A stretch of DNA of 49,492 bases from Magnetospirillum moscoviense (GTDB taxonomy: Bacteria; Pseudomonadota; Alphaproteobacteria; Rhodospirillales; Magnetospirillaceae). The DNA is taken from NCBI RefSeq assembly GCF_001650635.1, contig NZ_LWQU01000128.1, positions 1 to 49,492 of the forward strand, written 5' to 3'. Positions 1 to 49,492 of the stretch are shown piece by piece. The position numbers and the translations under genes were made by a program. How positions within the stretch are numbered: position 1 is the first letter of the stretch; every line of letters begins with the position of its first letter. Under the pieces are notes generated by a model. It saw only the letters and a list, made by a program, of their open reading frames with translations. It was not told the origin of the DNA and ran no database searches.

Positions 1-59
1 AGGGGGGCATGATGGATGAGTCATTCCATCTTGAATCACGCTCACGCCCGCCTGTCCAG

Positions 60-80
60 GCTATGTTAACGCCTATGAGG
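60..80 (+). repeat. 21-bp sequence, inverted copy at window end
   Basis: Starting at position 60 this is G followed by CTATGTTAACGCCTATGAGG. Its exact reverse complement is at 49413-49433. It covers the last codons and stop of the COQ9 gene. Flanking bases on either side do not match between the two copies. The identity of the element is unknown. Confidence 0.8.
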
Positions 81-698
81 CGCACCCGGCCGCCGCCCGC
101 GGCTGAACCACCCTTCCACCTTGCGGCGCATCTGGGTGACCCGGCCGACATCGGCCAGCCGGCGGCGCAGGAAGGCCAAGGTGTCGGCCCCGTCGTCCGA
201 CGAATCGTCCAGCCAGTACAGCATGGTCGCCGTATAGACCGCCGTCAGGGTCGCCCGCTTGGTGTACCACGAGAAATCGTGCGAATTGTCGCCGGCCGCC
301 CGCCAGATCGCATCGATGGTGCGGCAGGTGACGCGGGTGGCGGCCAGCGCGTTGCCCGGCAGCGCCAGCACGGCCAGGGCGCGGCGGATCGCCTCGCGGT
401 GGGGCTGCCAGCGTTCCAGCCGCACGGCGACGGCCTTGAACACCCGCTCGGGCACCTTCAGCGCCGCCATGTCGGTGCTGGACAGATCCTCGACCATCAG
501 CTGGTCGGCCAGGGCGACGAAATGCTCAACCGCCGCGACCGGGCCGGCCAGGAAGGCGCGCTCAGACACACTGGAATCCAGGCCCAGATCGGCGGCGGCG
601 GCCTGCAAGGCGGTCATCGACCAGCCCTCGAACACCGCATGGGGCAGGACGGCCAACACCAGTTGGTCCCTGATCTTGTCGAACTCGGCATCACTCAT
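66..698 (-). CDS. COQ9 family protein (ubiquinone biosynthesis accessory)
   Basis: The 210-residue product matches the COQ9 family. It opens with MSDAEFDKIRDQLV and carries the helical core around GWSMTALQAAAADLGL, which resembles a degenerate TetR-like N-terminal fold, and later DDSSDDGADTLAFLRRRLADV, typical of the family C-terminal half. In mitochondria and proteobacteria COQ9 binds lipid and assists ubiquinone hydroxylation; that role is family knowledge. The ATG at 698 was chosen because it overlaps the stop of the upstream deformylase gene by one base (TGATG), indicating translational coupling. The last codons and the TAA lie inside the 21-bp sequence that recurs inverted at the far end of the window, so the C-terminal tail may not be native. 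Confidence 0.85.
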   Translation of the reverse strand: MSDAEFDKIRDQLVLAVLPHAVFEGWSMTALQAAAADLGLDSSVSERAFLAGPVAAVEHFVALADQLMVEDLSSTDMAALKVPERVFKAVAVRLERWQPHREAIRRALAVLALPGNALAATRVTCRTIDAIWRAAGDNSHDFSWYTKRATLTAVYTATMLYWLDDSSDDGADTLAFLRRRLADVGRVTQMRRKVEGWFSRGRRPGAPHRR

Positions 699-1222
699 CA
701 CGCCAACTCCTCTTGTGCCCGGCGGACCTCGTCGGCGAAGCCGAAGCTGGCCAGGCCGTCCATCCGCATCGGGTACAGCACCCCGTCCAGATGGTCGCAT
801 TCGTGCTGGACCACGCGGGCGTGGAAGCCCTGGGCCTCGCGCTCGAGCCACGCCCCCGACGGCTGATAGCCGCCATAGCGGATATGGGTAAAGCGCGGCA
901 CCTTACCCGTAAGGCCGGGCAGCGACAGACACCCTTCGTAGCCGAGATGGCGTTCCGCGTCGAGCGGTTCAACCATGGGGTTGATCAGCACCGTCAGCGG
1001 CACCGCCACCCCTTCGTTGCGATAGGCCGGGGCGTGGAACACCACTACCCGCAACGGCACATGGACCTGCGGCGCCGCCAGCCCGGCACCCCCGGCATCT
1101 TCCATGGTTTCGATCATGTCACCAATCAGGCGCAGGACCTCGGGATCAGTGGGATCGGCGACCGGATCGGCGATGCGCGACAAGACGGGGTGGCCCATGC
1201 GGGCGATCTTCAAAATGGCCAT
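698..1222 (-). CDS. def: Peptide deformylase
   Basis: This cytosolic metalloenzyme removes the N-formyl group from nascent proteins. All three family motifs are present in the 174-residue product: GAGLAAPQ (motif 1), EGCLSLPG with the metal-ligand Cys (motif 2) and QHECDHLDG with the two metal-ligand His and catalytic Glu (motif 3). Motif 1 has the usual GxGLAAxQ form. In motif 3 the residue after HE is Cys rather than the common Phe/Tyr/Ile, a tolerable change. The start at MAILKIARMGHPVL gives normal family length; longer upstream starts add low-complexity sequence. The gene is coupled to the downstream COQ9 gene and transcribed divergently from rpsU. Confidence 0.93.
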   Translation of the reverse strand: MAILKIARMGHPVLSRIADPVADPTDPEVLRLIGDMIETMEDAGGAGLAAPQVHVPLRVVVFHAPAYRNEGVAVPLTVLINPMVEPLDAERHLGYEGCLSLPGLTGKVPRFTHIRYGGYQPSGAWLEREAQGFHARVVQHECDHLDGVLYPMRMDGLASFGFADEVRRAQEELA

Positions 1223-1340
1223 GGCTTTTTTTGAATCAATCCCTTCACAAGGCGGCAAGCCTGTGGTATCAACCCGCTTCCCGGACGGCATGTCGCCGTG
1301 CGTCGGGACGAAATTCAGCGTAGAGGAGCGGTGACGTAAC

Positions 1341-1544
1341 GTGCAAGTTCTCGTTCGTGACAACAACGTCGATCAGGCCCTTAAGGCGCTCAAGAAAAAG
1401 ATGCAGCGCGAGGGTGTCTTCCGCGAGATGAAGCTTCGCCGCAACTACGAGAAGCCCTCGGAGCGCCGCGCCCGTGAAAAGGCCGAGGCCGTGCGCCGCG
1501 CCCGCAAGCTGGAGCGTAAGCGCCTGGAGCGTGAGGGCTTTTAA
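1341..1544 (+). CDS. rpsU: 30S ribosomal protein S21
   Basis: The 67-residue, very basic protein begins [20 protein letters not shown] and is a clear S21, a small-subunit protein that assists mRNA recruitment to the 30S. The RREG(V/I)[17 protein letters not shown] pattern of the family is present in slightly varied form. It initiates at GTG (1341) with a GAGGAG Shine-Dalgarno at 1323-1328. It is monocistronic and followed by two hairpins. Confidence 0.95.
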
Positions 1545-1556
1545 ACAGCCCTTCCT

Positions 1557-1574
1557 CCCGATATTTTTATCGGG
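1557..1574 (+). terminator. Hairpin after rpsU
   Basis: CCCGATA and TATCGGG form a perfect 7-bp stem around a TTTT loop 13 nt past the rpsU stop. No long T-run follows, so it may work with the stronger hairpin downstream. Confidence 0.5.
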
Positions 1575-1606
1575 CCAGGTTATCAGCTGACCAAAGTCAA
1601 ATGCCT

Positions 1607-1640
1607 AAGAGCGCCGCGATGCAACACTCGCGGCGCTCTT
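1607..1640 (+). terminator. Strong 13-bp hairpin after rpsU
   Basis: AAGAGCGCCGCGA (1607-1619) pairs perfectly with TCGCGGCGCTCTT (1628-1640) across an 8-nt loop. The T-tract afterwards is weak and interrupted (GGTGTTT). It is the likely end of the rpsU transcript. Confidence 0.65.
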
Positions 1641-1749
1641 GGTGTTTGCGGCACCGTTTGCCTCGGGCTTCTCCCCCCTGTCCCCGTCCCCCGACATCCG
1701 GTCCGCAGCACCAAGAGCACGCTTCGCGACTGCGTATTTTTTGATCAAA

Positions 1750-1777
1750 TTGCTGCCGCCGTCGGTATGCCTAAAAT
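1750..1777 (+). promoter_or_regulatory. Candidate sigma-70-type promoter for the receptor-like gene
   Basis: A -35-like TTGCTG (1750-1755) and a -10-like TAAAAT (1772-1777) are separated by 16 bp, about 90 nt before the ATG at 1868. This is a match by eye only. Confidence 0.4.
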
Positions 1778-1867
1778 GCATGCATGTGCGCATTCTGCGC
1801 ATTGGCCTTCCCCCGCGTCCCTGCATACTCTGCCCCCTGGGGTCAAATCACAGGGAAGGCGCCGCGC

Positions 1868-2902
1868 ATGTCGTCGATTGCACAGCTGTTGGAAATCACC
1901 GATTCGGTCGCGGCCGTCACCGATCAGAAGATCGACCGCATTCACGGCATCACCCGGCGCTCGCGCATGCTGGCCCTGAACGCCTCGATCGAGGCCCAGC
2001 GGGTCGGCCAGATGGGCCGTGGCTTCGCAGTCGTCGCCGACGAGGTCAAGGCGGTGTCTGGCGAGATCGCCCAGTTGACCGATTCCTCACGCGGCAAATT
2101 GAAGGGCCAGCTCGAGACCCTGTCCGAATTCGGCCGCCACCTGGCGGCAGAAGTCGATCGCGTCCGTGGCGAGCGCCTGGCCGACCTGGCCCACAATGCC
2201 GTCAAGATCGCCGACCGCAATCTCTATGAACGCTCGTGCGATGTCCGCTGGTGGGCCACCGACCCGGCACTGGTCGAGTGCGCCGCCGCCCCCGATCAAC
2301 TGGACCTGGCCCGCCATGCCGCCAAGCGGCTAGGCATCATCCTGGATTCCTACACCGTCTATCTGGATCTGTGGATCGCCGATGCCAGCGGCCGGGTCAT
2401 CGCCAACGGCCGCTCGGGGCGCTATGCCAAGGTGGTCGGCACCGACGTCTCGGGCCAACAATGGTTCAAGGACGCCATGGCCACCGCCAATGGCGGCGAA
2501 TTCGCCGTCGCCGACATCAGCCGCATCCCCTGCCTGGGCGGGGCGATCGCCGCCACCTATGCCACCGCCATCCGCGCAGGCGGCGAGGCCGACGGCCAGC
2601 CGATCGGCGCCATGGGCATCTTCTTCGACTGGGAGGCCCGGGGCCAGGCCATCATCGATGGCGTCCGCTTAGGCGCCGAGGAAAAAAGCCGCTCACGTTG
2701 CCTGTTGCTGGACCGCGACCACCGTATCATCGCCGATTCCGACCGCCACGGCTTGCTGTCCGAGCACTTCCCGCTCGAGACCAAGGGCCAGACCCAGGGC
2801 TATTACCAGGATGGCGACAGCCTGGTCGGCTTCGCGCTGACGCCCGGCTACGAGACCTATGAAGGCCTGGGCTGTTACGGGGTGATCATCCAGGGGGCTT
2901 AA
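1868..2902 (+). CDS. Soluble methyl-accepting-chemotaxis-like protein with C-terminal Cache-like domain
   Basis: The 344-residue protein has an MCP signalling-tip segment near its N-terminus (about residues 30-75: LALNASIEAQRVGQMGRGFA then VVADEVKAVSGEI), resembling the CheA/CheW-contacting hairpin of chemoreceptors. It is followed by a helical linker and, from about residue 160, a Cache/PAS-like sensor (YLDLWIADASGRVIANG, GTDVSGQQWFKDAM). No transmembrane segment or signal peptide is visible, so it is predicted cytosolic. The order is the reverse of a classical receptor, and the coiled coil is too short to hold ordinary methylation helices. The ATG at 1868 follows an AGGGAAGG element. Ligand and partners cannot be told from sequence; the gene stands alone. 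Confidence 0.75.
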   Translation: MSSIAQLLEITDSVAAVTDQKIDRIHGITRRSRMLALNASIEAQRVGQMGRGFAVVADEVKAVSGEIAQLTDSSRGKLKGQLETLSEFGRHLAAEVDRVRGERLADLAHNAVKIADRNLYERSCDVRWWATDPALVECAAAPDQLDLARHAAKRLGIILDSYTVYLDLWIADASGRVIANGRSGRYAKVVGTDVSGQQWFKDAMATANGGEFAVADISRIPCLGGAIAATYATAIRAGGEADGQPIGAMGIFFDWEARGQAIIDGVRLGAEEKSRSRCLLLDRDHRIIADSDRHGLLSEHFPLETKGQTQGYYQDGDSLVGFALTPGYETYEGLGCYGVIIQGA

Positions 2903-3056
2903 CGAGCCCTGCTCGTCTGTGCCGCCATCAATCGCGGCAGGACCGGCTTTGGTAGAATCCGAGGCTCCTGTCGATTTGGCGTTGTGGTTAGGATTTGGCC
3001 ATGTCCGGATGCGAGTTTTTCGCGTCCCCAGCCAAATCCAGCCACGGTGAAAGCGC

Positions 3057-3620
3057 ATGGATGCGAGCGTCATTCTCGGTATCGTTGGAAGCCTTCGCAG
3101 GACATCCTACAACCATTATGCGCTTAAGGCCGCTTGCGAGCTGGCGCCGGATGGGGTGGAGCTGAAGCTGATCGAGCTTCATGACATCCCGGTCTACAAC
3201 CAGGATGATGAATTGGCGCCACCGGCCGCCGTGGTCGAGTTCAAACGCCAAATTCGCGCCGCCGACGCCGTCTTGTTCTGCTCGCCGGAATACAATTATT
3301 CGGTTCCGGGCGGCCTCAAGAACGCCATCGACTGGGCGTCACGTCCCTATGGCGACAGCGCTTGGCGCGGCAAGGCAGCGGCGGTGATGGGGGCTTCCAT
3401 CGGCGCCCTGGGCACGGCGCGGGCGCAATACCACCTTCGCCAAATTCTGGTCACCCTGGACATGCCCACCGTCACTCAGCCGGAGGTGATGATCGCCAAT
3501 GCCGCGCAGCATTTTGACAAAGACGGCAGGCTGACCGACGAACCGACCAGACAGTTGATCCAGAAACTCCTGGAGGCGCTGGCGGCGCTTATCAGAATCA
3601 ACAGAAACATGGAGGATTGA
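3057..3620 (+). CDS. NAD(P)H-dependent FMN reductase / quinone reductase-type flavoprotein
   Basis: The 187-residue protein belongs to the NADPH-dependent FMN reductase (flavodoxin-fold) family. It has the FMN-phosphate loop GSLRRTSYN (residues 11-19) and the SPEYNYSVPGGLKNAIDWAS motif that covers the isoalloxazine ring. Relatives reduce quinones, chromate or azo dyes with NAD(P)H; the physiological substrate here is unknown. It lies 3 bp upstream of a HiPIP gene and is probably co-transcribed with it, hinting at a periplasmic/cytosolic redox pair, though the two proteins are expected in different compartments. Confidence 0.88.
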   Translation: MDASVILGIVGSLRRTSYNHYALKAACELAPDGVELKLIELHDIPVYNQDDELAPPAAVVEFKRQIRAADAVLFCSPEYNYSVPGGLKNAIDWASRPYGDSAWRGKAAAVMGASIGALGTARAQYHLRQILVTLDMPTVTQPEVMIANAAQHFDKDGRLTDEPTRQLIQKLLEALAALIRINRNMED

Positions 3621-3623
3621 GCG

Positions 3624-3911
3624 ATGAATGAAGAACTTCCGACCCGCAGGGTCGTGTTGCGCGGTGCCCTGGCGGTTGGGTGCGGCCTGTTCCTGCCACT
3701 GCTATCCCCGGGTCAGGCCCGGGCGCAGGCCGCAGCGACCGACGCTCCGAAGAAGATGAAGCAAGCGACCGTCCGCTATCAGGCTCAGCCCAAGGGCGAG
3801 CAAAAGTGCAGCGGCTGCACAAATTTCATCGCCGAATCAAAGACCTGCAAACTGGTCGAAGGCCAAATCTCTCCCGATGGCTGGTGCAACATGTGGGCCA
3901 AGAAGGTTTAG
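3624..3911 (+). CDS. High-potential iron-sulfur protein (HiPIP), Tat-exported
   Basis: The 95-residue precursor has a twin-arginine signal (TRRVVLRG, then a hydrophobic stretch and a QARAQA cleavage region). The mature part has four Cys at residues 62, 65, 75 and 88, that is C-x2-C-x9-C-x12-C, closely matching small HiPIPs that hold one [4Fe-4S] cluster. HiPIPs carry electrons in the periplasm of phototrophic and denitrifying proteobacteria. The gene follows the FMN reductase gene by 3 bp. Confidence 0.92.
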   Translation: MNEELPTRRVVLRGALAVGCGLFLPLLSPGQARAQAAATDAPKKMKQATVRYQAQPKGEQKCSGCTNFIAESKTCKLVEGQISPDGWCNMWAKKV

Positions 3912-4010
3912 AAAATAGTCCCGACTTTGCCGCCGCATCGTTTTGAAGAACCCGTTTATACCAACCGGCCAACGAGTCACATCAAAGGTCGGCCGGTCTT
4001 ACAAACACAT

Positions 4011-4041
4011 ACGGCGGAGCCCTCGCGGGCTCCGCCGTTTT
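4011..4041. terminator. Bidirectional hairpin between HiPIP and pntB
   Basis: ACGGCGGAGCCC (4011-4022) pairs perfectly with GGGCTCCGCCGT (4027-4038) around TCGC. TTTT follows on the plus strand. It sits between convergent genes and can serve both, best for the HiPIP transcript. Confidence 0.75.
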
Positions 4042-4056
4042 GCTGTGCGGGTTCGC

Positions 4057-5457
4057 TTAGTTCAGCGCGCCGCAGATTTCTTCGGTCACCTTCTTCGCAT
4101 CGCCGAACAACATCATGGTGTTGGGACGGAAGAACAGCTCGTTATCGACGCCGGCATAGCCCGACGCCATCGAGCGCTTGATGAACAGCACGGTCTTGGC
4201 CTTCTCGACATCCAGGATCGGCATGCCATAGATGGCCGAGGTCGGGTCGGTCTTGGCCGCCGGGTTGGTGACGTCGTTGGCGCCGATCACGAAGGCCACG
4301 TCGGCGGTGCCGAATTCGTGGTTGATCTCTTCCAGCTCGAACACCTCGTCGTACGGCACGTTGGCTTCGGCCAGCAGCACGTTCATGTGACCGGGCATGC
4401 GGCCGGCCACCGGATGGATGGCATAGCGCACATCGACCCCTTCGGCCTTCAGCATGTCGGCCATTTCACGCAGCGCGTGCTGGGCCTGGGCCACCGCCAT
4501 GCCGTAGCCCGGCACGATGATCACCTTCGACGAGTTCTTCATGATGAAGGCGGCGTCGTCGGCCGAGCCGGCCTTGACCGCCTTGTCGCCGCCGGGGCCG
4601 CCGGTCGCCACAGCGCCCGAGGTCTCGCCGCCGAAGCCGCCCAGGATGACGTTGAAGATCGAGCGGTTCATGCCCTTGCACATGATGTAGGACAGGATCG
4701 CACCCGACGAGCCCACCAGGGCGCCGACGATGATCAGCAGCGGATTGCCCAGCGTGAAGCCGATGCCGGCCGCCGCCCAACCCGAATACGAGTTCAGCAT
4801 CGACACCACCACCGGCATGTCGGCGCCGCCGATCGGCAGGATCAGCAGGAAGCCCAGGGCCAGGGCGATCAGGGTGATCAGCACGAACAAGGTGATCGAG
4901 CCGCCCGACAGGGCGAACATGACGATCAGCACCACCATGGCGATGCCCAGGCCGGCATTCAGCATGTGCTGGCCGGGGAACACCAGGGGCTTGCCCGACA
5001 CCAGGCCCTGCAGCTTGGCGAACGCCACCAGCGAGCCGGTGAAGGTGATGGCACCGATGGCGACGCCCAGGCTCATCTCGATCAGCGAGGCGACCTTGAT
5101 GCCGCCGTCGGCGGCGACGATGTTGTAGGCGGCGGGCGCGGCCAAGGCGGCACCGGCGACGAACACCGCGGCCAGACCGACCAGCGAGTGGAAGGCGGCG
5201 ACCAATTGCGGCAGCGCCGTCATTTCGATCTTCTTGGCGACGACCCAGCCGATGCCGCCGCCGATGGCGATGCCCAGCGGGATCAACAGGAAGGCGGCGT
5301 TGGGGGTGAACATCGTGGTGGCGATGGCGATCGCCATGCCGACCATGCCCCAGGTATTGCCCGAGCGCGAGGTCTCGGGCGAGGACAGGCCCCGAAGCGC
5401 CATGATCATGCAGATCCCGGCGACCAGATAGGCGAATTGCGTGAGATTGGCAGACAT
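4057..5457 (-). CDS. pntB: Proton-translocating NAD(P) transhydrogenase, beta subunit
   Basis: The 466-residue protein combines the membrane domain dII-beta (about nine hydrophobic segments over residues 1-260) with the soluble NADP(H)-binding domain dIII (about 290-466). Recognisable dIII sequence includes IIVPGYGMAVAQAQHALREM and YAIHPVAGRMPGHMNVLLAE, with RPNTMMLFGDAKK near the end. With PntAA and PntAB it couples proton entry to hydride transfer from NADH to NADP+, supplying NADPH in the inner membrane. It is the last gene of the pntAA-pntAB-pntB operon and starts 13 bp after the pntAB stop. Confidence 0.96.
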   Translation of the reverse strand: MSANLTQFAYLVAGICMIMALRGLSSPETSRSGNTWGMVGMAIAIATTMFTPNAAFLLIPLGIAIGGGIGWVVAKKIEMTALPQLVAAFHSLVGLAAVFVAGAALAAPAAYNIVAADGGIKVASLIEMSLGVAIGAITFTGSLVAFAKLQGLVSGKPLVFPGQHMLNAGLGIAMVVLIVMFALSGGSITLFVLITLIALALGFLLILPIGGADMPVVVSMLNSYSGWAAAGIGFTLGNPLLIIVGALVGSSGAILSYIMCKGMNRSIFNVILGGFGGETSGAVATGGPGGDKAVKAGSADDAAFIMKNSSKVIIVPGYGMAVAQAQHALREMADMLKAEGVDVRYAIHPVAGRMPGHMNVLLAEANVPYDEVFELEEINHEFGTADVAFVIGANDVTNPAAKTDPTSAIYGMPILDVEKAKTVLFIKRSMASGYAGVDNELFFRPNTMMLFGDAKKVTEEICGALN

Positions 5458-5470
5458 CGTCCCGTCCCCC

Positions 5471-5872
5471 TTACTTCTGCTTCTTCTTGAACATGGACAG
5501 CATGCGCTGCGTCACCAGGAAGCCGCCGAAGATGTTGACGGATGCCAGGACCACGCCGAAAAAGCCCAGGACCTTCGAGGCCATGACATCGGTCGAGGTG
5601 GCGATCAGGGCACCGACGATGATGACCGACGACACCGCGTTGGTCACCGCCATCAGCGGCGAATGCAGGGCCGGCGTGACCCGCCACACCACGTAATAGC
5701 CCACGAAGCAGGCCAGGACGAAGATGGTGAACAAGCTCATGAAGCCGATACCGTCACCGGTGGCCACCGCCAGTTGGGTGGCCTGCTGGGCCAGCAGGGC
5801 GGCCTTTTGAGCCATCGCCTCGGCGTCGGTGGCAAGCTTTGCCGCGCCGTCGACAAGTTCCTTGGGATCCAT
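5471..5872 (-). CDS. pntAB: NAD(P) transhydrogenase alpha subunit, membrane part
   Basis: The 133-residue protein holds three to four hydrophobic segments ([54 protein letters not shown]) ending in a KKKQK tail. It corresponds to the dII-alpha membrane part that is fused to the NAD-binding part in E. coli PntA but is separate in Rhodospirillum-type enzymes. It lies between pntAA and pntB with gaps of about 12 bp. Confidence 0.93.
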
Positions 5873-5884
5873 TGCCTTTTCTCC

Positions 5885-7012
5885 TTAACCGGCCAGCGCG
5901 GGATGAACGATCTGGCCGTCGCGCGTGACGCAGCAGCCCTTCAGGATCTCATCGTCCCAGTTGAACGCCAGGTCCTTGGTTTCCTTGTTCACCAGCGGGC
6001 TGATGAAGTTCAGCAGGTTCTTGGCATAAAGCGACGAAGCATCGACCGCGAGGCGCGCCGGCACGTTGCCGTGGCCGACCAGGGTGACACCGTGCTTCTC
6101 GACAACCTTGTCGAACTCGGACAGCGGGCAGTTGCCGCCGGCCTCGACCGCCAGATCGACGATCACCGAGCCCGGACGCATGCCCTTGACCATATCCTCG
6201 GTGATCAGCACCGGGGCTGGACGGCCGGGGATCAGCGCCGTGCAGATGGCGATGTCGGTCTTGGCCAGGGTCTCGGCGATCTTGGCCGCCTGCTTCTGCT
6301 TGTATTCCTCGCTCATTTCCTTGGCGTAACCGCCCTTGGTCTCGGCGTCCTTGGTCGCTTCGGGATCGACCTCGACGAACTTGCCGCCCAGGGATTCCAC
6401 CTGCTCCTTGACGGCGGGACGCACGTCGAAGGCATAGACCACGCCGCCCATGCGCTTGGCAGTGGCGATGGCCTGCAGGCCGGCGACACCGGCGCCCAGG
6501 ATCAGGAAGCGGGCCGGCGCCACCGTACCGGCGGCGGTCATCATCATCGGCACCGCGCGCTTGAATTCGTGCACGGCGTCAAGAACCGCCTTGTAGCCGG
6601 CCAGGTTGGCCTGGGACGACAAGATGTCCATGCTTTGCGCACGGGTGATGCGCGGCACCAGTTCCATGGCGAAGGCGGTGACCTTGCGGGCGGCCAGCTT
6701 CTCGACCATCTCCTTGTTGGTCAGGGCGGCCAGCGCCGAAATCAGCACGGCGCCTTCCTTCATGGACGCGATCTCGTCGTCGGTCGGGCGCTGGACCTTC
6801 AGCACCACGTCGCCGGCCAGGGCGGTCTTGGCGTCGGGCGCGATGGTCGCGCCGGCATCGATATAGACCTGGTCGGCGATCGAAGCGCCGGCGCCGGCGC
6901 CGGTTTCAACCAGCACGTCGAAGCCCATCTGGACAAACTTCTTGACGGTGTCGGGGGAGGCCGCGACGCGAGCCTCGCCGGCGCGGCGCTCCTTCGGAAT
7001 GGCGATCTGCAT
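5885..7012 (-). CDS. pntAA: NAD(P) transhydrogenase alpha subunit, NAD(H)-binding part
   Basis: The 375-residue soluble dI subunit, related to alanine dehydrogenase, binds NAD(H). It begins MQIAIPKERRAGEARVAASP, carries the Rossmann loop GAGVAGLQA (about residues 172-180), and the mobile-loop region follows near ATKGGYAKEMSEEY. The split alpha1/alpha2/beta arrangement is that of Rhodospirillum rubrum. It is first in the operon, 50 nt downstream of the -10 element of a good promoter. Confidence 0.96.
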   Translation of the reverse strand: MQIAIPKERRAGEARVAASPDTVKKFVQMGFDVLVETGAGAGASIADQVYIDAGATIAPDAKTALAGDVVLKVQRPTDDEIASMKEGAVLISALAALTNKEMVEKLAARKVTAFAMELVPRITRAQSMDILSSQANLAGYKAVLDAVHEFKRAVPMMMTAAGTVAPARFLILGAGVAGLQAIATAKRMGGVVYAFDVRPAVKEQVESLGGKFVEVDPEATKDAETKGGYAKEMSEEYKQKQAAKIAETLAKTDIAICTALIPGRPAPVLITEDMVKGMRPGSVIVDLAVEAGGNCPLSEFDKVVEKHGVTLVGHGNVPARLAVDASSLYAKNLLNFISPLVNKETKDLAFNWDDEILKGCCVTRDGQIVHPALAG

Positions 7013-7061
7013 TATCTGTGTTCCCCTGCCTCGAGAAACGGGACGTTTATATTAGTGGTTC

Positions 7062-7090
7062 GTTATACGCGGTCTGCGCCGCGTTGCCAA
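7062..7090 (-). promoter_or_regulatory. Sigma-70-type promoter of the pnt operon
   Basis: On the minus strand TTGGCA (7090-7085) and TATAAC (7067-7062) are separated by exactly 17 bp, and the pntAA start is 50 nt downstream of the -10. It is one of the best consensus matches in the window. Confidence 0.7.
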
Positions 7091-7184
7091 TCTGGTTAGA
7101 AAGAAACTTTACACAGCTGGCAAGCCCCCGTCCCGGGTAATTATTGCGTTGCTGGAGCGGTTTTCGAAACGAAATGGCCCTCCG

Positions 7185-7316
7185 CCCATATTGCAGTGCA
7201 ACATGGGCACCCTGGGTACACCACAATTCCAGGGTTGGCGAGCGCTGTTTCACGGCCTATGCCGTCTGAGTAGTTGACGGGGATGGCGGGATACCGCCCA
7301 TGCGGGTGGGGCGTCA
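7185..7316. other. Structured intergenic stretch with four consecutive hairpins
   Basis: The region between the pnt promoter and the DUF433 gene (7091-7458) has no convincing gene. It contains CCCATATTGCA/TGCAACATGGG (7185-7195/7197-7207, one mismatch), ACCCTGG/CCAGGGT (7209-7215/7229-7235), ACGGC/GCCGT (7252-7256/7261-7265), and TGACG/CGTCA (7275-7279/7312-7316) enclosing GGCGG/CCGCC (7285-7289/7294-7298). It could be a small RNA, a leader for either flank, or a decayed element. I recognise no known riboswitch. From 7317 to 7458 I see only a possible 26-codon reading frame (see rejected items). Confidence 0.45.
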
Positions 7317-7458
7317 CGATTACGAGCGAATCAAAATAGAACAAACAACCTCACCTGAGGATGAGAGGCGGCCCTATGCTACCGGTACAGCTGGCGGTTT
7401 CCCGTTGCGAACCAAGGGAGCCAAGCCCATATTTCCATAGTGTTTCAGGAGGATGATC

Positions 7459-7692
7459 ATGGCGGCCCGCAAACCCACACCAGCCCTGGTGGTCAGCGAT
7501 GACGACGTGATGGGCGGGATGCCGGTGGTAGCCGGCACGCGCATTCCCGCCGAGACCGTATTGGCGGAAGTGCGAACCGGCAAAAGCCGCTTCGACATTT
7601 TCCGCTCGTATCCATCGCTGCCCGCCGACGGCATCGACGCCTGCCTTGCCTGGGAAAAGGCCGGGCGTCCGCCATGCGCGACCCGTTCCTGA
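7459..7692 (+). CDS. DUF433 family protein, probable antitoxin
   Basis: The 77-residue protein has the DUF433 core (GGMPVVAGTRIPAETVLAEV, FDIFRSYPSLPADGIDACLAW), a winged-helix-like fold that pairs with PIN-like toxins. The ATG at 7459 is preferred over the one at 7453 because an AGGAGG Shine-Dalgarno (7447-7452) ends 6 nt before it. Its 3' end overlaps the next gene by 19 nt, which suggests coupled translation of an antitoxin-toxin pair. DNA binding and autoregulation are inferred from the family. Confidence 0.85.
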   Translation: MAARKPTPALVVSDDDVMGGMPVVAGTRIPAETVLAEVRTGKSRFDIFRSYPSLPADGIDACLAWEKAGRPPCATRS

Positions 7693-8051
7693 TCGACGAA
7701 TGTCTGTCGCCCGATCTGGTCGCCCTGGCCCATGCCCGAGGGCATGACGCCAGCCATGTGGTGTTCAGGGGATTGACCGGCTCCGCCGATCGCGATCTTC
7801 TGCCGATCATCCGCCACGAAGGATTCGTCTTCGTCACCAACAACGCCAAGGATTTCCTGAGGCTTTACGCCAGAGAGAACATCCATGCGGGGTTGGTCAT
7901 CATCGTTCCCGGCGGCATACCGGCCGAGGTCCAAGTCCGCCTGTTCGCCGCCGTTCTGGACGAGGTCGAGCCCATGGCCGATCTGGTCAACCGAATCGTC
8001 GAGGTCTATTCCGACGGATCAGTGGAAATTCGCGATTGGCCGGCGCAATAA
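7674..8051 (+). CDS. DUF5615 PIN-like protein, probable toxin
   Basis: The 125-residue protein has the DUF5615 (PIN-like, Mut7-C related) signature: an N-terminal FLIDECLSPDL with the acidic metal ligands, a central D in SADRDLLPIIRHEG, and VTNNAKDF. PIN-like folds cleave RNA with Mg2+, so it is a likely ribonuclease toxin partner of the overlapping DUF433 gene. Toxicity is not proven for most members. Confidence 0.85.
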   Translation: MRDPFLIDECLSPDLVALAHARGHDASHVVFRGLTGSADRDLLPIIRHEGFVFVTNNAKDFLRLYARENIHAGLVIIVPGGIPAEVQVRLFAAVLDEVEPMADLVNRIVEVYSDGSVEIRDWPAQ

Positions 8052-8055
8052 CCCC

Positions 8056-9594
8056 CTACTCGCTCGGCCCCACATCCTCGTGCTGCTTAAACACCACGTC
8101 CGTCTCGGCCGAGACCTCGATCAGGCGGACCTCGTAGCCCCATAGATTGGCCAATTGCCTGAGCGTGCGCACCGCCTCGGCCTCGTCCAGCAAGATGCCG
8201 TCGGCGACGCGGTGCTGGACCACCAGGCGGCGGTCGCCTTCCAGATCGACATCGACGATCTGGATGTCGGGGGCCATGCGGCCGATATCGTAGGATCGGG
8301 CCAGGGTCTGGCGCACGTCGCGATAGCCCCGTTCGTTGTGGATGGCCGCGACCTTGATCTCTTTCGCCTGCTCCTCGTCATGCAGGCGGAACAGCCGCAT
8401 CTTTCGCATCACCGACGGCGACAGGTATTGCAGGATGAAGCTTTCGTCGCGGTAATCGGCCCAGGCGGCCCGCAACGCCCCCCACGGATCATTGCAGCCG
8501 GCGATGTCGGGGAACCAGTCGCGGTCTTCCGCCGTCGGGGTCAGGGCGATGCGCTTGATGTCCTCCATCATGGCGAAACCCAGCGCATAGGGGTTGAGGC
8601 CAGAATAACGCGGATCGTCGAAGGCCGGCTGGAACACGACATTGGTGTGGGAATGCAGGATCTCCAGCAAGGCACCGTCCGAGATCATGCCCTTTTGGTG
8701 CAGGCGGTGGCAGATGTGGTAGTGGCACATCGTGGCACAGCCCTCGTTCATCACCTTGGTCTGGCGCTGCGGATAGAAATACTGGGCGATGTGGCGGACG
8801 ATGCGCAAGATCTCGCGCTGCCAGGGCGCCAGCTTGGGCGCGGTCTTTTCCAGGAAATACAGCAGATTCTCTTCCGGCAGGCCCAGCCGGGCCTTGCGGT
8901 CGGCCAATTCCCGCGATTCATGCACCCCTTCCGGTGATTTCGGCAGCGTGCGCCACAGATCGTTGTAGGTCTGCTCGAAATAGGCCTGGCGCTCGCGCTC
9001 GCGCTGCAGGTCGGCGGCCAGGTCCGGCACCTTTTTGCGGGGATATTTATGCACGCCGTTGTTCATCAAGGCGTGGGCGCCGTCCAGCACCCGTTCCACC
9101 GCGGCGTGGCCGTGGCGTTCCTCGGCCCGCATGATGTAGCCCTTGGCGAAATCCATGTAATCCAGGATGCCCTTGGCGTCGGTCCATTGGCGGAACAGGC
9201 CGTTATTCTTGAAGAAGTGATTGTGGCCGAAGGCGGCGTGGGCGATCACCAGGGTCTGCATCGCCATGGTGTTCTCTTCCATGATGTAGCTGATGCAGGG
9301 GCTGGAGTTGATGACGATTTCATAGGCCAGGCCGCGCATGCCCTTGCGATACATCGATTCGTCGGCGGCGAAATGCTTGCCGAACGACCAGTGCTTGTAC
9401 ATCAGCGGCATGCCGATCGAAGAATAGGCGTCCAGCATCTGCTCGGCGGTGATCACCTCGATCTGGTTGGGATAGGTGGACAGGCCCATCTCGGTGGTGG
9501 CGATCTCCTCGATGGAATCGTGGACGCGCCGCACCTTGTCGAAATCCCAGTCGGCGCCGTCGAACAGCAAGGATGGGGCGTCAGAGGATGGCAT
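8056..9594 (-). CDS. SpoVR family protein
   Basis: The 512-residue protein is a full-length SpoVR/YcgB homologue (LLFDGADWDFDKVRRVHDSI, YPNQIEVITAEQMLDAYSSI, MYKHWSFGKHF, HAAFGHNHFFKNN). In Bacillus SpoVR affects spore cortex; in proteobacteria it accompanies prkA/yeaG and yeaH and is linked to stationary-phase and nitrogen-starvation stress. Its start overlaps the yeaH stop by 14 nt, so it is the third gene of a prkA-yeaH-spoVR operon. Biochemical function is unknown. Confidence 0.93.
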   Translation of the reverse strand: MPSSDAPSLLFDGADWDFDKVRRVHDSIEEIATTEMGLSTYPNQIEVITAEQMLDAYSSIGMPLMYKHWSFGKHFAADESMYRKGMRGLAYEIVINSSPCISYIMEENTMAMQTLVIAHAAFGHNHFFKNNGLFRQWTDAKGILDYMDFAKGYIMRAEERHGHAAVERVLDGAHALMNNGVHKYPRKKVPDLAADLQRERERQAYFEQTYNDLWRTLPKSPEGVHESRELADRKARLGLPEENLLYFLEKTAPKLAPWQREILRIVRHIAQYFYPQRQTKVMNEGCATMCHYHICHRLHQKGMISDGALLEILHSHTNVVFQPAFDDPRYSGLNPYALGFAMMEDIKRIALTPTAEDRDWFPDIAGCNDPWGALRAAWADYRDESFILQYLSPSVMRKMRLFRLHDEEQAKEIKVAAIHNERGYRDVRQTLARSYDIGRMAPDIQIVDVDLEGDRRLVVQHRVADGILLDEAEAVRTLRQLANLWGYEVRLIEVSAETDVVFKQHEDVGPSE

Positions 9595-10873
9595 TGACAC
9601 CCTCCCGCGAGAACAATTCCCTGAACACCGGGAAGATCTGGCTGCGCACCCGGACCTTGCGCATGGCCAGATTGCCGCCCGGCTTGGCCACCACCTTGTA
9701 GGTCCGCCACAGATCGGTCTCGCGGCCCAGCCAGTCCTTGTACTCGGCGCCGACCTCGATATAGGCGAAATACTGGGCGAGCGGCAGCAAATCGTGTTCC
9801 AGCAGCGCCGCCGAGGTCGCATTGTCCGAACTGGTGTTGTCGCCGTCCGAGGCCTGGGCGGCATAGATGTTCCAGTCGGTCGGGCTGTAGCGCGCCCTGA
9901 TGATGCGCTTCATCTCGGTCAACGCGGTCGAGACCACCGTGCCCCCGGTCTCGGTGGAATAGAAGAAGGTGTCCTCGTCGACTTCCTTAGCCTCGTGGGT
10001 GTGGCGGATGAAGACGATATCGACGTGCTTGTAACGCCGGTTCAGGAACAGATAGAGCAGCATGAAGAAGCGCTTGGCCAAATCCTTCATGTGTTCGGTC
10101 ATCGAGCCGGACACATCCATCAGGCAGAACATCACCGCCTGGGTCACCGGCTTGGGCAATTGTTCGAAGCGGTTGTAGCGCACATCGACCGGGTCGATAT
10201 AGGGCACGCGCCGCGACTTGGTCAGCATCTGGTCGAACAGCAGGCGCAGCTCGCTCAAAAGTTCTGGATCGTCGCCCGATTCCTCGAGGCCACGGATCTT
10301 GGCTTCCAGTTCCTTCATCTCGTCGGACTTGGGCCGCTTCAAGGCGATGCGGCGCGACAACGAGTTGCGCATGGTCCGCACCAAGTTAAGGTTCGACGGC
10401 GAGCCGGTCACCGACCAGCCGGCCCGGGCCGGAATGAAGGATTGCGACTTGGCGATGTTGCGCTTGACCAGATCGGGCAGTTCCAGATCTTCCAGGAAGA
10501 TGTCCAGGAACTCGTCGCGGGACAGGATGAAGTGGAAATCGTCCTCGCCGCCGCCATCGGGGCTGCCGTCGGGGCCGCCGTCACCGTCGTCGCCCCGCTC
10601 GGGCTTGGGGATGGTGTCGCCCTCGACATACTCGCGGTTGCCGGGCAGCACATGGTCGCGGGTGCCGCCCTTGGCGGAACGGTGGAAGCTGGGCTCACGC
10701 AGGCCATCCATCGGAATCGACACCCGCTCGCCGCCGGCGATGTCGGTGATCGAACGGCCGCCCGAGGCCTCGCGCACTGATTTCATGATCTGGGCGCGGG
10801 CGCGACGCAGGAAGCGCTGGCGGTTGGCCAGGCTTTTACCGGAAGGATTCAGGCGTCGGTCGATGATGTTCAT
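9581..10873 (-). CDS. DUF444 / YeaH family protein
   Basis: The 430-residue protein starts MNIIDRRLNPSGKSLANRQR and carries a von Willebrand A-like MIDAS motif in CLMDVSGSMTEHMKDLAKRF (DxSxS), as is usual for YeaH/YhbH. A basic and acidic low-complexity stretch (residues 85-115) precedes it. It is the middle gene of the prkA-yeaH-spoVR operon; in enterobacteria YeaH acts with the YeaG kinase in stress adaptation. The 186 bp between this gene and prkA holds the CACAGAGG inverted repeat. Confidence 0.92.
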   Translation of the reverse strand: MNIIDRRLNPSGKSLANRQRFLRRARAQIMKSVREASGGRSITDIAGGERVSIPMDGLREPSFHRSAKGGTRDHVLPGNREYVEGDTIPKPERGDDGDGGPDGSPDGGGEDDFHFILSRDEFLDIFLEDLELPDLVKRNIAKSQSFIPARAGWSVTGSPSNLNLVRTMRNSLSRRIALKRPKSDEMKELEAKIRGLEESGDDPELLSELRLLFDQMLTKSRRVPYIDPVDVRYNRFEQLPKPVTQAVMFCLMDVSGSMTEHMKDLAKRFFMLLYLFLNRRYKHVDIVFIRHTHEAKEVDEDTFFYSTETGGTVVSTALTEMKRIIRARYSPTDWNIYAAQASDGDNTSSDNATSAALLEHDLLPLAQYFAYIEVGAEYKDWLGRETDLWRTYKVVAKPGGNLAMRKVRVRSQIFPVFRELFSREGVNAIL

Positions 10874-10905
10874 TGTTGTCTGTCCATCAGGCGCCAAAAA
10901 AACAA

Positions 10906-11054
10906 TTCACCACAGAGGCACAGAGGCACAGAGGCACAGAGGCACAGAGGTATCGCAACAAACGACAGGCACGCTCCATTCACGGTGACCATCGGGAGTT
11001 CTTAAACTTTCCGCATAATAATCCTCTCTGTGCCTCTGTGCCTCTGTGGTTAAA
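10906..11054. repeat. CACAGAGG tandem repeats in inverted arms
   Basis: The left arm (10906-10950) is TTCAC followed by five perfect tandem copies of the octamer CACAGAGG (10911-10950). The right arm (11023-11054) is the reverse complement, with two perfect CCTCTGTG copies, a partial one, and GGTTAA at the end. About 72 bp of unique DNA lies between. The arms could form a long cruciform or RNA hairpin between prkA and yeaH. Similar CACAGAGGC-type intergenic repeats occur in many bacteria (established, from memory). It is not a CRISPR: there are no spacers. Confidence 0.85.
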
Positions 11055-11059
11055 CTTTA

Positions 11060-13003
11060 TTACCCCGCCTGCTTGACCCGCATGTACCATTCCACCAGGC
11101 GGCGGACCTGGCGTTCGGTATAGCCGCGGCTGACCATGCGTTCGACGAATTCGTGGTGCTTCTTCTCGCTGTCGGAATCCTTCTTGGACCCGAACGAAAT
11201 CACCGGCAGCAAATCCTCGACCTGGCTGAACATCCGCTTCTCGATCACCTCGCGGATCTTCTCGTAGCTGGTCCAGCTGGGGTTTCGCCCCTTGTTGGCC
11301 GCGCGCGAGCGCAACGAGAACTTGACCACCTCGTTGCGGAAATCCTTGGGGTTGGCGATGCCGGCCGGCTTTTCGATCTTCGACAGTTCCTGGTTCAGCA
11401 ATTCGCGGTTCAGCAACTGGCCGGTGTCGGGGTCCTTGAAGTCCTGATCCTCGATCCAGGCGTCGGCATAATCGACATAGCGGTCGAACAGGTTCTGGCC
11501 GTAATCGTGATAGCTTTCCAGATAGGCCTTCTGCACCTCGTTGCCGATGAATTCGGCATAGCGCGGCGCCAGTTCGCCCTTGATGAATTCCAGATAGCGT
11601 TTCTCGGTGTCGTCGGGAAACTGCTCGCGGCGGATCGCCTGTTCCAGCACATACATCAGATGGACCGGATCGGCGGCGACCTCGGCCGTGTCGTAATTGA
11701 AGGTCGATGACAGCACCTTGAAGGCGAAGCGGGTCGAGATGCCGTCCATGCCCTCATCGACGCCGGCCGCGTCCTTGTATTCCTGCATCGGCTTGGCCTT
11801 GGGGTCGGTCTCCTTGATGGATTCGCCGTCATAGACCCGCATCTTCGAGAACAGGTTCGAGTTCTCGTGTTCCTTCAGGCGCGACAGCACGGTGAAGCGG
11901 GCCAGCATCTCAAGGGTCGAGGGCGCGCATGGGGCCTGGGACAGCTCGGACGAGCTGATCAGCTTGTAATAGATGCGCTGTTCCTCGGTGACCCGCAGGC
12001 AATAGGGGACCTTGATCACGCAGATGCGGTCGATGAAGGCCTCGTTGTTCTTGTTGTTCTTGAAGGTCTGCCACTCGGCCTCGTTGGAGTGGGCCAGGAT
12101 GATGCCCTGGAACGGCAGGCCGCCGATATTTTCCGAGCCCGAGTAATTGCCTTCCTGGGTGGCGGTCAACAGCGGGTGCAGCATCTTGATGGGCGCCTTG
12201 AACATCTCGACGAATTCCATCAGCCCTTGCGTGCAGCGGTTCAGGCCGCCCGAGAAGGAATAGGCGTCGGGATCGTTCTGCGAGAACATCTCGAGCTTGC
12301 GGATATCGACCTTGCCGACCAAGGTCGAGATGTCCTGGTTGTTCTCGTCGCCCGGCTCGGTTTTGCATACCCCGATTTGCTTGAGGCGCGAGGGATAGAT
12401 CTTGACCACCTTGAAGCGCGAGATGTCGCCCTGGAACTCCTCCAGGCGCTTGACCGCCCACGGGCTCATCAGCCCGGGCAGGCGGCGGCGCTGGATGCCG
12501 TACTTCTCTTCCAGCATCGGCCCCATGCTTTCGGGGTCGAACAGGCCCAGCGGGCTTTCGAACAAGGGGCTGACTTCCTTGCCGGCCTTCAGCACATAGA
12601 TCGGCTGGTGCTCGATCAGCGCCTTCAGCCGCTCGGCCAGGCTGGACTTGCCGCCGCCGACCGGCCCCAGCAGGTACAAGATCTGCTTCCTTTCCTCGAG
12701 CCCCTGGGCGGCGTGGCGGAAATAGCCGACGATCCGCTCGATGGTCTCTTCCATGCCGAAGAACTCGGCGAAGGCGGGATAGACCTTGATGGTGCGGTTC
12801 ATGAACACCCGGGACCGCCGGGCATCCTTGGCGGTATCGATGATTTCCGTCTCGCCGATGGCGGCGATCATCCGCTCGGCGACGCTGGCGGTGGTGATGG
12901 GGTCGGAACGGCACAGGTCGAGATAATCCGCCAGGCTCATCTCGACGTCCTTGCGGCCCTCGTACGAGCGCGCATAGTGGGTGAAGACATCATCGCCGTG
13001 CAT
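11060..13003 (-). CDS. prkA: PrkA-type serine protein kinase / AAA ATPase
   Basis: The 647-residue protein (YeaG/PrkA family) has an N-terminal AAA domain with a P-loop GPVGGGKSSLAERL (about residues 108-121) and a C-terminal PrkA domain (FSQVEDLLPVISFGSKKD, then FVERMVSRGYTERQVRRLVEWYMRV). The family phosphorylates proteins on Ser/Thr under nutrient stress; recent work on relatives also suggests AAA-type protease activity. The start MHGDDVFTHYARSYEGRKDV is preceded by AGGGAGAGACCGAG; longer starts add unrelated sequence. A GGGACC-TTT-GGTCCC hairpin lies in the leader. It is first in the prkA-yeaH-spoVR operon. Confidence 0.95.
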   Translation of the reverse strand: MHGDDVFTHYARSYEGRKDVEMSLADYLDLCRSDPITTASVAERMIAAIGETEIIDTAKDARRSRVFMNRTIKVYPAFAEFFGMEETIERIVGYFRHAAQGLEERKQILYLLGPVGGGKSSLAERLKALIEHQPIYVLKAGKEVSPLFESPLGLFDPESMGPMLEEKYGIQRRRLPGLMSPWAVKRLEEFQGDISRFKVVKIYPSRLKQIGVCKTEPGDENNQDISTLVGKVDIRKLEMFSQNDPDAYSFSGGLNRCTQGLMEFVEMFKAPIKMLHPLLTATQEGNYSGSENIGGLPFQGIILAHSNEAEWQTFKNNKNNEAFIDRICVIKVPYCLRVTEEQRIYYKLISSSELSQAPCAPSTLEMLARFTVLSRLKEHENSNLFSKMRVYDGESIKETDPKAKPMQEYKDAAGVDEGMDGISTRFAFKVLSSTFNYDTAEVAADPVHLMYVLEQAIRREQFPDDTEKRYLEFIKGELAPRYAEFIGNEVQKAYLESYHDYGQNLFDRYVDYADAWIEDQDFKDPDTGQLLNRELLNQELSKIEKPAGIANPKDFRNEVVKFSLRSRAANKGRNPSWTSYEKIREVIEKRMFSQVEDLLPVISFGSKKDSDSEKKHHEFVERMVSRGYTERQVRRLVEWYMRVKQAG

Positions 13004-13332
13004 CTCGGTCTCTCCCTTCGGGCCAACGACCGGGGACCTTTGGTCCCTTCGATACTGACATGGCACCCGGGCAAGGGAAATTCGAGGGGGCGTGCGAAGA
13101 TTTCTGATCATCGTCAGTCGCCGGCTTGCACCAACCGGCCCGCCCAGGCGAACAGATGAAGTCGGGGGCACCGCTTGCCTGCATCGCCGGGCAATAAAGG
13201 ACAAGTGTACAACAGACGTATTAAAAATTCGCTTTTGACCGAGCCTAACCAGTTTTGGCAAAAAGAGTCTGTTTTCAAAGCACACTCTGGGCGATAGGCT
13301 TGATCCCAGACCATCGTTGGGGAGGCAATCCT
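13004..13332. other. Divergent intergenic region prkA / SAF-dehydrogenase
   Basis: These 329 bp are without a gene. They contain a perfect GGGACC-TTT-GGTCCC hairpin at 13033-13047, which falls in the prkA leader 30-44 nt before its ATG, and an AT-rich patch (13215-13285) that is the likely place for divergent promoters. No single -35/-10 pair stands out well enough to call. Confidence 0.5.
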
Positions 13333-14670
13333 TTGAGCCTGAGCGCCCTGCTCGCCGCCCGCGCCGCCGACGGCAACCCGATCCGGGTCGGCCTGATCGG
13401 GGCGGGCCGCTTCGCCACCCAATTCCTGGCCCAGGCCCGCCACATTCCCGGCCTGCACGTCGCGGCCGTCGCCGACACCGAATCCGAACGCGCCCATACG
13501 GCGCTGGCCCTGACCCTGTGGCCGCCGACCAAGGTGGTGGCGCGCTCGCTTGCCGACGCCATCGCCAACGGCTCGACCTGGGTGACCCATCAGCCGCTGG
13601 CCCTGACCGATCAACCCGGGCTCGAGGTCATCGTCGAGGCCAGCGGATCGGCCGCCCTGGGCATCCGCCACGCCCAGGCGGCGATCGCCGCCGGCATCCA
13701 CGTGGTGATGGCCAACGTCGATTGCGACGCCCTGGCAGGGCCGCTGCTGGCCCGCCAGGCCGCCGACCGGGGCGTGATCTACAGCCTGGCCTATGGCGAC
13801 CAGCCGGCGCTGGTCTGCGAGTTGGTCGATTGGGCGCGGGCCTGCGGTTTCGAGATCGCCGCCGCCGGCAAGGGCACCAAATGGCTGCCGGGCTACCAGG
13901 CCACCACCCCCGACACGGTGTGGAGCCATGTCGGCATCACCGCCGAAAAGGCCCGCGCCGCCGGAATGGAGGCCAAGGTCTACACCGCCCATGTCGATGG
14001 CACCCGTTCGGCGCTGGAAATGGCGGCGGTGGCCAACGCCACCGGCCTGACGCCACCGGGCGGCGGCCTGACCTTCCCGCCCTGCGGCCACCACGACCTG
14101 GCCCGCGTCATGAAGCCCTCGTGGGACGGCGGCCGACTAGAGCGCCTGGGCCAGATCGAGGTGGTGTCGTCCGAGGAACGCGATGGCCGCCATGTCGTCG
14201 GCGATCTGCGCTGGGGGGTGTGGCTGACCTTTTGCACGTCGTCGGACTATGCCACCGGCTGCTTCGCCGATTACGGCCTAACCACCGACGATAGCGGCCG
14301 CTATTCGGCCCGTTGGCGCAGCCACCGACTGGTCGGCATGGAATTGGCGGTGTCGGTGATCAACGCGGTGGTCAGGTCCGAACATACCGGCTGCCCGCAA
14401 GGCTTCTCGGCCGACGTGGTAGCGGTGGCCAAGCGCGACCTGGCCGCCACCGAGATTCTGGACGGCGCCGGCGGCTTCACCGTCTGGGGCCGCTTGCTGC
14501 CGGCCATGGATGCCCTGGCCCAGCGGGCGGTGCCGATCGGCCTGACCGAAGGGGCGGTGATGCGCCGCCCGCTGGCGGCCGGCCAGGTGGTGACCTGGGA
14601 GGATGTGCTGGTCGCCGACAACGAGTTGCTGGATTTGCGCCGCCGGATGGAAGCCCAGTTCGCGGGCTAA
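13333..14670 (+). CDS. Homoserine-dehydrogenase-like NAD(P)-binding protein with C-terminal SAF domain
   Basis: The 445-residue protein has an N-terminal Rossmann loop GLIGAGRFATQFL and homoserine-dehydrogenase-like nucleotide-binding fold (VEASGSAALGIRHAQAAIAAGIHVVMAN), a catalytic-type middle region, and a C-terminal SAF-like segment (MRRPLAAGQVVTWEDVLV). This architecture is annotated in many proteobacteria as an oxidoreductase/SAF protein related to carbohydrate metabolism; the substrate is unknown. TTG at 13333 is chosen because GGAGG (13321-13325) precedes it by 7 nt and homology begins MSLSALLAARAADGNPIRVG. It is divergent from prkA. Confidence 0.75.
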   Translation: MSLSALLAARAADGNPIRVGLIGAGRFATQFLAQARHIPGLHVAAVADTESERAHTALALTLWPPTKVVARSLADAIANGSTWVTHQPLALTDQPGLEVIVEASGSAALGIRHAQAAIAAGIHVVMANVDCDALAGPLLARQAADRGVIYSLAYGDQPALVCELVDWARACGFEIAAAGKGTKWLPGYQATTPDTVWSHVGITAEKARAAGMEAKVYTAHVDGTRSALEMAAVANATGLTPPGGGLTFPPCGHHDLARVMKPSWDGGRLERLGQIEVVSSEERDGRHVVGDLRWGVWLTFCTSSDYATGCFADYGLTTDDSGRYSARWRSHRLVGMELAVSVINAVVRSEHTGCPQGFSADVVAVAKRDLAATEILDGAGGFTVWGRLLPAMDALAQRAVPIGLTEGAVMRRPLAAGQVVTWEDVLVADNELLDLRRRMEAQFAG

Positions 14671-14726
14671 AGCCGTTTCCGATCAAACGGAACCGGCCCC
14701 GGGCTTTGTCTGTACGGCCCCAGCCT

Positions 14727-14752
14727 AAGCCCGCTCAGCGCCGCGCGGGCTT
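14727..14752. terminator. Hairpin between SAF-dehydrogenase and sensor kinase
   Basis: AAGCCCGC (14727-14734) pairs with GCGGGCTT (14745-14752). It lies between convergent genes and has no strong T-run. Confidence 0.45.
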
Positions 14753-14793
14753 GTCGCACTTTCCGATCTGACCGGGTCATATCGGAAATTGCT

Positions 14794-16470
14794 CTAGAAA
14801 TTGCCCAGCGGCAGGATCACCGTGGCGGTGGTGCCCTCGCCGGTGCGGCTGGCGATCTCGACGCGACCGCCATGCAGGCGGGCCAACTGGTCGGCCAAGG
14901 GAACGGCCAGGCCGGTGCCCTCGCCCGGACGCGAGGCCTGCAGCGGTGCCCGTCCCAGCGGCGCCAGCGCCAGCTTCATCGCCGGCCCGGTCATGCCCGG
15001 GCCCTGATCGGCCACGCTGACCACGGCGAATCCTTCGGCGCCCGGCGCCAGGGACACCGTGACCGTGCCGCCCTTCGGCGACATACGGATCGCCTCGCTG
15101 ACCAGGTTGAACAGCATCTGACGCAGGCGCAGATTGTCGCCATCGACCCTGAGCGGCTGCTCCAGGCCGAAACTGGCCAGGCCGACCTCGCGCCGGCGGG
15201 CCTGGTCGGCGGCCGCCCGCAAAGTCTCGCGGATCACGGTGACCAGATCCACCGGGGCGCGTTCGATCGCCAAAGTTCCGCCCTCGATGCGGGTCAGATC
15301 CAGCAGATCGTTGATCACCGCCTGCAAATGCCGCCCCGAGGCGGTGATGTAGCTGAGATATTCCTGGCAACGGGCATGACAGGACTGGTTGGGTTCGGAA
15401 TGGGCCAGGGATTCGGCGAAGCCGATGATGGTGGTCAGCGGGGTCCGAAGCTCGTGGCTGGCATGGTTGACGAAGGCCGACTTGGTCTCGGCGGCGGCCT
15501 CGGCGGTGGCCTGCGCCGCCATCAACAGATCCTGCGTCCGTTCAAGCTTGCGCAGTTGGGTCTGCATCCGCGTCAGCAATAGGCCGATCAGCAACAGCAG
15601 CACCACCACCAACAGGCCGGGAACGATCATGTGATTGGCCCAGCCCAGCATCACCTGATCGGTATCCATCGATACGATGGTGATCAGCGGGAATTCGTTG
15701 CTGCGGGCGAAGCCGAAGATGCGTTCGTGATTGTCGAGCGGCGACATGGTGACGCCGCCGCCCCGGCGCTCGCCCACCGCGCGGCGAAAAGCCGGCATGT
15801 CGGCGATCGAGCGGCCGGTCACGCCGTCGGGGTCGGGGGTGCGAACCAGCACGGTGCCGACCGAATCCACCAGCAAGGCGGCCATGCGCGGGTCGTTCAT
15901 GGCGCCGCGCAATTCCCGCGACAACTGGTCGAACGACAAGGTGGCGGCGATGACGCCCAGGAACTCGCCCTTGGGACCGGTCAAGGACCGGCTGACCACC
16001 ATGATCCACGCCCCGTCATTGCGGCTTTTCAGCGGGCCGCTGACAAAGGTGCGCCCGGCGGATTCGAGATGGGCGCGGAAATAGTCGCGGTCGGACAGAT
16101 CGACACGCGACATCGGCAGAGGCAGGTTGGTGGCATAGCGCGAGAAGCCGTCGGCGCCGATGATCAACAGGCCGCGCGCCTGGCCGATCAGCGGCATCTG
16201 CCGGCGCAGCAGGGCCAGCATGTCCTCGGTGCCGTCGCCCAGCAGCCGATACGAGGCATCGATGCCGGCCAGCACCTTGTCGATGCCGCCGAAGATGCCA
16301 TCGACCGCCCCGGCCAGCAGCAGGCTGGAATTCATCACCTCGTTACGGGCGGCGTCGAAGGCGGCGGAACGCTCACGCTCGGCCCACAGGGCGAACGACG
16401 CCACCACCGCGATCCCTACCAACAGGGACAGCACCAACACCTGTCGGCGAAGTTTGACCGAAGAAACCAT
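14794..16470 (-). CDS. Membrane sensor histidine kinase with Cache-like periplasmic domain
   Basis: The 558-residue protein has TM1 (about 9-28), a dCache-like periplasmic sensor (YATNLPLPMSRVDLSDRDYF, GPLKSRNDGAWIMVVSRSLT), TM2 (about 277-297), HisKA with the phospho-accepting His at residue 339 (HASHELRTPLTTIIGFAESL), and HATPase_c with G1 DQGPGM and G2 GTGLAVPLADQLARLHGGR. The N-box reads NLVSEAIRMSP: the Mg-binding Asn of the NxxxNA pattern is Glu459, which could weaken autophosphorylation. No response regulator is adjacent. The signal is unknown. Confidence 0.88.
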   Translation of the reverse strand: MVSSVKLRRQVLVLSLLVGIAVVASFALWAERERSAAFDAARNEVMNSSLLLAGAVDGIFGGIDKVLAGIDASYRLLGDGTEDMLALLRRQMPLIGQARGLLIIGADGFSRYATNLPLPMSRVDLSDRDYFRAHLESAGRTFVSGPLKSRNDGAWIMVVSRSLTGPKGEFLGVIAATLSFDQLSRELRGAMNDPRMAALLVDSVGTVLVRTPDPDGVTGRSIADMPAFRRAVGERRGGGVTMSPLDNHERIFGFARSNEFPLITIVSMDTDQVMLGWANHMIVPGLLVVVLLLLIGLLLTRMQTQLRKLERTQDLLMAAQATAEAAAETKSAFVNHASHELRTPLTTIIGFAESLAHSEPNQSCHARCQEYLSYITASGRHLQAVINDLLDLTRIEGGTLAIERAPVDLVTVIRETLRAAADQARRREVGLASFGLEQPLRVDGDNLRLRQMLFNLVSEAIRMSPKGGTVTVSLAPGAEGFAVVSVADQGPGMTGPAMKLALAPLGRAPLQASRPGEGTGLAVPLADQLARLHGGRVEIASRTGEGTTATVILPLGNF

Positions 16471-16510
16471 AGACCCGCTTCAGGACGATCCCCAAGGCCG
16501 CCATGGTAGA

Positions 16511-16538
16511 GCCCCCCCTGCCGCACCGCAAGGGGGGC
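16511..16538. terminator. GC-rich hairpin between SDR and sensor kinase
   Basis: GCCCCCC (16511-16517) pairs with GGGGGGC (16532-16538), with TGC/GCA extending inside. It lies downstream of the SDR gene and just before the kinase gene on the minus strand. No T-run. Confidence 0.4.
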
Positions 16539-16544
16539 ACATGT

Positions 16545-17255
16545 CTATATATATTGGCCGGAATCGACCTTGATCACCTCGCCGGTGACGCAGCGGGCCA
16601 GGTCGGACAGCAAGAACAGCACGGCGTTGGCGATGTCGGTGGTGTCGGGAAGGATGGACAGCGCCGCCTCTTCCAGGGCCTTGTCGCGGAATTTCTGGTC
16701 AAGCGCCAAGGTCATCTCGGTCAGCACCATGCCCGGAGCCACCGCGTTGCAGGTCACGCCCTTGCGCCCCAGTTCCTTGGCCACCGTCTTGGTCAAGGTC
16801 ACCAGCCCGCCCTTGGCGGCGGCATAATTGCCCTGACCGATCTTGCCGCGCAGGCCGTTGATCGACACCACATTGACGATGCGGCCATAGCCGCCGTCCA
16901 CCATGCCCGGCGCCGCGGCGCGGATGACATGGAAGGCCCCGGTCAGGTTGACGTCGATCACCTGGCGCCACTCGTCGTCGCTCATGCGCATGATGGTGCG
17001 GTCGCGGGTGATGCCGGCATTGTTGACCACCAGGGTCACCGGCTTGCCGATGGCGGCGAAGGCAGCTCGCACGCTGTCGGCGTTGGCAATATCGACCTCG
17101 TGCGCCACCAAGGGTGCCGGCAGGCCGGCCGAGACATCGCGGTCGAACACATGCACCTCGGCGCCGCCGGCGGCCAGGATGTCGGCGATGGTGCGGCCGA
17201 TCCCGCGCATTCCCCCGGTGACGACGGCGACGCGGTTGGTGAAATTCCACTGCAT
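16545..17255 (-). CDS. Short-chain dehydrogenase/reductase, 3-oxoacyl-ACP reductase (FabG)-like
   Basis: The 236-residue classical SDR has the cofactor loop TGGMRGIG (residues 14-21), NNAG (about 78-81), the catalytic Ser in VNVVSINGLRGKIG and YAAAK as the YxxxK pair. The sequence is closest in style to FabG/acetoacetyl-CoA reductases, so a 3-oxoacyl or 3-hydroxyacyl thioester is the likely substrate; NADPH preference is plausible but not shown. Its promoter holds a palindromic operator. Involvement in the nearby benzoyl-CoA route (for instance 3-hydroxypimelyl-CoA oxidation) is possible but speculative. Confidence 0.88.
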   Translation of the reverse strand: MQWNFTNRVAVVTGGMRGIGRTIADILAAGGAEVHVFDRDVSAGLPAPLVAHEVDIANADSVRAAFAAIGKPVTLVVNNAGITRDRTIMRMSDDEWRQVIDVNLTGAFHVIRAAAPGMVDGGYGRIVNVVSINGLRGKIGQGNYAAAKGGLVTLTKTVAKELGRKGVTCNAVAPGMVLTEMTLALDQKFRDKALEEAALSILPDTTDIANAVLFLLSDLARCVTGEVIKVDSGQYI

Positions 17256-17293
17256 GGTTCGAGCCCTCTCTTGACCGGCGACGTTATTTCGGT

Positions 17294-17322
17294 ATTATCG
17301 TACCGATTTATCGGTTTCACAA
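17294..17322 (-). promoter_or_regulatory. SDR promoter with a palindromic operator in its spacer
   Basis: On the minus strand TTGTGA (17322-17317) and GATAAT (17299-17294) are 17 bp apart. The spacer contains the perfect inverted repeat ACCGAT-TT-ATCGGT (17302-17315, read on plus). A dimeric repressor bound here would block RNA polymerase. No regulator gene lies adjacent. Confidence 0.6.
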
Positions 17323-17462
17323 GCGTATCCCGCCCCGGCCACCTCGTCAAGGCGGGCCGCGCTTTCCGAAGGAAACGGCCCCACCGGGCCGGTCAATGCT
17401 TGAAAAGGCTCATCGCGGGACCGCGCCCCACGCGCGCGAACCCGCTCTAGGGAGGGTTAAGG

Positions 17463-18437
17463 ATGTCCATGACCGTGCGTGCCGTCACCTCTGCCGACCT
17501 CGACCGCGTCGTCGAACTCGACCGCCGGCTGACCGGCCAGCCCCGCGCCGACTTCTACAAGCGCCGTCTGGCCGCGCAGGCGGCAGACCCGAAGTCGTTC
17601 ATCAGCTTCGCCGCCGCCGACGGCGCCGTCTTAAGCGGATTCTTCTTCGCCCATGTGCTGGACGGCGAATTCGGCGGCCAGGCCCCGGTGGTGGTCCTTG
17701 ACGCCCTGGGCGTCGACCCCGACATGCGCGGCCGCGGCGTCGGCCGCAAGCTGATGGTGCAGTTGGAAGAGGCCATGAAGGCGCTGGGCGCCAAGGAAAT
17801 GGTCACCCAGGCCGACTGGACCGAACATGCGCTGATCCGTTTCTTCGGCGCCAACGGCTTCAGCCTGGCGCCGCGGCTGATGCTGGAACGTTCGACCGCC
17901 GAGGTCGAGATCGACGTGCCGGTGGAAACCCCCAGCCACGGCGCCGAGATCGATTTGTCCGACCCGTCGGGCGACCAGTCGGCGGCGTTGTCGCGCGACG
18001 TCGTGCCGGTGCGGTCGATGGCCGATTCCGACCAGGCGGCGATCGTCCATCTCGACAAGAAGATCACCGGCCGCGACCGGTCCGGCTATTACCGCCGCAA
18101 GATCGCCGAGGTGATGAAGGAATCCTCGGTCCGCGTGTCGCTGGTCGCCGAGATCGACGGCCAGTTCGCCGGTTTCGTGATGGCCCGCGTCGGCTATGGC
18201 GAGTTCGGCCGCGCCGAGCCCGTCGCCATTCTCGACACCATCGGCGTCGAGCCGGCCTTCGCCCGCCAGCATGTCGGCCGCGCCCTGCTTTCGCAGCTGT
18301 TCGCCAATCTGGGCTCGCTTCGGGTCGAGAAGGTGCAAACCGAAGTGGCCTGGAACGGTTTCGGCCTGTTGAAGTTCCTGGAACGTAGCGGCTTCTCGCC
18401 GGCCCAACGCCTGGTGTTTCGCCGCCGCGTCGGCTGA
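17463..18437 (+). CDS. Tandem GNAT acetyltransferase-like protein
   Basis: The 324-residue protein is a duplication of two GNAT domains (about 1-145 and 175-324), each with the same local sequence (VVELDRRLTGQPRADFYKRR against IVHLDKKITGRDRSGYYRRK). The acetyl-CoA loop in copy one is intact (MRGRGVGRKL); in copy two it is FARQHVGRAL, lacking the first Gly. So the N-terminal domain is the likely catalytic one. The substrate is unknown. GNAT proteins occur in some benzoate gene sets (BadL), but this gene is 10 kb from the promoter region of the bcr genes. GGAGGG sits 6 nt before the ATG, and a strong terminator follows. Confidence 0.8.
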   Translation: MSMTVRAVTSADLDRVVELDRRLTGQPRADFYKRRLAAQAADPKSFISFAAADGAVLSGFFFAHVLDGEFGGQAPVVVLDALGVDPDMRGRGVGRKLMVQLEEAMKALGAKEMVTQADWTEHALIRFFGANGFSLAPRLMLERSTAEVEIDVPVETPSHGAEIDLSDPSGDQSAALSRDVVPVRSMADSDQAAIVHLDKKITGRDRSGYYRRKIAEVMKESSVRVSLVAEIDGQFAGFVMARVGYGEFGRAEPVAILDTIGVEPAFARQHVGRALLSQLFANLGSLRVEKVQTEVAWNGFGLLKFLERSGFSPAQRLVFRRRVG

Positions 18438-18473
18438 TCCGGTCGCGCCGCGATCGTTCTTCGGCCCTCCACG

Positions 18474-18514
18474 AAGGAGACGGGCGCACCGCTTCGCGTC
18501 CGTCTCCTTTTTTT
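18474..18514 (+). terminator. Rho-independent terminator after the GNAT gene
   Basis: AAGGAGACGG (18474-18483) pairs with CCGTCTCCTT (18500-18509), extended inward by GCGC/GCGT, followed by T7 (18508-18514). It is the clearest terminator in the window. Confidence 0.9.
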
Positions 18515-18527
18515 CATACATGTCTTC

Positions 18528-18555
18528 TTGCTTGACCTTGGCTAGTCCCTATACT
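18528..18555 (+). promoter_or_regulatory. Candidate promoter of homospermidine synthase gene
   Basis: TTGCTT (18528-18533) and TATACT (18550-18555) are 16 bp apart, 50 nt before the ATG at 18606 and just after the preceding terminator. Confidence 0.5.
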
Positions 18556-18605
18556 CGTGCGCCGTCATTGTCCGGCCATCCGCCACGACAAGGGAGTCGC
18601 CAAGA

Positions 18606-20015
18606 ATGCAGAAGCTCGTTTCGTTTGCCGGCCGTGTGGTCATTGTCGGTTTCGGCAGCATCGGCCAGGGCGTTCTGCCCCTGATCCTGCGCCATATCGA
18701 CCTCAATCCCGATCGGATTACCATCGTGACCGCCGAGGAACGCGGCCACGACGTGGCGAACGAGTACGGCATCACCTTCGTCAACCACGCGCTGACCAAG
18801 TCCAATTACAAGGACGTGCTGGGTCCGCTGGTGGGCAAGGGCGACTTCATCCTCAATCTGTCGGTCGATGTGTCGTCGGTGGCGCTGATCAAGCTGGCCC
18901 GCTCGGTCGGCGCGCTTTATCTCGACACCTGCATCGAGCCGTGGGCCGGCGGCTATACCGACCCCTCGCTGTCGGCCGGCCAGCGCACCAATTACGCCCT
19001 GCGCGAACAGGCCCTGGCGCTGAAGAGCACCGAACCGCTTCCCACCGCCGTCGTCACCCACGGCGCCAATCCCGGCCTGGTCAGCCATCTGCTCAAGCAG
19101 GCGCTGCTGAACATTTCGGCCGATTGCGGCAAGCCGGTCGCCGCCCCCACCGACCGCGACGGCTGGGCCCGCCTGGCCGCCGACATCGGCGTCAAGGTGG
19201 TGCACATCGCCGAGCGCGACACCCAGACCGCCGCCCACCTGCCCAAGGCCATCGGCGAGTTCGTCAACACCTGGTCCATCGAGGGCTTCGTCGGCGAGGG
19301 CTGCCAGCCGGCCGAACTGGGCTGGGGCAGCCACGAAAAGCAAATGCCGCCCGATGGCCGCCACCACGATTTCGGCAACGGCGCCGCCATTTATCTGATG
19401 AAGCCCGGCGCCAGCACCCAGGTCCGCACCTGGACCCCGATCGAGGGTCCGTTCCACGGCTTCCTGATCACCCACAGCGAAGCCATCGCCATCTCGGATT
19501 TCTATACCGTCAAGGATGGCGACAAGGTGGCCTATCGGCCGACCGCCCACTACGCCTATCACCCGTGCGACGACGCTGTGTTGTCGGTGCACGAGCTGGC
19601 CGGCAAGAACTGGCACATGCAGCCCAACAAGCGCCTGCTGATGACCGAGATCACCGACGGCATCGACGAATTGGGCGTGCTGCTGGCCGGCCATGCCAAG
19701 GGCGCCTATTGGTTCGGCTCGCAATTGTCGATCGACGAGGCCCGCGGCCTGTGCCCGCATAACAACGCCACCAGCCTGCAGGTGACGGTGGCGGTGCTGG
19801 CCGGCATGGTGTGGGCGATCGAAAACCCCCATCGCGGCCTGATCGAGCCCGACGAGATGGATTTCAAGCGCTGCCTGGACATCTGCATGCCCTATCTGGG
19901 TCCGGTGATCGGCGCCTACACCGACTGGACCCCCCTGTTCGGGCGCGAGGAACTGTTCCCCGAGGATTTGGACCGCGACGATCCCTGGCAGTTCAAGAAC
20001 GTCCGGGTCTTGTAA
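18606..20015 (+). CDS. hss: Homospermidine synthase
   Basis: The 469-residue protein is a bacterial homospermidine synthase, which condenses two putrescines (or spermidine and putrescine) in an NAD+-dependent reaction to make sym-homospermidine, the common long polyamine of alphaproteobacteria. The Rossmann motif GFGSIGQGVLPLI lies at residues 15-27. Further family segments are LDTCIEPWAGGYTDP, THGANPGLVSHLLKQA and YHPCDDAVLSVHEL. The length is usual. Its TAA directly abuts the stop of the convergent methyltransferase gene, so no terminator fits between them. Confidence 0.95.
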   Translation: MQKLVSFAGRVVIVGFGSIGQGVLPLILRHIDLNPDRITIVTAEERGHDVANEYGITFVNHALTKSNYKDVLGPLVGKGDFILNLSVDVSSVALIKLARSVGALYLDTCIEPWAGGYTDPSLSAGQRTNYALREQALALKSTEPLPTAVVTHGANPGLVSHLLKQALLNISADCGKPVAAPTDRDGWARLAADIGVKVVHIAERDTQTAAHLPKAIGEFVNTWSIEGFVGEGCQPAELGWGSHEKQMPPDGRHHDFGNGAAIYLMKPGASTQVRTWTPIEGPFHGFLITHSEAIAISDFYTVKDGDKVAYRPTAHYAYHPCDDAVLSVHELAGKNWHMQPNKRLLMTEITDGIDELGVLLAGHAKGAYWFGSQLSIDEARGLCPHNNATSLQVTVAVLAGMVWAIENPHRGLIEPDEMDFKRCLDICMPYLGPVIGAYTDWTPLFGREELFPEDLDRDDPWQFKNVRVL

Positions 20016-20846
20016 TCAACCGACGGCGGGCTTGATCGCCGTCAGGATCGATATCCGCTTGATCTTGTCGCCGCGGCCGAACAGGTCGCGGCCGACATAG
20101 ATCGGCTCGATCAGGCCGGCGGCGGCGGCCTCGTTGAAGCGGCTGACGAAATCGACGTTGAAGGCCAATCCGCCGCCCGGGTCCTGGTGGCCGATCTGCT
20201 GGTTGACCGGCTCGACGAACACCATCAAGACCTCGGGCGGCAGACGGGCGACGCGTTCGAAGAAGTCGACCGGGAAGCGTTCCTGGAACATCACCGCAAA
20301 ATTGGTGAACAACAGGACCCGCCCGGTGGTCGCCAGCGGCGCCGGATCGAAGGATTCGAAGTCGCCGGGCAGGAAGGTCACGTTCATCGCCGGCAGACGG
20401 GCGGCCAGGCGGGCGGCCAGGGCGCGGGCGTTGTCGTTGGGCTCAAACCCGACGAAGCGGGTGTCGGGGGCGCCGCCGCCGGCCAGCCACAGATCGAACA
20501 ACTGGCGGCCATAGCCGGTGCCGATCTCGGCCACCACCTCGGCGCCGGTGGCGAAATCGGCCAGCATGCGGGCGACGTTCAGATCGACATAGGGCAGGAA
20601 CCGCGCTTGGTCGCCGCACGACACGCCGTCTTCCGGCATGGACAGGTTGGTCAGCGGGTCATGCTGGCCCGGACGGGGCACATAGCCGCACTGGCCGGTC
20701 TCGGGATCGGTCTGATAGCGGTTGGCCGTCTCGAAGCGATCGAAACGGCCGAAGATGCGGGCCAGGTCGGTTTCCTCGGCCAGGAGGGCGTCCAGAACCT
20801 TGCCCCGCGCCGCCCAGGCCAGACGGTAATACTCGATCCAGTCCAT
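20016..20846 (-). CDS. Putative SAM-dependent (sugar-type) methyltransferase
   Basis: The 276-residue protein has a class-I methyltransferase core with VVAEIGTGYGRQLFDLWLAGG as motif I (about residues 110-130) and FVGFEPNDNARALAARLAAR as the acidic loop that binds SAM ribose. It resembles the putative sugar O-methyltransferase group. ATG at 20846 is favoured over one 8 codons upstream because homology starts near MDWIEYYRLAWAARGKV. The substrate is unknown. Convergent with hss, with abutting stop codons. Confidence 0.7.
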   Translation of the reverse strand: MDWIEYYRLAWAARGKVLDALLAEETDLARIFGRFDRFETANRYQTDPETGQCGYVPRPGQHDPLTNLSMPEDGVSCGDQARFLPYVDLNVARMLADFATGAEVVAEIGTGYGRQLFDLWLAGGGAPDTRFVGFEPNDNARALAARLAARLPAMNVTFLPGDFESFDPAPLATTGRVLLFTNFAVMFQERFPVDFFERVARLPPEVLMVFVEPVNQQIGHQDPGGGLAFNVDFVSRFNEAAAAGLIEPIYVGRDLFGRGDKIKRISILTAIKPAVG

Positions 20847-20900
20847 GCGCCCCCTCGCTGCTGGCTGCAACTATCGCCCGGCGCCGGGGACCTGGCAAAG

Positions 20901-20932
20901 AAAAACCCCGACCCTGTCGCCAGGGCCGGGGT
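20901..20932 (-). terminator. Terminator of the had-fdx (benzoyl-CoA) operon
   Basis: On the minus strand ACCCCG and CGGGGT plus CCCTG and CAGGG form a long stem with one internal mismatch, ending in TTTTT (20905-20901). It lies 20 nt past the fdx stop and closes the eight-gene operon. Confidence 0.88.
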
Positions 20933-20951
20933 CGTTCGACAAGGTGGCCGA

Positions 20952-21191
20952 TCAGCCGTGCAGGGCGGCGTACTTGGCCTGCAGCTGGTCGCGGCTTTCC
21001 TGAACGCCGACGACGATGCAGTCGGCCGGGCAGACCAGCTGGCACTGCGGGCTGTCCTCGGCGCCGACGCACTCGGTGCAACGATCGGCGTCGATGACGT
21101 AGATCACGTCGCCGGCCGAGATGGCCGTGTTCGGGCAGGTCGACACGCAGGCGTCGCAGCTGGTGCAATCGTCGGTGATCTTGAGCGACAT
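20952..21191 (-). CDS. fdx: 2[4Fe-4S] ferredoxin, electron donor to benzoyl-CoA reductase
   Basis: The 79-residue protein has two cluster motifs: Cys9, 12, 15, 19 followed by Pro, and Cys38, 41, 50, 54 followed by Pro. The eight-residue gap between Cys41 and Cys50 and the C-terminal extension mark the Alvin-type low-potential ferredoxins. In Thauera this ferredoxin carries electrons from 2-oxoglutarate:ferredoxin oxidoreductase to benzoyl-CoA reductase. Its place immediately after bcrD fits. It is the last gene of the operon. Confidence 0.95.
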   Translation of the reverse strand: MSLKITDDCTSCDACVSTCPNTAISAGDVIYVIDADRCTECVGAEDSPQCQLVCPADCIVVGVQESRDQLQAKYAALHG

Positions 21192-21227
21192 TTTCGGTTT
21201 CCTCTCTCTCTTTCAATCCCCCGGGGA

Positions 21228-22067
21228 TCAGGCAGCCTGGCCGAGACGGGCAAGTTTTTCGTGCCGGAAGGCTCCCCACAAGGCGGCCCCGATAGCACCA
21301 GCGTATATCGAGTCCGGGTGGTTCTTGGCAACCAGATTAACCTTCTCCTGCTCGGCCGCCTCGTTCAAGGCCGCCAACAGGCCGGCATCCAGCGCCAGAC
21401 CGCCGGTCATCAGCACCACGCCGTCATTGGCGCCGATCGACTTCAACAGCTTGGCCAGACGAACCGCCATCGAGACGTGGATGCCCTTCAGGATGTTCGA
21501 CGCGGTGATGCCGCGGCTGACCATGTTGATGACGTCGGTTTCGGCCAGCACGGCGCAGATCGACGACACCTTTTCCGGGTTGTCGGCCTTGGTCGACAGC
21601 GTGCCGATCTCGTCCTGGGCGATGCCCAGATAGCGTGCGATGTTTTCCAGGAACTGGCCCGAGCCCGAGGCGCACTGGCTGGTCATCTTGTAGGACAGCA
21701 CCTTGCCGCCCTCGTCGACCTTGATGGCGCGTCCGTTCAGCGCCCCGATATCCAGCACCGAGCGGGCTTCGGGGTCGAGGAAGATGGCGCCGCGACCATG
21801 GGTGGTCATGGAATAGAAGTGACCGGTCGAGAACTTCAGGTTCTCGGCATCGCCGGTGGACGCCACATAGGCGACGTCCGAGGCGGTGATGCCGGCTTCC
21901 TTCAGCATGTCGTCGAAGCCTTCCTGCGCCAGCTGGAAGGGATCGCGGTTACGGATGCGCGAGGTGAACTTGGCCAGCCATTCCTGCTTGTCGCCATCGA
22001 CGCGGAACAGCACGCCCTTGACGCAGCCCGAGCCGATGTCGATGCCGGCGGTGATGATAGCGCTCAT
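21228..22067 (-). CDS. bcrD: Benzoyl-CoA reductase subunit D (ATPase)
   Basis: The 279-residue protein is of the BcrA/BcrD/HgdC ASKHA ATPase family, with the phosphate-1 loop DIGSGCVKG (residues 10-18) and cluster/ATP region MTSQCASGSGQFLENIARYLG. With BcrA it forms the ATP-hydrolysing module that bridges a [4Fe-4S] cluster and drives electrons from ferredoxin to the BcrBC active site (two ATP per two electrons). It lies 24 bp after bcrA. Confidence 0.95.
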   Translation of the reverse strand: MSAIITAGIDIGSGCVKGVLFRVDGDKQEWLAKFTSRIRNRDPFQLAQEGFDDMLKEAGITASDVAYVASTGDAENLKFSTGHFYSMTTHGRGAIFLDPEARSVLDIGALNGRAIKVDEGGKVLSYKMTSQCASGSGQFLENIARYLGIAQDEIGTLSTKADNPEKVSSICAVLAETDVINMVSRGITASNILKGIHVSMAVRLAKLLKSIGANDGVVLMTGGLALDAGLLAALNEAAEQEKVNLVAKNHPDSIYAGAIGAALWGAFRHEKLARLGQAA

Positions 22068-22091
22068 GGAAATATCCTCCGTTCCGGCTTC

Positions 22092-23384
22092 TTAGTTGAC
22101 CACCGCGCGCACCGCGAAGGTGGCGCCGCCCAGGGCTCCGGTATAGATCGAGTCCGGGTTGATGTTGATCTGCACGTCGCCGTAATTTTCCTTGATCAGC
22201 TTGCGCAACTCGCGCACCGCCGCCTCGTTCTTGGCGACGCCACCGGTGAAGGTGAACTGGTCCTTGACGCCGCCGGCACGCGACAGGATCGACATGGCGC
22301 GCAGGATGATGGCGCGGTGCAGACCGGCCAGGATGTCCTCGCGCTTTTCGCCCAGCGCCAGGCGGTCACGCAACTCGGCGCCGGCGAACACCGTGCAGGT
22401 CGAGTTGATGCGCACCTGCTTGGTCGAGTTCATCGCCAGCGGACCCAGCTCGTGCAGGCCCATGTTCATCTCGTCGGCGATATAGCCCAGATAGCGGCCG
22501 CAGCCGGCGGCGCAGCGGTCATTCATCTGGAAGTTCTCGACGATGCCGACGGGATCGACCTGGATGCCCTTGGTGTCCTGGCCGCCGATGTCCAGCACCG
22601 TGCGGGTTTCCGGGTACATCATGTGGGCGCCCAGACCGTGGCACAGGATTTCCGAGCGGATATGCTCCTTCGGGAAGGGCAGACGGACACGGCCATAGCC
22701 GGTACCGACCACATAGGTCTCCTCCAGCGGGATGGCCAGGGCGTCCTGCACCGGCTTGGCGATCAGGTTGTTGGCCATCTGGCCCTTTTCCAGGGCGCGG
22801 ATGAACTTGCCTTCCATGTCGCCCGACGGCGGCCGGTTTTCCACTTCGATGATCGACTTGTCATAGACATTGAGGATCATGTCGAAGCCCAGGCCGGCAT
22901 CCTTGCACACCGCCTCGCCGACGGTCATGAAGTCCGACCCGGCCAAGTCGCGGAAGAAGTCCGACTTGCGCTTGCCGCCGACCGCGAACAGCTGGTCCGA
23001 GCCGGCGCGCAGACGCTTGAACACCTCGGCCAGGGTTTCCTGGACGCCCTTCTCCTTGCCGGCGAAGCGCGGACCCTTGATGTTCTTGACGCAGGTTTCT
23101 TCCAGGTCGCCCAGCTGCTCGAGAAACTGGACGTGGCGGAAGTTGCGCTCCAGGTCGGAGATGATCTCGTCGATCTTGCCGGCCACTTCCGGCACGCCGC
23201 CCAGGGCGCGACGGAACAGGGTCAGGCGGGTGTCGATCAGCGCTTCCTGCTTCGACACGGCGGCCGCCGTGTCGTAGTTGGACCGCGAATTGGTGATGCC
23301 GCGCCCGAGGACCTGGGTGTTCTCATCCATCACCACCGCCTTGGTGGTGGTCGATCCCAGGTCGATTCCGATGAAACAACGCAT
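22092..23384 (-). CDS. bcrA: Benzoyl-CoA reductase subunit A (ATPase)
   Basis: The 430-residue protein has the ASKHA phosphate loop [18 protein letters not shown] (from about residue 7), the cluster-ligand Cys in [13 protein letters not shown], and DIGGQDTKG. The N-terminal half holds an insertion relative to BcrD, as in the Thauera subunit. Together with BcrD it binds the bridging [4Fe-4S] cluster and ATP. The ATG at 23384 ([15 protein letters not shown]) has a GGAGG-like element upstream. Confidence 0.96.
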
Positions 23385-23397
23385 ATTCGTTTCCTCC

Positions 23398-24693
23398 TTA
23401 CGCGGCCACGGTCTTGGAACCACCGCCACGGCGCTTCTGCTCGATCATCTGGAAATAGCTTTCCAGACGGTTCTTGACGTTGGCGGCCGAGAAGTAGCGC
23501 GGATCGACCAGGTCGGTTTCGATGAAGGCGCCGGGCTTGCCGGTGCGCCGCTCGACTTCCTTCATGATCATCAGCTGACCGGCCGAGAAGCTGTTGCAGC
23601 TCTTGATCGAGTTGATCAGCAGACCGTCGGCCTCGTATTCCTCGACATACTTGGCCAGGATATCGACGCGGGTCGGCAGGTTGCGGTTGGTGTAGCAACC
23701 CAGGCAGTAATCGGCCAGGCTCTCCAGCGGATTGTCGGGATCGTGGCGGAAGCCCAGATCGTACATGCCGCCGACCTTGGTGTAGGACGAGGCGACAACC
23801 ACCGCGCCCTCGTCATAAAACATCTTCCAGAACTCGCGGAAGTGGGTCCAGTTGGGCGGGCCTTCGACGACCAGACGGTACTTCTGGTCGTTGAAGCTGG
23901 TGCCTTCCGGCGTCAGCGGGCCTTCCTTGCGGTCGATGCGGCCCTGCACTTCGGCGCGCAGCATCTCGTAATACTTGACCGCGTCCTCGGTGCCGCGGAA
24001 GGCGGTGAAGATCGGGCCGATGTAATAGACGCCGCCGAAATAGGCGTCGATGGGCGACGGCTTGTGCTTGCCCTGCTCCAGGCACCACACCAGATCGTCC
24101 TCGGCCTTGGCCGAGTTCTTGAGGTAGCCGCGCAGACGGTCGATGTCGAACTTGACGCCCGAGACCTCTTCCAGACCGGGGATGACCACTTCCTTCAACT
24201 GCTTGACGATGTAGTCGCGCATGTTCTTGGTCGAGTGGCCGTCGCCTTCATAGGGGACGTGCAGCATCAGGGTCGGGCACTTGTACTGCTCGCGCAGCAG
24301 CTCGAACCACTTCATGAAGGTGTAGCAGCCGGTATAGGACAGCATCAGCACGTCCGGGTCAGGGTACGGCTTGCCGTTCGGCGCGATGTTGCCCTTGCTC
24401 ATCTGGCCGATATCGGCCTTGACGTAGGTGCAGACGTCTTCCGAATGGCCCGACTTCTCGGCTTCCATGATGTAGCCGCCCGAGGCCTTGCGCATGCCGG
24501 CCTGGATGGCGTTGATCTCGGGCAGATTGTTGACGATGTCGAAGCACATCAACAATTCGTTGAGGTTACCCGGAACGAAGGTGGAGGACACCTTACGGCC
24601 GGTCTCATGCTTGGAAGTGATCGCCTCGTAGTTCCTGGCGATCATCTCCTTCTGCATGAGCATCGAGGGTTCCTTGGCGGCTTCAGTGCTCAT
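23398..24693 (-). CDS. bcrB: Benzoyl-CoA reductase subunit B (catalytic)
   Basis: The 431-residue HgdB-like subunit, with BcrC, holds the substrate-reducing [4Fe-4S] clusters. Candidate cluster Cys occur in [25 protein letters not shown] and [12 protein letters not shown]. The enzyme reduces benzoyl-CoA to cyclohexa-1,5-diene-1-carbonyl-CoA in the cytosol, anaerobically. The ATG at 24693 lies 4 bp after the bcrC stop. Confidence 0.96.
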
Positions 24694-24697
24694 GGCG

Positions 24698-25858
24698 TCA
24701 GCTCCACAGCTTGATGGAATCGGCAAAGGTTCCGGCCTGCTCGCGAATGGGCTGCATCTGGCCGGAATTTTCCGCGTACTTGAACGAGATGTAGGGGATC
24801 TTGGCCTCGGTCAGGGCCGAGCAGATCATCGGGCGGTCCAGCAGGGCCGGGTCGCAGAACGAAGGGGTGGCGTAGATCACGCCCTCGGCGCCGCATTGCT
24901 TGACCTGGGCGACGTGGTACTTGCCCTTCTCGCCCAGCTTGGGGACGTACTTGCACGACGTCTCGACCGAATGGGTGATGAAGCTCATCGCCAGGTTCCG
25001 GACCGGATCGCCATCGACCGGCACGTCCTCGGTGATGAAGCGGTTGACCAGCGAGTAATCGTCTTCGACCACGTAGCAGCCGGCCATCTCGATCGACTTG
25101 ATCAGGTTCAAGGGCGGCTGTTCGCAGAAGCTGCCGTAGATGGCAATGCGGACGTTATCGCGCTTCGGGCGGTCCTCGGCGGCAGCCGCCGCCATGTAGT
25201 CCTTGAGCAGCTGGTTGTGCTCTTCCACGTCCATCATCAGGCCGGCGCGCATCAGCACGTAGACCTCGGAGGTCGGGGCCTTCCACGGTTCCTTGGCCCG
25301 GAAGGCATAGACCTCGCGCACCAGGCGACGATTCTCGTTGTACAGCGAGATCGAGCGGCGGATGTCGTCGTCGGTGATCTTGCGCCCGGTCAGCTGTTCC
25401 AGACCTTCGCGCAGTTCCTGCAGCTCGACGGCGTAATAGTCGCCGCCGATCGAGGGGTCGAAATTCTGCGGCGTGTCGAAGAACTTCGACCACACGTTCG
25501 GGAACATCATCTTCCAGATGCCCGACAGGTTGCGGATGACGTCGCAGACGAACGGGAAGATCATGCCGTCGACGAAATCGACCCGGCCGGTCACCCCCAG
25601 CTCGATGGTCGAGCGCGGAATGCGGCAGATATAGGACTGGTAATAGGCGTCACCATGGATGACTTCCATCTGGTCGCCACCGCCGAAGATTCCCAGCGGA
25701 AGGCAGCCGGCGGCGTGGATCATCTCCATCGGCGCGTAAACCGGCAAGAACCCCACCACCTTGCGGCCGGCCTTGGCGGCCTTCCACTCGCGGGCATAGG
25801 TGAAGTTCAGGTCCTCGTACATGTCCTGACAACGCTTAACGATATCGGCGACGGCCAT
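24698..25858 (-). CDS. bcrC: Benzoyl-CoA reductase subunit C (catalytic)
   Basis: The 386-residue HgdB-family subunit has cluster-candidate Cys in MIHAAGCLPLGIFGG, IFPFVCDVIRNLSG, YGSFCEQPPLN and RPMICSALTEAK. It pairs with BcrB to form the benzoyl-CoA-reducing half of the enzyme. The dch stop is 1 bp upstream, so translation is tightly coupled. Gene order dch-bcrC-bcrB-bcrA-bcrD-fdx follows the Thauera aromatica pattern rather than that of Rhodopseudomonas bad or Azoarcus bzd. Confidence 0.96.
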   Translation of the reverse strand: MAVADIVKRCQDMYEDLNFTYAREWKAAKAGRKVVGFLPVYAPMEMIHAAGCLPLGIFGGGDQMEVIHGDAYYQSYICRIPRSTIELGVTGRVDFVDGMIFPFVCDVIRNLSGIWKMMFPNVWSKFFDTPQNFDPSIGGDYYAVELQELREGLEQLTGRKITDDDIRRSISLYNENRRLVREVYAFRAKEPWKAPTSEVYVLMRAGLMMDVEEHNQLLKDYMAAAAAEDRPKRDNVRIAIYGSFCEQPPLNLIKSIEMAGCYVVEDDYSLVNRFITEDVPVDGDPVRNLAMSFITHSVETSCKYVPKLGEKGKYHVAQVKQCGAEGVIYATPSFCDPALLDRPMICSALTEAKIPYISFKYAENSGQMQPIREQAGTFADSIKLWS

Positions 25859-25859
25859 T

Positions 25860-26624
25860 TTAGCGGTCCTCCCAGTGAGCCGGCCTCTTCTCGACGAACG
25901 CGGTCAGTCCTTCGACTGCATCCCGCGTCGCCATCAGGCCGTTGAGATAAAGGTCTTCGACAAGGGCGATCTTGGCGATCACGCGCTCGACCATGCCGGC
26001 GCGCGCCGCGCTTACGGCAAAACGCAAGCTTGAAGCCGAATGCTTGGCCAGGCTGGCATCGAACCAGGCCAGCGCCGCCGCTTCCGGTTCGGCGGAGAGG
26101 TCGTTGGCAAGGCCGGTGGCGACCGCGTCCTGGCCGGTAATCGAGCGTCCCGAGAACAACAGGTCCTCGGCGGCGGCTCGCGCCATGCGCTCGGGCAGCA
26201 GGCACGAGGCGGCCGGCGCGAACACCGCCAGCTGGATCTCGGGCTGGCCCAGGCGGGCATCTTCCGACACGAACATCAGATGGCCGGCGGCGGCGACTTC
26301 CAGCCCACCGCCCAAGCACTGGCCGCGCACCGCCACCATGATCGGCACCGGATAGGCGACCATCTCGCGCACCAGCTCATGCAGCGACTTCAGCATCGCG
26401 GCACATTGGTCGGGCATGTGTTCCGGCACCGAGGCGCCGAAGCTGAAATGCGGGCCTTCATGGTCCAGCAGCACGCCGCGCAGATGGATGTCGGCCTTGG
26501 CCTCGACCAGGGCGCTGGTCAGCGCCCCGATCATCTCGGCATCGACGATGTTGGCCTTGGGACGCGCCAGACGCAGCCTTAACAGCTTGCCGTCACGGTC
26601 GCGCCAGACTTTCAACGCGCTCAT
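25860..26624 (-). CDS. dch: Cyclohexa-1,5-diene-1-carbonyl-CoA hydratase
   Basis: The 254-residue crotonase-fold enzyme adds water to the diene product of benzoyl-CoA reductase, giving 6-hydroxycyclohex-1-ene-1-carbonyl-CoA. Crotonase features are HFSFGASVPEHMPDQ (oxyanion-hole strand) and RGQCLGGGLEVAAAGHLMFV, with the second backbone NH donor in the CLGGG loop. Length and neighbourhood agree with Dch. Four bases separate it from the oah stop. Confidence 0.94.
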   Translation of the reverse strand: MSALKVWRDRDGKLLRLRLARPKANIVDAEMIGALTSALVEAKADIHLRGVLLDHEGPHFSFGASVPEHMPDQCAAMLKSLHELVREMVAYPVPIMVAVRGQCLGGGLEVAAAGHLMFVSEDARLGQPEIQLAVFAPAASCLLPERMARAAAEDLLFSGRSITGQDAVATGLANDLSAEPEAAALAWFDASLAKHSASSLRFAVSAARAGMVERVIAKIALVEDLYLNGLMATRDAVEGLTAFVEKRPAHWEDR

Positions 26625-26628
26625 CGGT

Positions 26629-27762
26629 TCAGCCCTTCGCCTTGGGGATCAGGGATTCGATCAGTTCCGGAGTCCACGGCGCACCCTTGGCCAGGGCCTG
26701 GCGCAGGGCGACAAAGTCGATCTCGCGCTCGTCCTTCGGGCCTTCATTGAAGGCACGGAAGCCGGTGCGGGCCTCGGTCATCATGTTGAGACCCAGCCAG
26801 TCGCGGCTGTTTTCCTTGTTGGCGTTCCAGGCGTTCAGCTTGGGCTTGCGCAATTCCTGGATGGTCTTGGTGAAGCAGTCGGGGAAGGTCATCAGGATCT
26901 TGGCGCAGACCTCCTCGACCTTGGCGTCCAGCAAGGACAGGTCGATGGTGCCCTGCTTCAACAGGTCCTTGCCCTTCATCAGCTCGTCGCCGGTCTTGCT
27001 CTCGCCATGGATGATGCGGCCGTATTCGTCGAGATAGCGGTCGGTGACCACCAGCGGGTTGGCGACGAACTTGCCGTCAACCTTCAGGGCCGGGACCACA
27101 TCCATGATGATGCCGACACGGGCCGCCTTGTGGGCCGACCACGGCTCGCACAACGAACCCGACACCATGGCCTGCTCGCAGCCGATCATCACCGGCAGGA
27201 AGTCGGTGGCGCCGCCGATGGGGGCCGAGCCGTGCTTGGGGCCGGCCTGGCCGAACTTGGCCAGATCCTGGGCGATCGAGAAGTCGGCGGCCATGCCGAT
27301 TTCCTGACCGCCGCCGATGCGCATGCCGTTGACGCGGCAGATCACCGGCTTGTCGCAGCCCAGGATCGACGACACCATGTCGTTGAACAGGCGCATATAG
27401 GCCCGGTATTCCTGCGGGTTGCCGGCGTAATATTCGGCATATTCCTTGGTGTTGCCGCCGGTGCAGAAGGCCTTGTCGCCGGCACCGGTGAACACCACAC
27501 TGACCACGTCGCGGGCGTTGGACGCCTCGCGGAAGCCCATGATCACGCCCTTCACCATCTCGGTGGTGTAGGAATTGTACTGCTTCTGGTTGTCCAGCGT
27601 GATCCACACGTTGAAAAGACCTTCGGCGACCGAGCCGTCCGGCCGCTTGGCCGGCTTCTTCTCGTAAAGGACGCCGGGGACGATCTGATGGGGCACCAGA
27701 TCGTGGTCGTTCAGATGGGCGGGCGCCGTGCGATCGACGATGGTGGCGGTTTCGGGCTTCAT
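26629..27762 (-). CDS. oah: 6-oxocyclohex-1-ene-1-carbonyl-CoA hydrolase
   Basis: The 377-residue crotonase-superfamily enzyme adds water and hydrolytically opens the ring to give 3-hydroxypimelyl-CoA. Recognisable segments are FCTGGNTKEYAEYYAGNPQE, GMRIGGGQEIGMAADFSIAQ and GPKHGSAPIGGATDFLPVMI, and it is longer than ordinary enoyl-CoA hydratases, as expected for Oah. The ATG at 27762 (MKPETATIVDRTAPAH) follows AGGGAGAGACGAAACC; upstream in-frame ATGs lie inside had. Second gene of the operon. Confidence 0.95.
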   Translation of the reverse strand: MKPETATIVDRTAPAHLNDHDLVPHQIVPGVLYEKKPAKRPDGSVAEGLFNVWITLDNQKQYNSYTTEMVKGVIMGFREASNARDVVSVVFTGAGDKAFCTGGNTKEYAEYYAGNPQEYRAYMRLFNDMVSSILGCDKPVICRVNGMRIGGGQEIGMAADFSIAQDLAKFGQAGPKHGSAPIGGATDFLPVMIGCEQAMVSGSLCEPWSAHKAARVGIIMDVVPALKVDGKFVANPLVVTDRYLDEYGRIIHGESKTGDELMKGKDLLKQGTIDLSLLDAKVEEVCAKILMTFPDCFTKTIQELRKPKLNAWNANKENSRDWLGLNMMTEARTGFRAFNEGPKDEREIDFVALRQALAKGAPWTPELIESLIPKAKG

Positions 27763-27794
27763 GGTTTCGTCTCTCCCTCTTTTTTCGCTTTTTG

Positions 27795-28871
27795 TCAGAC
27801 CGCGGGCACCAGCACGGCGCGGCGGATCAGCTTGTGGTCGTGGGCGGCGGTGAAAATCTCGTTGATGGCATCCAGCGGATGACGCTCGACGAAGTTCTTG
27901 ACGTTGACCTTGCCCGACAGCACCAGTTCCAGCGCGCCCGGGTACAGTTCGGGAACGCAGCCCCAGTTGCCCAACGCACGGGCGTGGTAGGCCATCAGGT
28001 TGGACAGGCGGAATTCCGCCTTGTTGAAGGTGTAGCCGACGACGCACAGGGTGCAGCCGTGCACCATCAGGTCGAACGCCGTCTGCTGGCCGGGCACCGA
28101 GCCGGAACATTCCATGATGATCCACTCGGTGGCGCGCAGGCCCTGGGCCTTCGCGAAGGCCGAGATTTCCTTCTTGATCTCGCGGGTGCCGGGGAAGTTC
28201 TTGGGGTTCAAGGTCAGCGCCGCGCCATAGGCCGCGACCTGCTCCAGCTTCTTGTCGTCGATGTCCAGGGCCACCACCTTGGCGCCCAGGGCGTTGGCCA
28301 CCTGGACCGAATAGCCGCCGACGCCGCCGGCGCCGATGACGATGACCAGATCACCCTGGCCGATGCCGGCCTGGATCGCCGATTGATAGGGCGTGGTCAG
28401 CGCGTCGGCGACCACCGCGACCTCGGCCAGTTCCATGCCGATGGCGGCCAGGCGGGCCTCATCGACCGGGCACAGACCCTTGGCCGGCACCTTGATATGG
28501 GTGGCGAAGCCCCCCATGAAATCGTTGCCGGGCATCTTCTGCGAGCGGCAGATGGTTCCCTTGCCGCGCTTGCACAAATCGCACTCGCCGCAGGGGATCA
28601 CCGCGGGTATGATGACCGCCTTGCCGAGCCAGCCTTCGGCGCCTGCCCCAGCCTTCTCCACGCGACCGGAAATCTCGTGGCCGAGGGTCAGCGGCAGGGG
28701 GTGGTTGGTGCGGACGCCGTTGTAATAATAGTCGAGGTCGGTATGACACACACCGCATCCGGCAATGGCGACCAGGACGTCCCCAGGCTCCAGGGTTCCG
28801 ACATCCATCGGCTCCTTGACCATGGGCGCGCCCAGAGCGGTCATCATCCAGCGATACGGTGAGTTGGCCAT
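27795..28871 (-). CDS. had: 6-hydroxycyclohex-1-ene-1-carbonyl-CoA dehydrogenase
   Basis: The 358-residue zinc alcohol dehydrogenase oxidises the 6-hydroxy intermediate to the 6-oxo compound with NAD+. It has catalytic-zinc residues in [15 protein letters not shown] and GHEISGRV, the structural-zinc Cys cluster [15 protein letters not shown], and the Rossmann loop [20 protein letters not shown]. The ATG at 28871 ([14 protein letters not shown]) has GAGGAGAC upstream. It is the promoter-proximal gene of the minus-strand operon and diverges from korA. Confidence 0.95.
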
Positions 28872-28915
28872 GCTGTCTCCTCTCTTGAAATTGCTTCGGT
28901 TTCCGAACCCGACCA

Positions 28916-28945
28916 TTGACGTCAAATCAGCTGGCCGTCTATTAT
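28916..28945 (+). promoter_or_regulatory. Candidate korA promoter with palindrome on its -35
   Basis: TTGACG (28916-28921) and TATTAT (28940-28945) are 18 bp apart. The 10-bp perfect palindrome TTGACGTCAA (28916-28925) covers the -35, so a dimeric regulator could control it. The element sits 45 bp upstream of the had start, so the same protein could act on both arms of the divergent locus. A clear minus-strand promoter was not found. Confidence 0.55.
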
Positions 28946-29062
28946 TGGGTAAATGCGTACCACAATGCCGAATTAAAGGTCAAGAGCGCATCGATCCAAT
29001 CGGGTCCAACCATTCACAAGGCTGATCCGGCCGCCACCGGACCAATCGGGGAAAAAACGACA

Positions 29063-30805
29063 ATGACTCAGAATAAGGGTGTTTCAGGGTCCGTCTCGCT
29101 TGCCATGTGCGGCAGCGGCGGTGCCGGCGTGATGACCGCCGCGAACATGTTGTTGGATGCCGCCGCCGAGGCCGGCTACTACGCGCTTTTCGGCCGGTCG
29201 TCCGGTCCGCAGATTCGCGGTGGCGAGGCGGCGGCGATCGTGCGCCTTAGCCCCGAGCCGGTGACGTCGGTCGACGACACCACGGAAATCTTGCTGGCCA
29301 TCGACTGGCAGAACGTTCAGCGCTTCGCCGCCGAACTGCCGCTGGACAAGAACAGCGTCATCATCACCGACCCCACCCAGGGCGAAGTGCCGGAAGTGAT
29401 GGCCAAGTCGGGTGCCCGCATCGTCGAGCTGCACATGAAGGACCTGGCCAAGGAAATTCCCGGCGGCCGCCCCAACATGATCGCGCTGGGCGCGGTCGCG
29501 CAGTTGATCGGCCTGTCGGTCGACGTCGTCTGCGAGGTGCTGGGCCAGTCCCTGAAGAAGAAGCGCGCCGACGCCTACGAGGCTTCGGTGGCCGCCGTCA
29601 AGAAGGGCGCCGAGGCGGCCCTTTCGATGGGCACCACCAAGCAGCTGGGCAAGCTGGCGGGTGAGCCGGCCAAGCGCTGGTCGATCACCGGCAACGAGGC
29701 CGCGGCCCTGGGTGCCGTGCGCGGTGGCGTGCGTTTCTGCGCCGCCTATCCGATCACGCCTGCCACCGAGATCCTGGAATATCTGAGCAGCGCCCTGCCG
29801 AAGGTCGGCGGCACGTTCGTCCAGGCGGAAGACGAACTGGCTTCGATCAACATGTGCATCGGCGGATCGTTCGGCGGCGCCGCCTCGATCACCGCCACCT
29901 CGGGCCCCGGCCTGTCGCTGATGATCGAAGCCTTGGGCATGGCGACCGCCTCGGAAACCCCGGTGGTGGTGGTCGATGTCCAGCGCGGCGGTCCCTCGAC
30001 CGGCATTCCGACCAAGTCGGAACAGTCGGACCTGAACATCGCCCTGTACGGCCTGCATGGCGACGGCCCGCATCTGGTGGTCGCCCCCAATTCCATCGGT
30101 GACTGCCTGATGACCACCCAATGGGCGGTCCATCTGGCGGAAATGACCCAGACCCCGTGCATCGTGCTGTCGGACCAGTCGCTGGGCCAAAGCCGCACCA
30201 TCATGCCGGTGCCGGCCGACGTCGCCTTCGTCGGCAAGCGTCTGACCGTCACCGAGGCCCTGCCCGAGGGCCAGGTCTACAAGCGTTACGCCAACACCGC
30301 CTCGGGCGTGTCGCCGATGGCCATTCCGGGCACCCTGGGCTGCCAGTACACCGCCGACGGTCTGGAACACACCGAAACCGGCCTGCCGTCGTCGCAGGCC
30401 AACGACCATTCGACCCAGCAGGACAAGCGTCTGCGCAAGCTGACCGGGTTCGAATATGGTGACCTGTGGGCGACCGTCGAAGGTGAAGGCGACATCGCGG
30501 TGATGTGCTGGGGCTCGTGCGTCGGCGCCGCCCGCGAGGCGATTGCCCGTGCCGCCGCCGATGGCGTCAAGGCCCGGCTGATCGCGCCGCGCCTGCTTTA
30601 CCCCACCCGCCCCGACGTGATGGCCAAGGCTTTGGCGGGCGTCAAGAAGGTGCTGGTGGTCGAATTGTCCCATCTGGGCCAGTTCCACCGCTACCTGAAG
30701 GGCGAGTACGACCTGCCGGCGGAAATCCAGCAGATCAAGCGCGGCGGCCCGCTGCCGATCCGTCCGAACGAAATCCATTCCCGCTTGCTGTCGATGGGGA
30801 AGTAA
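29063..30805 (+). CDS. korA: 2-oxoglutarate:ferredoxin oxidoreductase, alpha (gamma-alpha fused) subunit
   Basis: The 580-residue protein carries a gamma-type domain first (about 10-190: MCGSGGAGVMTAANMLLDAA, FGRSSGPQIRGGEAAAIVRL) and then the alpha domain (from about 215: GGVRFCAAYPITPATEILEY, ASITATSGPGLSLMIEALGM). This fusion is that of the Thauera KorA. With KorB it oxidises 2-oxoglutarate and CoA to succinyl-CoA, CO2 and reduced ferredoxin, recycling the electron donor for benzoyl-CoA reductase. The ATG at 29063 was chosen from family N-termini; the frame is open further upstream but that extension covers the promoter. Confidence 0.94.
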   Translation: MTQNKGVSGSVSLAMCGSGGAGVMTAANMLLDAAAEAGYYALFGRSSGPQIRGGEAAAIVRLSPEPVTSVDDTTEILLAIDWQNVQRFAAELPLDKNSVIITDPTQGEVPEVMAKSGARIVELHMKDLAKEIPGGRPNMIALGAVAQLIGLSVDVVCEVLGQSLKKKRADAYEASVAAVKKGAEAALSMGTTKQLGKLAGEPAKRWSITGNEAAALGAVRGGVRFCAAYPITPATEILEYLSSALPKVGGTFVQAEDELASINMCIGGSFGGAASITATSGPGLSLMIEALGMATASETPVVVVDVQRGGPSTGIPTKSEQSDLNIALYGLHGDGPHLVVAPNSIGDCLMTTQWAVHLAEMTQTPCIVLSDQSLGQSRTIMPVPADVAFVGKRLTVTEALPEGQVYKRYANTASGVSPMAIPGTLGCQYTADGLEHTETGLPSSQANDHSTQQDKRLRKLTGFEYGDLWATVEGEGDIAVMCWGSCVGAAREAIARAAADGVKARLIAPRLLYPTRPDVMAKALAGVKKVLVVELSHLGQFHRYLKGEYDLPAEIQQIKRGGPLPIRPNEIHSRLLSMGK

Positions 30806-30808
30806 GTC

Positions 30809-31648
30809 ATGACCGAATCCAATTGCGCCATCACCTACTCCGCCAAGGACTACAAGTCCGAGACCAAGCCCGTCTGGTGCCCCGGCTGCGGCGATTATTC
30901 CGTCCTGTCGTCCATCACCAAGGCGTTCGCCGACCTGAACCTCGAGCCCCACAAGACCTCGGTGGTGTCGGGTATCGGCTGCTCGTCGCGTATCCCCGCC
31001 TACACCACCACCTATGGCTTCCACACGATCCACGGCCGCGCGCTGGTGGTCGGTGCCGGCCTGAAGCTGGCCCGCCCGGACATGACCGTCCTGGTGGCCG
31101 GCGGTGACGGCGACGGCTTCTCGATCGGCGGCAACCACTTCCTGCATGCCTGTCGCCGCAACGTCGACATGACCTATGTGGTCATGGACAACCGCGTCTA
31201 CGGCATGACCAAGGGCCAGCCCAGCCCGACCACCGAGCCGGATTGGGACGCCTCGGCCATGGCTCCGCCCGGCGGCACCGGCATGACGCCGTTCAACCCG
31301 CTGGCCATCGCCCTGGCCGCCGGCGCCAACTTCGTCGCCCGCTGCTTCTCGGGCGATCCGAACGGCACCGCGGCGGTGATCGCCGAGGCCATCAAGCACC
31401 CGGGCTTCTCGTTCGTGGCGGTGATGAGCCCGTGCATCACCTTCCGCGAGGAACAGCGCGAGTGGAAGAACGTCGTTCGTCCGTCGCCGGTGGATTCCAC
31501 CACCGACGCCGCCCAGGCGGCCAAGCGGCTGATGACCGACGACGGCTTCAACATGGGCATCCTGTATCGCGGCGCCCGCGTTCCCTATTCGCCGAAGGGG
31601 GCCGGTCAGGCCACCATCGGCGATCTGGAAGCGGAGTTCGCTCTGTGA
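30809..31648 (+). CDS. korB: 2-oxoglutarate:ferredoxin oxidoreductase, beta subunit
   Basis: The 279-residue thiamine-diphosphate subunit has WCPGCGDYSVL (Cys24, Cys27) and GIGCSSR (Cys58), plus a later Cys in VMSPCITFREE, as [4Fe-4S] ligands. The ThDP/Mg site is AGGDGDGFSIGGNHFLHACRRN followed by MDNRVYGMTKGQPSPTT. It starts 3 bp after korA and its stop overlaps the next start (GTGA). Confidence 0.95.
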   Translation: MTESNCAITYSAKDYKSETKPVWCPGCGDYSVLSSITKAFADLNLEPHKTSVVSGIGCSSRIPAYTTTYGFHTIHGRALVVGAGLKLARPDMTVLVAGGDGDGFSIGGNHFLHACRRNVDMTYVVMDNRVYGMTKGQPSPTTEPDWDASAMAPPGGTGMTPFNPLAIALAAGANFVARCFSGDPNGTAAVIAEAIKHPGFSFVAVMSPCITFREEQREWKNVVRPSPVDSTTDAAQAAKRLMTDDGFNMGILYRGARVPYSPKGAGQATIGDLEAEFAL

Positions 31649-32154
31649 GCCTGGCCACCAGCCAGATCACCTCGACGGCCCAGCTCCTCGCCATCGCCCG
31701 CGCGATCGAGGAGCAGGCCGCCGAGCAGTACGCCGAACTGGCGGAAGCGTTCGTGGAAGCGTGCAATGCCGATGCCGCGACCGCCTTCCGCGAGTTGGCC
31801 GAGGGCAGAAAGCCCCGGGTGGCGGCGCTGCCGCCGCTCGCCGGTCCTGTGCCCGGCCCGCTGCCCTGGGGTGACCGCGATCCCGAGATCTCGGACCCCG
31901 AGGCGGTGCATTACCTGATGTGGCCCTGGCATGTGTTCGACCTGGCATTGCGCCACGAACAACTGACCCAGGCCTTCTTTGCCGCCATCGCCCAAAGCTC
32001 GGCGGTGGCGGACGTCTCGCAGGCCGCCCGCGACCTGGCCGCCCAAGGCCAGGCCCAGGTGGCCCAGATGATGGCGCGCCGGGATCAAGCCCCCATCCCC
32101 CCGGATGATTGGGACGAAGACCCCGACCCGCCCAACTGGGAAGCGAGTGACTAA
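31645..32154 (+). CDS. Small ferritin-like (rubrerythrin-type) protein
   Basis: The 169-residue product starts at GTG 31645, overlapping the korB stop as GTGA, so it is translationally coupled. An N-terminal helix (QLLAIARAIEEQAAEQYAEL then AEAFVEACNADAATAFRELA) matches helix 1-2 of ferritin-like and rubrerythrin proteins, with E/Q-rich spacing that could hold metal. A second helical pair (MWPWHVFDLALRHEQLTQAF) contains His-Glu. The tail is Pro/Asp/Trp rich (DDWDEDPDPPNW). A di-iron site is possible but not all ligands are evident. An oxygen- or peroxide-protective role for the oxygen-sensitive Bcr and Kor enzymes is an inference. Confidence 0.6.
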   Translation: MSLATSQITSTAQLLAIARAIEEQAAEQYAELAEAFVEACNADAATAFRELAEGRKPRVAALPPLAGPVPGPLPWGDRDPEISDPEAVHYLMWPWHVFDLALRHEQLTQAFFAAIAQSSAVADVSQAARDLAAQGQAQVAQMMARRDQAPIPPDDWDEDPDPPNWEASD

Positions 32155-32156
32155 GC

Positions 32157-32558
32157 ATGGTGCATGACGCGATCCTGCCCGAGGGGTGGAAGCAGCCGGT
32201 GGGTTACGCCAACGGCATGCTGGCACGCCCGGGCAGGACGCTTTACATGGCCGGCCAGGTCGGCTGGACGGCCCAACAAGAATTCATGAGCGCGGAGCTG
32301 GTGCCTCAGTTCAGACAGGCATTGGAAAACATCCTCGCCATACTCAGACAAGCAGGCGGACACCCCGAGCATATCTGCCGCATCACCGCGTTCTGCATCG
32401 ACAGAAGCGCCTATCTTGCGGCCAGACGTGAACTCGGACTCATCTGGAAGGAACTGATGGGAAACCATTACCCGTGCATGAGCATGATCTTCGTGGCCGA
32501 TCTTCTGGATCACCCCGCCAAGATCGAGCTGGAAGCCACGGCGGTGATCCCCGACTGA
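32157..32558 (+). CDS. RidA family protein
   Basis: The 133-residue protein is of the YjgF/YER057c/UK114 (RidA) superfamily: ARPGRTLYMAGQVGWT, QFRQALENILAILRQAGGHP, ICRITAFCIDRSAYLAARRE and the C-terminal KIELEATAVI. Classical RidA has Arg at the enamine-deaminating site near the end (about IEIEAVA with Arg before); here the Arg is not in the usual place, so it is probably a non-deaminating RidA subgroup member. It lies 2 bp after the ferritin-like gene and 42 bp before gcdH, so it is part of the kor transcript. Its job in the benzoate route is unknown. Confidence 0.8.
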   Translation: MVHDAILPEGWKQPVGYANGMLARPGRTLYMAGQVGWTAQQEFMSAELVPQFRQALENILAILRQAGGHPEHICRITAFCIDRSAYLAARRELGLIWKELMGNHYPCMSMIFVADLLDHPAKIELEATAVIPD

Positions 32559-32600
32559 TCCTTCCGACCAACAAGAACCGCCAAGACCCAGGAGGGTGAA

Positions 32601-33785
32601 GTGTCCAAGTCCAAGCAGACGTTCCAGTGGGAAGACCCGCTGCTGCTCGACGACATGCTGACCGAGGAAGAGCGCCTGATTCGCGATTCCGCCCGCAGCT
32701 ACTGCCAAGAGCGGCTGATGCCGCGCATCATCGAAGCCAACCGCCACGAGATCTTCCATCGCGAGATCATGAACGAGATGGGCGAGCTGGGCTTCCTGGG
32801 GCCGACGACGCCCGAGGAATATGGCGGGGCCGGCGTCAATTACGTAGCCTACGGCCTGGTCGCCCGCGAGGTCGAGCGGGTCGATAGCGGCTATCGCTCG
32901 GCCATGAGCGTGCAGTCGTCGCTGGTGATGTATCCGATCTACGCCTATGGCACCGAGGAGCAGAAGAAGAAGTACCTGCCCCGCCTGGCCACCGGCGAAC
33001 TGATCGGCTGCTTCGGCCTGACCGAGCCCGACGCCGGCTCGGACCCCGGTTCCATGCGGACCCGGGCCAAGAAGGTCGATGGCGGCTATCAGCTCACCGG
33101 CAACAAGATGTGGATCACCAATTCCCCCATCGCCGACGTCTTCGTGGTGTGGGGCAAGACCGAGGATGGCATCATCCGCGGCTTCATCCTCGAAAAGGGC
33201 ATGAAAGGTCTTTCGGCACCCAAGATCGAGGGCAAGTTCAGCCTTCGCGCCTCGGCCACCGGCGAGATCGTCATGGACGAGGTGTTCGTGCCTGAGCAGA
33301 ACCTGATGCCCGGCGTCGAGGGCCTGAAGGGGCCGTTCGGCTGCCTGAACCGCGCCCGCTACGGCATCGCCTGGGGCGCCATGGGCGCGGCCGAGTTCTG
33401 CTGGCAGCAGGCCCGGCAATACACCCTGGACAGGAAGCAGTTCGGCCGGCCTTTGGCCAACAACCAGCTGATCCAGCTAAAGCTGGCCAACATGCAGACC
33501 GAGATCACCCTGGGCCTGCATGCCTGCCTGCGTCTGGGCCGGCTGTTCGACGACGGCCGCATGGCACCCGAGATGATTTCCATGATGAAGCGCAACAATT
33601 GCGGCAAGGCGCTGGAAATCGCCCGCATCGCGCGGGACATGCATGGCGGCAACGGCATCAGTGACGAATTCCACGTCATCCGCCACGCCATGAACCTGGA
33701 AGCGGTCAACACCTATGAAGGCACCCACGACGTCCACGCCCTGATCCTGGGCCGGGCGATGACCGGGCTGAACGCCTTCAGCTGA
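32601..33785 (+). CDS. gcdH: Glutaryl-CoA dehydrogenase
   Basis: The 394-residue acyl-CoA dehydrogenase converts glutaryl-CoA to crotonyl-CoA and CO2, the last special step of benzoyl-CoA breakdown. FAD/substrate motifs [20 protein letters not shown] and [20 protein letters not shown] are present. The catalytic base is Glu at about residue 373 in [17 protein letters not shown]. It starts at GTG 32601 with AGGAGG 6-11 nt upstream. Whether it is the decarboxylating type cannot be read from sequence alone, but close similarity to GcdH of benzoate degraders supports it. Confidence 0.94.
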
Positions 33786-33815
33786 GCGAGCCCGGCACGG
33801 GCCGTGCAGACAAAC

Positions 33816-33850
33816 AAAAACCCGGTCCCTTCCTTGGGGCCGGGTTTTTT
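33816..33850. terminator. Bidirectional terminator after gcdH
   Basis: CCCGG (33821-33825) pairs with CCGGG (33840-33844), with CCC/GGG inside. A5 precedes and T6 follows, so it can end both the kor-gcdH transcript and the DUF4169 transcript from the other side. Confidence 0.85.
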
Positions 33851-33856
33851 CATGAG

Positions 33857-34048
33857 CTATTCCGGCTTGTCGTCGCGGTCGATCTTGTGGGCATCGAGCA
33901 GGCGGTCGGACTTGGCCTTGGCGGCCTTTTCCGAATCCTTTTCCACCTTGGTCCGGCCGAAGGCGGCACGGTTATTGGCGGCGGCGGATTCCTTGTCCGA
34001 CTTCGCCTTGGCCTTCTTCCAGTCCTTCAGCTTGACGATGTCGGCCAA
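33857..34048 (-). CDS. DUF4169 family protein
   Basis: The 63-residue, very charged Lys/Ala/Asp-rich protein (MADIVKLKDWKKAKAKSDKE, then AAANNRAAFGRTKVEK) is a DUF4169 member, common and uncharacterised in alphaproteobacteria. It is the second gene after fmdB, 4 bp apart. Confidence 0.8.
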   Translation of the reverse strand: MADIVKLKDWKKAKAKSDKESAAANNRAAFGRTKVEKDSEKAAKAKSDRLLDAHKIDRDDKPE

Positions 34049-34052
34049 CAGA

Positions 34053-34283
34053 TCAGCGCCTTTTCAGTTCCGAGCGGGAATAATTGGAGAAATGGCCTTC
34101 CCGCGCCGCCTGGGCGCGGGCCAGGCCCATGGCTGCCTTGGACTTGCCCTCGGCGGCGATGGTGCCCAGTTGGCGCTCCAGATCGGCCGATCCGCATTTG
34201 TCGCAGGCCGGCAGGTCCGAGCCCATCACCAGGGTCTCGAAGACGGTATCGCAGGATTTGCATCGATAGGTATAAAGCGGCAT
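34053..34283 (-). CDS. FmdB-type zinc ribbon protein
   Basis: The 76-residue protein has an N-terminal zinc ribbon, CKSC (Cys8-x2-Cys11) and CDKC (Cys27-x2-Cys30), followed by a helical tail ending SELKRR. FmdB-family proteins are named from formamidase operons, where they are putative regulators; the function here is unknown. Confidence 0.87.
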   Translation of the reverse strand: MPLYTYRCKSCDTVFETLVMGSDLPACDKCGSADLERQLGTIAAEGKSKAAMGLARAQAAREGHFSNYSRSELKRR

Positions 34284-34410
34284 GCCTTCCCCTTAAGGCT
34301 GGATGAAGGTGGCGGCGCCCCAAGGATAGACATTGTGCGGCGCAATGCAAGGAAACAGAAGGCTTGGCCGGCCTTGGCAAAAAAACTGTCCCTCGACCGC
34401 GATTATCCTC

Positions 34411-34439
34411 TTGCGCCCTGGGATGGGGGCGGTTATAAC
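34411..34439 (+). promoter_or_regulatory. tRNA-Asp promoter
   Basis: TTGCGC (34411-34416) and TATAAC (34434-34439) are 17 bp apart; the tRNA begins 18 nt past the -10. A GC-rich discriminator (GCGGCC) follows, as in stringently controlled stable RNA promoters. Confidence 0.65.
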
Positions 34440-34456
34440 GCGGCCCTCACAACGAC

Positions 34457-34533
34457 GCGGGTGTAGCTCAGTTGGTTAGAGTGCCGGCCTGTCACGCCGG
34501 AGGTCGCGGGTTCGAGCCCCGTCACTCGCGCCA
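34457..34533 (+). tRNA. tRNA-Asp (anticodon GTC)
   Basis: The 77-nt cloverleaf has an acceptor stem GCGGGTG/CACTCGC (one G-U), D-arm GTAGCTCAGTTGGTTAGAG, anticodon stem CCGGC/GCCGG with loop CTGTCAC (GTC, reading Asp), T-arm GCGGGTTCGAGCCCCGT, discriminator G, and an encoded CCA. Confidence 0.96.
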
Positions 34534-34580
34534 TTCTCCCCCTCAGGGGTCGATGGCAGATCGTTCGTGAAATTTCGAAG

Positions 34581-34604
34581 AACCGCCCCTCGGGGCGGTT
34601 TTTT
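34581..34604 (+). terminator. Rho-independent terminator after tRNA-Asp
   Basis: AACCGCCCC (34581-34589) pairs with GGGGCGGTT (34592-34600), with a two-base loop, followed by a T6 run. Confidence 0.9.
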
Positions 34605-34636
34605 CGTTTGCGCCACCGCCCTCGATTGCCTATTAT

Positions 34637-34780
34637 ATGACCACAATTTAGTGATGCCTGTTTTTGCATCACAGTGGTCATGGGCAAAACCCTGAGCACA
34701 TTGCCGCATGTTTGGGCAATGTGATCGGGTTTTTGCACGTTTGCGCGCCAGCGCTTGCCTGATGATTTCTTCATCAAGGC
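34637..34780 (+). other. Three consecutive stem-loops upstream of amt
   Basis: The 350-bp tRNA-Asp to amt gap contains, after the terminator: (1) ATGACCAC/GTGGTCAT (34637-34644/34674-34681) enclosing GTGATGC/GCATCAC (34651-34657/34666-34672); (2) CACATTGCC/GGCAATGTG (34697-34705/34715-34723), flanked by AAAACCC and GGGTTTT and followed by T5; (3) GCCTGATGA/TCATCAAGGC (34757-34765/34771-34780, one bulge). No ORF is credible. It may be a small RNA gene or structured upstream DNA. Confidence 0.6.
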
Positions 34781-34822
34781 CTAGATTGTTGATTCCCCAG
34801 GAAAACCAATCCCCCCTCGATC

Positions 34823-34838
34823 TGGCATGAAACTTGAT
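34823..34838 (+). promoter_or_regulatory. Sigma-54-like -24/-12 element of amt
   Basis: TGGCATGAAACTTGAT has GG and the -12 dinucleotide at the right 10-nt spacing, with TTG preserved, but GA replaces the consensus GC. It lies 50 nt upstream of the amt ATG. Amt genes are often NtrC/sigma-54 controlled; I could not find a clean NtrC site. Confidence 0.35.
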
Positions 34839-34887
34839 CAGGCTGTCGCGCCCGTATGACGCGGGCTTGATCAAGGAGAGAGGGTCA

Positions 34888-36189
34888 ATGGAAGCGACAC
34901 GTACGGGTGTGGACGTCTTGTTCGTCCTGTTGGGGGCGATCATGGTGCTGGCGATGCATGCCGGCTTTGCCTTCCTCGAGGTGGGCACGGTCCGCAAGAA
35001 GAATCAGGTCAACGCCCTGGTGAAGATCATCACCGACTTCGCGATGTCGACCCTGGCCTATTTCCTGATCGGCTACGCCATCGCCTACGGCCCGACCTTC
35101 CTGGTCTCGGCCGATCAGCTGGTGGGCAAGGCCGAAGGCGCGGCGTTTGCCGCCAATGGCTATGATCTGGTCAAGTTCTTCTTCCTGGCCACCTTCGCTG
35201 CGGCCATTCCGGCGATCATCTCGGGCGGCATCGCCGAGCGCGCCCGCTTCTGGCCGCAACTGATCGCCACCACCATCCTGGTCGCGCTGGTCTATCCGAC
35301 CTTCGAGGGCATGGTGTGGGGCACCCGCCTGGGCTTCCAGGATTTCATGAAGGCCACCTTCGGCCAGCCCTTCCACGATTTCGCCGGTTCGGTGGTGGTC
35401 CATGCCGTCGGCGGCTGGATCGCGCTGGGCGCCGTCTTGATGCTGGGCGCGCGCATGGGCCGCTACAAGAAGGACGGCCGCGTCGTCGCCATCCCGCCGT
35501 CCAACATTCCGTTCCTGGCGCTGGGATCGTGGATCCTGTGCGTCGGCTGGTTCGGCTTCAACGTCATGAGCGCGCAATTGATCGATGCCATCTCCGGCCT
35601 GGTGGCGATGAACTCGCTGATGGCCATGGTCGGCGGCATCCTGGTCAGCCTGCTGGTCGGCAAGAACGATCCCGGCTTCGTCCATAACGGCGCGCTGGCC
35701 GGGCTGGTGGCGGTATGCGCCGGTTCCGACGTCATGCACCCGCTGGGCGCCCTGGCCACCGGCGGCATCGCCGGCGGCCTGTTCGTCGCCGCGTTCGAAC
35801 TTTGCCAGAACAAGTGGCGCATCGACGACGTGCTGGGCGTGTGGGCCCTGCATGGCCTGTGCGGCTTCATGGGCGGCATCGCCTGCGGCGTGTTCGGCCA
35901 GGAAGCCCTGGGCGGCATGGGTGGCGTCAGCCTGACCGCCCAGATCGCCGGCACCGTGACCGGGGCCGCCTTCGCCCTGGTCGCCGGCCTGGCGGTCTAT
36001 GGCGGCCTCAAAGCCTCGATCGGCATCCGCCTGTCCGAGGAGGACGAGTTCATGGGCGCCGACCTGGCCATCCACCATATTCCCGCCTATCCCGAGGAAT
36101 TCGCCTCGGTGCACGATACCGGCCCGATGGCGGCCCGCGCCTCGGCGAAGGCGACCGCCTCGGCATCGCGCAGTACAGCCATCGGCTGA
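34888..36189 (+). CDS. amt: Ammonium transporter (Amt family)
   Basis: The 433-residue protein has about eleven transmembrane segments and Amt motifs: AGFAFLEVGTVRKKNQVNAL, DFAGSVVVHAVGGWIALGAV (first pore His) and VLGVWALHGLCGFMGGIACG (second pore His). It moves ammonium across the inner membrane. A 45-residue cytoplasmic tail (AIHHIPAYPEEFASVHDTGP then Ala/Ser-rich) is typical of this AmtB-like group. AAGGAGAG lies before the ATG at 34888. No GlnK gene is adjacent. Upstream stem-loops and a sigma-54-like element suggest regulation by nitrogen. Confidence 0.93.
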   Translation: MEATRTGVDVLFVLLGAIMVLAMHAGFAFLEVGTVRKKNQVNALVKIITDFAMSTLAYFLIGYAIAYGPTFLVSADQLVGKAEGAAFAANGYDLVKFFFLATFAAAIPAIISGGIAERARFWPQLIATTILVALVYPTFEGMVWGTRLGFQDFMKATFGQPFHDFAGSVVVHAVGGWIALGAVLMLGARMGRYKKDGRVVAIPPSNIPFLALGSWILCVGWFGFNVMSAQLIDAISGLVAMNSLMAMVGGILVSLLVGKNDPGFVHNGALAGLVAVCAGSDVMHPLGALATGGIAGGLFVAAFELCQNKWRIDDVLGVWALHGLCGFMGGIACGVFGQEALGGMGGVSLTAQIAGTVTGAAFALVAGLAVYGGLKASIGIRLSEEDEFMGADLAIHHIPAYPEEFASVHDTGPMAARASAKATASASRSTAIG

Positions 36190-36254
36190 GGACTGGACGA
36201 GCCCCCCTCCCGATGTGATAATCCCTAGTGGTTAGCCGTCGGGAGGGGTAACTG

Positions 36255-38339
36255 GTGGTAGAGCAACAGCGAAAGGACAGAAGCGACCTGGTCGGCAGCC
36301 GGGCCGTGATCGCCTTGGGGGCCATCCTGGTGGCCGCCGTGCTGGTGATCACCTCATACGAAATCTGGCGCCAACGCACGGTGGTGCTTTCCTCCTCCGC
36401 CGCCGGCTTGGAATCCCTGGCCCTGACCCTGGCCGAGCAAACCGAGCGCAATATCGAAAACGTCGAAAAGGTGATTGACTCCGTCATCGACTCGCTCGCT
36501 GAAGGTGGCGGCATCGACCACGCCGGCTCGGCAGACATGCATCGCGAACTGAGGGAACGCGCCGTCGGCGTGCCCCAGATCAACGGCATCGCCCTGGCCG
36601 ATTCCAGTGGCCGGGTGCTCAACACCCTGACCCAATGGCCGGCACCGCAATTCAACATCGGCGACCGCGGGTATTTCCAGTTCCACCGCGACCACACCGA
36701 TAAGGCGATGCACATCGGCCCGCCGGTCATCGCGCGGAACTCGGACCGCGAAGTCATCACCCTGTCCAAGCGGATCAGCGGCCCCGACGGGTCGTTCAAG
36801 GGCATCGTCACGGTCATCGTCCTGCCCCGCTATTTCCAGGATGCCTATGCCCGGGTGCTGCCGGCCAACAACAGCGCCTTGGCCCTGTTCCGCACCGACG
36901 GAATCCTGCTGGCCCGCGCCCCCGAGGCCCCGGGGGCCAAACTGGGCAAGTCCTACGCCCACCTGCCCGATTTTCAGCCCGACGCCCCCTTGAGCGGCCT
37001 GGTCCGCGCCCCCAGCCCGATGGACGGGCAGATGAGGATGGTCGCCTTCCATACCCTGGCCCGCTATCCGCTGAAGCTGAACCTGTCGCTGGACGAGGGG
37101 CAATTGCTGGCCTCGTGGCGTGGCAACACCCTGCGCCTTGCCGCCTTCGGGGTGACGGCGACCATCTTGCTGACCAGCATGGTGTTCCTGCTGGTCCGCC
37201 ACATGCGCGGCGAAGAAGAAAGCGTGCGCCAGTTGCGCGACAGCGAAAATCGCCTGCGCCTGGCCCAGTTCACCCTGGACCACGCCGCCGACATGGTGTT
37301 CTGGGCGACCATGGACGGCCGCGTGATCTATGCCAATCGGGCGGCGTGCGAACGAACCGGCGTGACCGTCGAGGAGGCGCTCACCTTGACGGTGGCCGAG
37401 CTGGACCCGGCCTTCAGCCCCGAAATGTGGCAAGGCCACCTGGCCACCCTCAGACAAGACGGCACCGTCCGCTACGAGGCGGTGCACCGGCCGCGCAAGG
37501 GGCGGCCGTTCCCGGTCGATGTGGTCATCACCACGGTCATGTGGGAGGGCCAGGAATCGCTGTGCGCCTTCGTGCGCGACATCACCGACCGCAAGCAGGC
37601 AGAGGCCGCCTTGGCCGAACAAGCCATCAGCCTCGAGGCCTCGAACGCCGAACTGGAACAGTTCGCCTATGTCGCCAGCCATGACCTGCGCGAGCCGCTG
37701 CGCATGGTCAACAGCTTCGTTACCATGCTGTCGAAGCGCTATGGCGACAAGCTGGACGACGAGGCGCGCGACTATATCGCCTTCGCCCAGGACGGCGCGG
37801 TGCGCATGGATCGGCTGATCCTGGACCTGTTGGAATATTCCCGTGTCGGCAGCCTGGACCGGCCCTTATCGCCGACGCCGCTGGGCCAATGCATCGATCT
37901 GGCCTGCCGCAACCTGCTGCTGGCCATCGACGAAAGCGGTGCGGCCATCGATCGCGGCACCGACTTCCCCATGGTCATGGCCAACGAGGAGGAACTGGTC
38001 CGCCTGCTGGTCAACCTGATCGCCAACGCGCTGAAGTACCGCGCTCCCGACCGGGCGCCACGGATCACCATCAGCTCCGAGCGGCGCGACGACGATATCC
38101 TGGTCACCATCGCCGACAACGGCATCGGCATCGCGCCGGAATATTTCGAGCGCATCTTCCGCATCTTCCAGCGCCTGCACGGCCGCGACCGTTACGAGGG
38201 CACCGGCATCGGCCTGGCCATCTGCAAGAAGATCGTCGAGCGCCATGGCGGGCGCATCTGGGTGGAATCGGTGCCCGACCAGGGATCAAGCTTCCACTTC
38301 ACCCTGAAGCCGACCCCTACCCCTTCGCCAGGGCCCTGA
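36255..38339 (+). CDS. Membrane hybrid-free sensor histidine kinase (dCache-PAS-HisKA-HATPase)
   Basis: The 694-residue protein has TM1 (about 17-35), a periplasmic dCache-like sensor with DRGYFQFHRDHTDKAMHIGP and SKRISGPDGSFKGIVTVIVL, TM2 (about 298-315), a PAS domain (DHAADMVFWATMDGRVIYAN), HisKA with phospho-His476 in ASHDLREPLRMV (phytochrome-type H-box), and HATPase_c with N-box LLVNLIANALKYR, G1 DNGIGI and G2 GTGIGLAICKKI. The catalytic residues are intact, in contrast to the kinase at 14.8-16.5 kb. It starts at GTG 36255 with GGGAGGGG upstream. There is no adjacent response regulator. Its 3' end overlaps mcd by 23 nt in convergent orientation. Confidence 0.9.
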   Translation: MVEQQRKDRSDLVGSRAVIALGAILVAAVLVITSYEIWRQRTVVLSSSAAGLESLALTLAEQTERNIENVEKVIDSVIDSLAEGGGIDHAGSADMHRELRERAVGVPQINGIALADSSGRVLNTLTQWPAPQFNIGDRGYFQFHRDHTDKAMHIGPPVIARNSDREVITLSKRISGPDGSFKGIVTVIVLPRYFQDAYARVLPANNSALALFRTDGILLARAPEAPGAKLGKSYAHLPDFQPDAPLSGLVRAPSPMDGQMRMVAFHTLARYPLKLNLSLDEGQLLASWRGNTLRLAAFGVTATILLTSMVFLLVRHMRGEEESVRQLRDSENRLRLAQFTLDHAADMVFWATMDGRVIYANRAACERTGVTVEEALTLTVAELDPAFSPEMWQGHLATLRQDGTVRYEAVHRPRKGRPFPVDVVITTVMWEGQESLCAFVRDITDRKQAEAALAEQAISLEASNAELEQFAYVASHDLREPLRMVNSFVTMLSKRYGDKLDDEARDYIAFAQDGAVRMDRLILDLLEYSRVGSLDRPLSPTPLGQCIDLACRNLLLAIDESGAAIDRGTDFPMVMANEEELVRLLVNLIANALKYRAPDRAPRITISSERRDDDILVTIADNGIGIAPEYFERIFRIFQRLHGRDRYEGTGIGLAICKKIVERHGGRIWVESVPDQGSSFHFTLKPTPTPSPGP

Positions 38340-39732
38340 CCTCGCCGGAGACCGCCACCCGGCCGGTGCCGACATAGGCCTCGTGGTTGGCCTCGATCTC
38401 GTCGGGCTTGTAAAGATAGTTGACCATCAGCCCGAAGGATTGCCCCAGCCCCTTGCGGCTAAGGTCGGCCAACCAGTTCAGCCGCTCGACGCGGGCGCCG
38501 TTGGCCAGGTGGAACTGCGCCACCGGGTCCAGCGCCTTGCCCCGCTCGTTCTTCTCGGCACTCAGATAGCGGGCCGCCAGCCGGGTCAGCACCGGCTGCA
38601 GCGCTTCGGCGAACAGCGCGTCCCTATGCCAGGCCGGATCGGCCAGCAAGGCCTTCAGGCTGCCCTTGGCGCCCAGCCCGTGCGACACCTGCCCCAGCCG
38701 GTGGTGCTCGGCCGCGTTCAGCAGGCCCGGCTCGCCGGCGGCCAGGCGCTGGTTCAGCCAGGCGGCGAAGCCGGGAATCGGCGACAGCGTGGCGAAGGTC
38801 TTGAGGCGGGGGAATTCGCGGCTCAGTTCCTCGACCACCTTCTTGATCAGGAAATTGCCGAAGCTGATGCCGTTCAGGCCGCGCTGGGCGTTGTTGATGG
38901 AATAGAAGATGGCGGTGTCGGCCTGGGCCGGGTCGCCGACCGGGGCGGTGGGGTCCAGCAATTCCTGGACGTTGCCGGCCAGGCCCCTGACCAGGGCCAC
39001 CTCGACGAAGATCAGCGGCTCGTCGGGCATGCGCGGATGGAAAAAGGCGTAAAGCCGGCGGTCGGAATCCAGCCGGTTCTTCAGATCGTCCCAGCCCTGG
39101 ATGGCATGCACCGCCTCGTAGGCGATGAGCTTTTCCAGGATCAAGGCCGGCGAGCGCCAGGTGATGCGCGAAAGTTCCAGGAAGCCGACGTCGAACCAGG
39201 CGGTCAGCAAGGCCTTCAGATCGGCTTCCAGGGCGGCCAGGCCGGGATCGCCCGCCCCCATGCCGGCCAGCTCGGCCCGCAAATCGACCAGGAACTTGAT
39301 GCCCTCGGGCAGGGCGTTGAACTGGGCCAGCAGACGGACGCGTGGCGGTTCCAGGGCGGCGCGCAGCGCCTGCTCGGCGGCCGGGCGGGCGGCATCGTCG
39401 GCGGCGGCCAGGGTGGCGATGGCGGCATCGACGCGGGCGCGGTCGGGACCGAAGCGGTCGGCCATCACCTGAAGGAAGCGGCGCCTGCCATCGCCCGACA
39501 GCGCCAGATATTCGCGGCCCAGAGCCGAAGCCCGCGCCCGGGCCGACACCTCGCCGCCCTTGGCGTCGAGGCAGGCTCGCATCTGGGCGGCCAGACGCTC
39601 GGGATCATCGCCGGAAAGGTCGGGGGCGAAATGCAGGGTCTCGCCGCCCTTGGCCGAGCCGGCGACATCCAGCCACACCTTGGCCAGGCCCTTGATGCGT
39701 TCCAGCAAACTGGTTCCGACCGCGTGGGTCAT
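38317..39732 (-). CDS. mcd: Malonyl-CoA decarboxylase
   Basis: The 471-residue protein matches malonyl-CoA decarboxylase, which converts malonyl-CoA to acetyl-CoA and CO2 through a GNAT-like domain. Recognisable segments are FAPDLSGDDPERLAAQMRAC, FYSINNAQRGLNGISFGNFL, TFATLSPIPGFAAWLNQRL and FHLANGARVERLNWLADLSR. The ATG at 39732 follows GAGGAGGCCGCC; an ATG 10 codons upstream lacks such an element. It overlaps the convergent kinase gene by 23 nt. Confidence 0.93.
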   Translation of the reverse strand: MTHAVGTSLLERIKGLAKVWLDVAGSAKGGETLHFAPDLSGDDPERLAAQMRACLDAKGGEVSARARASALGREYLALSGDGRRRFLQVMADRFGPDRARVDAAIATLAAADDAARPAAEQALRAALEPPRVRLLAQFNALPEGIKFLVDLRAELAGMGAGDPGLAALEADLKALLTAWFDVGFLELSRITWRSPALILEKLIAYEAVHAIQGWDDLKNRLDSDRRLYAFFHPRMPDEPLIFVEVALVRGLAGNVQELLDPTAPVGDPAQADTAIFYSINNAQRGLNGISFGNFLIKKVVEELSREFPRLKTFATLSPIPGFAAWLNQRLAAGEPGLLNAAEHHRLGQVSHGLGAKGSLKALLADPAWHRDALFAEALQPVLTRLAARYLSAEKNERGKALDPVAQFHLANGARVERLNWLADLSRKGLGQSFGLMVNYLYKPDEIEANHEAYVGTGRVAVSGEVRALAKG

Positions 39733-39774
39733 GGCGGCCTCCTCGCTCTTCCTGCTCTCCATCCCATTCCTTTC

Positions 39775-39823
39775 ATACCGGCGAGCGGATAAATCGACTC
39801 GCCGTATCAGCCCTCGCCGGTAT
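39775..39823. repeat. Alternative hairpins between nnr and mcd
   Basis: ATACCGGCGAG (39775-39785) can pair perfectly with CTCGCCGGTAT (39813-39823) or, over seven bases, with CTCGCCG (39798-39804). The two pairings exclude each other. The element lies between the nnr stop and the mcd start and may be a weak terminator or attenuator. Confidence 0.45.
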
Positions 39824-39837
39824 CACATAGGTACCAT

Positions 39838-41298
39838 TCAGGCCTGATGCCAGGCGGCAAACTCGGTCAGTACGGCCGGAATGGCCCCGATCAGATCCTC
39901 GGCGATCAGGCCGGGACCGATGCTCGACGCCGCCCGTCCGTGCAGCCACACCGCGGCGGCCGCCGCCTCGAAACAATCCATGCCGGCCGCCATCAGGCCG
40001 CCGGCCAGGCCGGCCAGCACGTCGCCGGCTCCGGCGGTGGCCAGCCAGGGCGGCGCGTTGGCGTTGATCACCGCACGGCCGTCGGGATGGGCGACCACGG
40101 TGTCGGGGCCCTTCAGCAGCACCACCGCCCCGGCCCGTTCGGCCGCCTGGCGGGCGCGATGCAGCCGGCTGCCGGTCAGCTTTCCGAACAAACGCTGGAA
40201 CTCGCCGTCATGGGGGGTCAGCAGCACCTGGGCCGACAGATGGCGGAACAAGGCGTCGGCCGAGCCGGCGAACACCGTCAGCGCGTCGGCATCCAGGATG
40301 CAGGTGCGCCCGGCGGCCAACACTTCGCGGACATGATGACGCATCTGGTCGTCGCGGCCGCCGCCCGGCCCCAGCACCCAGACATTGCGCCTGGTGTCGG
40401 CCAGCAGGGCGGTGAAATGGTCCAGCCCGGCGACGATGGTGCCGGGATCGCCGGCCCGATAGGTGGCGAGCGCAGGTGGTGGTGCTGCGATGGTCGCCAG
40501 CCCCGCCCCGCCGCGGCGCGCCGCCAGGGCGGCCAGCCGGGCCGCGCCGGTCATCTCGGCACCGCCCACCACCACCACATGGCCGCGCGCATATTTGTGG
40601 CCGGCTGCCTGGGGCCAGGGGAAGGAATCGGCCCACAATTCGGGGCCGTTCTCCCACGCCGCCGGCTCGACCTCGGCCAAGACCTGCTCGGGGATGCCGA
40701 TGTCGGCCAGTACCACCTCGCCGCATTTCAGCCGGCCGGGCAGCAGCAGATGGCCGGGCTTCAGGCGGAAGAAGGTCACCGTCGCCACCGCCTGCGGCGC
40801 ACAGCCCAGGATGGCGCCGGAATCCCCATCGACCCCCGACGGCACGTCGGCGGCGATCACCGGCACGCCCCGCTCATCGACCGTTTCCACCATCTTCGCG
40901 GCGATGCCGTCCAGCGGCCGGGCCAGGCCGGCGCCGAACAGACAATCCAGCACCAGATCGGCCCGTTCAATGATATCAATGGCTAAGGGCTCGATTCGAT
41001 GGCGCCAGCGGGCCGCCATCAAGGCGGCGTCACCTTGCAGGTTGACAGCGTCGCCCAGCAGCCCGACCCGCACCGCATAGCCGGCACGGTCCAACAGCCG
41101 GGCGGCGACAAAGCCGTCGCCGCCATTGTTGCCCGGTCCGCACAGCACCGCCACCCGGCAAGCCGGGAACCGGCGCATCGCCTCGCGGGCCAGGGCCCAG
41201 CCGGCGGCTTCCATCAGACGCTCGCCGGGGATACCGCCGGCGATGGCCAGCGAATCGGCGCGATACATCTCGGCGACCGACAGAACTTCGTTTGCCAT
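39838..41298 (-). CDS. nnr: Bifunctional NAD(P)H-hydrate epimerase / ADP-dependent dehydratase
   Basis: The 486-residue protein fuses the YjeF_N epimerase (residues 1-210; CGPGNNGGDGFVAARLL, ADVPSGVDGDSG) with the YjeF_C kinase-fold dehydratase (about 225-486; GHVVVVGGAEMTGAARLAAL, LLTPHDGEFQRLFG, TAGAGDVLAGLAGGLMAAG). It repairs damaged NAD(P)HX hydrates in the cytosol. Both catalytic regions look intact and length is normal. Confidence 0.94.
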   Translation of the reverse strand: MANEVLSVAEMYRADSLAIAGGIPGERLMEAAGWALAREAMRRFPACRVAVLCGPGNNGGDGFVAARLLDRAGYAVRVGLLGDAVNLQGDAALMAARWRHRIEPLAIDIIERADLVLDCLFGAGLARPLDGIAAKMVETVDERGVPVIAADVPSGVDGDSGAILGCAPQAVATVTFFRLKPGHLLLPGRLKCGEVVLADIGIPEQVLAEVEPAAWENGPELWADSFPWPQAAGHKYARGHVVVVGGAEMTGAARLAALAARRGGAGLATIAAPPPALATYRAGDPGTIVAGLDHFTALLADTRRNVWVLGPGGGRDDQMRHHVREVLAAGRTCILDADALTVFAGSADALFRHLSAQVLLTPHDGEFQRLFGKLTGSRLHRARQAAERAGAVVLLKGPDTVVAHPDGRAVINANAPPWLATAGAGDVLAGLAGGLMAAGMDCFEAAAAAVWLHGRAASSIGPGLIAEDLIGAIPAVLTEFAAWHQA

Positions 41299-41437
41299 GG
41301 TGCGCCTCCACTACCGCTTGTCCTTCAAGGGTACGTCCGATCGCCCCACAGGGAAAGCGCCAGCCTTGCAGCGCTGCCTTGCCCTGGCCTGGGGTTTGGG
41401 CTACCACGGATACAGCAATCGCCTGGGAGGCATTCCC

Positions 41438-42703
41438 GTGAGGGTCCTGGTTCTCGGCGCCGGTGTCGTGGGCACCGCCGCCGCCTGGTATTTGGCCCGC
41501 GCCGGCCATCAGGTGACGGTCATCGACCGCCAGCCCGCCGCCGGCATGGAAACCAGCTTCGCCAATGGCGGGCAGATCTCGCCCTGCCATGCCGAGCCGT
41601 GGGCCAGCCCGGCGGTGATCGGCAAGATCGTGCGCTGGCTGGGCAAGGACGACGCGCCCTTGCTGTTCCGCTGGCGGCGCTGGGACCCCGATCTGTGGCT
41701 GTGGGCGGCGCGCTTCCTGACCAATTGCACCGGCCAGGCCCTCGAGATCAACCTGGAACGCACGCTGCGCATCGCCATCTATTCCCGCGCCAAGCTGGCC
41801 GAGCTTCGGGCCGAGCTGGGGCTGGAATACGACCAGCGCCGCCTGGGCATCCTGCATGTCTATCGCAGCGGGCGCGAATTCGACCATGCCTGCCACGCCG
41901 CCGACCTGATGCGCCAATACGGATTGTTCCGCCAGGTCAAGACCTCTAGCGAATGCGTGTCGCTGGAACCCGCGCTGGCGGCCGTCGGCACCCGTCTGGC
42001 CGGCGGCATCCACACCCCCGACGACGAAAGCGGCGACGCCCACAAATTCACCCAATTGCTGGCCGGCCATGCCGCCCGCATCGGCGTGACCTACCGCTAT
42101 GGCGTCACCATCAACACCTTGTTGACACAAGGCGACCGGGTGACCGGCGCCGCTACCGACCAGGGCGAGTTGTTGGCCGACGCCACCATCCTGGCGCTAG
42201 GCAGTTGGAGCCCGCTGATGGCCCGCCCGGCCGGGCTGCGCCTGCCCATCGTGCCGGCCAAGGGCTATTCGATCACCGTTCCGGTCGATGGCCGCAAGGG
42301 GGCGCCGTTCGTGTCGATCACCGACGACGAATACAAGATGGTCTATTCCCGCCTGGGCGACCGCCTGCGGGTGGCCGGCACCGCCGAGATGGCTGGCCAT
42401 GATCCGTCCTTGAACGAGCGGCGCTGGAACCTGATCCGCGAGCGGGCCAAGGGCCTGTTCCCCGATGGCGGCGATTACGCCCGGGCCGAGCCGTGGGCCG
42501 GCCTGCGCCCGGTCACCCCCGACAGCGTGCCGCTGATCGGCCCGACCCGGCTGAAGGGCCTGTGGCTGGATACCGGCCATGGCACCCTGGGCTGGACCAT
42601 GGCCTGCGGCTCGGGCCGGCTGCTGGCCGACATGGTGTCGGGGCGTCAACCCGAAATTGACACCGAGGGGCTGGGGTTGGATCGCTTCAAGCTTTTCATT
42701 TAA
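41438..42703 (+). CDS. dadA: D-amino-acid dehydrogenase-type FAD oxidoreductase
   Basis: The 421-residue DAO-family flavoprotein has the FAD loop VLVLGAGVVGTAAAWYLARA, SFANGGQISPCHAEPWASP (typical of DadA) and the closing PWAGLRPVTPDSVPLIGPT and GHGTLGWTMACGSGRLLADM. DadA oxidises D-amino acids to oxo acids, feeding electrons to the quinone pool. It starts at GTG 41438 with TGGGAGG 8 nt upstream. The 3' end is intact; the recombination scar begins about 50 bp downstream. Confidence 0.92.
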   Translation: MRVLVLGAGVVGTAAAWYLARAGHQVTVIDRQPAAGMETSFANGGQISPCHAEPWASPAVIGKIVRWLGKDDAPLLFRWRRWDPDLWLWAARFLTNCTGQALEINLERTLRIAIYSRAKLAELRAELGLEYDQRRLGILHVYRSGREFDHACHAADLMRQYGLFRQVKTSSECVSLEPALAAVGTRLAGGIHTPDDESGDAHKFTQLLAGHAARIGVTYRYGVTINTLLTQGDRVTGAATDQGELLADATILALGSWSPLMARPAGLRLPIVPAKGYSITVPVDGRKGAPFVSITDDEYKMVYSRLGDRLRVAGTAEMAGHDPSLNERRWNLIRERAKGLFPDGGDYARAEPWAGLRPVTPDSVPLIGPTRLKGLWLDTGHGTLGWTMACGSGRLLADMVSGRQPEIDTEGLGLDRFKLFI

Positions 42704-42753
42704 ATACAACGCCCTAAGAAGCGCGTCTGTAACTGGGGCAAAAGTCCGGGCGA

Positions 42754-43056
42754 TCAGGCGGCGTAGCGCGCGGCGATCAGCGAGGGGAGTCCCGGCACGG
42801 CGTTTCCGACAGCGGCGCCGAGGCGGTCTCCCAGGAAATCCCAGAACGAGATGCCGAGCTTGCGGCAGGTCTTGGCGAGGCCGAGGAAGGCGTCGCGGCA
42901 GTCGCGGCCCTGGTCGCTGCGGGTGTACGGCACCGGCAGCAGCTCGGCCTGGCGGTCGGCCAGCCACTGGGCGCGCGCCGGCCCCTGGCACTTGGGGCAG
43001 TGCCGGTTGCGGCAGGAATTGTACCCGGCCGGATCCGGGCCGCGCTGGTCGCAGAA
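42754..43056 (-). pseudogene. Chimeric transposase remnant (IS91-type N-part joined to another transposase C-terminus)
   Basis: An open frame of about 100 codons without a start runs from just after a TGA (43059-43057) to a TGA at 42756-42754. Its first part, GYNSCRNRHCPKCQGPARAQ then WLADRQAELLPVPY, is the zinc-binding N-terminal domain of IS91/IS801 transposases. At PVPYT it switches in frame to RSDQGRDCRDAFLGLAKTCR, KLGISFWDFLGDRLG and GLPSLIAARYAA, which looks like the C-terminal tail of a different transposase family that I cannot name with confidence. Both the start and the catalytic domain are missing. Confidence 0.75.
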
Positions 43057-43058
43057 TC

Positions 43059-43089
43059 AAAAAGCCAGCAAGTCGTTGGACTTGCAGGC
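43059..43089 (-). terminator. Terminator of the tRNA-fMet fragment
   Basis: On the minus strand GCC-T-GCAAGTC and GACTTGC-T-GGC form the stem around CAAC, followed by TTTTT (43063-43059). It stands 8 nt after the CCA of the tRNA fragment. Confidence 0.75.
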
Positions 43090-43097
43090 TTATTTGT

Positions 43098-43115
43098 TGG
43101 TTGCGGGGGCTGGAT
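43098..43115 (-). other. 3' end of tRNA-fMet (18 nt), att-like remnant
   Basis: On the minus strand ATCCAGCCCCCGCAACCA equals the last 18 nt of alphaproteobacterial initiator tRNA: T-arm end, acceptor 3' strand CCCCCGC and ACCA. Upstream the match stops at once (TTGGC instead of the T-loop). A tRNA-type terminator follows. Such a short 3' piece of a tRNA is the usual trace of tyrosine-recombinase integration. Confidence 0.7.
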
Positions 43116-43265
43116 GCCAATTTTGGACATCAAAGCCTCAGCCAAGAAAGCAGCAGAATCTCCACGGGGCAACACCCCGCTGCCTTCCATAAACATCACG
43201 CGCGGCCCAACGCCTTCCACGAGCCTGAAACCCGAACAAAGCCGGGGGCCACCGAGGCCCGGAGT
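43116..43265. other. Unassigned 150 bp inside the scar
   Basis: No gene or repeat is recognisable on either strand. It lies between the tRNA fragment and the hairpin that follows the proline-repeat reading frame. One open frame on the plus strand has no family resemblance. Confidence 0.4.
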
Positions 43266-43294
43266 GCGCCCGGCCATATCCGCCGGCCGGGCGC
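43266..43294 (-). terminator. Hairpin after the proline-repeat frame
   Basis: GCGCCCGGCC (43266-43275) pairs perfectly with GGCCGGGCGC (43285-43294) around 9 nt. It lies 11 nt past the TAG of the minus-strand proline-rich frame. No T-run. Confidence 0.5.
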
Positions 43295-43305
43295 TACCTA
43301 ATCTC

Positions 43306-43436
43306 CTAGGGCTTGACCTCACCACCCGGAGGCGGCGGCGGCATCTCGCCACCCGGAGGCGGCGGAGGCGGCATGTTCGGATCACCACCGGGCGGAGGCG
43401 GCGGCGGCATCTCGCCACCCGGAGGCGGAGGCGGCC
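43306..43436 (-). pseudogene. C-terminal fragment of a protein with MPPPPPGG repeats
   Basis: On the minus strand the frame reads RPPPPPGGEM, PPPPPPGGDPNM, PPPPPPGGEM, PPPPPGGEVKP and stops at TAG (43308-43306), so four tandem units of 27-36 bp. Upstream of the first unit the frame runs only a few codons into the antisense of the ABC transporter before a stop, so the 5' part of the gene is missing. It looks like the tail of a separate gene fused here. Confidence 0.55.
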
Positions 43437-45347
43437 GGCCTGCGCAAGCTGCCGCTGCCGCTGGTGGTGTTCTGGAACTTCAATCATTTCGTCGTGGTCG
43501 AGGGATATGGCGACGGCACGGTCTTCCTGAACGACCCCGCCACCGGACCGCGCGCCGTGGCCGACCTTGAATTCGACGAATGCTTCACCGGCGTCGCCCT
43601 GGCGTTCGAAACAGGCCCCGACTTCGTGACCGGCGGCCATCCCCCGGGCGCCTGGACCACCATCAAGGCCAAGCTGGACGGCGTGCGCACCCCGCTGCTG
43701 TTCCTGCTGTTCACCAGCATCGCCCTGGCCTTTCCGGTGCTGGTCCTGCCGTCCTTCCAACGGGTCTTCGTCGATTATTACCTGATCGGGCACCTGAACG
43801 ACTGGCTGGCCCCGCTGCTGGCGGCCATGGCCGCCGCCGCCCTGTTGCGCATGGGGCTGACCTGGCTGCAGCAAGAGCATCTGCTGAAGCTGCAGACCCG
43901 GCTGTCGGTGACCTCGTCGTCGCGGTTCTTCTGGCACGTTCTGCGCCTTCCCATCGGCTTCTTCGCCCAACGCTATGGCGGCGAGATCGCCACCCGCGTC
44001 CAGTTGAACGAGCGCGTCGCCACCTTGATCGGCGGCGACCTGGCCTCGGCCGGGTTGAACGCGGTCACCATGGTGGCCTTCGCGCTTTTGATGCTGCAAT
44101 ACGACGTTTTGCTGACCCTGGTCGGCCTGGCCTTCGCCGGCGCCAATCTCGCCGCCCTGCGGCTGGTGTCGCGCCGCCTGTCGGACGCCAATCAGAAATT
44201 GCTGCAAGATCGCGGCAAGCTGTCGGGCATCGCCACCCAGAATATCGGCATCATCGACAGCTTCAAGGCCTCGGGGATGGAAGGCCTGTTCTTTGGCCGC
44301 ATCGCCGCCTATCACGCCAAGGTGGTCAGCGCCGAACAGAATCTGGCGCGCCAGCGCCTGTTCCTGCAGGCCGCCCCCTTGCTGCTGGGGGGCATCGCCT
44401 CGGCGGCGATCCTGACCGTCGGCGGCTTCCGGGTCATGGAGGGAACGCTGAGCATCGGCATGCTGGTGGCGTTCCAGATGCTGATGGCCCAGTTCCAGGC
44501 CCCGGTCACCGGCCTGGTCGGGCTGGGCGGCCAACTGCAAGAGGCCGAAGGCTATGTCAACCGGCTTGACGACGTGCTGCGTCATCCGCGCGCCCCCGAG
44601 TTCGCGGCACCGCCGGCTCCGGCGCGCAAGCTGACCGGCCGGCTGGAGGTCCGCGATCTGGTGTTCGGTTTTTCCCCGCTCGACCCGCCGCTGATCGAGG
44701 GTTTCTCGCTTACTCTGGCGCCGGGCGCCCGCGTGGCGTTGGTGGGCGGCTCGGGCTCGGGCAAATCAACCATCGGCAAGCTGCTGGCCGGCTTCTACCG
44801 CCCGTGGTCGGGCGAGATTGTGTTCGATGAAGTCCCGATGGACCGACTCGGGCGCGAAACCCTGCGGACCTCGCTGGGGATCGTCGATCAGGACATCGCC
44901 CTGTTCGAAGGCACCATCCGCGAGAATTTGTCCCTGTGGGACGACACCTTGCCCGATGAACGCATGGTCCGCGCCGCCAAGGACGCGGCCATCCACGACG
45001 TCATCGCCGGCCGGGCCCAGGGCTATGATTCCCCGGTGTCCGAGGGTGGGCGGAACTTCTCGGGCGGGCAGCGTCAGCGCATCGAGATCGCCCGCGCCTT
45101 GGCCGCCGAGCCCTCGATCCTGATCCTGGACGAAGCGACCAGCGCGCTGGACGCGGCGACCGAGGTGGCGGTGGTCGAGAATTTGCGCCGCCGCGGCTGC
45201 ACCTGCATCATCATCGCCCACCGCCTGTCGACCATCCGCGATTGCGACGAGATCGTCGTGCTCGAGCGCGGCCGCATCATCCAGCGCGGCACCCACGACG
45301 CGATGATGGCGGCCGACGGCCCCTATCGCCGCCTGATCGAGCATTGA
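43437..45347 (+). pseudogene. NHLP-type peptidase/ABC exporter, 5'-truncated
   Basis: The frame enters at about 43437 (GLRKLPLPLVVFWNFNHFVV); the first usable start is GTG 43464, giving 627 residues. The C39 peptidase retains its His (NHFVVVEGY) and Asp (FLNDPATGP) but lacks about 80 N-terminal residues with the catalytic Cys. The membrane domain (six TM, residues about 65-330) and the ATPase are intact: GGSGSGKST, signature FSGGQRQRIEIARAL, Walker B ILILDEATSALD. Intact homologues cleave a GG-type leader and export the peptide. The leader-cleaving function is lost; whether a shortened transporter is made is unknown. Followed 7 bp later by its partner. Confidence 0.8.
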
Positions 45348-45354
45348 GGGCGCC

Positions 45355-48285
45355 ATGACCAGCCAAGCCCCGGTTCCCACCGCCCTTCCCCCCAGCCTGC
45401 TTGCCGGCGGCAAGACGCAGGATCTGGCGGCCAATCAGGTTCTGGCCTTGACCGGTGAAAGCGGGCTGTGGCTGGTCGAGACCGGCGAATTGGATGTCTT
45501 TGCCGTCGATCGTGACGCCGACGGCCGGCCGGGGGTGCGACGCCACCTTGCCACCGTGACCACGGCCGGGCTTCTGGCCGGGCTCGACTGGCCGGCCGAC
45601 ACCGCTATCAACATCGATATCGTCGCCATCAGCCGGGGCGCCCGGTTGTCCCACATCACCGCCGAGACCCTGCCCTCGGTCTCGGACCCGGCCGCCCTGT
45701 CGAGCCTGGGCCAAGCCCTGGATCGCTGGATCATCGGCCTGACCGCCGGGCTGACCCGCTTCTTCGCCCTGCGGTCCGCCGCCATCCTGCCGCTGGCCCC
45801 CGGTGCTTCCGTCACCGCCGCCGAAGGCACGCTGATCGGCTGCCCGCGGGGACTGATCTGGGCGCTGGTCTCGGCCGGTTCGGCCCGTTATCTCGGGGTC
45901 GAATCGCTGGCGGCGGCCGACCAGCCTCTGGTCCCGCTGACCCATGACAGCTGGTTGACCGCCGACCAAGGCGGCGCGACGCTGGTGGGCTATCCCACCG
46001 CCTCGCTGATGCAGACGCCGCACTGGCTGGCGCGCGCGCGCATCTTCCACCGGGTGTGGCTGCAAACTCTGGCCCGTAGCGTCGCCCACGAGGCCCTGGC
46101 CGAGGAACGGCGGCTAGACCGGCGCAACGGCGAGACCCAGGACGCCGTCGACGGCACCCTGACCCGCCTGGTCGGCCTGGTCGGCGAGGTGGTCAAACCC
46201 AGCCCGGTTCACGACCCCGACAATGCCTTGGCCATCGCCTGCGCCGCCGCCTGCAAGCCGCTGGGGATCACCATCGAGGCGTCTCCTCTGATGGTGCGAC
46301 GGCGAACCGGCGACCGCCAACTGACGGTCGAGGACGTGGCGCGCATCGCCCGGGTGCGAGTGCGCCAGGTCGCCCTTCGCGGCCAGTGGTGGCTGCAAGA
46401 TCTTGGGCCGCTGGTGGCCTTCGTCGATGATGACGGCCAGCCCGTCGCCCTGATCCCCGGCGGCGACGGCAAGTACCGGCGGCAATCCATCGACGGCACC
46501 GCGCCGCGCGTCATCGACGCCACCATGGCCGAGGATCTGGCCCCCATGGCGTGGAGCTTCTATGCCCCGCTTCCCGAAGGCCGGGTCACCGTGGCCGAAT
46601 TGCTGCGGATGGGGTTGCGCAACCAGACAGCCGATCTGTTGACCGCCGGGGCGGCGGGGATTGCCGGCGGATTGCTGGGGCTGGCCTTGCCGCTCCTCAC
46701 CGCCTGGGTCTTTCGCGACATCATTCCCGGTCATCTGGATGGTCAGCTGCTCCAGGTCGGCTTGGCCCTGATCATGGCGGCGACGGCGACCACCATCTTC
46801 AAGATCGTCGGCGACGTCGCCCTGCTGCGCATCGAGGGGCGCATCGCCGGGCGTCTGCAGGCCGGCATCATCGACCGATTGCTGCGCCTGCCCTCCAGCT
46901 TCTTCAACACCTATTCGACCGGCGACCTGGCGCTGCGCACCTTGACGGTCGAGACGGTCCGCAAGGCGCTGACCGGGCTGGTACTGTCGTCGGTCCTGGC
47001 GGCGGTGTTCTCGCTGTTTTCCTTCGCGCTGCTGTTCTGGTACCAGCCGGCCGCGGCGGCGCTGGCCGGGCTTTTGTTCCTGCTGGTGCTGGGGGTGTCG
47101 GCCTGGGCCGGCGCGCGGCAATTGAAGGCCATCTTCGAGGGCGAGGCCATCTCGGGCAACATCAACAGCCTGGTGCTGCAGTTGGTCAACGGCGTCCCCA
47201 AGCTGCGCATGGCCGGCGCCGAGGACCGCGCCTTCGTCCGCTGGGGCAAGGTCTTCGCGGAATTGCGGGCCCGCATGGTGCGCATGCGCCGGATCGCCAA
47301 CGCCTATACCATCTTCCTGGCCGGGTTCGACATCGTCGCGTTGGGCCTGATCTTCCTGGTCATGGCCGGCGCGGCCGGAACCGACATGGATACCGGCTCG
47401 TTCCTGGCCTTCGTCACCGCCTTCGCCATGTTCATGGGGGCGACCACCCAGATGGGCCGCGCGGTGATCCAATGCTACAACGTCGCCCCGATGATCCAGC
47501 GCGCCCGCCCGTTGCTCGACACCGCGCCCGAGGTCGATTCCAGCAAGACCGACCCTGGCCAACTGAGCGGCGGCATCGAGGTGACCGGAGCGGTTTTTCG
47601 CTATGATGCCGGCGGCCCCAAGGTGCTGAACGGATTGTCCGTGGCGGCCCGGCCCGGCCAGTTCATCGCCTTGGTCGGCCCGTCGGGTTGCGGCAAATCG
47701 ACCTTGATGAAGCTGATCCTGGGGTTCGAGCGACTGGAAGCCGGCGGAATCTTCTTCGACGGACACGATTTGCGCACGCTGGATATCCAGGCGGTTCGCC
47801 GCCAGATCGGCGTGGTGCTGCAATCGGGCCGGCTGATGCCGGGCACCATCTACGAGAACATCAAGGGCGCGTCGGACGCCAGCGTCGATGATGCCTGGGA
47901 GGCCGCTGCCATGGCCGGGCTCGACGGCGACATCAAGGCGATGCCGATGGGCATGCACACCGTGCTGACCGAAGGGTCGGCGGCGCTGTCGGGTGGCCAG
48001 GTCCAGCGGCTGCTGATCGCCCGCGCCGTGGTGGCGCGGCCGCGCATCCTGCTGTTCGACGAAGCGACCAGCGCCTTGGACAACCTGACCCAGGCGGTGG
48101 TCACCGAAAGCCTGTCGCGGCTGTCGGTCACCCGCATCGCCATCGCCCATCGTCTCAGCACGGTGAAGGATGCCGACCGCATCTTCGTGATGAAGGACGG
48201 CAGGGTCGAGGAACAAGGCACCTACGACGAATTGATGGCCCGCAACGGGCTTTTCTCTGAACTGGCCCGCCGGCAACTGACCTGA
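45355..48285 (+). CDS. NHLP bacteriocin system ABC transporter, permease/ATP-binding subunit
   Basis: The 976-residue protein has a long N-terminal region (1-400) with a cyclic-nucleotide-domain-like start (VLALTGESGLWLVETGELDV), an ABC membrane domain (about 420-715) and an ATPase domain with GPSGCGKSTLMKLILGFE, signature LSGGQVQRLLIARAV and Walker B ILLFDEATSALD. No C39 peptidase is present. This architecture is the second ABC protein of NHLP (nitrile-hydratase-leader-peptide) export clusters, which work with the peptidase-ABC protein encoded just upstream. No HlyD-type adaptor or precursor gene is in the window. Confidence 0.9.
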   Translation: MTSQAPVPTALPPSLLAGGKTQDLAANQVLALTGESGLWLVETGELDVFAVDRDADGRPGVRRHLATVTTAGLLAGLDWPADTAINIDIVAISRGARLSHITAETLPSVSDPAALSSLGQALDRWIIGLTAGLTRFFALRSAAILPLAPGASVTAAEGTLIGCPRGLIWALVSAGSARYLGVESLAAADQPLVPLTHDSWLTADQGGATLVGYPTASLMQTPHWLARARIFHRVWLQTLARSVAHEALAEERRLDRRNGETQDAVDGTLTRLVGLVGEVVKPSPVHDPDNALAIACAAACKPLGITIEASPLMVRRRTGDRQLTVEDVARIARVRVRQVALRGQWWLQDLGPLVAFVDDDGQPVALIPGGDGKYRRQSIDGTAPRVIDATMAEDLAPMAWSFYAPLPEGRVTVAELLRMGLRNQTADLLTAGAAGIAGGLLGLALPLLTAWVFRDIIPGHLDGQLLQVGLALIMAATATTIFKIVGDVALLRIEGRIAGRLQAGIIDRLLRLPSSFFNTYSTGDLALRTLTVETVRKALTGLVLSSVLAAVFSLFSFALLFWYQPAAAALAGLLFLLVLGVSAWAGARQLKAIFEGEAISGNINSLVLQLVNGVPKLRMAGAEDRAFVRWGKVFAELRARMVRMRRIANAYTIFLAGFDIVALGLIFLVMAGAAGTDMDTGSFLAFVTAFAMFMGATTQMGRAVIQCYNVAPMIQRARPLLDTAPEVDSSKTDPGQLSGGIEVTGAVFRYDAGGPKVLNGLSVAARPGQFIALVGPSGCGKSTLMKLILGFERLEAGGIFFDGHDLRTLDIQAVRRQIGVVLQSGRLMPGTIYENIKGASDASVDDAWEAAAMAGLDGDIKAMPMGMHTVLTEGSAALSGGQVQRLLIARAVVARPRILLFDEATSALDNLTQAVVTESLSRLSVTRIAIAHRLSTVKDADRIFVMKDGRVEEQGTYDELMARNGLFSELARRQLT

Positions 48286-48299
48286 TTGGGAGAACGGCA

Positions 48300-48842
48300 A
48301 TGCGCAAGGTATTGGTGATATTGGGGCAATTGTCGGACAGCGACGTCGAGTGGCTGGCCCAGGCGGGAACGCGCGAAAAAGTCGCCGCCGGCCGGGTGCT
48401 GATCGAGGAGGGCCGCCCGATCTCGTCGCTCTATATCCTGCTCGACGGCCACATGGCGGTGTCGCTGAAGGGCATCGGGACGGTGGCGACCTTGAGTTCC
48501 GGCGAGATCATGGGCGAGATGTCGATGATCGATTCCCGGCCGCCCTCGGCCTCGATCACCGCGCAGGACGATTGCCTGGTCCTGGCCCTGTCGCGCGAGG
48601 CCCTGCAGCAAAAGCTCGATACCGACGTGGCCTTCGCCGCCCGCTTCTACCGGGCCATCGCCACCTTCCTGTCCGACCGGTTGCGCGGCACGGTGCAACG
48701 GCTGGGCTATGGCGACAGCGGCGCATCGCTGGACGAGGATGTCGAGCTGGAAGGCGAGCTTGATCTCAACGTGCTGGACAACGTCCACCTGGCCGGCGCC
48801 CGGTTCGAACGCATGCTGAAGACCTTGGGCGGATCGAGGTGA
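48300..48842 (+). CDS. Cyclic-nucleotide-binding-domain protein
   Basis: The 180-residue protein has a single cNMP-binding beta-barrel (about 15-115: GRVLIEEGRPISSLYILLDG, LSSGEIMGEMSMIDSRPPSA). The phosphate-binding cassette has the GE-(x)n-RPPSA form of CRP/PKA domains. There is no DNA-binding helix-turn-helix; the C-terminal helical part is acidic. It starts 14 bp after the ABC gene and is commonly found in NHLP export operons, so it may regulate the exporter through a nucleotide. Confidence 0.88.
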   Translation: MRKVLVILGQLSDSDVEWLAQAGTREKVAAGRVLIEEGRPISSLYILLDGHMAVSLKGIGTVATLSSGEIMGEMSMIDSRPPSASITAQDDCLVLALSREALQQKLDTDVAFAARFYRAIATFLSDRLRGTVQRLGYGDSGASLDEDVELEGELDLNVLDNVHLAGARFERMLKTLGGSR

Positions 48843-48882
48843 TTTCGGACCTTGCGGCGGGATGATGCCAGAAACGCGAAAA

Positions 48883-48908
48883 GCCAGCGACCCGTTGGGG
48901 TTGCTGGC
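48883..48908 (+). terminator. Hairpin after the NHLP operon
   Basis: GCCAGCGACCC (48883-48893) pairs with GGGTTGCTGGC (48898-48908) around GTTG, with a single G-T pair. The hairpin resembles the one following the tRNA-fMet fragment (shared AAAGCCAGC, CGTTGG, TTGC and GGC). Confidence 0.7.
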
Positions 48909-48922
48909 CTCAGATTGCTGAC

Positions 48923-48950
48923 AAAGCCCTCGCCTTTGGCGGGGGCTTTT
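48923..48950 (+). terminator. Hairpin just before the IS1182-type gene
   Basis: AAAGCCC-T-CGCC (48923-48934) pairs with GGCG-G-GGGCTTT (48938-48949), followed by T. Similar hairpins form the terminal inverted repeat of IS1182-like elements, so it may be the left end of the IS rather than an operon terminator. Confidence 0.6.
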
Positions 48951-48963
48951 GATTCAATGGGGC

Positions 48964-49329
48964 ATGCTCAAAAAACCGACGCCCCAACAGACGGAACTTG
49001 AGATGGTGACGATCGCGTCGCTGGTTCCGTCGGACCATCTGCTGCGTAAGATCGACGCGGCGATCGACTTCTCGTTCATCCACGACCGGGTGGCGCATCT
49101 GTATTGCCCCGATAACGGGCGTCCGGCGCTGGACCCGGTGGTGTTGTTCAAGATGCTGTTCGGGATGCGCTCCGAGCGGCAGTTGATGCGGGAGATCCAG
49201 GTCAACGTGGCGTATCGCTGGTTCCTTGGCCTGCGGCTGACCGACAAGGTGGCGGACGCCTCGACGCTGAGCCAGAACCGGCGGCGGCGGTTTGCCGACA
49301 GCACGATTTACCAGGACATTCTGAATTGA
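48964..49329 (+). pseudogene. Truncated IS1182-family transposase
   Basis: The 121-residue fragment begins MLKKPTPQQTELEMVTIASL and matches the N-terminal quarter of IS1182-type transposases (normally about 450 residues) through DASTLSQNRRRRFADSTIYQ. It then ends DILN-stop where the family continues with the catalytic core. It also lacks about five residues (GYLF-type) between VVLFKMLF and GMRSERQL. The element is inactive. Confidence 0.85.
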
Positions 49330-49492
49330 TACGCCATTGACGATTTAACCACATCCAGCAGCGGTAGTTTTATGGAGTGCTCTGGTTTTCCCCCCTCCTG
49401 CTCCAGGTACTCCCTCATAGGCGTTAACATAGCGCACACACTTGGCGTTTTCGCTTTCTTGGGGTGTCGGCGAGGCGTACAGCGAGGCTGGT
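49330..49492. other. Unassigned end region with inverted 21-bp copy
   Basis: These 163 bp follow the truncated transposase. The minus strand has short open frames without a recognised family. It contains the inverted copy (49413-49433) of the sequence at the window start. Confidence 0.5.
49413..49433 (-). repeat. 21-bp sequence, inverted copy of window start
   Basis: CCTCATAGGCGTTAACATAG plus C is the exact reverse complement of 60-80. Flanks differ. Confidence 0.8.

Follow-up and report, generated by a model that had tools for sequence, protein, structure and literature searches.

Genomic islands in tRNA genes are regarded as the territory of tyrosine integrases, and enzymes of the large serine recombinase (LSR) type have seldom been reported at such sites. 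In the portions of the Islander paper drawn on here, only tyrosine integrases are stated to be known to target tRNA genes (tDNAs), and this 2014 island database confined the term integrase to the tyrosine class for its tRNA searches (PMC4383910). The TIGER/Islander announcement did not cross integrase class with target (PMC12424338). An actinobacterial survey, in the excerpt used, describes serine-recombinase integration into tRNA genes as rare and gives as its examples the tRNA-Leu AICEs of Mycobacterium and phage phiRSM1 (PMC3218068). Among the titles and abstract openings searched, a scope that leaves most subscription literature outside and is not proof of absence, no serine integrase at tRNA-fMet was found.

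The locus described here resembles each of these systems in part. The tDNA islands of Islander, as far as the excerpted description goes, carry an intact tRNA at one end and a displaced 3' fragment at the other, with the element between them, as does the element of genome G010 described below; their integrase is of the tyrosine type, whereas here an LSR stands beside the site (PMC4383910). Phage phiRSM1 of Ralstonia likewise combines a serine recombinase with a core made up of a tRNA 3' end (13 nt of tRNA-Ser) in reverse orientation, but according to the part of the report used it is a filamentous phage with a small resolvase-like enzyme and another tRNA (PMC3816273). The Mycobacterium AICEs share a serine recombinase with a tRNA target but belong to Actinobacteria and use tRNA-Leu, a likeness drawn from the excerpted description and not from sequence (PMC3218068).

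The window, the whole stretch of 49,492 nucleotides analysed, is contig C128 of Magnetospirillum moscoviense (genome G000, a draft of 207 contigs). Judged from its sequence, an 18-mer at 43098-43115 of the window is probably the chromosomal half (B') of a decayed attR (P-B') of a serine-integrase element that targeted tRNA-fMet, with the interior of the element to the right.

The displaced tRNA-fMet end

Read on the minus strand, positions 43115-43098 of the window are ATCCAGCCCCCGCAACCA, the last 18 nt of tRNA-fMet displaced from any tRNA body. This agrees with the first-pass annotation, which had described such an end without a tRNA body, followed by a tRNA-type terminator. No tRNA was found at the site by ARAGORN or by Rfam at the gathering threshold; the only tRNA of the window is a tRNA-Asp at 34457. 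A complete genomic counterpart was found: ARAGORN placed an intact tRNA-Met (CAT) at C132:31-107, with the 3' end ATCCTGCCCCCGCAACCA, and on the strength of its sequence this gene is here taken as the initiator tRNA-fMet. Another tRNA-fMet is cut by the end of contig C21. The window 18-mer is identical to the C132 end at 17 of 18 positions, the one difference in the core being T to A.

The homology extends through the terminator, with 86% identity over 63 nt between window 43053-43115 and C132 (E = 2.4e-14). The terminator itself, a tRNA-fMet-type hairpin with a T run (43058-43096, minus strand), has a folding energy of -20 kcal/mol (z = -6.2 relative to dinucleotide-shuffled sequences).

Where no tRNA is involved, the 18-mer is not a common sequence. 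A scan of the window that allowed up to 3 mismatches gave this 1 match, against 0.13 expected by chance. Without mismatch, ATCCNGCCCCCGCAACCA occurs at 4 sites in the genome, namely, the intact C132 tRNA and three displaced ends (the window, C8:162, and C138:18932); with up to 2 mismatches, 9 sites were found in the whole of G000, and the backwards control gave 0. Two further degraded tRNA-fMet 3' ends lie at C138:37166 (L036) and C130:183195 (L040).

The element-side arm

The 11 nt beyond the window 18-mer on the side away from the terminator (43116-43126, minus strand) are CCAAAATTGGC, which is not tRNA sequence and would represent the P half of the site. The same 11 nt adjoin the displaced 18-mers on C8 and C138, and the three neighbourhoods are otherwise different. 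Such constancy is as expected of an element's own attachment arm. When up to 3 mismatches were allowed, the arm joined to the 18-mer was found in 3 of the 317 genomes of the order: G000 itself has three sites, and G178 and G286 have a single site each. The copies in G178 and G286 have 2 mismatches in 29 each, and the window copy has 1 in 29. The outer arm of the window has decayed, reading GATGT versus GTTCG in C8 and C138. On C138, the arm is not followed by a terminator, nor is an LSR remnant close by.

A 19-letter pattern of the arm gave 0 matches in viral contigs. In the genome contig collection it gave 2, in a record titled Pseudomonadota and in a record of an Opitutaceae bin, and neither was judged related. 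L151:520-560 and 1050-1075 have the look of a dispersed repeat that resembles the arm with the tRNA end.

It is very improbable that the 18-mer matches by chance or belongs to an unrelated dispersed repeat. The observation in favour of this is the one exact 21-mer match, GCGGGGGCTGGATGCCAATTTGACAT, in L151 (a record titled Pseudomonadota), with a similar second stretch 500 bp away, but the homology of the terminator over 63 nt and the rarity of the 18-mer in the genome argue against it. The fragment in the window is genuine.

Both ends of one element in G010

In G010, a genome of the same genus, an LSR reading frame extends into a complete tRNA-fMet at 250150-250226. A displaced 14-mer, TGCCCCCGCAACCA, lies at 230984, 19.2 kb from the whole tRNA, and is followed by a tRNA-type terminator. 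Because the outer arms of the two sites, TGTCGGTATCGG and CCGATACCGACA, are reverse complements of each other, there is good evidence that the whole tRNA-fMet and the displaced 14-mer belong to one 19-kb LSR element. By this pattern, the chromosome side and the terminator of the window scar would lie to the left (below 43098) and the element side to the right (above 43115).

About 90 bp past the displaced core in G010 are 79 to 80% identical to the DNA that follows an intact tRNA-Met in G008 and G011; this similarity is made up of the terminator and some 45 bp more. It stayed at about 90 bp when longer flanks were compared, which leaves an empty site in these two genomes unproven. No convincing gene synteny of the G010 flank with G008 and G011 was found in the 4.7 and 12.9 kb compared.

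Large serine recombinases beside tRNA-fMet ends

On contig C11 of G286 (9475 bp), the arm is at 14-42 and an LSR is at the opposite end, and the stretch separating them encodes a MobA/MobL relaxase and a DUF3987 protein. The LSR is a 576-codon open frame with Resolvase (PF00239), Recombinase (PF07508), and zinc-ribbon (PF13408) domains, and LSRs with these three domains also stand beside the site in G099 and G010. No tyrosine integrase was seen when the open reading frames of this contig were inspected by eye. On C8 of the M. moscoviense genome, the arm adjoins a 38-residue LSR C terminus (C8:80-181) that is 65% identical to the LSR of G099.

Relatives of the G286 LSR at E = 1e-60 or better are present in 72 of the 317 genomes of the order. 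A tRNA-fMet-type end (TGGTTGCGGG/CCCGCAACCA) follows the LSR match within 130 bp in 27 of the 30 LSR loci listed with flanks, in convergent orientation in 22 of them and on the same strand only in 5. Of the three remaining loci, L160 and L177 are at contig ends, where 1 and 20 bp of sequence remain; in L169 a different tRNA-Met end follows the LSR. As a control, one 130-bp stretch upstream of each LSR was searched, and 0 of 30 had a tRNA-fMet-type end. Among 14 PF07508 loci in G000, G007, and G010, such an end was found only at L192 of G010, a member of the family. At five LSR loci, the LSR is at the arm side instead.

Eleven of the 25 LSR C termini read end in ...FRL, which is an antisense reading of tRNA-fMet; VAGAGFEPATFRL is the C terminus in L171, L173, L183, and L186, and the other seven have close variants. 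The C terminus of L192 likewise reads antisense tRNA-fMet.

No full LSR of the family was found in the M. moscoviense assembly at E = 1e-60. At lower stringency, the assembly yielded only distant serine recombinases (best on C206, with 33% identity and E = 1e-10) and the C8 remnant. A scan for LSR remnants at E = 0.05 matched only C8:83-178 and gave nothing in the window or in stretches of C130, C132, C138, C155, C21, and C34. Near the G178 fragment, no LSR was found in the 38 kb read; the LSR match of G178 is on another contig. A dyad score was tried on 13 att-like junctions. Three junctions of the arm with an LSR end scored 13 to 16 of 24 and the other 10 scored 9 to 12, among them C8, which is also read as an arm/LSR-end junction and had the lowest score, 9; the score was suggestive at best and was not used.

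Tyrosine integrases at the same tRNA

The tRNA-fMet gene is an integration hotspot in the family, with tandem fragments in G007 and other genomes. In G007:C1, two tandem stretches and one single stretch (2053239-2085603 and 3848386-3861006) run from tRNA-fMet to 45-nt fragments of the anticodon-loop type. The window scar could in principle be the attR of an ordinary tyrosine-integrase island whose crossover fell in the T-loop of tRNA-fMet. Islands of the tyrosine type are plentiful at this tRNA here, as 45-nt fragments that start from the anticodon loop; G007 has a tyrosine integrase near such a fragment; and the tDNA islands known so far are overwhelmingly of this type, according to the portions of the Islander paper used (PMC4383910). 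However, the tyrosine-type fragments begin at the anticodon loop (CTCATAACC...) and the window fragment begins at ATCC, and the arm found in the window accompanies LSR parts on C8 and in G286, with no tyrosine integrase. An ordinary tyrosine-integrase island is therefore an unlikely source of the scar, and the integrase behind it was probably a serine rather than a tyrosine enzyme.

ARAGORN and a search for the 18-mer, applied to the 12 PF00589 loci of the M. moscoviense genome with about 1.5 kb of flanks, showed no tRNA-fMet end next to any of them; one adjoins tRNA-Pro. The first-pass annotation had taken the displaced tRNA end as the classic footprint of an integrase-driven island. The hotspot and the recurrent arm support a footprint of site-specific integration, but the evidence points to an LSR instead of the classic tyrosine class.

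Neighbourhood of the scar

To the right of the scar are the 3' end of a proline-repeat gene (43317-43435, minus strand; homologous to G007:690668-690783) and, on the plus strand, a cluster with two ABC transporters. The first is a peptidase-C39 ABC transporter (43464-45347; PF03412, PF00664, and PF00005) whose C39 domain lacks its N-terminal part, PF03412 covering only positions 80-130 of 133. The second ABC transporter (45355-48285; PF00664 and PF00005) and a protein with a cyclic-nucleotide-binding domain (48300-48842; PF00027) complete the cluster, and a transposase fragment (48949-49329, plus strand; PF05598) lies near the contig end. The transporter cluster shows 79% identity across 5.4 kb with one in G007. 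The join at window 43436-43464 cuts the peptidase domain. G007 has about 2 kb (C1:688716-690668) separating its proline-repeat gene from the C39 transporter, and these are absent at this join. The 18-mer has five exact matches in G007, all of them away from its transporter cluster.

An integrase gene, which an integrase-driven island would be expected to carry, was not found: the contig of the window has no PF00589 or PF07508 match. For this reason, the window counts as a trace of the LSR/tRNA-fMet family rather than as an island or a working member. No attL partner for the putative attR was found.

To the left, the terminator is abutted by an IS91-type transposase fragment with the zinc-binding domain (42928-43047, minus strand; PF14319, E = 3.4e-12), part of which recurs at the start of contig C155. 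Next to it is a 197-bp end piece of an insertion sequence (42729-42925; no Pfam match), which is 99% identical in C34 and C103 and which we take to be IS66-like from its GTAA end and 8-bp duplication. What the first-pass annotation had called a transposase chimera is really these two pieces. The 8-bp target duplication, GCGCGTCT, is at 42721-42728, and beyond it lies an FAD-dependent oxidoreductase gene (41126-42703, plus strand; PF01266), presumably dadA-like and called dadA below.

A convergent comEC follows the oxidoreductase gene in 8 of 12 relatives, the call resting on PF03772 for the G011 copy and on judgement by eye for the other seven. ARAGORN found no tRNA within about 1.5 kb beyond the 3' end of the gene in the loci of all 12 relatives. 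With no tRNA in these loci and comEC in 8 of them, dadA was rejected as a native neighbour of tRNA-fMet. In M. moscoviense, comEC lies on contig C197, where it stops at the opposite end of a like insertion sequence, beside the same 8 bp (GCGCGTCT); an insertion sequence therefore entered between dadA and comEC.

The order in the window is thus the first 197 bp of the insertion sequence, the IS91 piece, and the tRNA terminator, so that the tRNA-distal flank of the scar is IS debris. The meeting of broken genes, in which the first-pass annotation had seen an island border, therefore adds no support for one: the left ones are IS fragments, and the 8-bp duplication links the dadA flank to comEC on C197. 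What lies to the left of the scar is therefore not an island's own border but the product of a rearrangement, by recombination between IS copies, or of a misjoin in the assembly. A misjoin is possible, given that the sequences of the window, C34, and C103 part from one another beyond one shared IS base and that the start of C155 falls within the IS91 piece.

Two accounts of this neighbourhood were weighed, and both are compatible with a serine-integrase attR. It is possible, if somewhat doubtful, that the dadA side and the right half with the tRNA fragment and transporters were misassembled through the IS repeats. The presence of the 197-bp piece in three contigs with one point of divergence, together with the start of C155, speaks for this; a rearrangement between IS copies could look identical, however, and the 18-mer, arm, and terminator are to the right of the repeats and hence unaffected. 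Rather less likely, a genuine tRNA-fMet scar was relocated by an IS-mediated or homologous rearrangement, and no island border was ever here. The 8-bp duplication linking dadA, the insertion sequence, and comEC, the lack of a tRNA within 1.5 kb of the dadA 3' end in 12 relatives, and the IS91 sequence abutting the terminator favour relocation, but it accounts for the place and not for the scar, as the arm and core still require a site-specific event. Relocation may be part of the later history of the scar.

Proposed attachment at tRNA-fMet and a possible element family

The sequences establish the fragment with its terminator, the arm common to several loci, the association of LSRs with tRNA-fMet, and the two ends in G010. 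From these we infer that an LSR of this family made the window scar; the enzymatic steps and the direction of events given here are conditional on that reading. The LSR would recombine the attP of the element with the T-loop/acceptor end of tRNA-fMet as attB. At attL, the complete tRNA would be kept, the element supplying its own copy of the 3' end, and the LSR gene would run into it. At attR, the displaced original 3' end and its terminator would be preceded by the arm of the element (...GTTCGCCAAAATTGGC). Afterwards, drift would have altered the window's arm (GTCCAAAATTGGC) and a single base of its core, and IS elements would have cut the chromosomal side; the integrase and the partner attL are not on the contig.

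The LSR gene extends into the element's own attachment site, so that integration would swap the C-terminal tail of the enzyme between ...VAGAGCQFWRT at an arm junction and ...VAGAGFEPATFRL, read antisense through tRNA-fMet. Such a change of tail might serve as a marker of the integrated state, or even in its regulation.

On present sequence comparisons, Alphaproteobacteria quite possibly harbour widespread, apparently unnamed serine-integrase elements that use tRNA-fMet as attB and restore it on integration, of which the window would hold a fossil. The proposed family spans mobilizable elements, plasmid-borne copies, and possibly phages. If this is true, a serine-integrase family explains some of the displaced tRNA-fMet ends in the order, an attB is available wherever the tRNA-fMet end is conserved, and nature provides a test of how far a serine integrase tolerates a C terminus that changes on integration. 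The significance for the window is modest, as it holds an old, degraded scar.

Of 35 plasmid records, nine LSR loci were fetched (the first eight matches and H14), and a GGTTGCGGG-type end followed the LSR in all nine. In three, this end is a tRNA-fMet, whole or as a long fragment; five have arm-like junctions (GGTTGCGGG...GCAACC), and L240 is ambiguous. The plasmid copies L238, L242, L244, and L245 have arm-like junctions with no tRNA in the 260 bp read, as if they bore a ready attP. At positions 1-190 of C8 (L037), the LSR C terminus continues directly into the element arm, which looks like an attP and hence like a circular or tandem element.

The integrase of Rhizobium phage RR1-A (L247) is also an LSR (34% identical), and its C terminus, VVAGERFEQ, is read from a similar TGGTAGCGGGAG end. 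Unlike the elements above, it belongs to a phage and is known here from the LSR end sequence, which suggests a related attachment site of the tRNA-Met type.

In G148 (C1:4098904-4147678), three LSR genes about 23 kb apart are behind one tRNA-fMet, in an apparent tandem array that mixes both fragment types. The same genome has another whole tRNA-Met at 4080282.
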